This document shows positions 1-36,487 of a DNA stretch of 36,487 nucleotides, piece by piece (positions within the stretch are counted from its first letter, which is position 1; each line of letters opens with the position of its first letter). The stretch is from Actinomycetes bacterium (lineage in GTDB: Bacteria; Actinomycetota; Acidimicrobiia; Acidimicrobiales; Ilumatobacteraceae). The notes below the pieces were generated by a model. It was not told where the DNA came from. It did no database searches and saw only the letters and a program-made list of their open reading frames with translations. The stretch covers positions 1 through 36,487 of the forward strand of contig BJGB01000002.1 in the NCBI GenBank assembly GCA_014190215.1, in the 5' to 3' direction. The position numbers were made by a program, and so were the translations under genes.

Positions 1-1
1 G

Positions 2-943
2 GAGAAGTTGACACTCGCGGGCGATTCGCGTATTCGCGTCGATGATTCGAATTATTCCGATGCCGCCGGCGAAGCAGCGGTCGCAACGACAACTGGTATC
101 CGTGTTGCGGGTCGGGAAAATGGTTGCTATCTCAGCGTCGGCACCTTGGCTGATGACGGTAAGGAAACACAAACAGGTTTTGGTTTCGCTGTGGGTCGCA
201 ATGTTGACGAACTAGATGTTGAGCGTGCCGCTCGCGAAGCTGTCGATCGTGCAACACGATTACTTGGAGCGACCAAACCAGACAGTCGCCGTGTCACAGT
301 TGTCCTTGACCCATTTGTGACGGCGCAATTCTTGAGTATTATTGGCGGAACGCTGAACGGCGAGAGCGTTGTCAAGGGTCGAAGTTTATTTGCACAACGC
401 ATGGGAGAAACAGTGGCCAGTTCGCTACTCACTCTCGTTGATGATCCAACGAATCCGCTTGCCTACACAGCTACCGATATTGATGGTGAAGGACTGGCGG
501 CGCGACGCAATGTGCTGATTCAAGACGGCGTGTTATCTAAGTTTGTGCAGAGTTCTTATTCCGCTCGTCGTATGGGTTTGCCCACAACCGGAAACGGAAG
601 TCGTGGCGGTTCAGGAGCTGGATGTTTGGCGTTGCAGATTCTGCCCGGGACGCGTAGTCAGGCCGAGATCGTGGCTGGCATTGACGATGGTATTTTGATT
701 CAGCAGGTGCAGGGTTTGCACTCGGGTGTGAACTCTGTGTCAGGCGACTTCAGTACTGGGGCCGCTGGACTGTTGATCAAGAATGGAACATTGGGTGCGC
801 CTGTGCGCGAGTTCACGATTGCCTCAACATTGCAACGAATGTTGCTGGACATTGCTGAAGTCGGGGGAGACCTGGAATGGTTGCCGATGAGTGCTACAGG
901 TGTGTCATTGGTGATTCATGACGTCACCATGAGTGGCGCCTGA
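2..943 (+). CDS. pmbA: TldD/PmbA family metallopeptidase-like protein, PmbA (TldE) type, 5' truncated
   Basis: The reading frame is already open at the left edge (codons GAG AAG precede the first possible TTG start at 8), so this is the C-terminal part of a longer protein. About 313 residues are visible; PmbA/TldD proteins are usually about 450, so roughly 140 N-terminal residues lie outside the window. Family features seen: the region with Asn-Gly-Ser-Arg-Gly-Gly about two thirds along, a long Gly-rich stretch containing VQGLHSGVNSVSGDFSTGAAG, and a C-terminal block ending with VSLVIHDVTMSG. In the family TldD and TldE form a heterodimeric protease; TldE lacks the zinc-binding HExxxH of TldD, and no such motif is visible here. 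The gene is followed 17 nt later by uppP on the same strand, so co-transcription is possible. Family is confident; the TldE rather than TldD assignment is likely. Confidence 0.85.
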   Translation, partial: EKLTLAGDSRIRVDDSNYSDAAGEAAVATTTGIRVAGRENGCYLSVGTLADDGKETQTGFGFAVGRNVDELDVERAAREAVDRATRLLGATKPDSRRVTVVLDPFVTAQFLSIIGGTLNGESVVKGRSLFAQRMGETVASSLLTLVDDPTNPLAYTATDIDGEGLAARRNVLIQDGVLSKFVQSSYSARRMGLPTTGNGSRGGSGAGCLALQILPGTRSQAEIVAGIDDGILIQQVQGLHSGVNSVSGDFSTGAAGLLIKNGTLGAPVREFTIASTLQRMLLDIAEVGGDLEWLPMSATGVSLVIHDVTMSGA

Positions 944-960
944 GGGACTAAACAGTATTC

Positions 961-1791
961 ATGCCAATCTTTCATGCCATTGTTCTTGGACTCGTTCAGG
1001 GACTCACTGAGTTTTTACCAGTGTCATCAAGTGGTCACTTGTTGCTCGTTCCATGGCTCATGGGTTGGAATGATTTTGCTGATGTTTCAGTTGAAAAAGC
1101 CTTTGACGTTGCTCTCCACCTCGGAACTTTGATCGCCGTTGCGGGCTATTTTCGCCATGATCTTGTGAAGTACATCCAAGACGGTCTACGAATGGTTTTT
1201 CAACGTCAACGCCCCAGTACTCCCGAGGGTCGCTTGGCATGGTTGTTGGTGGTGGCCAGTATTCCCGCTGCATTGTTTGGTGCGATCTTTGGAAATTGGG
1301 TGGATGAGAACTTGGGTAAGCCCGTCATCATTGCTGCTTCCCTCATCGTTTTTGCAGTGGTCTTGGCATGGGCGGATCGACGCACTGGAGAGCGAGACTT
1401 TTCTCAGATGTCGCGACGCGACGCAGGCTTAATTGGAGTGGCGCAAGTTTTGGCACTCAACCCGGGAACCTCGCGTTCGGGAATCAGTATCTCAGCAGCG
1501 CGATTGTTAGGTTTTGATCGCGACTCAGCCGTGCGTTTTTCATTTCTCTTGAGTATTCCTGTCACTGCTGGGGCAGTATTCGTGAAATTGACGAAGTTAT
1601 TCAAAGACGGAGTCCCAGAGGGTCTCGCGATCCCGATGCTGATCGGAGTTGTGGCCGCAGGATTATCGGGTTGGCTGGCAGTCGCAGGCTTATTGCGTTT
1701 GATTAAAACTCAAACATTCAATGCCTTTGTGATCTATCGCCTCGCCGCTGGTGTGGCTGTGGTCGTCATCGCTGCCTCAGCGTGGCGATAA
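961..1791 (+). CDS. uppP: Undecaprenyl-diphosphate phosphatase (UppP/BacA)
   Basis: A 276-residue integral membrane protein of the BacA/UppP family. It dephosphorylates undecaprenyl diphosphate to recycle the lipid carrier for peptidoglycan and other cell-wall polymers; loss or overproduction changes bacitracin sensitivity. Two family motifs are visible: the N-terminal GLTEFLPVSSSGHL (about residues 14-27) and PGTSRSGISI in the second half, which carry the catalytic Glu, Ser and Arg residues. The protein is strongly hydrophobic with about seven to eight predicted membrane segments and has the usual length. The ATG at 961 has no clear Shine-Dalgarno sequence and lies 17 nt after the pmbA-type gene. 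The convergent fmdB-like gene ends 16 nt downstream. Confidence 0.95.
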   Translation: MPIFHAIVLGLVQGLTEFLPVSSSGHLLLVPWLMGWNDFADVSVEKAFDVALHLGTLIAVAGYFRHDLVKYIQDGLRMVFQRQRPSTPEGRLAWLLVVASIPAALFGAIFGNWVDENLGKPVIIAASLIVFAVVLAWADRRTGERDFSQMSRRDAGLIGVAQVLALNPGTSRSGISISAARLLGFDRDSAVRFSFLLSIPVTAGAVFVKLTKLFKDGVPEGLAIPMLIGVVAAGLSGWLAVAGLLRLIKTQTFNAFVIYRLAAGVAVVVIAASAWR

Positions 1792-1807
1792 ACGAACCAC
1801 TAGGGGG

Positions 1808-2158
1808 TTACGGGGTCTTTGAAGTAGACGGCGTCGAAGATGGCGCAGGAGTTGCAGCGGTGGTGGTCGTTGGAGCGGGAGTTGCCGCAGGAGTAGCAGT
1901 TGATTCAGAAGTCGACGAACCTGAATCAGAACTTGGTGTCGTCGCTGCTGGTGTCGTACTAGCCGAACCACCACGGCTATCTGTTTTATAAAAGCCGCCA
2001 CCCTTGAAGGTCACGCCGACGGGCTGGAAAACCTTTTTGACGGGGCGAACGGTGCCATCGGAGGGATGCGGGTACTGCGTCAAAGCGTCCTCGGTGAAGG
2101 CTTGGTGGACTTCAATAGTCTCTTCGGTATCAGTAAATTTGTAAACGTAAGTAGGCAT
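1808..2158 (-). CDS. FmdB-family small protein lacking the zinc-ribbon cysteines, with Thr/Ser/Ala-rich tail
   Basis: The protein (116 residues from the ATG at 2158) starts MPTYVYKFTD and contains GVTFKGGGFYKTDSR at about residues 47-61, the conserved ends of the FmdB/CxxC_CXXC_SSSS regulatory-protein domain (Rv0991c-like in mycobacteria). In the usual family the middle carries two CxxC pairs; here those positions read FTDTEE and YPHP and the protein has no cysteine at all, so it cannot form the normal zinc ribbon. After about residue 61 comes a low-complexity tail rich in Thr, Ser, Ala and Pro, common in actinobacterial homologues. A longer in-frame ORF continues upstream to 2383, but that part overlaps galU and is not family-like. 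A GGAG motif at 2169-2172 (minus strand) is a plausible ribosome-binding site. The gene is divergent from galU, the same neighbourhood as in mycobacteria. Confidence 0.82.
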   Translation of the reverse strand: MPTYVYKFTDTEETIEVHQAFTEDALTQYPHPSDGTVRPVKKVFQPVGVTFKGGGFYKTDSRGGSASTTPAATTPSSDSGSSTSESTATPAATPAPTTTTAATPAPSSTPSTSKTP

Positions 2159-2181
2159 GGGGGGTTGTCTCCGAAGTCCAA

Positions 2182-2191
2182 AGTCTAGAGT
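2182..2191. promoter_or_regulatory. Overlapping divergent -10 elements for fmdB-like gene and galU
   Basis: The sequence AGTCTAGAGT contains TAGAGT (2186-2191) on the plus strand, six nt before the galU ATG, and TAGACT (2187-2182) on the minus strand, which would leave a leader of about 17 nt with a GGAG site for the fmdB-like gene. The two hexamers share two bases. The galU spacing fits a leaderless transcript. No strong -35 is visible on either side. Inferred from position and motif only. Confidence 0.5.
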
Positions 2192-2197
2192 CGGAGC

Positions 2198-3082
2198 ATG
2201 GCGATCACCCCACGGATCCATACTGCAGTTATTCCAGCGGCCGGCCAAGGCACCCGAATGTTGCCAGCGACCAAGTCCGTACCCAAGGAATTGTTGCCCA
2301 TTCTTGATCGACCAGCCCTGCAGTTGATCATCGACGAAGCCCTTGGGGCGGGGGTTGACCATCTCGTGATCGTCACGAGTCACGCTAAGCCAGCTATCGA
2401 GAACTATTTCGCTACCGATCTGGGTGTGGAGTCAAGCCTCGAAAAACAGGGTCGGGGGGTTTTGGCTGAGCAATTACGGCGTTATCGCCAAGATGTACGA
2501 GTTTCTTTCGCCTATCAGGATCAGCCTCACGGTTTGGGGCACGCAGTGGCCTGCGCTCGTGAAGCCGTCGGAGATGAGGCCTTCTTTGTGATGTTGCCTG
2601 ATGAACTGATGTCTGACTCATCTTTATTGAAAGATCTAGCCACACTGACGCAATCCACTGGCGTGGGATCCGTGGCTCTCAAACAGATGCCAACTGCAGA
2701 ACTATTCCGCTATGGAATTGTCACTCCAGTCGGTCCAATGTCAACTGTGGATGGCATTGAGTCTTTGCCGTTTATCACTGTCATCGAAAAGCCCAACGTG
2801 GCAGATGCTCCGAGTGATCTAGCCATCATTGGGCGCTACGCGCTGACTCCCGATATTTTTGACTTGTTGGATGCTTTGGAACCTGGTCCAAGTGGCGAAG
2901 TGTTGCTGACCGATGCGCTGTCGGCACAGGCAGACGTGACCCCGTTACGTGGCGTGATCTCCAACATTGGAAGACGTGATATTGGTAATCCCCAGGGTTG
3001 GCTTGAGGCTGTCATTGAAGCAGGATTACAACACTCTGAATTCGGTGAATCAGTGCGCGAATGGTTGCGAACACAGATTTAA
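2198..3082 (+). CDS. galU: UTP--glucose-1-phosphate uridylyltransferase
   Basis: A 294-residue nucleotidyltransferase that makes UDP-glucose from UTP and glucose-1-phosphate, feeding cell-wall polysaccharides, glycolipids and trehalose. The N-terminus has the canonical nucleotide-binding loop AAGQGTRMLPATKSVPKELLP (about residues 13-33), followed by IIDEA and the later GLGHAVACA, LPDEL and FITVIEKP segments, all typical of bacterial GalU. Length is normal. The ATG at 2198 is preceded by TAGAGT with six nt spacing; the GGAG at 2193-2196 is too close to act as a ribosome-binding site, so leaderless translation is likely. The fmdB-galU-moeA order is a conserved actinobacterial neighbourhood, although here a minus-strand gene is inserted after galU. 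Confidence 0.96.
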   Translation: MAITPRIHTAVIPAAGQGTRMLPATKSVPKELLPILDRPALQLIIDEALGAGVDHLVIVTSHAKPAIENYFATDLGVESSLEKQGRGVLAEQLRRYRQDVRVSFAYQDQPHGLGHAVACAREAVGDEAFFVMLPDELMSDSSLLKDLATLTQSTGVGSVALKQMPTAELFRYGIVTPVGPMSTVDGIESLPFITVIEKPNVADAPSDLAIIGRYALTPDIFDLLDALEPGPSGEVLLTDALSAQADVTPLRGVISNIGRRDIGNPQGWLEAVIEAGLQHSEFGESVREWLRTQI

Positions 3083-3090
3083 ACAAGTCG

Positions 3091-3660
3091 CTACATCATG
3101 CGTTGAAAATGTCCAGGAATGTCGAGTGGTAATCCGTATTCATCAACATCGAACTGGTGATTGCCATGATCGTCATCGCGATCAATGGACCATGAACGAG
3201 TTCCAACTCGGGTGTAACTCAAAGTTGACCGAGTGACACCGAGGGTTTCAGGGTTGACGACGGCGGTATCGACACGAGTCACTGTGCCCAAATCAATTGC
3301 TAATCGGCGAATGCCCATGGTGCGGGTGAAAGAACTGCCGCGCACATCAATGTCCTGGCATCGTCCAAGTTCACGAATGTGTGAACCATTGACTTCGCCC
3401 CATCTGCCACCTCCGTCATTGGCTAACCACAAGTCGGGTTCATCGAGATCGCGAAATAACAGCATCTGTTGTAATTGCCAGGTGGCGGACAAGCGCATCA
3501 CATATTGGATGTCAACTCCACTGATAAATCCCTCAACCGTCCATGATTCGTTTTCAAAACTCAGGCTCAGAGTCTCGATGGTGAGCCCATCGGTGCTGTG
3601 CCAGGTCGCCGAAAGCCCATTGGGGGGAATGTCGCGCACATGTCCGGCATCGCTGCTCAT
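3091..3660 (-). CDS. Putative glycolipid-binding domain protein (DUF1089/PF06475 type)
   Basis: The protein resembles the putative glycolipid-binding family: ATWHSTDGLTIETLSLSF near the N-terminus, an aromatic-rich sandwich-like middle (LWLANDGGGRWG), the block CQDIDVRGSSFTRTMGIRRL corresponding to the family's conserved Asp-rich/TPFTNT-IRRL segment, and a C-terminus with DVDEYGLPLDIPGHFQR. From the ATG at 3660 it has 189 residues, close to the family's usual size. Longer in-frame starts exist (ATG at 3765, and up to 3822) but would overlap the 5' end of divergent moeA, so I prefer 3660. No good ribosome-binding site is visible. It converges with galU with only 8 nt between stops. Function in the family is not established beyond the proposed glycolipid binding. 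Confidence 0.7.
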   Translation of the reverse strand: MSSDAGHVRDIPPNGLSATWHSTDGLTIETLSLSFENESWTVEGFISGVDIQYVMRLSATWQLQQMLLFRDLDEPDLWLANDGGGRWGEVNGSHIRELGRCQDIDVRGSSFTRTMGIRRLAIDLGTVTRVDTAVVNPETLGVTRSTLSYTRVGTRSWSIDRDDDHGNHQFDVDEYGLPLDIPGHFQRMM

Positions 3661-3717
3661 CACAAGAGTGTGCCAGCAGATGTGAACTTCGCCCACTCCG
3701 ACATTGACCGCGTGTTG

Positions 3718-3723
3718 TACCGT
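3718..3723 (+). promoter_or_regulatory. -10-like element for leaderless moeA/glp
   Basis: TACCGT lies seven nt before the GTG at 3731. The same hexamer with 6-7 nt spacing precedes murF and the GNAT gene in this window. It supports the GTG at 3731 as the moeA start over the alternatives at 3746 and 3755. Confidence 0.45.
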
Positions 3724-3730
3724 TTGAGTC

Positions 3731-5011
3731 GTGTCGCCTGATGCTGTGAAACCTTTGATCTCCATTGAGGAGGCCCGTGAGTTCGTTTTGGGCTCATGCT
3801 CGGTCGGTGAACCTCGACGCATAGACCTGGCTCGGGCTACTGGTTATGTCTTGGCGCAAGATGTCATGTCCGCTGAAGATGTGCCGCCATTTTCCAATTC
3901 CGCTGTCGATGGCTACGCCGTACGTGCCTGCGATGTTGAGGTTGCGAGCAAGGATGCTCCAGTATCTCTTGGTGTCGTTGGTGAGGTTGCTGCTGGCGCA
4001 GCGCCAATCGTCGCTCTCGGTGCGGGGCAAGCAATTCGAATCATGACGGGAGCACCAATGCCAACTGGGGCCGATTGCGTGGTGATGGTTGAGGACACGG
4101 AATTCACTGGGCAGCGAAAGCTTTTTGATGGCAGCCAAATGGTGAAGATTTTTCGTGCTGCTCGTACTGGCGATGCCATTCGTGGCGTGGGCGACGATGT
4201 GCACAGTGGCGACATGGTGTTTCACGCGCGCACTGAGATTCGCCCGTCAGTGGCTGGGGTCTTAGCCAGTATCAATTGTCGTCAGCCATTGGTGTTTCCC
4301 GCAGTGCGGGTCTGCGTACTATCAACTGGCGATGAACTGATTGATGATGGTTCGGTTTTAGCGCCAGGTCAGATTCGTGAGAGCAATCGCACGATGTTAT
4401 TGGGCATGGTCAACGCTGCTGGAGCGCTGGCCGTTGATTACGGCATAGTTGTTGATGACGAAGCAACCCTTGAGCGTGTTTTGCGTCAAGCCGCCGAAGA
4501 GTGTGATGCCATCGTCACAAGTGGTGGCGTGAGCATGGGTGATTATGACGTTGTCAAAAGTGTGCTCTCGCGGATTGCCGAGATGCGTTGGATGCAGTTG
4601 GCAATAAAACCCGCTAAGCCTTTTGCTTTCGGTTTGCTGAAGTCCACGACAGGTCGCGAGATTCCAGTTTTTGGTTTACCAGGCAATCCAGTGAGTTCTC
4701 TCGTGAGTTTTGAACTGTTGGCTCGTCCAACTTTGCGAATGATGGCTGGGCATGCGCCTGCGGCATGGGACCGTGCCACGATCTTGGCGATCGCCGACAG
4801 TGCCTTGCCCCGTTCGCCCGACGGCAAAGTGCATTATCAAAGGGTCATCGCCCAATTCAAAGATGATGGACGCCTGCATATTGACTCAGTTCGCTCTCAG
4901 GGCAGTCACCAGTTGGCTGCTAGCGCCTTAGCAAATGCCTTAGCAATCGTCCCCAATGGTGATGGTGTGGCGGTTGGGGGCGAGGTACCAACCATTTTTC
5001 TCGTATCCTAA
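3731..5011 (+). CDS. moeA: Molybdopterin molybdotransferase MoeA / gephyrin-like Glp
   Basis: A 426-residue MoeA/gephyrin E-domain protein. Visible motifs: PPFSNSAVDGYA (about 52-63), STGDEL (198-203), SGGVSMGDYD (264-273) and GLPGNPVSS (315-323), in the usual order and spacing, including the substrate-binding Asp and Pro residues. Classical MoeA inserts molybdate into adenylylated molybdopterin. In Actinobacteria a paralogue called Glp sits near galU and a membrane receptor GlpR and acts with FtsZ in cell division; here galU lies upstream and a GlpR-like gene is at 7654, so this copy could be Glp. The immediate moaA gene downstream (4 nt gap) argues for a cofactor role as well. Start chosen as GTG 3731 from the promoter spacing; GTG 3746 is the alternative. 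Confidence 0.92.
   Translation: MSPDAVKPLISIEEAREFVLGSCSVGEPRRIDLARATGYVLAQDVMSAEDVPPFSNSAVDGYAVRACDVEVASKDAPVSLGVVGEVAAGAAPIVALGAGQAIRIMTGAPMPTGADCVVMVEDTEFTGQRKLFDGSQMVKIFRAARTGDAIRGVGDDVHSGDMVFHARTEIRPSVAGVLASINCRQPLVFPAVRVCVLSTGDELIDDGSVLAPGQIRESNRTMLLGMVNAAGALAVDYGIVVDDEATLERVLRQAAEECDAIVTSGGVSMGDYDVVKSVLSRIAEMRWMQLAIKPAKPFAFGLLKSTTGREIPVFGLPGNPVSSLVSFELLARPTLRMMAGHAPAAWDRATILAIADSALPRSPDGKVHYQRVIAQFKDDGRLHIDSVRSQGSHQLAASALANALAIVPNGDGVAVGGEVPTIFLVS
5004..5009 (+). promoter_or_regulatory. -10-like element inside the end of moeA, for leaderless moaA
   Basis: TATCCT overlaps the last codons of moeA and lies exactly six nt before the moaA ATG at 5016. No Shine-Dalgarno sequence precedes that ATG. 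This suggests moaA can be transcribed separately even though it is only 4 nt from moeA. Confidence 0.45.
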
Positions 5012-5015
5012 GAAC

Positions 5016-6056
5016 ATGAGTGCCACGCCTGTCGTACGAGATCTTGTTGATCCGTATGGGCGCACGATTCGCGATCTGCGAATTTCGGTGACTGACCGCT
5101 GCAATTTTCGTTGTACTTATTGCATGCCGGCCGAGGGCATGGTGTGGTTGCCAAAAGCAGAAGTCCTGAGTTTTGAAGAAATTGAACGTCTCGCACGAAT
5201 CGTTGTCGAACACTACGGAGTTGACGGTATTCGTCTCACCGGCGGTGAACCCACGATGCGCGCCCACTTGCCAGTCTTGGTGAGTAAGTTGGCGGCCCTC
5301 GTCGTACCCGCCGATTCGGCGTCACCATTGGCAGGCCAACCCATTGACCTAGCAATCACGACCAATGGTGCAACCTTGGTGAATTGTGTCGATGAGTTGC
5401 GTCTTGCTGGTATCGCCCGCATCAACATTAGTTTGGACACTCTTGATCGGAAAAAGTTTGAAACGATGACGCGTCGTGATGAATTACCGCGAGTGTTAGC
5501 CGGTATTGAAGCAGCCCGCCACGCTGGATTTTCTAGCGTCAAGATTAACGCAGTGATTGAACGCGGTGTCAATGATGATGAGATCCTCGATCTCGCTGAG
5601 TTCGGACGCGATAAGGGTGTTGAGGTGCGCTTCATTGAGTTCATGCCTCTTGACGCTGAGGGTCACTGGATGAATGACAAGGTCGTCAGCCAGGATGAAA
5701 TTGTGGAGCGTATTGCTGCTGTGCACCCTCTTGAATTGGTGCCAGCTCGTGGCGCCGCACCTGCGGATCGCTGGCGCTATCTCGATGGTGTGGGAACTGT
5801 GGGTGTGATCCCAAGTGTGACCAAGCCCTTCTGTGGCGACTGTGATCGGGTGCGCTTGACTGCCGATGGTCAGTTCAGGACATGCCTGTTTTCGACGACT
5901 GAGTTTGACTTGCGCGATTTAATGCGCTCTGGGGCTGATGATGCAACTGTGGCCGAGCAGGTGGCCAAGGCTGTTGGAACGAAATGGGCTGGGCACCAAA
6001 TCAATCAGGTGAACTTCATTCGGCCGAAGCGCTCGATGTCTCAAATCGGTGGCTAA
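5016..6056 (+). CDS. moaA: GTP 3',8-cyclase MoaA
   Basis: A 346-residue radical SAM enzyme that converts GTP to 3',8-cyclo-7,8-dihydro-GTP, the first step of molybdopterin synthesis, together with MoaC. The N-terminal iron-sulfur motif C-x3-C-x2-C is present (C29, C33, C36), followed by the SAM-binding GGEP at 76-79. The C-terminal second [4Fe-4S] site is intact (C273, C276, C290), and the protein ends in the conserved Gly-Gly. A longer in-frame start at 4956 would lie inside moeA and adds non-family residues, so the ATG at 5016 is chosen. The stop codon lies in the first unit of a 17-bp tandem repeat. Confidence 0.95.
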   Translation: MSATPVVRDLVDPYGRTIRDLRISVTDRCNFRCTYCMPAEGMVWLPKAEVLSFEEIERLARIVVEHYGVDGIRLTGGEPTMRAHLPVLVSKLAALVVPADSASPLAGQPIDLAITTNGATLVNCVDELRLAGIARINISLDTLDRKKFETMTRRDELPRVLAGIEAARHAGFSSVKINAVIERGVNDDEILDLAEFGRDKGVEVRFIEFMPLDAEGHWMNDKVVSQDEIVERIAAVHPLELVPARGAAPADRWRYLDGVGTVGVIPSVTKPFCGDCDRVRLTADGQFRTCLFSTTEFDLRDLMRSGADDATVAEQVAKAVGTKWAGHQINQVNFIRPKRSMSQIGG

Positions 6057-6093
6057 GACATCTTGGTGGCTATGACATCTTGGTTGCTATGAC
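6048..6093. repeat. 17-bp tandem repeat, about 2.7 copies
   Basis: Units begin at 6048, 6065 and 6082 (partial). The core is GGTGGCTATGACATCTT, with an A/T difference in the first unit and one G/T change in the third. The first unit includes the last two Gly codons and stop of moaA, and the third contains the stop of the convergent DUF2071 gene. Looks like replication-slippage duplication; it is not an inverted repeat and so not a terminator. Confidence 0.8.
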
Positions 6094-6779
6094 GCCGCTC
6101 GGTTGAGTCTTTGCAGCGAGTAAATCGTGGTGCTCACTCCTGGACTGAACATCAGATGCGGCTCGCCAATCGGAGCAGGTAATCCAGCGGCGGTGACTAG
6201 GTTGTCGTCCAAGTGCAATAACTCAGCGCTGTGTAACGGCCATGGCTCATGTTCAACGGGGCCGTACCACAACTTGTTGCCCCGAGAAGCCGACACCAAA
6301 CCCCACCGAGCGGTAAGAAAGTCTTCCAACGGTCCAGGAGCCAAAGGTTGGCCAACGCGTACCGCAATGGACGATTTACCTTGTGTCGGCCAGCGCCGTT
6401 CAACAGAACTTGTGAGCACAGCACCTGGACCAGTACCTGACAGATTCACGGCTGCTTTGGCATAGCAATAGGGGAGTTTGAAAGCAGTGCGAGCCACGGC
6501 CGTTGGCAACAACTGCGGGGTATCAAGGGAGAAGAACCAGACAGCTGGGCGACCTTGAGAAATCACATAGGTGCGGACATTGATTTCGGCGAAGTTGGCA
6601 GTTGTCGGGATCGGGGGCAGGTAGCGAACACGCAAATGACGCATATTGAAGGGGACTAAGGCCACGTATGCGCGTCCTTCGAAAGTGTCAAGTTCGACCC
6701 CATCAGGAAGCAAGCGCTGCACGACGTCAGGCTCGTAGGACCAGTGGGCGAAGAGCAGATCCCGCCACTGCTGGGTCAT
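6087..6779 (-). CDS. DUF2071 (YqjF-like) family protein
   Basis: About 230 residues of the DUF2071/YqjF family: WRDLLFAHWSYEPDVVQRLLP at the N-terminus, LDTFEGRAYVALVPFNM, the central FAEINVRTYV and VWFFSLDT, and a C-terminal region with YGPVEHEPWPL. These conserved blocks place it in the acetoacetate-decarboxylase-like fold superfamily; the biochemical function is unknown. The ATG at 6779 is used; an in-frame GTG at 6788 would add three residues. Neither has a strong ribosome-binding site. The gene is on the opposite strand between moaA and moaC, so it probably does not belong to the cofactor pathway. Confidence 0.8.
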   Translation of the reverse strand: MTQQWRDLLFAHWSYEPDVVQRLLPDGVELDTFEGRAYVALVPFNMRHLRVRYLPPIPTTANFAEINVRTYVISQGRPAVWFFSLDTPQLLPTAVARTAFKLPYCYAKAAVNLSGTGPGAVLTSSVERRWPTQGKSSIAVRVGQPLAPGPLEDFLTARWGLVSASRGNKLWYGPVEHEPWPLHSAELLHLDDNLVTAAGLPAPIGEPHLMFSPGVSTTIYSLQRLNRAAS

Positions 6780-6793
6780 CACCTTCACTTTTT

Positions 6794-6848
6794 GTCCGAT
6801 CTCACACCTTGATCGTGGCGCGAGCGAGATGCTTTTGAGATATCGGAC
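6794..6848. promoter_or_regulatory. Divergent intergenic region with 7-bp inverted repeat
   Basis: GTCCGAT at 6794-6800 is matched by ATCGGAC at 6842-6848, 41 nt apart, between the divergent DUF2071 and moaC genes. Flanking bases extend the match imperfectly (GATCTC against GAGATATC). It could be a regulator site or chance. Confidence 0.2.
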
Positions 6849-6885
6849 TGGCGTGACTCCCGACTCGTGAGCCGTGTGAGCGAGA

Positions 6886-6891
6886 TACGCT
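6886..6891 (+). promoter_or_regulatory. -10-like element for leaderless moaC
   Basis: TACGCT lies seven nt before the GTG at 6899, and there is no Shine-Dalgarno sequence. The spacing matches that of other genes in the window. Confidence 0.4.
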
Positions 6892-6898
6892 TAAAGAT

Positions 6899-7402
6899 GT
6901 GAGTGATCAAATCAACGATCCGAAAAACCAACTCGGCTTCACCCATCTTGATCAGAACGGTGAGGCACGGATGGTGGATGTGGGTCCCAAAGAATCAACC
7001 CATCGGCGTGCCGTTGCTCGCGGGAAGATTTTTATGGCTCCGACGACGGCGGATGCCATCTCCACCCAGAGTCTGAAGAAGGGTGATGTCCTGGGGGTGG
7101 CCCGCATCGCCGGTATTCAGGCAGCGAAGAAAACTTCGGACATCATCCCGCTGTGTCACCCGTTAATGCTCAGCAGTATTTCGGTGAACTTTGAGGTTCG
7201 CTCAGATCATGTAGCAATTCAGGCAGAAGTCGAGGTCATGGGTCCAACGGGAGTCGAAATGGAAGCTCTGCACGCCTGTTCGGCGGCGGCTTTAACGATT
7301 TACGACATGTGTAAAGCCATCGATAAGTCAATGATTATTGGGGAAATTGCTCTGTGGGAGAAAACAGGTGGGAAGTCGGGTCCCTATCGTCGAGAAGACT
7401 GA
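6899..7402 (+). CDS. moaC: Cyclic pyranopterin monophosphate synthase MoaC
   Basis: A 167-residue MoaC protein. It works directly after MoaA to form cyclic pyranopterin monophosphate. Characteristic blocks are TSDIIPLCHPL and MGPTGVEMEALHACSAAAL, with AIDKSM near the C-terminus; these contain the active-site Lys and His residues of the family. Length is normal. The start is a GTG at 6899; the upstream TACGCT and lack of a ribosome-binding site suggest a leaderless transcript. The gene is separated from moaA by a minus-strand DUF2071 gene, so it is not in one operon with moaA. No moaD, moaE or mogA is present in the window. Confidence 0.95.
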   Translation: MSDQINDPKNQLGFTHLDQNGEARMVDVGPKESTHRRAVARGKIFMAPTTADAISTQSLKKGDVLGVARIAGIQAAKKTSDIIPLCHPLMLSSISVNFEVRSDHVAIQAEVEVMGPTGVEMEALHACSAAALTIYDMCKAIDKSMIIGEIALWEKTGGKSGPYRRED

Positions 7403-7653
7403 GGACCTGGTTTGGCGCTTTGAGACAGTAATTCTGACCCTGACACCCCTACGAGCCATGTGCCCACGGTCACTAAAATCAGGAGAAATATCCTCAAATG
7501 TTGCTCCGTCCGTCACAAATGTTGTAAAACTGTAATGAAGCGGATTGTCTAGAGAGACAAGATCACTTCGGTGTTCAAGGTTCTACAGGTCGTGTGTTTA
7601 GTCAAACAGTTTGTGTTCGGCACAAGCAAGGAAACAGAGGGGAGGACAATGAA
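7403..7653. promoter_or_regulatory. Long intergenic region upstream of the GlpR-like gene with direct repeat and palindromes
   Basis: This 251-nt stretch has no convincing gene. It contains the 9-bp direct repeat CAAATGTTG at 7495-7503 and 7516-7524 (period 21 nt, two helical turns), the inverted repeat TTGTCT/AGACAA (7545-7550 and 7555-7560, 4-nt loop) and TGTTT-AGTC-AAACA around 7595-7608. The direct repeat spacing would suit a dimeric or tandem-binding regulator of the downstream gene. Function is inference only. Confidence 0.3.
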
Positions 7654-8136
7654 ATGGGCAAGATCATTTTGCTAATCATCGTCGCCGCTTGGGGTGCAGT
7701 TCTCGTACCGCCGTTATTGCGTGGCCGCCAAGATAGCCGTCCTGGCTCATCCGTGATGGATTTTCGTCGTCAGTTAAACACCCTGCAGCGATCGGATTCT
7801 CTGCGCCATGGTTCGCCAATGCGTTCAATGTCGCGACCTTTAGCTCCTTCGCCCGGCATCGCTCAGCGGGTCCAGCATGGTTACGCCACTTCTGATCGTC
7901 ATCGCCTCAGTCGTCAATCCATGTTGCGTCAGCGTCGACAAAATGTTTTAGTTTCTTTGGGGCTTGTCACCATGGGGTCAGCCTTTATCGCCTTCACCAC
8001 GAAGAGCGATTTCTTCATCTACACCTTCGTCTTGAGCGCCATGTCATTGGCTGGCTATTGCTACAAGCTCTCCCAGATGCGCCAGTATCCAAATTCACAA
8101 CGGTCTAACCGTCGTGATTGGGTTCGCGCCGCCTAA
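7654..8136 (+). CDS. Three-helix membrane protein resembling the gephyrin-like receptor GlpR
   Basis: The ATG at 7654 follows a strong purine-rich site (GAGGGGAGGA at 7637-7646) and gives 160 residues. The topology is one N-terminal membrane helix (about 3-23, starting MGKIILLIIVAAWGAVLVPP), a basic, Ser/Arg-rich loop of about 70 residues, then two closely spaced helices (about 97-114 and 120-137) preceded by RQRRQ. This layout, and the distance of a few genes from moeA and galU, match the actinobacterial membrane protein (Rv0996 in M. tuberculosis) now known as GlpR, the membrane partner of the MoeA-like division protein Glp. Similarity is by topology, N-terminal character and synteny, not by a diagnostic motif. 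A longer start at 7594 is less likely because it lacks a ribosome-binding site. Confidence 0.6.
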   Translation: MGKIILLIIVAAWGAVLVPPLLRGRQDSRPGSSVMDFRRQLNTLQRSDSLRHGSPMRSMSRPLAPSPGIAQRVQHGYATSDRHRLSRQSMLRQRRQNVLVSLGLVTMGSAFIAFTTKSDFFIYTFVLSAMSLAGYCYKLSQMRQYPNSQRSNRRDWVRAA

Positions 8137-8175
8137 CTGCGGACTCGCATTTCTCGCTAGGGTTGTGTCACCTTC

Positions 8176-8248
8176 GGGGGTGTAGCTCAGTTGGCAGAGC
8201 GCTACGTTCGCATCGTAGAGGCCAGGAGTTCAATTCTCCTCATCTCCA
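8176..8248 (+). tRNA. tRNA-Ala (anticodon CGC)
   Basis: A 73-nt cloverleaf: acceptor GGGGGTG (8176-8182) pairs with CATCTCC (8241-8247) including the G3-U70 pair that marks alanine tRNAs; D-arm GCTC/GAGC; anticodon stem CTACG/CGTAG with loop TTCGCAT, anticodon CGC; T-arm AGGAG TTCAATT CTCCT. Discriminator base is A8248. The following bases are CCC, so CCA is not encoded. The 3' 19 nt overlap the end of the convergent phosphatase gene on the other strand. Confidence 0.96.
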
Positions 8249-8745
8249 CCCAAGCGTGATATCACGGCATCCATTAATGCCACGACCTCAATGGCGCAAT
8301 TGATGAAGTCGTCGACTTCGCCACCACCCGGATCGATGACTTCCTCCCATGGCTCTAAGGTCGCGTTTTCAAGATCAAGGGCATCGAGGCGTTGAGCGAG
8401 GTCGCCTTCATGACTCAGATCACGGGACAATCGCTTGAGAGTTGCAGTCCGATGCGCGACCTCAGGAAAATTGCGTCTGATCCATTCCACATGTTCGGGT
8501 GCTAAGGCAATAATCAGGTCGGCGGCTTGAACATGATGGTGTTCGACCTGTTGACTGCGATGCCGTTGTGCCTCGAGACCGATGTGCTTCAAAGCCTCGC
8601 GGGTACGAAAACTGATCGGCTGCCCGTTCACGCTTAAGGTTCCCGCAGTCACAACATTGAGTTCTGGACGCAGGGCGTTGATGATCGCTCCGGCCATGAC
8701 TGAGCGGGCAGCGTTACCCGTGCAGATAACAAGAAGCGAAGTCAC
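8230..8745 (-). CDS. Low-molecular-weight protein-tyrosine phosphatase family protein
   Basis: From the GTG at 8745 the protein has 171 residues. It begins with a beta strand and the phosphate-binding loop CTGNAARS (C8 to R14), fitting the C-x5-R active site of LMW phosphatases and related arsenate reductases. The usual second cysteine of CxGNxCR is replaced by Ala, which is seen in some family members. Near the C-terminus VIDPGG offers the Asp-Pro of the general-acid loop. The start lies 5 nt after the stop of the upstream SDR gene on the same strand, so the two are probably one transcript. Its TGA stop is inside the tRNA-Ala gene (8176-8248): the last six codons are antisense to the tRNA T-arm and acceptor stem. 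Substrate unknown. Confidence 0.85.
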   Translation of the reverse strand: MTSLLVICTGNAARSVMAGAIINALRPELNVVTAGTLSVNGQPISFRTREALKHIGLEAQRHRSQQVEHHHVQAADLIIALAPEHVEWIRRNFPEVAHRTATLKRLSRDLSHEGDLAQRLDALDLENATLEPWEEVIDPGGGEVDDFINCAIEVVALMDAVISRLGGDEEN

Positions 8746-8750
8746 AAGAT

Positions 8751-9674
8751 TTAGTTGATGTCGGCCATGGTTGTACGCGCCCGAGTGGCGGCGAGCAGTG
8801 GACGAATGGCGGCATCCACATCTTCGGCCTCGGCGGGAGGAGTGTTGAGCGTTGGCCCACGCTGCCAACTTTCGGCAATGGCCAAAAACATGCCGTTGGA
8901 TTCGATGACATGGCCAGTGACATCTTTTGACAGCGGTGAAGCCAACCAGGTGACGATGGGAGCAACCCAGCGCGGATCAAATTTGGCCAACATTTCATCG
9001 GGCAAGTTGAGGTCTTCAGTGAGACGGGTAAGTGCGCCAGGCGCGATGGCGTTGGCAGTCACGCCGTAACGGCTGAGTTCTTGGGCGGCGATCTGCGTGA
9101 AGGTGGCGATACCAGCTTTGGCGGCTCCGTAGTTGGCTTGGCCCGGGTTGGCGTAGAGGCCAGCAACCGACGATGTGTTGATGATCCGGGCATCGTTGGT
9201 CTTGCCGTCTTTGGAACGATTGCGCCAGTATTCGGCGGCGAATCGACTTGTGCCGAAGGTGCCCTTGAGATGGACCTTGATAACGGAGTCCCATTCTTCT
9301 TCAGACATGGAAAAGAGCATGCGGTCGCGCAGGATGCCTGCGTTGTTGACGACTACATCAAGCCCGCCGAAAGTATCAATGGCCTGATCGACGATATTTT
9401 TGGCACCAGCGAAAGAACTGATGTCATCAGTATTGGCAACAGCATGACCGCCGGCGGCTTTGATTTCGTTCACTACGTCTTGGGCGGGACCAGCGTCGCC
9501 TCCGCTGCCATCGCGTGAAGCACCGAGGTCATTGACGACTACAAGACCGCCATGGGCGCCGAGCATCAGGGCGTATTCGCGACCGATGCCACGACCGGCT
9601 CCGGTCACAATGCAGACTCGACCTTCGACCATGTTGTGTTGTTGTGAACTTTGGGGCGTGCTGTTATTTGACAT
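8751..9674 (-). CDS. Short-chain dehydrogenase/reductase, hydroxyacyl-CoA dehydrogenase-like
   Basis: A 307-residue SDR. Visible: NAD(P)-binding TGAGRGIG (24-31), NDLGASRDG (48-56), NNAG (110-113), and the catalytic Ser (168/169), Tyr182 and Lys186. The NDLG-rich segment after the second strand resembles the (3R)-hydroxyacyl-CoA dehydrogenase domain of the multifunctional beta-oxidation/17beta-HSD4 type and its many actinobacterial single-domain relatives. A steroid or fatty acyl-CoA substrate is therefore plausible but not shown. TAAAGT lies exactly six nt before the ATG at 9674 without a Shine-Dalgarno sequence, so the transcript is probably leaderless. An alternative start would be Met15. 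The phosphatase gene follows after 5 nt. Confidence 0.9.
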   Translation of the reverse strand: MSNNSTPQSSQQHNMVEGRVCIVTGAGRGIGREYALMLGAHGGLVVVNDLGASRDGSGGDAGPAQDVVNEIKAAGGHAVANTDDISSFAGAKNIVDQAIDTFGGLDVVVNNAGILRDRMLFSMSEEEWDSVIKVHLKGTFGTSRFAAEYWRNRSKDGKTNDARIINTSSVAGLYANPGQANYGAAKAGIATFTQIAAQELSRYGVTANAIAPGALTRLTEDLNLPDEMLAKFDPRWVAPIVTWLASPLSKDVTGHVIESNGMFLAIAESWQRGPTLNTPPAEAEDVDAAIRPLLAATRARTTMADIN

Positions 9675-9680
9675 TCCCCA

Positions 9681-9686
9681 ACTTTA
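9681..9686 (-). promoter_or_regulatory. -10-like element for leaderless SDR gene
   Basis: On the minus strand TAAAGT is followed by six nt (TGGGGA) and then the ATG at 9674. No ribosome-binding site is present. Confidence 0.45.
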
Positions 9687-9794
9687 GGCGCAGGGCGCAG
9701 CAATCACCATGTCCGCAGAGTTTTCGGGGCGGTTCTCGATGTGATTGGGTCTTGAGCGATGTGGTTGATCGTTGGCCATCTGACTGATCGTGGG

Positions 9795-10454
9795 CTAGAC
9801 GGAGTCAGCGCTGATCGACGAGATCGCAATCTCAAAAGGTCCGACTTGTTTGTCCAGAAGGTAGAAGCCGATCTGCACGACATTGGCGATGTCCATCGGG
9901 GCGGCTCCGGCGATCGGGGAGAGTCGCCAGTCAACGGACACGAAATCGGCGATGGGCAAGATGTACGACTGCTCGATGTCGGCGACCGTGGTAAAGCGTT
10001 GTATGTAGCGCGTGTTGTCATTGTTGCGGATTTGCATGAGGTAGGTCTGGCCGTCGCCACGTGCTGTCACGACGATTGCCTTGGCCCCAGACATCAGCGC
10101 CGGTAGTTGTTCATTGATTGGCCCAAAGGTGGATGTGAATCCGCCGTTGTTGTCCAAGGACAAGTTGCCGGAAAAAACCAGATGCCCATCGACCCAGGCG
10201 CTGGCACTGTCGGACACGCCTCCCATGACGGTGTCGTTTTGGTTGAACCAACCCGTTGCTGATGATGGGTCACTGAAGTCGAATAGGACGCTTGTTGTTG
10301 GTGTTGTTGTCGTCGGCGCGATCGTCGTTGGTGGTGTCGTCGTTGGTGCCACTGTGGCTGTCATGGTCGTGGTTGTTATAGCCGCATCAGACGCACATGC
10401 GCTCAGAACCGAGATGGTCAACGTGCTGAGTAATAATTTGGTGCGCAATGCCAT
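9795..10454 (-). CDS. Secreted lipoprotein with CIA30-like domain
   Basis: A 219-residue protein with a lipoprotein signal peptide: basic start, hydrophobic stretch and lipobox LSAC with Cys at residue 20. Residues about 25-55 form a Thr/Pro linker, expected to hold the domain away from the membrane. The rest looks like a CIA30 (NDUFAF1-like) galactose-binding-fold domain: FDFSDPSSATGWFNQNDTVMGGVSDS has the family's W-x2-x-N-D-x-VMGG-x-S core, and the C-terminus has IGFYLLDKQVGPFEIAISSI. In eukaryotes CIA30 assists complex I assembly; bacterial secreted forms have no established role. Upstream TAAAAC sits six nt from the ATG, a weak leaderless signal. Confidence 0.8.
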   Translation of the reverse strand: MALRTKLLLSTLTISVLSACASDAAITTTTMTATVAPTTTPPTTIAPTTTTPTTSVLFDFSDPSSATGWFNQNDTVMGGVSDSASAWVDGHLVFSGNLSLDNNGGFTSTFGPINEQLPALMSGAKAIVVTARGDGQTYLMQIRNNDNTRYIQRFTTVADIEQSYILPIADFVSVDWRLSPIAGAAPMDIANVVQIGFYLLDKQVGPFEIAISSISADSV

Positions 10455-10538
10455 GACGGAGTTTTAGCATCGATTTCTGGTGACCGACTAGGCGGAGTCG
10501 TAGATATGAAACTGCTGGGGAAGAACTTGTCACTGGAC

Positions 10539-11717
10539 TCATGGGTAATCCACTGCGAGTTCTCGGGTGTTGGGATTGAGGCTGAGCTTCCATCGGCCCT
10601 CATGTGCTTTGTGATGGTGCTTGCTACACAACGGGATCATGTTATTGAGATCTGTTGATCCGCCGTTCTCCCAGTACTCAATGTGGTGGATAGAGCAATG
10701 GTGATAGGGCACGAGGCAAGCTTCGATCGCACACGTTTCGTGAGCGGATTCAAGCGCTCGGCGTTGGTGAGCGGTGGCGAGTCGTTTCGCCCGTCCCACA
10801 TCGAGAGGAACCGATCGTCCGTCAAGTACGACGGGAATGATGTCGGCGTCACAAGCAATACGGCGCATCGTCTCGATCGGTAATTCGGCGCCAAATGAGG
10901 TGCGACAAACTCCGAGTGCGCCGTGTGTGTTGATCTCGTGGGAACGGATTCTGTTCTGCAACGTTTCAAGGTCGACGTGCACGACGAGTTCGGCCCGAAC
11001 TGGATGATCACTAGTAATGACTGATACGCCAGCACCGCGAATGAGTTCAAGTAAAGCGAGGGCATTGCGGTGGTGATTGGGTTCAATGCCTGGTGCGACG
11101 TCGATGCGGATATCAAGGTCTCCGCTATGGAACATGGCCTCAACGCGCTGGCTGACGAGGTTTTGGAAGATGGCGCCGCGTTCGGGGTCGAACTGCCCAC
11201 GAACCTGCAAGTTGCCATCGAGATCGTTCCACATCTTGAAATGGGTTTCGCGGCGTTGCTGTTGGAGTCGGCTGAGGCCACCGTCAGACACGAGGGCCTT
11301 CGCTGCATCTTTGGCGTGACGGTCAAAATCGTCGGCGTTCATGTGTGATGCGGCATCGATGAGTGAGGGGAGTCGCTCGAGAAGTGCAGTCTTGTCGTCG
11401 CCAAGAATTTTGAAGGCTCGTGTGAGCCCGTCAATGTGTGCCACGCTGATATCGCCAGTGGCTAGTGCGTCAGCGAATATTGGGGCGTCGGCGATGGTGC
11501 TGTGGCGATTGACAGTGTTTCGGGCTTCGCGTCGGGACAATTTGGCGTCGCGAGTCAGTGTGATTTCGGGGTCGATTGGACGCAATTCTGAGAGTTCGGT
11601 GAGCAGACGAAAACGCTCGGCGGCCAGCGTTGACTCGGTACGCTTGATATTGGCAAGTCGTTTGATGATCACATCAACGCGCTCGTGGGTGGCGAGAGTG
11701 TCGGACAATGTTGGCAT
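10539..11717 (-). CDS. DUF222 domain-containing HNH endonuclease family protein
   Basis: A 392-residue protein with a helical N-terminal DUF222 region (about 1-250) and a C-terminal HNH motif: CAIEACLVPYHHCSIHHI, then W-x-N-GG-x-T-x3-N, then LCSKHHHKAHEGRW. The His and Asn ligands and the metal-coordinating cysteines of the HNH fold are present. These proteins occur in many copies in actinobacterial genomes; most are of unknown role and some may relate to mobile elements or genome maintenance. The ATG at 11717 has a perfect AGGAGG six nt upstream, which decides the start. Two small ORFs lie upstream on the same strand (11889-12175) and may share transcription. Confidence 0.9.
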   Translation of the reverse strand: MPTLSDTLATHERVDVIIKRLANIKRTESTLAAERFRLLTELSELRPIDPEITLTRDAKLSRREARNTVNRHSTIADAPIFADALATGDISVAHIDGLTRAFKILGDDKTALLERLPSLIDAASHMNADDFDRHAKDAAKALVSDGGLSRLQQQRRETHFKMWNDLDGNLQVRGQFDPERGAIFQNLVSQRVEAMFHSGDLDIRIDVAPGIEPNHHRNALALLELIRGAGVSVITSDHPVRAELVVHVDLETLQNRIRSHEINTHGALGVCRTSFGAELPIETMRRIACDADIIPVVLDGRSVPLDVGRAKRLATAHQRRALESAHETCAIEACLVPYHHCSIHHIEYWENGGSTDLNNMIPLCSKHHHKAHEGRWKLSLNPNTRELAVDYP

Positions 11718-11888
11718 GTTGTACCTCCTAGCTTTTCATAAGGTTCACATGAGAGGCCAAACGAATGTTTGATGAATCATGATGAACAATTAGTTAGGCG
11801 GGAAGCAACTATTAACTTATATGAAGGGTACGACAGAGTTCCCGTGTGAGGGAAAGGTTCTTCGCACGATTGGGATGAGCGTCCTCTA
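11718..11888. promoter_or_regulatory. Region upstream of the HNH gene
   Basis: About 170 nt without a convincing gene. On the minus strand the only clear signal is the AGGAGG ribosome-binding site next to the HNH start; a possible promoter is TTTGGC followed 15 nt later by TATGAA, which is weak. The stretch is locally AT-rich around 11740-11820. No terminator is evident after the small ORF pair. Confidence 0.25.
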
Positions 11889-12059
11889 TTATTGACGCGG
11901 ATCTTCTAACGGCTGACCCTGTTGCATCCGCAACGCCAGTTCCCATACTATTTGAAATCCGGTCAGGTAGTCCTTGACTCTTTGCGGTGGTTGTCCCTGA
12001 TATTCCTGCGGCACATGTATTTGTTTGAGTTCGCGCAATTCGGACAATTGATTCAGCAC
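11889..12059 (-). CDS. Small hypothetical protein, 56 residues, translationally coupled to the upstream small ORF
   Basis: GTG at 12059 to TAA at 11889 encodes 56 residues with an even, protein-like composition: N-terminal LNQLSELRELKQIHVP and a C-terminal half with VKDYLTGFQIVWELALRM, which would form an amphipathic helix. AGGAG lies six nt before the GTG. The start codon overlaps the stop of the preceding small ORF (GTGCTGA), the classic arrangement for translational coupling. I recognise no family. It competes with a 119-residue ORF in another frame (11812-12171) that is Ser/Thr/Arg-rich and has no ribosome-binding site; the coupled pair is better supported. Confidence 0.5.
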   Translation of the reverse strand: MLNQLSELRELKQIHVPQEYQGQPPQRVKDYLTGFQIVWELALRMQQGQPLEDPRQ

Positions 12060-12175
12060 TGGGTGCTCCTATTTTGTAGTTTCTCGTGACGCTGCGAATC
12101 GTAGTGATCAATCCATGGTTTGCCCGTAAGCCAAGTCTTAATGAGACGCTTGATCGCGTTGATGATTTCACTCAT
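12053..12175 (-). CDS. Small hypothetical protein, 40 residues, with strong ribosome-binding site
   Basis: ATG at 12175 to TGA at 12053 gives 40 residues. GGAGG lies five nt upstream of the ATG (an in-frame ATG at 12187 would add four residues but overlaps that site). The N-terminal half, MSEIINAIKRLIKTWL, alternates basic and hydrophobic residues and would be an amphipathic helix; the C-terminal half is polar. The gene overlaps the start of the next small ORF by seven nt. No family recognised. Candidate roles such as a small regulator or toxin-like peptide are speculation. Confidence 0.5.
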   Translation of the reverse strand: MSEIINAIKRLIKTWLTGKPWIDHYDSQRHEKLQNRSTQC

Positions 12176-12349
12176 GGTTTCCTCCATTGATTCCAGCGTT
12201 GCCACCGTTCCCTATCGGGTGGTTGGCGGATCGTCAGCGGGCTGGGTCCCTCGGATCCTCTTAATGGACAAAAGTGAATATAGCCGCTCTTGAGTCATCG
12301 ACTCGTGCGATTATCCACACTAAAAAGTAACCGTGCGTTTGGGCTTGCG
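12176..12349. promoter_or_regulatory. Divergent region between small ORF pair and metallo-hydrolase gene
   Basis: On the minus strand TATATT (12282-12277) is a good -10-like hexamer for the small ORF pair, leaving a leader of about 95 nt. The leader can form a hairpin with CCACC/GGTGG arms (plus strand about 12209-12229). A 28-codon ORF starting at 12298 lies in the leader but has no translation signal. Confidence 0.3.
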
Positions 12350-12355
12350 TAGGAT
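12350..12355 (+). promoter_or_regulatory. -10-like element for leaderless metallo-hydrolase gene
   Basis: TAGGAT lies six nt before the ATG at 12362. No Shine-Dalgarno sequence precedes that ATG. The position supports the first Met rather than Met4 as start. Confidence 0.45.
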
Positions 12356-12361
12356 GAGTTA

Positions 12362-13630
12362 ATGACTTCAATGCTCGAAAGTTCGGCGCGCATCGTTGAT
12401 GGAACCGATGCGGCACCTCGGGGATTAAAGGTCACCATGGATGCAGCCCCAGTCGAAGAAGTTGCTGTCGGTATCGGCATCATTGAATCATTCAGCAACG
12501 TCATTGTCTTTAACACCGACGACGGACTGACATTATTCGACGTCTCGCACGCTATGGCCGCCAAGAGCTCCGTCGCCAGTCTCCGTACATGGTCGCAAGA
12601 CCCCGTGCACACCGCTGTCTACACCCACGGTCACACCGACCACGTTGGTGGTGCTGACGCATTCAACGCCGATGCCACTGAGCGCGGTCATCAAGCCATC
12701 AACTACGTCGCCCACGAAGCCGTCGTTGATCGCTTCGATCGCTACAAGTTGACGAATGGTTACAACGGCTACATCAACATGCGTCAGTTCCGTTTGCCGA
12801 AGCCGATGTTTCCAAGTGACTTCGTCTATCCCGACACCACGTTCCGATCAGAGACATCGCTCGATATTGGTGGTCGCACTTTTGAATTGCATCACGCTCG
12901 TGGCGAAACCGATGATCACACATGGGCGTGGGTGCCTGATTCTAAAACTGTGTGCGTTGGTGACTTATTCATTTGGCAATTCCCCAATGCCGGCAATCCA
13001 CAAAAAGTGCAACGCTTCGCATGGGAGTGGGCGGTCGCATTACGCGCAATGGCCGCCAAACAACCCGAATTGATGTTGCCCGCACACGGCATGGCCATCG
13101 GCGGAAAAGATCGTGTCGGTCAAGTGCTCACTGATACCGCATCGGCACTTGAATCATTACACGAACAAACGCTTACATTAATGAATAGCGGCGCACGTCT
13201 CGATGACGTGATTCACCAAGTGCGCTTGCCCGAAGAACTCGCCAATAAGCCATACCTCAAACCGACCTATGACGAGCCTGAGTTTGTGGTGCGTAACTTG
13301 TGGCGTTTGTATGGCGGCTGGTATGACGGGAATCCGGCGAATTTGAAACCAGCAACCGAAGTCGCATTGGCAACTGAAGTCGCATCGTTGGCTGGTGGGG
13401 TAGATGTATTAGCAGTTCGTGCCGAAGAACTTGCAAACGCTGGCGATTTCCGTTTGGCCTGTCACCTCATCGAGATGGCGGCAACAGCTGAACCAGATTC
13501 AAAACGCATTCACGAAATTCGCGCGGCGATTTATACTGAACGTCGCAAGATTGAAACATCTTTCATGGCCACCGGCATTTATCGCTCGGCAGCGATCGAT
13601 TCAAAAGTTCGTATTGACGAACTCTCGTAG
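12362..13630 (+). CDS. MBL-fold hydrolase of the alkyl sulfatase (SdsA/BDS1) type
   Basis: A 422-residue protein. The metal-binding motif THGHTDH (H89, H91, D93, H94) is followed by HARGETDDHTW, VGDLF and LPAHG, which supply the remaining zinc ligands as in class B metallo-beta-lactamase folds. After about residue 260 comes a helical region with NLWRLYGGWYDGNPANLKP, typical of the alkyl sulfatase dimerisation domain. Secreted alkyl sulfatases such as SdsA1 are about 650 residues with an SCP2-like C-terminal lipid-binding domain; that domain and a signal peptide are missing here, so this is a short cytoplasmic form. Sulfate ester hydrolysis is likely but the substrate is unknown. It converges with riboflavin synthase, 2 nt apart. 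Confidence 0.88.
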   Translation: MTSMLESSARIVDGTDAAPRGLKVTMDAAPVEEVAVGIGIIESFSNVIVFNTDDGLTLFDVSHAMAAKSSVASLRTWSQDPVHTAVYTHGHTDHVGGADAFNADATERGHQAINYVAHEAVVDRFDRYKLTNGYNGYINMRQFRLPKPMFPSDFVYPDTTFRSETSLDIGGRTFELHHARGETDDHTWAWVPDSKTVCVGDLFIWQFPNAGNPQKVQRFAWEWAVALRAMAAKQPELMLPAHGMAIGGKDRVGQVLTDTASALESLHEQTLTLMNSGARLDDVIHQVRLPEELANKPYLKPTYDEPEFVVRNLWRLYGGWYDGNPANLKPATEVALATEVASLAGGVDVLAVRAEELANAGDFRLACHLIEMAATAEPDSKRIHEIRAAIYTERRKIETSFMATGIYRSAAIDSKVRIDELS

Positions 13631-13632
13631 CG

Positions 13633-14238
13633 TTATTTTTTGTACGGCTCCACAAGTCGTTCAATGTGCTTAGCCAGTACATCCATTTCAAGATTGACGA
13701 GCGATCCACTCGGACGAAAACCGAGAGTCGTCACTTGAGCAGTATGTGGAATGACCGCCACGCGAAATGTGTCTGCGGTGATATCAAAAGCAGTGAGGGA
13801 AATCCCATCGACCGTGACCGACCCCTTTTCGACGAGATAGCGCATCATTGCTTGGGGGACACGTACGACTAAATCAGGTGCCGGTGAAACAACCTCGCCG
13901 ACCCCATCCACATGACCGAGCACCATGTGCCCGCCAAGTCGATCGCCCAAAGCCATCGGTCGTTCCAGATTGACCCGCGCCCCAACACTCAACTTGCCTG
14001 TTGTCGTGCGGTCAAGAGTCTCTTGGCTGACATCGGTATCCCACCAGGCTTGATCACCGTCAACACCTTGATCCACCAAAGTCAGGCAACATCCGTTCAC
14101 CGCGATGGAGGCCCCAAGAGCGGAATCCTGCAAAACCGTGTTGGCTGCGATTCGCAAGCGCACGCCAGAACCCCATTCGGTGGTGACGGGGCGCGAGTCC
14201 AAAACTGCGCCCAATTCCTCAACGATGCCAGTGAACAT
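13633..14238 (-). CDS. ribE: Riboflavin synthase, alpha subunit
   Basis: From the ATG at 14238 the protein has 201 residues and begins MFTGIVEELG, the invariant start of riboflavin synthase. It has two lumazine-binding repeats: the first with VNGCCLTLV and FDTDVSQETL-like WWDTDVSQETLDRT, the second with LGGHMVLGHVDGVG and VTVDGISLTAFDI. It dismutates two 6,7-dimethyl-8-ribityllumazine molecules to riboflavin. An ORF extends upstream to 14346 but those residues are not family-like. TACCCT lies exactly six nt before the ATG, suggesting a leaderless transcript. No other rib gene is nearby. Confidence 0.95.
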   Translation of the reverse strand: MFTGIVEELGAVLDSRPVTTEWGSGVRLRIAANTVLQDSALGASIAVNGCCLTLVDQGVDGDQAWWDTDVSQETLDRTTTGKLSVGARVNLERPMALGDRLGGHMVLGHVDGVGEVVSPAPDLVVRVPQAMMRYLVEKGSVTVDGISLTAFDITADTFRVAVIPHTAQVTTLGFRPSGSLVNLEMDVLAKHIERLVEPYKK

Positions 14239-14244
14239 AAGGGC

Positions 14245-14250
14245 AGGGTA
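14245..14250 (-). promoter_or_regulatory. -10-like element for leaderless riboflavin synthase gene
   Basis: On the minus strand TACCCT is followed by six nt and the ATG at 14238. It also helps to fix the start against the longer ORF. No FMN riboswitch-like sequence is possible with so short a leader. Confidence 0.45.
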
Positions 14251-14490
14251 GCGGTAGTTTTGCCAGGTGTTGGCAGTGAGATGGTCAATTTTGCCCTCAG
14301 CGGACCCCAGTCCCTGCCCCGCACACGGGTACGGGGCTGAACGCAATAGCCCGAACCCGCTCGGTGGAAGCCCTGATCAGTGCCCGTAGGCTGACGGGGT
14401 CTGTTGGGGTTTCGACTCTGGCACGATGCGAACCATCACCTGATGGGGCGCGACCTCCGAGTCGTATTTATACGGAAGGCAGGGACGGCT
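14251..14490 (+). promoter_or_regulatory. rpsO 5' leader region with hairpins
   Basis: The region between divergent ribE and rpsO holds no convincing gene. Hairpins visible: GCCCCG/CGGGGC (14316-14321 and 14332-14337, 10-nt loop) and CCCGT/ACGGG (14383-14387 and 14394-14398). Ribosomal protein S15 regulates its own mRNA in several bacteria through leader structures, so an S15-binding element here is plausible. I cannot match it to a defined leader class by eye. Confidence 0.35.
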
Positions 14491-14754
14491 ATGGCTGGTA
14501 TTCCCAAAATTGAAACTATCTCAGCGAATCGCACTCACGAGTCAGATACTGGCTCGCCTGAAGTTCAGATCGCGTTGCTCACCGAGCGGATTAGTCATCT
14601 CACAGAGCATCTCAAGGATCACAAACACGACCACCACAGTCGTCGTGGATTGTTGATGATGGTAGGTCGTCGGCGTCGTCTTTTGGACTACGTCAAAGGT
14701 CGCAACGTCGAGCGTTATCGCGAGATCGTTGCCAAGTTGGGTCTACGTCGCTGA
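14491..14754 (+). CDS. rpsO: 30S ribosomal protein S15
   Basis: An 87-residue S15 protein that binds the central domain of 16S rRNA. Recognised by [35 protein letters not shown] and the C-terminal [29 protein letters not shown] segments, all near-invariant. Length is normal. AGGGA at 14481-14485 is a ribosome-binding site five nt before the ATG; an upstream in-frame extension to 14404 is not family-like. It is followed by pnp, the usual bacterial order. Confidence 0.97.
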
Positions 14755-14781
14755 GACGCAGTTCCAACTGCAATACACATA

Positions 14782-14813
14782 ACAAACAAACCGAGTAGTG
14801 AAGGTTTGGTTGT
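14782..14813 (+). ncRNA. Hairpin between rpsO and pnp
   Basis: ACAAACAAACC (14782-14792) pairs with GGTTTGGTTGT (14803-14813) with one A-G mismatch and a 10-nt loop. There is no T-run after it, so it is unlikely to be a strong intrinsic terminator. In E. coli a stem in the pnp leader is processed by RNase III and then bound by PNPase for autocontrol; this hairpin sits in the comparable place. Role is inference. Confidence 0.4.
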
Positions 14814-14920
14814 CAGTCGCCGTGGCCGTCACCGAGGTGCCGACTTAGCCGACTGGGAGCCGACCCGCTACTCCATATGCAATCCGGCAAGGAGCCGAGA
14901 TTGCGCGAAAGGAGCTCGCC

Positions 14921-17323
14921 ATGGCCGACGCCATCCGAGTGTCGGGTCCCATTGGGGGAACCGATAAGACCCTGACGTTTGAAACAGGAAAACTGGCTCT
15001 TCAGAGTCAGGGAGCAGTTGTTGCCAGCATTGGTAACAGCATCGTTCTTGCTACTGCAAACGCCGCCAAAGATGTCCGTCCGGGCATTGACTTTTTCCCA
15101 TTAACCGTCGACGTGGAAGAGCGGGCCTATGCAGCCGGCAAAATTCCGGGCGCCTTTTTCCGTCGTGAGGGACGTCCGAGTGAAGCAGCAATTTTGACCT
15201 GCCGACTCACGGACCGTCCATTGCGTCCAGCCTTCCCCGATGACTTCCGCAACGAAGTGCAGATCGTTCTCACCATTTTGGGTGCCGACCAGATCAACCC
15301 GCACGACGTCTTAAGCATCAACGCCGCTTCGGCTGCTTTGATGATCAGCGGAATCCCATTTGATGGTCCGATTGGTGCAGTACGTATCGCTTTCACACAA
15401 GACGGCACATGGACTCCTCACCCCACCTATGTTGAGGGTGAAGAGGGAACTTTCGAACTGGTTGTTGCCGGTCGTGAACTTGACAACGGAGACGTTGCAA
15501 TCATGATGGTTGAAGCCGGTGGAACCGAAAAGAGTTTCGACTTCTACGCCAACGGTGCGCCAAAGGTTGACGAAGTTGTTCTCGCTGGTGGCCTTGATGC
15601 CGCAAAGCAGTACATCAAAGAGTCGATCGCTTTGCAGCGTCAGTTGTTGGCTTCGGTCATCGCAACTCGTGGACCAATCTCTGCGCTGAAGTACACACCA
15701 GTACTTGATTACGGTGACGATGTATGGACTGCTGTTGAAGCAATCGCAACACCATTGTTGGCTGATGCAGTGCGCATCGCTCTGAAGTCTGAGCGCAACG
15801 CTGCTACTGATGCTGCTGGTAACGCTGCTGTGGCGCAATTGGCAGGTTCTGCTGATGCTCCATTCGCTGGTCGCGACAAAGAGATCAAGGAAGCTGTTCG
15901 CAGCCTCACCAAAAAGTTGGTGCGTAAGCGCGTCGTTGAAGACGGCATCCGTATTGACGGTCGTGGACCACGCGATCTTCGTCCAATCTCGGCCGAAGTT
16001 GGTGTTCTGCGAACTGCACACGGTTCTGGATTGTTCCAGCGTGGAGAAACTCAAGTGATGAACGTGACGACTTTGGCCATGCCCCGCATGAACCAGATGC
16101 TTGACACTTTGTCGCCAGTGAACTCCAAGCGCTACATCCACCACTACAACATGGCTCCATGGGCTAATGGTGAAACCGGTCGCGTGGGTACGCCTAAGCG
16201 TCGCGAAATCGGACACGGTGTTTTGGCTGAGCGTGCATTATTGCCAGTTGTTCCTAACCAAGATGACTTCGCATATGCGTTGCGTTTGGTCAGCGAAGTG
16301 ATGAGTTCAAACGGTTCTACATCAATGGCCGCAGTCTGCTCGAGCAGCCTGTCGTTGATGGATGCTGGTGTGCCAATCAAGGCAGCCGTTGCAGGTATCG
16401 CTATGGGACTCATCTACGCCGAGGGTAAGTACCTCAGCCTGACTGACATTTTGGGGGCCGAAGATGCCTTCGGTGACATGGACTTCAAGGTCGCCGGAAC
16501 TTCTGAAGTGGTGACTGCATTGCAACTTGATACCAAGATTGATGGCATTCCCGCCGATGTCTTGGCAGCGGCTTTGCAGCAGGCCAAAGAAGCTCGGATG
16601 ACAATTCTCGAGGTCATGAACGCGGCAATTTCCAAGGGCCGTGACACTGTGGCAGAGACTGCTCCGAAGATTATTTCGATCACTATTCCGATGGACAAGA
16701 TCGGCGAAGTCATTGGACCAAAGGGCAAGGTCATCAACACCATTCAGCAGGAAACTGGCGCCGACATTGCTGTTGACGACGATGGAGTTGTCGGCATTGT
16801 GACGATCGGTGCTGTCGAAGCATGGAGAATGGAAGACGCCAAGGCTCGTATTTTGGCAATCGTCGATCCTCCTAAGGCAGAACTCGGTGCGATCTACAAT
16901 GGTCGCGTTGTCAGCATCACTAAGTTCGGTGCATTCGTCAACATCCTTCCTGGTCGTGATGGTTTGATTCACATCTCCAAGCTCGGTGCTGGCAAGCGCA
17001 TCAACAATGTGGAAGATGTTTTGACACTTGGTCAGGAAATCGAAGTTCGCGTTGAGGACATTGACGATAAGGGCAAGGTCAGTTTGACTTTGGCTGGCGA
17101 CCCACCGGTTGCTGCGTCAGCCCCAGCGGCATCGGCACCTCGTGCTGCTGCTCCTGCGACTGGTCCTGTGACTGTCAGTTTCGATGACGCTTTCGACAGC
17201 GAAATCAGTAGTGAACTTGGCGACCTCGGCCCCGGTGGCGAAGCTGGTGGCTCGGAGCGGGCACCCCGTGATGACCGTGGTGGCCGTGGCGGAAATGACC
17301 GCGGTCCTCGCCGTCATCGCTGA
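14921..17323 (+). CDS. pnp: Polyribonucleotide nucleotidyltransferase (PNPase)
   Basis: An 800-residue phosphorolytic 3'-5' exoribonuclease, also able to add tails. Domain order: first RNase PH core (about 1-230), helical linker, second catalytic RNase PH core (about 330-560, with FQRGETQVMN and SNGSTSMAAVCSSSLSLMDAGVP), KH domain (about 580-640, IGEVIGPKGKVINTIQ) and S1 domain (about 650-725, GRVVSITKFGAFVNILPGRDGLIHIS). The protein ends in a disordered Ala/Pro region and an RGG-rich tail of basic residues, common in actinobacterial PNPases and likely to add RNA affinity. AAAGGAG seven nt before the ATG is a strong ribosome-binding site. It follows rpsO, probably in one transcript. Confidence 0.97.
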   Translation: MADAIRVSGPIGGTDKTLTFETGKLALQSQGAVVASIGNSIVLATANAAKDVRPGIDFFPLTVDVEERAYAAGKIPGAFFRREGRPSEAAILTCRLTDRPLRPAFPDDFRNEVQIVLTILGADQINPHDVLSINAASAALMISGIPFDGPIGAVRIAFTQDGTWTPHPTYVEGEEGTFELVVAGRELDNGDVAIMMVEAGGTEKSFDFYANGAPKVDEVVLAGGLDAAKQYIKESIALQRQLLASVIATRGPISALKYTPVLDYGDDVWTAVEAIATPLLADAVRIALKSERNAATDAAGNAAVAQLAGSADAPFAGRDKEIKEAVRSLTKKLVRKRVVEDGIRIDGRGPRDLRPISAEVGVLRTAHGSGLFQRGETQVMNVTTLAMPRMNQMLDTLSPVNSKRYIHHYNMAPWANGETGRVGTPKRREIGHGVLAERALLPVVPNQDDFAYALRLVSEVMSSNGSTSMAAVCSSSLSLMDAGVPIKAAVAGIAMGLIYAEGKYLSLTDILGAEDAFGDMDFKVAGTSEVVTALQLDTKIDGIPADVLAAALQQAKEARMTILEVMNAAISKGRDTVAETAPKIISITIPMDKIGEVIGPKGKVINTIQQETGADIAVDDDGVVGIVTIGAVEAWRMEDAKARILAIVDPPKAELGAIYNGRVVSITKFGAFVNILPGRDGLIHISKLGAGKRINNVEDVLTLGQEIEVRVEDIDDKGKVSLTLAGDPPVAASAPAASAPRAAAPATGPVTVSFDDAFDSEISSELGDLGPGGEAGGSERAPRDDRGGRGGNDRGPRRHR

Positions 17324-17349
17324 TTAACCAACCAATAACTGAGTAACGA

Positions 17350-17382
17350 CAGGCTCCCGATCTTGAAAGAGACGGGAGCCTG
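17350..17382 (+). terminator. Strong hairpin downstream of pnp, probable terminator
   Basis: CAGGCTCCCG (17350-17359) and CGGGAGCCTG (17373-17382) form a perfect 10-bp stem with a 13-nt loop. The following bases CCTCGTTC contain few T residues, so this is a GC-rich hairpin of the L-shaped type common in actinobacteria rather than a classical U-tailed terminator. The dapB promoter begins just after it. Confidence 0.75.
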
Positions 17383-17397
17383 CCTCGTTCTAGGGTT

Positions 17398-17403
17398 TAT
17401 GAT
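17398..17403 (+). promoter_or_regulatory. -10 element for leaderless dapB
   Basis: TATGAT, one mismatch from the consensus TATAAT, lies exactly six nt before the ATG at 17410. No clear -35 is present because the pnp hairpin occupies that zone. It is one of the best -10 matches in the window. Confidence 0.6.
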
Positions 17404-17409
17404 CAAGGT

Positions 17410-18186
17410 ATGGCTGATTCAAAAATTCGCGTCGGGGTATTTGGTGCCGGTGGGCGTATGGGGGCAACCGTGTGCGATGCAGTCATGGCCGACCCTGACC
17501 TCGAATTAGTGGCCGCAGTTGACCCAGCATGTGTGGGCACAGTCATCCACGGAATCTCCATTGTTGCCGACCCGCGCGCTATGGCCGATGCTGGCGTGCA
17601 AGTAGCCATTGACTTCACTATTGCCGCTGCTTCACGTACAAATTTGCAGTGGTGCGCATTGCATGGTGTCCACGCAGTCGTCGGAACAACTGGCTTCACT
17701 GATGCCGACATCGCTGGTTTTCGTTCTGTCTTTAGTTCATCAAACTGTTTGATCGCTGCCAACTTCGCGATTAGCGCAGTGCTGATGATGAAGTTCGCCG
17801 AGATGGCTTCACCATGGTTCGAGACTGCTGAAATCATTGAGTTGCATCACGACAATAAAGCCGATGCCCCAAGTGGAACCGCTATCGCAACTGCCAATCG
17901 CATGGCTGTAGCGTCAGGTGAATGGGCTCCTGACCCAACGACTCATGAAGTGATACCAGGTGCACGCGGAGGCAAGGGTCCCGCTGATATCCGCGTACAT
18001 TCGGTCCGCATGCGCGGCATGGTGGCTCATCAAGAAGTGATTTTGGGTTCAGCTGGACAAACGTTGACTATTCGTCAAGATAGTTATGACCGAGTGAGTT
18101 TTATGCCAGGTGTGGTCTTGGCCTGCAAAAAGATCGCTGACTTGCCTGGCGTGACGATGGGTCTTGAACCTGCTTTAGGTTTTTAA
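17410..18186 (+). CDS. dapB: 4-hydroxy-tetrahydrodipicolinate reductase
   Basis: A 258-residue DapB, an enzyme of the lysine/diaminopimelate pathway that supplies peptidoglycan. The N-terminal nucleotide-binding loop reads VGVFGAGGRMG (about 8-18), and the substrate site HHDNKADAPSGTA (146-158) contains the catalytic His and Lys. The middle segment VGTTGF (91-96) is also typical. Length is normal. Start chosen as ATG 17410, supported by the TATGAT spacing; there is no Shine-Dalgarno sequence. It converges with the peroxiredoxin gene, 3 nt apart. dapA is not present in this window. Confidence 0.95.
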   Translation: MADSKIRVGVFGAGGRMGATVCDAVMADPDLELVAAVDPACVGTVIHGISIVADPRAMADAGVQVAIDFTIAAASRTNLQWCALHGVHAVVGTTGFTDADIAGFRSVFSSSNCLIAANFAISAVLMMKFAEMASPWFETAEIIELHHDNKADAPSGTAIATANRMAVASGEWAPDPTTHEVIPGARGGKGPADIRVHSVRMRGMVAHQEVILGSAGQTLTIRQDSYDRVSFMPGVVLACKKIADLPGVTMGLEPALGF

Positions 18187-18189
18187 TTT

Positions 18190-18672
18190 TTAGAGGTGTT
18201 CAAGAACGATTTCGCAAGCACTGACGGTGATCCCGCCGCCTTCTTCAACATTGAGTTCGGTGATGACACCATTTTCAATGACGGCCGAGTAGCGCTGTGA
18301 ACGTGATCCAAGTCCGAAGCCTGAACCATCCATAGCAAGTCCCATAGCGGCAGTGAAGACACCGGATCCATCGGCGAGCATCAGGATGCCTTCGGCACCA
18401 CTGCTCTTACCCCACTGATCCATCACCCAAGGATCATTGACGCTGACACAGGCGATGGTGTCAACTCCTTTGGCGCGAAGGGCGGCCTGATTCTTGACGT
18501 AGCCAGGCAAGTGCACCATTGAGCAGCCAGGTGTAAATGCTCCAGGAACGGCGAACAGAACAACTTTTCCTTTGCCCAAAACATCAACCGAGTTGACGGG
18601 TGAGGGCATGCCATTGTCACCAAGAACATGCAGCGTGACATTGGGGATTTGGTTTCCTACTGAAATGGTCAT
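18190..18672 (-). CDS. Prx5-type peroxiredoxin
   Basis: A 160-residue thioredoxin-fold peroxidase. The peroxidatic motif is PGAFTPGCS with Cys50; Prx5 proteins usually read PGAFTPTCS. Further family residues include HLPGYV, CVSVNDPWVMDQW, LADGSG and the Arg in GSRSQRYS. It reduces peroxides with thiol donors. A second cysteine occurs near residue 74 (IACVSV) and another close to the C-terminus (SACEIV); which acts as resolving Cys is not clear. AAAGGA before the ATG at 18672 is a fair ribosome-binding site. The gene is single on its strand, upstream of it lies a DedA-like gene also on the minus strand. Confidence 0.9.
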   Translation of the reverse strand: MTISVGNQIPNVTLHVLGDNGMPSPVNSVDVLGKGKVVLFAVPGAFTPGCSMVHLPGYVKNQAALRAKGVDTIACVSVNDPWVMDQWGKSSGAEGILMLADGSGVFTAAMGLAMDGSGFGLGSRSQRYSAVIENGVITELNVEEGGGITVSACEIVLEHL

Positions 18673-18731
18673 GAAGTTTCCTTTGTTTGGTTATTGACTG
18701 AGTTGCTATTTGTTGCAGAGTAGATGTGCGA

Positions 18732-19403
18732 TCACTGTTCGCTTGGGTACTCAAGATCTTTACTTACTGTAGAGGTTCTGCTGCGGTTTTTGCGAGCGGA
18801 CTGCAGAAAAGAAAGAGCAAATAATCCGCCGACGACGTACCACTGATAATCCTCCATCCATTGGAGAAATGATCTGATTTGATCTTCAAAGGCTTTGCCT
18901 CCCGCCCACATCACCACAAGGCGGATGGCGATACCAGTGGCGAGGAGCGAGGCATATTTGATGGGTGCGATACGGCGATGACCAGCCATCATCCATACCA
19001 AGTTCGACCCACAGAAAAAAATGATCACTAACCAACCAGCGCGGTCCATGGCCTTGGCGAACCAGCGGTAGATCGCCGGCAATTCACCGACCTGCTTTTC
19101 AGTCCATCCGAGGGCGCGATCCCCATACCAGCGGCCTAGAAAAAACAGGACCATCCCAGCAATAAAGACGCGGGTAAAGCCGATCAAGGCAAACGGCAAG
19201 GGATCCATGAAGGGGACAGAGGCGAAAAGATTGCGGTTGCGACTTGAGAGAGCCAAGACCACCGCTGGGCGCTCATCAACCCAGGCGGGCCCAACGTTGC
19301 TACCAAAGGTTCCCACAGCAAAAAGGAATCCCGACGTCAAAAGAATCAACTTTTTTCTGGGTGCAGAGACATTTTCGTCGTGGGGAGATGGGGCTTCGGA
19401 CAT
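18732..19403 (-). CDS. Membrane protein with DedA/VTT-like features
   Basis: A 223-residue protein with about four to five hydrophobic segments. After a first helix (about 19-37) the pattern FIAGMVLFFLGRWYGDRALGW, then AIYRWFAKAMDRAGWLVIIFF and MMAGHRRIAPIKYASLLATGIAIRLVVMWAGG, recalls the DedA/SNARE-associated (VTT) family: a GRxxGxxxxxW segment, an amphipathic reentrant stretch, and a paired helix. The usual conserved RFxPxxR motif is replaced by FFCGSNLVWMMAGH, so the match is distant. DedA proteins act in membrane lipid flipping and homeostasis. The ATG at 19403 has TAGATT eight nt upstream and no ribosome-binding site. Membrane protein is certain, family is tentative. Confidence 0.5.
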   Translation of the reverse strand: MSEAPSPHDENVSAPRKKLILLTSGFLFAVGTFGSNVGPAWVDERPAVVLALSSRNRNLFASVPFMDPLPFALIGFTRVFIAGMVLFFLGRWYGDRALGWTEKQVGELPAIYRWFAKAMDRAGWLVIIFFCGSNLVWMMAGHRRIAPIKYASLLATGIAIRLVVMWAGGKAFEDQIRSFLQWMEDYQWYVVGGLFALSFLQSARKNRSRTSTVSKDLEYPSEQ

Positions 19404-19456
19404 GCTCTGCCAATCTAAGCGAGAGTACGCTCAGAGAGTCACACAAGGGGGAAATT

Positions 19457-21106
19457 ATGTCGGCAGAAATTTCGCAGATTCCAGGATTGATGCAAGAAGT
19501 ACCGCTGAGTATCTTGCATCTTTTTGATCGCGCCGAGCGATATTTCGGGCATAAGACAATCGTCACTGCAACGGGCTCTGGTATCGAACGTACGACCTAC
19601 GCCCAATGGGCCCATCGCACGCGTCAGGTCGGCACGGTTCTCGATCAACTCGGTATCTCCAGCAACGGTCGCGTTGCGACGTTTGCATGGAATACTGCAC
19701 GCCACCTCGAGTTGTACTTCGCCGCGCCGTGTACTGGACGCGTGTTACACACGCTTAACATTCGTTTGTTCCCCGAGCAGTTGACGTACATCGTCAATCA
19801 TGCTCAAGATGAAGTGATTTTTGTTGACAAGTCGTTGCTCGGTTTGCTGGCTCCGTTATTGCCCACATTTACTACCGTCAAACATTTGGTGATTATGGAT
19901 GACGGCAAGGGCGAGATTCCTGCTGATCTGGCTGGTATTGCTTCATATGACTACGAAGAACTACTCGCGAAAGCTGCGCCCGCGCAATTCGTTGAAGTAC
20001 CGGAGAACACTGCCGCCAGTATGTGTTACACAAGTGGCACGACAGGCAATCCCAAGGGCGTGGTGTACACCCATCGCAGCACATTCCTGCACACCATGGC
20101 CACGATGATGACTGACGGTCTGGGCGTGAGCGAGAGTGACAAGATCCTGCCCGTTGTTCCTATGTTTCACGCCAACGCGTGGGGACTGGCCCACGCCGCT
20201 GTTGCATCAGGCGCCGATCTGGTGATGCCCGGTCCCGATTTGTCGGGCCCTGCGGTGGCCAACTTGATCGTCAACGAACGTCCGACTATCGCTGCCGGAG
20301 TGCCAACGATTTGGATGGGCGTTCTACCCGAGTTGAAGGGTCGCGATACTTCAAGTTTGCGAGCCATTCCGTGCGGTGGTTCGGCTGTTCCGCGTGCTCT
20401 TAGTGAGGCCTATCGCTTACAAACTGGACTGCCCATTTTGCAAGCATGGGGCATGACGGAAACGAGCCCGATCGCTGCGGTCTGTCATCTCGACGGTGAT
20501 CAGTTGCTGCTTGATGTCGATGCTCAAGCCGATTTACGAACTCAGGTTGGGCGCATTGTCTTTGGTGTTGAATGTCGCGTTGTTGAACCTGGTACGACGA
20601 TCAGTGTGCCGTGGGATGGAGAGTCCAGCGGCGAACTGCAATGTCGCGGCAACTGGATCGCTTCAACGTATTACAACGATGCGCGAGCGGGAGAGAGTTT
20701 CAGCGAGGATCACTGGTTGCGAACTGGTGATGTGGCCTGCGTTGATGAGCGTGGGCGAATACGTCTACTCGATCGCACCAAAGATCTCATCAAGAGTGGT
20801 GGCGAATGGATTAGTTCAGTCGAACTTGAAAATGAATTGATGGCCCATCCACTCATTCGCGAGGCCGCAGTCATTGGCGTCATGCACCCGCGTTGGAGCG
20901 AGCGACCTTTGGCTTGTGTCGTGCTTGAAGCGGGCGCAACCTTATCCAAGGAAGAGATTCTTGATTTTCTTGGCACCAAAGTCGCCAAGTGGCAGGTTCC
21001 TGATGATGTCGTCTATATCAATGAGGTCCCAAAAACGAGTGTCGGCAAGTTTTCTAAGAAAACTCTTCGGGAACGCTTCGCTGATTACCAATTGCCGACC
21101 GCCTGA
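19457..21106 (+). CDS. AMP-dependent acyl-CoA synthetase (fatty-acid--CoA ligase)
   Basis: A 549-residue ANL-superfamily ligase. The ATP-binding motif YTSGTTGNPKG is at 191-201, followed by PMFHANAWG, the A5-type QAWGMTETSP, the adenylate-binding LRTGDV and RTKDLIKSGGEWISS, and the C-terminal lysine region KTSVGKFSKKTLRERF. These place it with medium/long-chain fatty-acyl-CoA ligases. It activates a carboxylic acid to its CoA thioester for beta-oxidation or lipid synthesis. AAGGGGG at 19445-19451 is a strong ribosome-binding site for the ATG at 19457, so the longer in-frame extension to 19244 is discarded. A possible -10, TACGCT, lies about 30 nt upstream. Confidence 0.93.
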   Translation: MSAEISQIPGLMQEVPLSILHLFDRAERYFGHKTIVTATGSGIERTTYAQWAHRTRQVGTVLDQLGISSNGRVATFAWNTARHLELYFAAPCTGRVLHTLNIRLFPEQLTYIVNHAQDEVIFVDKSLLGLLAPLLPTFTTVKHLVIMDDGKGEIPADLAGIASYDYEELLAKAAPAQFVEVPENTAASMCYTSGTTGNPKGVVYTHRSTFLHTMATMMTDGLGVSESDKILPVVPMFHANAWGLAHAAVASGADLVMPGPDLSGPAVANLIVNERPTIAAGVPTIWMGVLPELKGRDTSSLRAIPCGGSAVPRALSEAYRLQTGLPILQAWGMTETSPIAAVCHLDGDQLLLDVDAQADLRTQVGRIVFGVECRVVEPGTTISVPWDGESSGELQCRGNWIASTYYNDARAGESFSEDHWLRTGDVACVDERGRIRLLDRTKDLIKSGGEWISSVELENELMAHPLIREAAVIGVMHPRWSERPLACVVLEAGATLSKEEILDFLGTKVAKWQVPDDVVYINEVPKTSVGKFSKKTLRERFADYQLPTA

Positions 21107-21122
21107 GGTCAAAATAGAACGC

Positions 21123-21545
21123 ATGAAGTTTTTGAAATTATGTTTCGGATCGGTCGTGATGGTCAGTCTTGTGGCCTGTGGGGGATCCTCGGATTCAGCC
21201 TCAGTTGACACCGTTCCTGCCACGGGTGTATCAGTGACTGTGGATGTTTTAGATAATTCATATCGGCCGTTGGTTTTAGAAATTGCCGCTGGAACTGAAG
21301 TGGTGTTCGACAACCAGGGTCGCAATGACCATAATCTTCTTCCCGACTCGGTCTCTGGAGATGCGCAATTGCGGGAGATGCTGGCAACTGATTCATCAGC
21401 TGCCGCATGGGGGGTGGTCTCCACCGATTTTGTCCCAGAGGCGATTTATACCCATGTCTTTTCGACCCCCGGCGTGTTTACCTACTATTGCTCAATCCAT
21501 GGAGTGCCAGGGGCGGGAATGTTTGGAACGATTACAGTTTCTTGA
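21123..21545 (+). CDS. Cupredoxin-domain lipoprotein (plastocyanin-like)
   Basis: A 140-residue secreted lipoprotein: short basic start, hydrophobic core and lipobox SLVAC with Cys19, then a Ser/Asp-rich linker and one cupredoxin domain. The type 1 copper ligands are visible: His70 in NDHNL, then Cys123, His126 and Met133 in YYCSIHGVPGAGM. It should bind one copper and act as an electron carrier or copper-binding protein at the cell surface. It begins 16 nt after the acyl-CoA ligase, without a good ribosome-binding site, and is followed by two more lipoprotein genes on the same strand. Confidence 0.88.
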   Translation: MKFLKLCFGSVVMVSLVACGGSSDSASVDTVPATGVSVTVDVLDNSYRPLVLEIAAGTEVVFDNQGRNDHNLLPDSVSGDAQLREMLATDSSAAAWGVVSTDFVPEAIYTHVFSTPGVFTYYCSIHGVPGAGMFGTITVS

Positions 21546-21614
21546 GTAGGCAATGACCTTTGATCATTTCGTAGCAAGTATGTTTTAATAAGGTAAACAA
21601 TCACAAGGGGGAAA

Positions 21615-22994
21615 ATGATGAAACGTTCTGTACGCAAATTCTGCGGGGTGATTATTCTTGCTGGGGTCATAGCGTCCTGCGGCGGGAGTGATAGTTCGCC
21701 TACAACTGAGGCTCCTGCCACTGAGGGCGTTCTTAATGTCCCTGCTGACTACCCGACAATTCAGGGTGCAGTTGACGCAGCAGTCGAAGGTGATTTGATT
21801 CTGATTGCTCCCGGTACCTATACCGAAGCAGTGCAGGTCACGACGAACAACATCATTATTCGTGGGCTTGATCGCAATACCGTCATCCTCGATGGCAACT
21901 TTGAACTTGATAACGGCATTCGCGTTGTTGGAGCTAATGGCGTGGCCCTTGAAAACATGACTGCCATGAACTACACCAAGAATGGATTTTTCTGGACTGG
22001 TGTGACTGGCTATCGCGGCGACTATCTCACGGCTTGGCGCAATGGTGACTACGGCGTTTATGTATTTGACTCCGTAGGTGGTGTCATTGATAACTCCTAC
22101 GGTGGTGGAAGCCCAGATGCTGGTGTGTACATAGGCGAGTGCTACCCATGTGATTCGTTGATTCGCAATTTTGTTTCCGAGCACAATGGTCTTGGCTATT
22201 CGGGGACCAATGCCGGCGGCAACCTTGTGATCACGGGTTCAATCTTCCGCAATAACCGCGCCGGCATTGTGCCCAATAGCGGTAGTTATGAATTGTGTTA
22301 CCCGCAGCGTAAGACGACGATCATCGGCAACTGGGTGTACTCCAATAATCAGGCTGATTCGCCGGCAATTGATGTGGCGATTTTGGCCATGGGCAATGGA
22401 ATTTTGAGTGCTGGTGGAGTGCAAAATATTATTGAGCGCAACCGAGTGTGGGATCACAATAAGACAGGTATCGGTCTTGTGCCGTTTCTTGAGGACGATC
22501 CCAATGACGAAATGCCCGAAAAGTCAGCATGGGATATGACCTGTGCCGAGAGCAAGAAATTGACCCCGGTTCAACCAGGTGGTGGGATTCTTTGGGACAG
22601 TCAAGACAATACCGTGCGCAATAATGTGCTTGAAGACAACCGTCGCGCCGACATTGCTGTTGGATCTGCTGGTACTGACCTGTGGACCTTGGGTAACTGC
22701 TTTGAGGGCAACACCTACACCACTTCTGCTCCGACAAATCTTGAGGCGCTCTCGCCTTGTGGCACTCCTTTGACCGCCGATGGCGACTGGGTGACTGGTG
22801 ACCTACAAGTCATCACATGGTTGGTGGACGCGGAAACTGCACCTCCTTCAGTCGATTGGAAAATAGCAACTCTTCCGAAGATGCCAGTATTTGATTCAAT
22901 GCCCGATGCGGCAACAGCACCTGGTGTCGTAGCAAGTGTGACACCACCAGTCGTAGACCTTGACGCAATTACGGTGCCTGACAAGATCAGCTGA
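21615..22994 (+). CDS. Lipoprotein with right-handed parallel beta-helix repeats (NosD-like)
   Basis: A 459-residue protein with a lipobox IASC (Cys22), a short Thr/Glu/Pro linker, then VPADYPTIQGAVDAAVEGDLI, a common N-terminal cap of PbH1 beta-helix proteins. Repeats follow with the usual N-x-I-x-x-N rhythm (IRGLDRNTVILDGN, FVSEHNGLGYSG, ITGSIFRNNRAG, IIERNRVWDHNKTG, NTVRNNVLEDNRRADI). Such folds bind or cleave carbohydrates or act as accessory proteins, as NosD does in copper loading of nitrous oxide reductase; no catalytic site is evident. GGGGG seven nt upstream is a ribosome-binding site. Start could be the second ATG at 21618. Cysteines in CYPCDS and elsewhere might form disulfides. 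Confidence 0.85.
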   Translation: MMKRSVRKFCGVIILAGVIASCGGSDSSPTTEAPATEGVLNVPADYPTIQGAVDAAVEGDLILIAPGTYTEAVQVTTNNIIIRGLDRNTVILDGNFELDNGIRVVGANGVALENMTAMNYTKNGFFWTGVTGYRGDYLTAWRNGDYGVYVFDSVGGVIDNSYGGGSPDAGVYIGECYPCDSLIRNFVSEHNGLGYSGTNAGGNLVITGSIFRNNRAGIVPNSGSYELCYPQRKTTIIGNWVYSNNQADSPAIDVAILAMGNGILSAGGVQNIIERNRVWDHNKTGIGLVPFLEDDPNDEMPEKSAWDMTCAESKKLTPVQPGGGILWDSQDNTVRNNVLEDNRRADIAVGSAGTDLWTLGNCFEGNTYTTSAPTNLEALSPCGTPLTADGDWVTGDLQVITWLVDAETAPPSVDWKIATLPKMPVFDSMPDAATAPGVVASVTPPVVDLDAITVPDKIS

Positions 22995-23031
22995 TCTAGT
23001 TAGATTTTATTTAGTTAGAAAGCGCAACGAC

Positions 23032-23946
23032 ATGGCCCGACGAACAAGAGCACTCTTCTTCGTCGGGCTTTTGTCATTTGTGGCGGCTTGCACCCACGAA
23101 CATGATGGCGCTGGTGGTCACGTTCATTCAGACATGCCCGTTGATGCAGCGGCAGTGATGGGTCAACCCGATCGGCCTATTGCTGGCCCTCAAGGCGGGG
23201 TCGGACAATTCGTTGTTGAATGTCCGTTTAGTCATGCCTTAAGTGATGATCCGATTGTGTATCCAGGTGATGAGGACGCTTCGCACTTGCACACATTCTT
23301 TGGCAATGTCGCTGCCAATGCTGATTCACAGTTACAAGATCTCCTAGAGCAACCCACGACATGTGAACAGCAACTTGATACGGCTTCGTATTGGGCGCCT
23401 GCATTATTGGAAGAAGGGGAGTTGATCACGCCAGAAAAAAGCGTGGCCTATTATCGTGCAGGCTTGGGTGTCGACCCTCTGAGTGTGACGGCCTTCCCAG
23501 CGGGATTAATGATGATCGCTGGTGATCATATGGCGACCACACCGCAACCAGTTTCGGTGGTGGCTTGGTCCTGTGGCGCAGGGGGACTACGTGAGGAACT
23601 ACCGCCGGTATGTCCACCCACTCGTGGTTTGCGTCTCGATGTCACTTTCCCCGATTGTTGGGACGGAAAGAATCTTGATGTTGCTGGTCATCGAAAGCAC
23701 ATGCATTACTCTTCGGGCGGAAAGTGCCCGAGTTCTCATCCAGTTTCCGTGCCGCAGTTAATCTTCGCGGTGACGTACCCCGTGACTGGTGATGCCTCGC
23801 AACTGCAATTGGCATCAGGCAATTTGATGACTGGTCATGCTGACTTCATCAACGCTTGGGATCAGGAAAAATTGCAGCAGGAAGTTGAATTATGCATTCA
23901 CCGCAACATTGTGTGTGGTGTCACAAGCGGTCGCTCGTCGGGCTAA
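23032..23946 (+). CDS. DUF1996-domain lipoprotein with His-rich N-terminus
   Basis: The 304-residue protein has a signal peptide and lipobox VAAC (Cys20), followed by a short His-rich stretch, THEHDGAGGHVHSDMP, that could bind metal ions. The rest matches DUF1996: QFVVECPFSHALSDDPIV-type entry, SHLHTFFGN, TASYWAPAL, YYRAG, LRLDVTFPDCWDGKNLD, HYSSGGKCPSSHPVSVPQLIF. The domain is best known from fungal and actinobacterial secreted proteins, and its function is unknown. The gene lies 37 nt after the beta-helix gene on the same strand. It ends within CTAA, where its TAA overlaps the TAG of the convergent ABC ATPase gene. Confidence 0.85.
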   Translation: MARRTRALFFVGLLSFVAACTHEHDGAGGHVHSDMPVDAAAVMGQPDRPIAGPQGGVGQFVVECPFSHALSDDPIVYPGDEDASHLHTFFGNVAANADSQLQDLLEQPTTCEQQLDTASYWAPALLEEGELITPEKSVAYYRAGLGVDPLSVTAFPAGLMMIAGDHMATTPQPVSVVAWSCGAGGLREELPPVCPPTRGLRLDVTFPDCWDGKNLDVAGHRKHMHYSSGGKCPSSHPVSVPQLIFAVTYPVTGDASQLQLASGNLMTGHADFINAWDQEKLQQEVELCIHRNIVCGVTSGRSSG

Positions 23947-24689
23947 AGCCGACCCGCCTCAGTCACACGTTGCAAGAATTGCTGTGTCCGTTGGTGGGCG
24001 GGATTGTTGAAAAACTCTGTTGGTCTTGAGCACTCCAAAATTTGGCCTTCGTGTAAGAAGCACACCCGATCAGCAATCTCTTTTGCGAATCCCATCTCAT
24101 GAGTCGCCAGTAACATCGTCATCCCATTGCTCTTCAGTTCGCGTACGACATCCAAAACTTCTCCCACGAGTTCGGGATCAAGAGCCGAAGTGATTTCATC
24201 AAGCAGCATCACCTCTGGGTTCATCGCCAAACTTCGAGCGATAGCGACACGTTGTTGTTGCCCACCCGATAACTGATCGGGATAGCCATCAGCGCGGTCA
24301 CTGAGACCCAAGCGGGCGATCAATTCGCGAGCGTGACTTTCGGATTCCTTTTTGGATTGACCGAGAACTTTGTGCGGAGCGAGGGAAACATTTTGCAGAA
24401 CCGTCATATGGGGGAAGAGATTAAAACTCTGAAACACCATGCCGATTCTTTGGCGCACTGGGTCGGGGTTCAGACCTGGCGCGCTGATATCTACGCCATC
24501 AAGAAAGATCGCCCCATCATCAATGGATTCCAGAAGATTGACGCAGCGCAATAAAGTACTTTTGCCGGAACCTGATGAGCCAATGAAAGCAATAACTTCG
24601 CTTTGGGCAACCTCAATGGAGATCCCCTGAAGAACAGGTCGTGTTCCGAAAGATTTGTGTACATCGTCGAGCAAGATTTTGGGAGTCAT
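23943..24689 (-). CDS. Polar amino acid ABC transporter, ATP-binding protein
   Basis: A 248-residue ATPase of the GlnQ/HisP group. Walker A is GSSGSGKST (37-45), Q-loop FQSFNLFPHMTV, signature LSGGQQQR, Walker B VMLLDE followed by TSALDPELVGEV, and the H-loop LATHEMGFA. The combination, including the ITSALDPE and HEMGFA segments, is typical of amino acid importers. It drives uptake through the permease encoded immediately upstream; its ATG overlaps the stop of that gene by 4 nt (ATGA), a coupled arrangement. Confidence 0.95.
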   Translation of the reverse strand: MTPKILLDDVHKSFGTRPVLQGISIEVAQSEVIAFIGSSGSGKSTLLRCVNLLESIDDGAIFLDGVDISAPGLNPDPVRQRIGMVFQSFNLFPHMTVLQNVSLAPHKVLGQSKKESESHARELIARLGLSDRADGYPDQLSGGQQQRVAIARSLAMNPEVMLLDEITSALDPELVGEVLDVVRELKSNGMTMLLATHEMGFAKEIADRVCFLHEGQILECSRPTEFFNNPAHQRTQQFLQRVTEAGRL

Positions 24690-25564
24690 CGCACTGCCGT
24701 CCCAGATGTACGACGCCGCTCGCGCGACATTAGATGATCAACGAAACGAGTTTCCGGAATCGTCAATAGGAGAAAGATAATGGCTGCTCCGACATAGGGC
24801 GTGAAGTTGGCGTACTTAGATTTATCAATGCCGGCTTGCCGCAGAATTTCAATCGGGCCGATCAAACTGATTAGGGCCACATCTTTTTGCAAACTCACAA
24901 AGTCATTCATTAATGGTGGGATAACGCGTCGAATTGCTTGCGGAATAATGATGTGGCGCAATGTCTGGCTCGTTGACAGACCAAGGGATCGAGCGCCGGC
25001 ACGCTGGCTTTCGTGAATGCTTTCAATGCCAGCGCGAAATACTTCAGAGACGTAGGACGAATAGGCCAAGATCAATGCAACTGAGCCCCACAAATAGGGA
25101 CTATTCCATGGTCGATCCATTCCCAGTCCGGGAATTCCAAAGCCGATCAGCAAGATAGTCAAGATGACTGGGATGCCGCGAAAGATGTCGGTATAGGCAG
25201 CGGCGAAGAGCCGTAAGGGAAAGAGAAGCGGGGAGCGGACGTTGCGGCAAATCGCTAACAACATTCCCAAAACCAAAATACATGGCGCACACCATAAGAA
25301 AATCTGAATATCTTTCACGAAAGCTCGTAACAGTGCAGGAAAGGTTTCGTCAAGAATGGGACCATTAAAAAATGAGCGCTTGACCTTATACCAGCCTGGG
25401 GTCAGGGGAATAAGTACGACTAAAAGTCCGATGACAGCCAAAGATGATGCCAAGGCGATCAGTAAGGAGCGCCTTTTTTGACGCCGTTCAAAAACTTGCC
25501 GCCGTGAAAGCGGTCGCCGAGAGGAATCCTCGCTGAGAGAACTGGTGCCCGAGTGATCGCTCAT
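24686..25564 (-). CDS. Polar amino acid ABC transporter, permease
   Basis: A His/Glu/Gln/Arg-opine-type (HisM/GlnP) permease, about 292 residues from the ATG at 25564. After a basic, Ser-rich cytoplasmic N-terminus of about 30 residues come a first helix (IALASSLAVIGLLVVLIPL) and several more. The permease domain shows AAYTDIFRGIPVILTI, YSSYVSEVFRAGIESIHESQRAGARSLGLS (the EAA loop that contacts the ATPase) and IIPQAIRRVIPPLMNDF. TATGGT seven nt before 25564 fits the leaderless pattern; an alternative ATG at 25576 adds four residues. Only one permease gene is present, so it may form a homodimer. The binding-protein gene lies 48 nt upstream. Confidence 0.92.
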   Translation of the reverse strand: MSDHSGTSSLSEDSSRRPLSRRQVFERRQKRRSLLIALASSLAVIGLLVVLIPLTPGWYKVKRSFFNGPILDETFPALLRAFVKDIQIFLWCAPCILVLGMLLAICRNVRSPLLFPLRLFAAAYTDIFRGIPVILTILLIGFGIPGLGMDRPWNSPYLWGSVALILAYSSYVSEVFRAGIESIHESQRAGARSLGLSTSQTLRHIIIPQAIRRVIPPLMNDFVSLQKDVALISLIGPIEILRQAGIDKSKYANFTPYVGAAIIFLLLTIPETRFVDHLMSRERRRTSGTAVR

Positions 25565-25612
25565 CTCGGGCACCATATCGTTCTTGTGATTGTTGCCAAC
25601 AGTTGCGCTGGG

Positions 25613-26458
25613 TCAGTCAAGAGTGATGACTGGAACGCCAGTGTTATCGCTCAGCCAGGTCTGCTCAATTGTCGCAAGTGCCCCAGAAGCCTTGATGGCG
25701 GCTAAAGCGGTATTCACGCAGGCAACCAAATCGTTATCTTTTTCGAAGACCAAGCCAAAGTCATCTGAGGTGCCACCTGCGGCGGCGGGGAACTGACCGA
25801 CGACCGTCGTACCTTCAATCTCGACATAGGAGATGTAGAGGGCAGTCGGCAAGTCAACAACAATGGCGTCAATTTGCCCTGCTTCAAGAGCGGCCTTTGC
25901 GCCTGCATTATCGTCGTAGACGAAAACTTCGTTGCTCGGCTTGATGACCTCATTGACGAAGTCAAGACTTGTTGTGCCGGCCTGTACGCCGAACTTGGCC
26001 CCAGCCAGATCTCCAATAGTGATTGCACCTTGGGGCACATTTGCAGTCAAGGCCACGATGGCTTGATTGGAGGAATAGTAGGGCTCACTGAAACTGATTG
26101 TTTCAGAGCGCTCAGGGGTGATTGAGTACTGCTGAAGGTTGAAGTCAAAGTTCTTCGCGCCTGGGGCAATGGCCTCATCAAAAGTTGTTCGCACCCACTT
26201 CACGGCATCGCCTTCGTAGCCAAGTTCGGCGGCGACGGCCAGTGCAACGGCGGCTTCAAAACCCTCACCACTTTCTGGGGCATCATTTTCGACCCAAGGG
26301 GAGTAAGCGGGGGATCCAGTTCCGATTGTGAGGACATCTGGGGTGATCGTGGCGCAAGTATCGCCATCTTGAGCAGTTGAGTCTTTATCTTCGCTTCCGC
26401 AAGAGACGAGAGAGACAACGGCGACGGCTAGAGCAGTTGCTGTGAGACGACGAAACAT
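25613..26458 (-). CDS. Polar amino acid ABC transporter, substrate-binding lipoprotein
   Basis: A 281-residue SBP family 3 protein with a lipobox LVSC (Cys20). The mature part has LTIGTGSPAYSPWV, FDFNLQQYSITPERSETISFSEPYY, the hinge-region LAGAKFGVQAGTTS, and IDAIVVDLPTALY, all typical of periplasmic-type amino acid receptors; in Gram-positives it is lipid-anchored outside the membrane. Ligand not predictable, although the family suggests a polar or charged amino acid. GAAGGA six nt before the ATG at 26458 is the ribosome-binding site, so the longer ORF start at 26473 is not used. It is the first gene of a three-gene operon and is divergent from tetR. Confidence 0.93.
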   Translation of the reverse strand: MFRRLTATALAVAVVSLVSCGSEDKDSTAQDGDTCATITPDVLTIGTGSPAYSPWVENDAPESGEGFEAAVALAVAAELGYEGDAVKWVRTTFDEAIAPGAKNFDFNLQQYSITPERSETISFSEPYYSSNQAIVALTANVPQGAITIGDLAGAKFGVQAGTTSLDFVNEVIKPSNEVFVYDDNAGAKAALEAGQIDAIVVDLPTALYISYVEIEGTTVVGQFPAAAGGTSDDFGLVFEKDNDLVACVNTALAAIKASGALATIEQTWLSDNTGVPVITLD

Positions 26459-26476
26459 GGATTTTCCTTCCAATAG

Positions 26477-26499
26477 TGGCTAAACCCTCAGACTAGCCA
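26477..26499. promoter_or_regulatory. Inverted repeat upstream of the ABC binding-protein gene
   Basis: TGGCTA (26477-26482) and TAGCCA (26494-26499) form a perfect 6-bp inverted repeat with an 11-nt spacer, between the divergent ABC operon and tetR. The spacer length equals that of the 26527-26555 repeat but the sequence differs. Possible regulator site; weaker evidence than the tetR operator. Confidence 0.3.
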
Positions 26500-26520
26500 A
26501 ACTTTTACCTTGATTTCAGC

Positions 26521-26555
26521 TTGACAATGAGACACCAGAGGTCTTAGTGTCTCAT
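26521..26555 (+). promoter_or_regulatory. tetR promoter with overlapping perfect 9-bp inverted repeat operator
   Basis: TTGACA (26521-26526), an exact -35 consensus, is followed after 18 nt by TAGTGT (26545-26550), which lies seven nt before the GTG of tetR. ATGAGACAC (26527-26535) and GTGTCTCAT (26547-26555) are perfect inverted copies with an 11-nt spacer, starting right after the -35 and covering the -10. This is the usual layout for a TetR autoregulatory operator. Binding by the adjacent TetR is inference, but the geometry is strong. It may also affect the divergent ABC operon. Confidence 0.7.
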
Positions 26556-26557
26556 AT

Positions 26558-27148
26558 GTGAGCGTTATTGCCAATCTTGGTGCTTCCCTGGAAGATCGAA
26601 TTCTTGACGCCGCTCGTCGATGCGTGGACCGCTGGGGCATCAACAAACTGACTATTGATGATGTGGCGACCGAGGCAGGAGTTTCACGAGCGACTTTGTA
26701 TCGCTTGTTCCCTGGTGGCAAAGACGTGATGTTCGATGCACTGCGGGTGCGCGAACTTGAAGATTTTTTTGAGGGCATGAGCGCCAAACTGACCGAGGTT
26801 GAGTCATTGCTTGATTTCACCGTCAAGGTCTCGGTGTACGCGCTGCATGCAATGCGTGGTGATCAACATTTAGCAATGATGCTGTCCACTGAGGAGGGCA
26901 CGGCCCTGAAGTCCTTGACTGTTGAGGGCTTGCCACGCATTTTGCAAGTCGCCTCGCAGTACATCACTCCTTTAGCGATTGAATTTATTCCAGCTGAGGA
27001 GGCCGACGTCTTCGTGGAGATGTTGGCACGTCTCGTCATCTCTTATTTCTTGGCTCCGAGTGAGCACTTCGATTTGGCTGATCCAGATTCGGCGAGAAAG
27101 TTCTTTGGTCCATTTATCAGCGCTTTGAACGCAGTGGCAGCAGTCTAA
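26558..27148 (+). CDS. TetR/AcrR family transcriptional regulator
   Basis: A 196-residue regulator. Residues about 10-58 form the TetR DNA-binding domain: RILDAARRCVDRWGINKLTIDDVATEAGVSRATLYRLFPGGKDVM shows the helix-turn-helix with the typical G-V-S-x-x-T-x-Y-x-x-F pattern. The C-terminal part is a helical ligand-binding and dimerisation domain without a family I can name. The GTG at 26558 is chosen because TAGTGT lies seven nt upstream and the HTH starts at the right distance. The gene is 44 nt upstream of the diiron protein on the same strand and divergent from the ABC operon, so either could be its target. Confidence 0.92.
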   Translation: MSVIANLGASLEDRILDAARRCVDRWGINKLTIDDVATEAGVSRATLYRLFPGGKDVMFDALRVRELEDFFEGMSAKLTEVESLLDFTVKVSVYALHAMRGDQHLAMMLSTEEGTALKSLTVEGLPRILQVASQYITPLAIEFIPAEEADVFVEMLARLVISYFLAPSEHFDLADPDSARKFFGPFISALNAVAAV

Positions 27149-27192
27149 ATCAGCAAACTTTTTCATACATCAAAACCAAAACGGGAGAAAAA

Positions 27193-28323
27193 ATGAGTAT
27201 TACCGAAAACGAAAGCCAAGAAATGTTGGGTCGCAGTGAACTCAATGATATTGAGGCGATTTTGTCAATCACCAACACTGATGTTGATGCAATTCAGCAC
27301 ATTGTTAAGGACAATGCCGATGCGATTTTTACGTGGGATTACTCGTTGTCGCGTCCGGCCCTCCGCAAGTTGTACGAAAAGGCCAAAGTTGGGCAGTGGA
27401 ATGCCACGACCGACCTGCCATGGGAGACAGTTGTTGACGAGGAAAAGCAAGTCAGCATGGATCAAGCCGCACTTTCCTCCGGCTTGACAGCCAATCACTA
27501 TGAAGGAACAGTGATGGATAAGTGGGGCGACAAGGAGTGGACTGCTTTTGGTATTGAGCAGCGTCGATGGAGTTTGTCGCAGTTCATGCATGGCGAGCAG
27601 GGTGCTCTTATTTGTACAGCCAAGATCGTGGAGACTGTTCCCTGGTACGACGCCAAGTTGTATGCCAGTACTCAAGTCGTCGACGAGGCCCGTCACGTTG
27701 AGGTATTCGCGCGCTATCTCGATGAAAAACTTGGCGGCTCGTATCAGATCAATGCCCACCTACGGATGTTGCTTGACGACATTGTCAATGACAGTCGCTG
27801 GGACATGACTTACTTGGGTATGCAGATCATGGTTGAAGGTCTGGCTTTGGCTGCTTTCGGCAACATGCAACAGATGACCACCGAGCCACTGTTGAAGAAA
27901 TTGTTGCGTTATGTCATGAGTGACGAAGCCCGCCATGTGGCCTTCGGCGTGTTGTCTCTGCAAGAGGTATACAAGGACATGAGTGACCTTGAGATCAAAG
28001 AGCGTCAGGAATTTGCCTATGAGGCATCGGTGCGGATGCGCGACCGCTTCATGTCGCAAGAGGTCTGGGAGCGCATGGGCGTCAACCCACGCGATGTCGT
28101 GCCTTTGATCTTGCGTGACCCAACTCGTGAAGTTTTCCAGCAGATGTTATTCGCCAAGATTGTCCCGAACTGTAAGAAGTTAGGTCTCTTGGATCGCAAC
28201 AACTCATGGTTGCGCCGTCGTTACGAAGAGATGGGCGTCATCCAGTTTGAGAATGCTGAAGACACTGGCGAAGAATATGTGAAGTATGAACTTGGCGAGA
28301 CTCTCGCTGACGTTCAGCACTGA
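27193..28323 (+). CDS. Ferritin-like diiron protein with two DEARH motifs
   Basis: A 376-residue helical protein of the ferritin-like/R2-like superfamily. Two E...DEARH pairs are visible: HGEQGAL followed by VVDEARHVEVF, and MVEGLAL followed by VMSDEARHVAFG. These supply the four carboxylates and two histidines of a non-heme diiron centre, as in ribonucleotide reductase R2, R2-like oxidases, and AurF-type oxygenases; which of these it resembles most is unclear. An oxidase or oxygenase role is likely, substrate unknown. GGGAGA six nt before the ATG is a ribosome-binding site. Its place just after tetR suggests control by that regulator. Confidence 0.8.
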   Translation: MSITENESQEMLGRSELNDIEAILSITNTDVDAIQHIVKDNADAIFTWDYSLSRPALRKLYEKAKVGQWNATTDLPWETVVDEEKQVSMDQAALSSGLTANHYEGTVMDKWGDKEWTAFGIEQRRWSLSQFMHGEQGALICTAKIVETVPWYDAKLYASTQVVDEARHVEVFARYLDEKLGGSYQINAHLRMLLDDIVNDSRWDMTYLGMQIMVEGLALAAFGNMQQMTTEPLLKKLLRYVMSDEARHVAFGVLSLQEVYKDMSDLEIKERQEFAYEASVRMRDRFMSQEVWERMGVNPRDVVPLILRDPTREVFQQMLFAKIVPNCKKLGLLDRNNSWLRRRYEEMGVIQFENAEDTGEEYVKYELGETLADVQH

Positions 28324-28347
28324 CACCTAAACAGCGGGTACAGCAAC

Positions 28348-28353
28348 TACCGT
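28348..28353 (+). promoter_or_regulatory. -10-like element for leaderless murF
   Basis: TACCGT lies seven nt before the murF ATG at 28361, and no Shine-Dalgarno sequence is present. A perfect 12-bp palindrome ATCTCATGAGAT (28356-28367) spans the start codon. Confidence 0.4.
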
Positions 28354-28360
28354 CTATCTC

Positions 28361-29680
28361 ATGAGATGGCGCGCCCAAGACCTAGCGGATGCTCTCGGGG
28401 CGCGTTTGGTCGGGCCAGATACTGACATTGATGGTGCAACCTTTGATTCGCGTCAGGTGTTGCACCATCAATTATTTGTGCCGATAGTGGCGCAGCGGGA
28501 TGGGCACGACTTTATTTCAGATGCTTTGAAGGCCGGGGCAAGTGCTTATCTGAGTTCCCGGCTAGATGTCGTCGAACGTATTGGCGGTTCAGCAATCGTG
28601 GTCCCCGATACGGCACTGGCTCTGATTGATGCAGCCCGTTGGGCGCGCCAGCAGTTCGCCGAGTCGACTGTCGTTGTCGGCGTGACTGGATCAGTGGGTA
28701 AAACAACAACCAAAGATCTGATCGCTGCTGCTTTGGCTCCGAGCAAGCGAGTTGTGGCCAACATTCGAAGTTTCAATAATGAGCAAGGTCTTCCTGTGAC
28801 TATTTTGAATGCTCCGATCACCACAGAAGTGTTAGCGCTCGAGATGGGCATGCGCGGACATGGACAGATCGCCGATCTGTGTCGGATCGCCCGCCCATCA
28901 ATCGGTGTGGTCACGCGAGTTGGTCAAGCCCACACCGAACTGCTCGGTGGTCTCGCTGGCGTGGCTGAGGCTAAAGGTGAATTGATTGAGGCATTGCCGC
29001 CGCAAGGGATGGCGATCTTGAACGCCGATGATTCTTTAGTGATGGCGATGAGCGCGCGCTCAAGTGCGCCAGTGATGACATACGGCGAATCTGCATCGGC
29101 TGATGTCCACATTTCTGCTGTCACTATTGATCAACAAGGTTGCGCAGCATTCGTGATACGCACACCATCTGGGTCGTGCACGATGAAACTCTCCATTGCT
29201 GGTCGCCATATGGCGCATAATGCTGCAGCGGCTATTGCCGTTGGTGAATCTCTCGGTGTTTCTTTGGACTCGATGGCTTCGGCGCTCAGTACAGCCACGA
29301 TTTCTGAACACCGCATGCAAGCCAAACGCACTCCACGCGGGGCATTGCTCTTTGATGATTGTTATAACGCCAATCCCACTTCAATGGCAGCGGCTTTAGA
29401 AACACTTGCGCGGATTCCAGCAGTTCGTAAAGTAGCGGTACTTGGCGTGATGGCCGAGATCACAGAACTCGAGGCGGCGTACGCAGCGATAGTGGATCAG
29501 GCTCAGAAGTACCGCATAGAGATTCTGGCGGTAGAAACAACCGCTTATGGTGTCCCAGCGATGTCGCTAGAAGAAGTGCAACAGCGGGTGCAAGAACTTA
29601 ATTCTGAGGCAGTCATTTTGGTCAAGGGAAGTCGCGTGGCGCGTCTTGAGCGTATTGTCGATGCCGTTATGGCTGACTAA
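28361..29680 (+). CDS. murF: UDP-N-acetylmuramoyl-tripeptide--D-alanyl-D-alanine ligase
   Basis: A 439-residue Mur ligase that adds D-Ala-D-Ala to the UDP-MurNAc-tripeptide, the last cytoplasmic step of the precursor. Domain 1 (about 1-100) contains the substrate-binding ATFDSRQV; the central ATPase domain has the P-loop GVTGSVGKTTTKD (107-119), the segment NNEQGLPVTIL typical of MurF, and EMGMRGHGQI; the C-terminal domain has DDCYNANPTSM. It is isolated from a dcw cluster: no other mur gene is adjacent. The stop lies 14 nt inside the convergent MFS gene. Confidence 0.95.
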   Translation: MRWRAQDLADALGARLVGPDTDIDGATFDSRQVLHHQLFVPIVAQRDGHDFISDALKAGASAYLSSRLDVVERIGGSAIVVPDTALALIDAARWARQQFAESTVVVGVTGSVGKTTTKDLIAAALAPSKRVVANIRSFNNEQGLPVTILNAPITTEVLALEMGMRGHGQIADLCRIARPSIGVVTRVGQAHTELLGGLAGVAEAKGELIEALPPQGMAILNADDSLVMAMSARSSAPVMTYGESASADVHISAVTIDQQGCAAFVIRTPSGSCTMKLSIAGRHMAHNAAAAIAVGESLGVSLDSMASALSTATISEHRMQAKRTPRGALLFDDCYNANPTSMAAALETLARIPAVRKVAVLGVMAEITELEAAYAAIVDQAQKYRIEILAVETTAYGVPAMSLEEVQQRVQELNSEAVILVKGSRVARLERIVDAVMAD

Positions 29681-30929
29681 GGAACGAGTCGCTAGGTAGT
29701 CGGTCTAGGTTTGACCACCAACTCAGAAAGAGGGCGAATGCCGCTCCGAATAAAAGAACTGATTGAGTGCCGATGACATCAATGATCGGACCAGCGGCTA
29801 AGCCGCTCAATGCGACTGTGCCGCCAAAAGCCATGAACCATAGCGGCATCATGGTGACGCGTTCATCATCTTTCAGGTTCTGCTGAAATACTGTGGCCAT
29901 GGAATTAGCGGCCATGAAATAAAAGACGCCGAGACAAAACCCAATCGGGAAGGCTGGTGCGGGAGAATGCATTATTGCGAATCCCGCAAGACTGATAGAG
30001 AAACCAATCAGCCCGCGACGGATCACCATTGGTCGGTGGACGCTGGCTAAAACTGTGCCAGTGGACAGAGCCCCGAAGAAGGCACCGAGACCCCACGTGG
30101 CATATAGCCAACGGTACGTTGATCCGAGAGGGTCAACACCGAAGTTGATCCGTGCCACTGAGGGAAAAAGAGCCACGAAAACTAGGGAAAAAAATGAAAA
30201 ACCAGTCATTGTCAACAAAAGTCTTGCGAGTACACCACGTTCACGACTGATGCGTAGTCCAGTGAGCATCCGTCGCCAACCTCTTTCAGGATGCTGACCG
30301 CGGATATCGGGGAGCACGACTCGGGTCAGAGCAACGATCAAAAACAGATAGGTAGCAGCGTTGATAACAAAAATCTGAGCAGTCGAAATGCCCCACAATG
30401 CCAGCAGCGCGGCAATGGACGGTCCTGCCACGCGACTGGCATTGAGTTGAATTGAATTCATGCTGATCGCCCCTGCAAGATCGCGACGATCAACCAAAAG
30501 TGGAATGCTGGCTTGAGATGCGGGGGCGTTCAATGCGTTGCCGATACCAATAGAAATTTGGGCGATGAAGAGTCCCCAAATCGGTCCGTCAACGCTGACG
30601 ATTAATGCCAGGACGAGAGAGAAAACTAATTGGATCCATTGCATGGTTAGCAAAAAGCGTTGGCGGTTGACCCGATCAGCGAGAATCCCGCCAGGAATTG
30701 CCAGCAATAACATTGGGCCAAGTTGAGCGAAGACCAAGAGGCTGACTATTTTTGCTGATCCCGTGCGATGGTCAATGTATGCCGGCAAAGCCAAGTTCTG
30801 CATCCATGTTCCGATATTGGATAAGAACAGCCCACTCCAAATCAATCGATAGGAGGGGTAAGACAGAGCGGCTCGAGCGGAGCCAGGTACATGGGAATGG
30901 GGAAGTGGGGCGAGTGAAGGATCAGACAT
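29667..30929 (-). CDS. MFS transporter, EntS/MFS_3-like exporter
   Basis: A 420-residue, twelve-helix major facilitator. Family-type segments: YRLIWSGLFLSNIGTWMQNLALPAYI at helix 1, GPMLLLAIPGGILADRVNRQRFLL (motif A region), APASQASIPLLVDRRDLAGAISMNSIQLNASRVAGPSIAALL, and ERGVLARLLLTMTGF in the middle. These match the MFS_3/EntS-type exporter group, which moves small molecules out of the cell; the substrate is not predictable. Start ATG at 30929; no clear ribosome-binding site. TAAGAT (minus strand, 30956-30951) is a possible -10 about 20 nt upstream. The gene overlaps murF by 14 nt at the 3' end. Confidence 0.88.
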   Translation of the reverse strand: MSDPSLAPLPHSHVPGSARAALSYPSYRLIWSGLFLSNIGTWMQNLALPAYIDHRTGSAKIVSLLVFAQLGPMLLLAIPGGILADRVNRQRFLLTMQWIQLVFSLVLALIVSVDGPIWGLFIAQISIGIGNALNAPASQASIPLLVDRRDLAGAISMNSIQLNASRVAGPSIAALLALWGISTAQIFVINAATYLFLIVALTRVVLPDIRGQHPERGWRRMLTGLRISRERGVLARLLLTMTGFSFFSLVFVALFPSVARINFGVDPLGSTYRWLYATWGLGAFFGALSTGTVLASVHRPMVIRRGLIGFSISLAGFAIMHSPAPAFPIGFCLGVFYFMAANSMATVFQQNLKDDERVTMMPLWFMAFGGTVALSGLAAGPIIDVIGTQSVLLFGAAFALFLSWWSNLDRLPSDSFLSQP

Positions 30930-31001
30930 ACATGCTCAAAAGGTGACTAAATCTTACCTAGGGTCACTTGCTGGGACCGATTGAAATGACACACTTAAGG
31001 C

Positions 31002-31178
31002 GTGACTTCTGAGATAAAACCCCTTGAGCAACTGGTCCCACCGCCGACAAATGGTGGAGCGTGTCGTTCACCGCGCGGAACTTTTGCTGAATGTCCGTTA
31101 TGTGGTGGAGATCTCTCGCCCGAGCACGCGCATTTCAAATGTCGCGGCTGTGGTTGGCGCGACTCGTGTTGCGATTAG
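31002..31178 (+). CDS. Small zinc-ribbon protein, 58 residues
   Basis: GTG at 31002 to TAG at 31178 encodes 58 residues with a clear zinc ribbon: CPLC (C31, C34) and CRGC (C47, C50), separated by GGDLSPEHAHFK, and ending in GWRDSCCD with two more cysteines. The first 30 residues are Pro-rich and polar with one Cys (C21). The C-x2-C-x12-C-x2-C spacing and GW-R-D-S-CC end are protein-like and unlikely to arise by chance. The zinc ribbon probably binds nucleic acid or a protein partner. CACACT six nt upstream of the GTG is only a weak -10. The gene lies in a 258-nt gap between the MFS gene (divergent) and the LLM oxidoreductase (convergent, 9 nt away). Confidence 0.72.
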   Translation: MTSEIKPLEQLVPPPTNGGACRSPRGTFAECPLCGGDLSPEHAHFKCRGCGWRDSCCD

Positions 31179-31187
31179 TTGCCTTGA

Positions 31188-32243
31188 TCAGCCGTTGATG
31201 AGATCGGCGTAGAACCCAAGCATCTGTGCCGGCCCGCTGAGTAAGAAGGTGGTGATGCAGGTTTCTTTCCACCGCACCAGTTCATCTTTGATTTTGTCGA
31301 TCGGTCCCACAAGGGCAACATCTTCAACCATTTTCAGAGGAATGGCGGCAGCGGCTTCAGCCTTCTTGCCTTGCAAATACAATTCTTGAACCTTCACGGC
31401 CACATCCTCATAACCCATGCGAGCAAACACTTCAAAGTGAAAGTTGACATCTTTGGCTCCCATACCTCCGGCGTAGAGAGCTAAAAACGGACGCACCATA
31501 TCGGCACATTTTTCAGCGTCATCACCAGGAATGATCATCGCTCCCGAAGCGACTTCAAATCGCGCTGCCTTGTCCAGTCCTTCAGATGATTTAGCAAAAC
31601 CTTCATTGAGGCAGCGACGATAGAAGGCATCTTCTTTGGGTGCAAAGAACAGTGGTAACCATCCATCGCATATTTCGCCCGAGAGGGCGACATTCTTTGG
31701 TCCTTCGGCTGCGAGATAGATCGGAATATTGCCACGTAGTGGATGCACGGTTGCCTTGAGAGATTTACCAAGGCCAGCACCGTCAGCACCGGTATAAGGC
31801 AAACTGTAAAACTTCCCGTTTGCTTCAACAGGATGTTGACGCTCAAGAACTTGACGCACGATGTCAATGTATTCGCGTGTGCGTGCCAAAGGCTTGGGGT
31901 AGGGCTGGCCGTACCAACCTTCAACGACTTGTGGTCCACTTGCGCCGAGTCCCAGAATAAAACGTCCCTGGGAGAGATGGTCAAGCGTGATTGCCGCCAT
32001 CGCCGCCGCCGTGGGTGTGCGTGCGCTCATCTGCATGATGGCAGTCCCGAGACGAACATTATGAGTGTTGGCTCCCCACCATGCCAAGGGAGTTAATGCA
32101 TCGCTACCGTAGGCCTCGGCTGTCCATACCGAATCAAAACCTAAGCGGTCTGCTTCAAGGACAGCCTCGTCGGCTCCTGCGGGTGGTCCTGCCGACCAAT
32201 AGCCAGTGTTGTAGCCGAGTTTCATCGTTTTTGTTGCGCTCAT
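31188..32243 (-). CDS. LLM-class F420-dependent oxidoreductase
   Basis: About 351 residues from the ATG at 32243 (a GTG at 32246 adds one). A luciferase-like monooxygenase TIM barrel: KLGYNTGYW at strand 1, EADRLGFDSVWTAEAYGSDALTPLAWWGANT, LGTAIMQMSARTPTAAAMAAITLDHLSQGRFILGLGASGPQVVEGWYGQPY, and IYLAAEGPKNVALSGEICDGWLP in the C-terminal half. These segments are typical of the actinobacterial F420-dependent group rather than FMN luciferases. Substrate unknown; many act on lipids or xenobiotics. Convergent with the zinc-ribbon gene. Confidence 0.92.
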   Translation of the reverse strand: MSATKTMKLGYNTGYWSAGPPAGADEAVLEADRLGFDSVWTAEAYGSDALTPLAWWGANTHNVRLGTAIMQMSARTPTAAAMAAITLDHLSQGRFILGLGASGPQVVEGWYGQPYPKPLARTREYIDIVRQVLERQHPVEANGKFYSLPYTGADGAGLGKSLKATVHPLRGNIPIYLAAEGPKNVALSGEICDGWLPLFFAPKEDAFYRRCLNEGFAKSSEGLDKAARFEVASGAMIIPGDDAEKCADMVRPFLALYAGGMGAKDVNFHFEVFARMGYEDVAVKVQELYLQGKKAEAAAAIPLKMVEDVALVGPIDKIKDELVRWKETCITTFLLSGPAQMLGFYADLING

Positions 32244-32317
32244 CACTACATCGTGTCACCCGTGATGGCGCGTTGAATAATCGGGGCTCATCGCTCGCCT
32301 GTTTTGGGGAACGACTA

Positions 32318-34078
32318 CTACGTCAGAGTGAGGAAGAGTTTTTGGGCACTGTTACCACCAGGACCCGATGGCTCAACTTGAATGTCGATGGTGACGGTGC
32401 CCGTCGACCAAGACTTCGACCTTGCGGTGAAACAAGCCTGAAGATCCCATGACGCTTGCAGAGTGCTAGTCGCTTTATCGTCAGTGGGATTAGCCAAAGT
32501 ATCGGTTGTCATCTCGACATCGGTGTAGGTCGCTGCATCACACTTACCGAAGTTGCCATTTGACGGCCCGCCGCTGGGGGGGTTCGGCATGTCGGGGGTG
32601 TACCTAAACCCACCAAGGTTGTAAAAGCCAGGTGTCTCACCGTCAATGGCGAAACGTTGTGGGCGATACATCCGCAATACCAAAGTTTGTGTTGAGGCAA
32701 TGGAAATCGTGGGGATGGAACTGGCTGTGTAGTCGATTGGGGTGTCAGTGTCGCAGGTCCCGCCCGTGGTCCCGACGCAGTACCCCTGCAGCATCGGATG
32801 GGTCACGAACACGAACCCAGCAGTAGCGGTGAATTCATATACCTTGCCAGTCGTTGTGGTGACCCGTTGGATGAAAGTGTCTTGCCCAGACGGCAGACTG
32901 GCCTGCGAGGTGAAAGTCTGCGCGGTGAATCCAGCCGCTGCCACGTTGTTTATTTTTCCTAGGCCGATTTGCCACTGAATGTCTCCAGTGCTACCAGCGG
33001 TCACTTCGGCGTAGTCGGCAGGGGCGTACGAAACGCCCACTCCCTTGATCTCCATCTTCGTCACAGGTTCACCACAGACTTGAGTGATCGGTGAAAAGAC
33101 CATCGACATTGACGCTGCGACTTGAGTGAAAATAGATGCGTCAGTCGCTCCGTGAATTCCCGTACCGTAGAAATTCAAGGTGTCTGCATAGTTAGGCGCT
33201 GTGGCCTTGTAGTTGGTGAAGATATGAAATGAAGCAGCGGCTTCACAAGTAGCCGCATCAGTCGACGAGCCAGTGACAGTCGGTTCAGGGGTAACTGAGT
33301 CAGCCGAGTCAACGTTTGAGTCCCCATCATCATTCACATCAAAGGCATTTGGGATGCCGTCATCATCGAAGTCGCCACCGTCGAGGTCATCCACATTGAC
33401 CTTCGCTCCACCGCCACCGCCCTCCGCTGGCGGACCTGGGCAGGTTGGCGGACACGCCATTGGTGAACGATTACCGGTAAGGAAAAGAGCACTCGCCGAA
33501 GCTGTTGTCGCTTTGCCATAGTTACCGACGCCTTTGGGCACTCCCTTGGTCGCTTTCGTTGTGGACGCAGTCGTCTTATCAACTTGCGATGAGGAGGTAG
33601 CGGTGTAACCGTAGCCCTGCTTATTTGATGCTGAAACATTCTTGATAGTGATCGTCTTTAGATCAATGGTGGTTGTAGCAGACGAAGAAAACTTTGTGTA
33701 TACACCAGTGGCACTTGCTAGTTTGGCGCCCTTCCAACCTAAGACCACGGGTCCGAAGTAATCGCCAGTCGTTGATGACACCAACTGCAGAGTCGCTCCG
33801 TCGAGAGAAGAAATTTTTGGCTTTGAGGGCGTCGTCAAGGTCACCGCAGTTGCCGTATTGCTGGTGATTTTCTTGGAGGCTAAAACGCGCCCTGTTTTCG
33901 CGACGAGAAGCAGAGTTTTATCTTTCGCTCCGGCGACACTCGCCTTGACTGTGTACTGCTTTGGGGTCGCACTTTGGACCTGTGGTGCTCGCGCACTCAC
34001 CGAGGTAGTGCTCAGACCGACTCCTGCGGCAAGCAAAGTCACAATCGCAACTATTTTGCATGAACTTGAAATCTTCAT
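32318..34078 (-). CDS. Large secreted protein with acidic Ca-binding-type repeat region
   Basis: A 586-residue protein with a Sec signal peptide (about 1-30, cleavage near VSARAPQ). Residues about 30-200 are Thr/Ser/Ala/Lys-rich beta-like sequence, followed by a Cys/Pro/Gly segment (MACPPTCPGPPAEGGGGG) and an acidic stretch at about 228-260 (DLDGGDFDDDGIPNAFDVNDDGD) that resembles thrombospondin type 3 / EF-like calcium-binding repeats and often serves as a linker. The remaining C-terminal 320 residues form a Thr-rich domain with several cysteines and no family I recognise. It is probably exported and cell-surface or extracellular. A GGGGG ribosome-binding site lies a few nt before the ATG at 34078. 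Confidence 0.75.
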   Translation of the reverse strand: MKISSSCKIVAIVTLLAAGVGLSTTSVSARAPQVQSATPKQYTVKASVAGAKDKTLLLVAKTGRVLASKKITSNTATAVTLTTPSKPKISSLDGATLQLVSSTTGDYFGPVVLGWKGAKLASATGVYTKFSSSATTTIDLKTITIKNVSASNKQGYGYTATSSSQVDKTTASTTKATKGVPKGVGNYGKATTASASALFLTGNRSPMACPPTCPGPPAEGGGGGAKVNVDDLDGGDFDDDGIPNAFDVNDDGDSNVDSADSVTPEPTVTGSSTDAATCEAAASFHIFTNYKATAPNYADTLNFYGTGIHGATDASIFTQVAASMSMVFSPITQVCGEPVTKMEIKGVGVSYAPADYAEVTAGSTGDIQWQIGLGKINNVAAAGFTAQTFTSQASLPSGQDTFIQRVTTTTGKVYEFTATAGFVFVTHPMLQGYCVGTTGGTCDTDTPIDYTASSIPTISIASTQTLVLRMYRPQRFAIDGETPGFYNLGGFRYTPDMPNPPSGGPSNGNFGKCDAATYTDVEMTTDTLANPTDDKATSTLQASWDLQACFTARSKSWSTGTVTIDIQVEPSGPGGNSAQKLFLTLT

Positions 34079-34130
34079 ATCAAACCCCCGGATTGTGAAG
34101 TATCAACTTACAAAAAAAGCATATATCTTT

Positions 34131-35336
34131 TTAGAAGGCGATGGGTAAGTTTTCTGGACCGAAGATAGCCACCGTGGATGGCTTCCAAATGACATCGCCG
34201 TTGATCCGCAAATTGGGAAGTCTCTGAGCCAAGATGGGTAATGCCTCTTGTTGTTCGGCGCGAGCCAAGGCGGCCCCGAGGCAATAATGAATGCCTGCAC
34301 CGAAGGTCATCTGCGGTTGACCTGCAGGTTCGCGGGTGATGTCGAAAGTGTTGGGTTCGTTAAAGACTGCGCTATCACGGTTTGCGAGGACTAGCGACGG
34401 CACGACCAAAGTCCCTTTGGGAAATAAAACGCCCTTATATTCAATGTCCTCGCTAGCGAACCGACCAGTGCTGCGGACGGCTCCGAAATAACGCATCGTC
34501 TCTTCTACGGCCTTTCCTGCCAACTCGGGGCGCTCGGCAAGAAGTTTCCATTGCTCAGGATGCTCAGCAAACAGCGCTACTGAACAACCAAGTTGATTGC
34601 GCGTTGTGTCGGTGCCACCAATGATCACGGCTTCAACCATTGAGACCAATTCGTTCTCACTGAGTTTGTCGCCGGCTTCTTCAGCAGCGATCAGACTTGT
34701 AATCAGGTCGTCGGCGGGACTATTGCGTCGCTCGGAGATCAGTTGGCGAACGTAGGCATCGAGATCTGCCTGAGCTGCCAAAATGAGGTCAATCTCGTTT
34801 GCGTTATTCGCATCAAAGATTCGCAAGACATCTTCGGCGACACGGCTGAAGAATTGCCAGTCTGATTTTGGCGCACCGAGAAGTTCGCAAATAATCGGGA
34901 TTGGGTAATGCTCACAGATATCAACGGCGAGATCGCAGTGGCCTTGAGCGACGATCGGGTCGATCAGCGAATTCATTACCTCGCGCATAAATGGGCGCAG
35001 ATGGTCGGCGGCTCGCGGCGAAAAAGATGGAGCCACCAAACGACGCAGTCGAGTGTGAACTTCTCCTTCAGAGGAAAGAATTGAGGGCTGACGATTTTCG
35101 CTGAGGCGCGGATCGTCAACGCCAAATGCGATGGCCGCTAAAGCAGCAGCACTGTGCCACCGTCGATCGCGCAAAATGGCCAAGCAATCCTCATAGTTGA
35201 AAATCGGGTAGGCGAAAAGACCTTTAGCGATCCACGAGTCTTGAGCAATACTCGCCAGTTGATCGCGTTCTGCTTGGCTACCGACGAAGTCAAAATCAAC
35301 CTGCGGAATATCGAGTTCATTAATGGAAATTGCCAT
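34131..35336 (-). CDS. Cytochrome P450
   Basis: A 401-residue soluble bacterial P450. Conserved features: I-helix GGTDTTRNQ, K-helix ExxR in EETMRYF, the PERF-like region FNEPNTFDITREP, and the heme loop FGAGIHYCLGAALAR with the Cys thiolate ligand. Substrate unknown; the neighbouring genes give no clear pathway and no ferredoxin is adjacent. TAAGTT (minus strand, 35348-35343) lies exactly six nt before the ATG at 35336, and no Shine-Dalgarno sequence is present, so a leaderless transcript is likely. The gene is divergent from a GNAT gene with only 25 nt between the start codons. Confidence 0.95.
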   Translation of the reverse strand: MAISINELDIPQVDFDFVGSQAERDQLASIAQDSWIAKGLFAYPIFNYEDCLAILRDRRWHSAAALAAIAFGVDDPRLSENRQPSILSSEGEVHTRLRRLVAPSFSPRAADHLRPFMREVMNSLIDPIVAQGHCDLAVDICEHYPIPIICELLGAPKSDWQFFSRVAEDVLRIFDANNANEIDLILAAQADLDAYVRQLISERRNSPADDLITSLIAAEEAGDKLSENELVSMVEAVIIGGTDTTRNQLGCSVALFAEHPEQWKLLAERPELAGKAVEETMRYFGAVRSTGRFASEDIEYKGVLFPKGTLVVPSLVLANRDSAVFNEPNTFDITREPAGQPQMTFGAGIHYCLGAALARAEQQEALPILAQRLPNLRINGDVIWKPSTVAIFGPENLPIAF

Positions 35337-35342
35337 GGGTTT

Positions 35343-35355
35343 AACTTAGTACCGT
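35343..35355. promoter_or_regulatory. Abutting divergent -10 elements for P450 and GNAT genes
   Basis: Minus-strand TAAGTT (35348-35343) serves P450 and plus-strand TACCGT (35350-35355) serves the GNAT gene, each six nt from its start codon. Both transcripts would be leaderless, and each promoter's -35 zone would lie inside the other gene's coding sequence. The two RNA polymerases could not occupy the site together. Confidence 0.5.
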
Positions 35356-35361
35356 GTCGCT

Positions 35362-35946
35362 ATGAGCGAAGTAGCCACAGCAGATGTTGCCGACTTGCCA
35401 GCCATCACCGCCAGTTTGGCTAGCGCCTTTTCCGACGACCCCGTGTTCATCTATCTAATGGGTGGAACTTTTGATGAACGACGAGCGACCTTGGCATTTG
35501 AGATGTTGGGGCGCAACATGTTGGATCACGGTCTGGTGTTGATGACGCCAGACCGTAAGGCAGCGGCATTTTGGTCTCCACCCGGGAAGTGGAAAGTTCC
35601 GCCACTAACAATTATTAGGACTCTTCCTCTCACGTTGCGCGCGTACAAATTCGGGATTTTTCGCGCTCTTGGGGCACTCGGTCGGATGGAGAAACTTCAT
35701 CCTCAGGAACCTCACTATTACCTCGAAGTTTTGGGGACTGACCCCGTTCAGCAAGGCCATGGTTACGGTGCCGCTTTAATGAACGAAATATTGAGCAGAG
35801 CTGATGAAGAAAGGGTCGGAGCATATTTGGAATCATCCAAAGACACCAATGTCCCGTATTACCGCCGATTCGGTTTTGAAGTCGTGGGTGAAATCCATCA
35901 TCCCAACGGACCAACAATGTGGCGGATGTGGCGCGACCCACGCTAA
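35362..35946 (+). CDS. GNAT family N-acetyltransferase
   Basis: A 194-residue acetyltransferase. Acetyl-CoA-binding motif A is YYLEVLGTDPVQQGHGYGAALM (positions about 116-137) with the Q-x-x-G-x-G/A loop, and the later segments AYLESSKDTNVPYYRRFGFEVVGE give motif B. The N-terminus (AFSDDPVFIYLM) resembles other stand-alone actinobacterial GNATs. It transfers an acetyl group to an unknown small molecule or protein. The ATG at 35362 follows TACCGT by six nt, with no ribosome-binding site, as with other leaderless starts here. Confidence 0.9.
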   Translation: MSEVATADVADLPAITASLASAFSDDPVFIYLMGGTFDERRATLAFEMLGRNMLDHGLVLMTPDRKAAAFWSPPGKWKVPPLTIIRTLPLTLRAYKFGIFRALGALGRMEKLHPQEPHYYLEVLGTDPVQQGHGYGAALMNEILSRADEERVGAYLESSKDTNVPYYRRFGFEVVGEIHHPNGPTMWRMWRDPR

Positions 35947-35981
35947 ACGATCCCTCATTTACTCACTGCTCTTTCGTCACC

Positions 35982-35987
35982 TAGAGT
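35982..35987 (+). promoter_or_regulatory. -10-like element for leaderless aldehyde dehydrogenase gene
   Basis: TAGAGT lies exactly six nt before the ATG at 35994, the same hexamer and spacing as for galU. No Shine-Dalgarno sequence is present. Confidence 0.45.
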
Positions 35988-35993
35988 GGGGTC

Positions 35994-36487
35994 ATGCAGA
36001 CTTACCAAAACTTTGTTGATGGAAAATATGTCGATGCGCAAGATGGACGCACGATCCCGGTGATCAATCCGTCCACAGGCGAGCAGTATGCGACGGCCCC
36101 ACTGTCATCATCTGATGATGTTGATCGGGCCATGAAAGCGGCTTCGCTGGCCTTTGAATCATGGCGTGATTCAACTCCAAAAGATCGTTCGCTGGCGTTG
36201 TTCCGAATCGCTGACGCCATTGAGGCACGAGCCGAAGAGTTCGTTGCATTGGAGTCACAGAATTGCGGTAAGCCCATCGAGATGACACGTTCTGAGGAAA
36301 TTCCTCCGATGGTCGACCATGTGCGTTTCTTCGCCACTGCGGCCCGCCACCTTGAGGGCAAAAGCGCAGGCGAGTATGTCCCCAATATGACGAGTTACAT
36401 TCGTCGTGAACCGATCGGCGTCTGTGCCCAAGTTGCCCCGTGGAACTATCCGATGATGATGGCCGTATGGCAGTTTGCACCTGCTAT
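35994..36487 (+). CDS. Aldehyde dehydrogenase, aminobutyraldehyde dehydrogenase-like, 3' truncated
   Basis: The first 164 residues of an ALDH-superfamily enzyme; the frame runs off the right edge. It starts MQTYQNFVDGKYVDAQDG and has VINPSTGE, then SQNCGKPI, FFATAARHLEGKSAGEYVPNM, IRREPIGVCAQVAPWNYPMMM, which includes the conserved PWNYP. The pattern between residues about 115 and 160 resembles gamma-aminobutyraldehyde dehydrogenases of polyamine breakdown, though other betaine-aldehyde-type enzymes are similar. The catalytic Cys and Glu lie beyond the window. About 300 residues are missing. Confidence 0.9.
   Translation, partial: MQTYQNFVDGKYVDAQDGRTIPVINPSTGEQYATAPLSSSDDVDRAMKAASLAFESWRDSTPKDRSLALFRIADAIEARAEEFVALESQNCGKPIEMTRSEEIPPMVDHVRFFATAARHLEGKSAGEYVPNMTSYIRREPIGVCAQVAPWNYPMMMAVWQFAPA

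Follow-up and report, generated by a model that had tools for sequence, protein, structure and literature searches.

A predicted TetR operator at a tetR–diiron oxygenase locus in Ilumatobacteraceae and its conservation in relatives

We examined an inverted repeat that lies over the promoter of a tetR gene in a 36,487-nt stretch of Ilumatobacteraceae DNA (hereafter the window). On comparative sequence evidence, the repeat is very probably the operator of the adjacent TetR protein, which would act as an autorepressor of a tetR–diiron oxygenase operon in the mode of AlkX. In the mechanism that we propose, TetR, probably as two dimers on four half-sites, would occupy positions 26520-26554 and so cover the -35 element, the -10 element and the start of a leaderless promoter, blocking RNA polymerase. 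Both tetR and the downstream gene for an AurF-like diiron oxygenase would be repressed together, until a small hydrophobic ligand, by analogy most likely a fatty acid or an acyl-CoA, released the repressor and turned both genes on. That TetR binds the site, that it represses and does not activate, that the two genes share a transcript and that two dimers take part are all what we infer, as is the class of the ligand. As a switch the operator is of an ordinary kind, and it is deeply conserved.

The features of the locus are listed in Table 1. The sequence-only reading had placed a perfect 9-bp inverted repeat right after an exact TTGACA, across the -10 element of tetR and inside a 99-nt region shared with a divergent ABC operon, and all of these particulars were confirmed. 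The repeat, ATGAGACAC-N11-GTGTCTCAT, directly follows TTGACA and covers a -10 hexamer of the TANNNT type, TAGTGT; the intergenic region (26459-26557) runs from the ATG of the divergent solute-binding protein (SBP) gene at 26458 to the GTG of tetR at 26558. It thus overlaps the regulator's own promoter, lying between the -35 element and the start codon, and holds the same position in relatives. TAGTGT agrees with TATAAT at just three of six positions, and a sigma-70 consensus scan reported no promoter in the region upstream of tetR. TANNNT is the -10 pattern of Actinobacteria. Because of the position of the -10 element, transcription would start at or beside the GTG, and the tetR mRNA is therefore probably leaderless. 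An RNA hairpin or terminator is an unlikely function for the repeat, since in the window the start codon comes 3 nt after the right arm, which would leave the site outside the transcript, on its 5' side; a terminator scan of the locus found none.

Table 1. Predicted regulatory elements and genes at the locus, in window coordinates.
Feature	Position	Strand	Details
ABC operon ATPase gene	23943-24689		after permease gene
ABC operon permease gene	24686-25576		after SBP gene
Family-3 solute-binding protein (SBP) gene	25613-26458	-	divergent; first gene of ABC operon
Inferred full operator, 35 bp, four half-sites	26520-26554	.	symmetric about 26537, not 26541; probably two dimers
-35 element TTGACA of tetR promoter	26521-26526	+	from sequence; TTGAC at same position in 125/149 unique sites
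GAC of -35 element, outer-left half-site of inferred operator array	26523-26525		GAC kept in 11/13 diiron-paralogue sites, exact TTGAC in 0/13
Inverted repeat ATGAGACAC-N11-GTGTCTCAT	26527-26555	.	conserved core TGAGAC (26528-26533) and GTCTCA (26549-26554)
Inner-right half-site GTCTTA	26541-26546	.	5/6 match to GTCTCA; pairs with 26528-26533 in a second dyad centred on 26537
-10 element TAGTGT (TANNNT)	26545-26550	+	18 bp from -35; TA in 148/149 unique sites
tetR, 196 aa	26558-27148	+	TetR_N, E 7.2e-12; GTG start, probably leaderless; SRATLYR at residues 43-49
AurF-like ferritin-type diiron protein gene, 376 aa	27193-28323	+	weak AurF match above gathering score

A search of the window with the repeat pattern, allowing up to three mismatches, gave one match against 0.03 expected. 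When the 99-nt region was shuffled 5000 times with dinucleotides preserved, 25 of the shuffles contained a perfect inverted repeat of at least 9 bp with a spacer of at most 20. The whole window, however, contains eight inverted repeats of that size, whereas 40 shuffles gave 3 on average (range 0-7). The repeat by itself is therefore not decisive, and conservation decides.

A TetR orthologue (E ≤ 1e-20) is encoded by 154 of the 221 family genomes and the diiron protein by 176. Scanning the whole fetched locus in 153 of the 154 TetR-bearing genomes, we found the core TGAGAC-N14/15-GTCTCA with at most one mismatch in 152 (exact in 144). The proposal of an autoregulatory operator had been staked on conservation in relatives that share the gene; as a prediction it is supported by this result and by arms that change with the recognition helix, as described below. 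In G027 no core was present in the 89 nt upstream of the TetR residue-1 position, the TetR match lying 116 nt from the contig start; in G072, which was outside the fetched set, the site is about 36 nt from the TetR match. The longer pattern TGAGAC-N7-GTCTTA-N-TGTCTCA, with up to two mismatches, occurs in 131/221 family genomes, and a backwards control gave nine matches. Named loci with a TetR match numbered twenty and included several from Ilumatobacteraceae, Acidimicrobiales or Acidimicrobiia (two of the twenty were weak partial matches from Terriglobales); the named TetR-bearing relatives are all metagenome-assembled genomes.

A scan of 159 loci found the site in 158, 150 of them unique; dropping L041, a wrong-strand row, left 149 sites, 138 with an N15 spacer and 11 with N14. 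Among the 138, L061 belongs to a ferredoxin–P450 operon rather than to a tetR gene. GAGA (26529-26532) and GTCTC (26549-26553) are invariant in all 138. In a stricter check of position, TetR could be aligned in 157/159 loci and the core lay wholly upstream, within 220 nt, in 141; for the remainder of the 157, the alignment overran the core in fifteen and L104 had no core. Of the 141 upstream cores, 138 have an in-frame start codon 1-5 nt beyond their end; L031 and L043 (from one genome) and L044 are the exceptions.

One genus, g6, supplies a case of natural loss. None of its twenty-three genomes is among the 154 TetR-bearing ones (E ≤ 1e-20), though seventeen keep the diiron gene, and the site occurs in a single genome, G231, at a contig end. 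Six g6 loci were fetched: five contain the diiron gene but give no core match, even when one mismatch is allowed, and the sixth, the G231 contig end, has a core and no diiron match. The core thus accompanies the regulator (152/153 loci) and is missing where the regulator is lost (5/6 g6 loci). For G231 (G231:C42:19-45, L103), the exception, either a retained tetR or contamination may account for the site.

Beyond the family, 73 of 298 order-level genomes matched TTGAC-N2-TGAGAC-N11-TA-N-Y-GTCTCA with up to two mismatches, ten of the 73 belonging to the window's own family. We opened ten order-level loci: all had a TetR homologue beside the site, and nine had the diiron gene. Seven of these, from other families (L204, L205, L206, L207, L211, L212, L213), carry a tandem pair of tetR genes that flanks the site, usually with the diiron gene next. 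Twenty of 396 genomes in a phylum sample matched, thirteen from the window's own order. Among the seven others, G522 belongs to the same class and has the same genes; in G595 the 3 kb fetched contain neither gene, and the match looks like chance; and five genomes of other classes have TGTGAC-N15-GTCACA upstream of tetR, followed by a diiron gene that is 44-55% identical. The search behind this last find imposed no symmetry on the arms, and both arms nonetheless changed in step.

In those five genomes the recognition helix reads SRQTxYR, as against SRAT or SRAS where the arms are TGAGAC. In 168 of 185 loci the helix could be read and the dyad was perfect, and in these the pairing held without exception: 158 had TGAGAC with Ala (RAT or RAS) and ten had TGTGAC with Gln. 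The ten represent five genomes, each counted twice, and the 158 also include a few duplicates. A perfect TGTGAC dyad is missing from three further relatives (L252 with SRQT, L255 with SRQS and L253 with SRPT). The switch between Ala and Gln may have arisen just once in evolution, so the 168 loci are strong evidence but not independent. Operator and TetR thus appear, from these alignments, to have changed together in distant relatives, and the symmetric arm changes accompanied by a change of recognition helix in other classes tie the site to the adjacent TetR.

Conservation also reshaped the motif itself. The repeat had been offered as a definition of the regulator's motif, and part of this stood: the core falls in both arms. 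Conservation is confined, however, to 6 bp in each arm (TGAGAC/GTCTCA) and does not extend over the 9 bp of the repeat. The full operator probably comprises an array of four half-sites (26520-26525, 26528-26533, 26541-26546 and 26549-26554) with its centre at 26537, and its two overlapping dyads would probably be bound by two TetR dimers. A match to GTCTCA at five of six positions stands at the inner half-site in 100 of 138 unique N15 sites, and GTC is exact there in 102/138; at the thirteen diiron-paralogue sites described below, nine have the 5/6 match. By eye, the inner GTC is missing in parts of genera g14, g2 and g25 and from many order-level sites. Some genera thus do without the inner half-site, which makes the outer arms the obligatory part. 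In the outer dyad, 21 bp separate the centres of the two hexamers, which exceeds the usual span of one standard TetR dimer. Covariation between column pairs was computed in two registers, and arm variation was too small to be decisive. The highest-scoring pair, 26526/26556 (z 4.4, register A), is not part of the core, and its signal may be due to shared ancestry.

The regulator belongs to the TetR family by its match to PF00440 (45.3 bits against a cut-off of 24), and no NCBIfam equivalog scored above its cut-off with it. Its AlphaFold model has a mean pLDDT of 82, and residues 44-50 form the third helix, the usual recognition helix. For the diiron protein, AurF (PF11583) was matched in 16/16 aligned members; two DEARH motifs are invariant and therefore mark it as a ferritin-like diiron protein. 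Its predicted structure had a mean pLDDT of 40.6 and was left out of the analysis. The gene that follows is MurF-like by eye, and domain matches make the divergent ABC operon a transporter of the polar amino-acid type. An AMP-binding, acyl-CoA ligase-like gene also lies near the locus (window 19244-21106), and in some relatives (L098, L099, L101 and L107) the stretch upstream of the diiron or tetR gene contains, by eye, the end of a coding sequence with a similar C-terminus; this hints at fatty-acid metabolism.

A scan of the genome for the half-site had been suggested as a way to find the regulon, and in the window's own genome it recovered one exact core and no wider regulon, which shows only in relatives. 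In this assembly, which is 80.8% complete, there are one exact core and two places with one mismatch, three matches per strand against four in a reversed control; the 1-mismatch places do not exceed the control, and we therefore do not believe them. The ATGAGACAC/GTGTCTCAT repeat with three mismatches occurs at one further place, on contig C203. Two species of the window's genus, G023 (G023:C69, L095) and G005 (G005:C74, L096), share a 2-mismatch copy of the operator pattern away from tetR.

Relatives carry the core at further oxidase genes. A paralogue of the diiron gene is present in 17 of the 221 family genomes, and the exact core lies at most 160 nt upstream of it in 13 of the 17 (L214-L226); these comprise every one of the thirteen carriers in genera g11 and g19, while the four carriers elsewhere lack it. 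Three more cores (L092, L093 and L061, one each in G255, G256 and G146) precede what by eye is a ferredoxin–P450 operon, the P450 having a Pfam match in G255. Next in G255 and G256 comes a gene for an RPE65-type carotenoid oxygenase (by Pfam in G255), while the G146 locus ends earlier. From these positions, the regulon in relatives seems to centre on oxidases.

Which genes the site controls bears on how the repeat is to be read. The sequence-only reading had set it in a region shared with the ABC operon; the shared region is there, but the gene most likely to be controlled with tetR is the downstream diiron gene. We consider it highly improbable that the site instead serves mainly the divergent operon for the ABC amino-acid transporter and regulates tetR only secondarily. 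It is true that 37 of 59 loci have the SBP gene as divergent neighbour. In the window, a candidate promoter for the ABC operon (CTGAAA, 26519-26514; TAGTCT, 26495-26490), picked out by eye, adjoins the operator, and 69 nt separate the site from the SBP gene. Yet tetR and the site occur without the SBP gene in 20/59 loci (two more gave no TetR match), including L004, whose TetR is 96% identical; the distance from site to SBP gene varies from 33 to 177 nt, whereas the tetR start keeps its close spacing after the core; and in 10 of the 37 loci (L008, L009, L010, L011, L012, L014, L017, L018, L020 and L036) a separate palindrome of the form ~CCCGAC-N7-GTCRGG lies nearer the SBP gene and is possibly the ABC operon's own operator. 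This pattern is absent from the stretch between the SBP gene and tetR in the window. Co-regulation of the ABC operon by the tetR site is possible, particularly in the window with its 69-nt gap.

It is very unlikely that a different, unlinked regulator binds the site and controls the tetR–diiron operon. The presence of the site at unlinked genes in relatives would fit such a regulator, but in genus g6 tetR and the site are both gone, save for the one contig-end case, and a change in the arms goes along with one in the adjacent TetR's recognition helix. As for a chance palindrome on a conserved promoter, the window does hold more inverted repeats of similar size than the shuffle mean, and the conserved TTGAC and TA positions are promoter elements; the invariant GAGA and GTCTC are not promoter consensus, however, and the core persists at diiron-paralogue genes that have no exact TTGAC, so that conservation rules this explanation out almost completely. 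Several points count against an operator for the adjacent TetR as well: part of the conservation is that of the promoter, G027 has no core, the fold scores given below are weak and the inner GTC is lost in some genera. With these weighed, we retain the operator of the adjacent TetR as the best explanation of the repeat.

We are more tentative, and nearly evenly divided, about a broader proposal drawn from the same comparisons: that this is an undescribed regulator–operator pair spread across Acidimicrobiia and other actinobacterial classes, that it governs a family of uncharacterised oxidases, diiron enzymes and locally P450s, from a leaderless promoter that lies entirely within an operator of four half-sites, and that a change between Ala45 and Gln switched its specificity between TGAGAC and TGTGAC. 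For a regulator from a group of largely uncultured Actinomycetota, the analysis supplies a motif, possible target genes and a residue that probably determines specificity. The enzyme is probably important, given that its gene is so widespread in the family, and the operator offers a handle for finding the inducer and hence the substrate of the diiron enzyme. The pairing of Ala or Gln with A or T makes a rule of protein–DNA recognition testable and, if true, would be a natural change of code.

Literature searches on TetR operators, AlkX, AurF and Acidimicrobiia returned no title, among the matches listed, that describes this pair, and the accessible part of PMC9430723 contains nothing on an operator. 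Named TetR equivalogs, among them MftR, Bacillus-type FadR and KstR, resemble the window TetR in the TetR_N region, and all score far below their curated cut-offs; MftR, the mycofactocin regulator, was rejected on this basis (TIGR03968, 34.3 bits against 224.9). The first Foldseek matches to the TetR model were AlkX of Dietzia sp. DQ12-45-1b (PDB 5ydp) and Rv3249c/AlkX of M. tuberculosis (PDB 5d1w), with E values of 1e-5 to 5e-4, 21-24% identity and TM scores of 0.52-0.69. Other TetR structures reach a similar TM (e.g. 2f07_A, 0.67), so the likeness to AlkX, and with it the ligand class, is soft; phmmer aligned the window TetR with Rv3249c over residues 9-186 (E 2.3e-05). In the accessible part of PMC8784404, Dietzia AlkX is described as repressing an alkane hydroxylase operon, with C10-C24 fatty acids as inducers and positive feedback, and as having a long operator consistent with a dimer or a pair of dimers. 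The partners of AlkX are AlkB and rubredoxin, whereas that of the window TetR is an AurF-like diiron protein. By analogy the window TetR would work like AlkX, but it is not established as an AlkX, since the AlkB–rubredoxin context is absent. QacR-type operators are bound by two TetR-family dimers. The array proposed here resembles them in its overlapping dyads, four half-sites and single centre of symmetry, and differs from them in the spacing of the half-sites.
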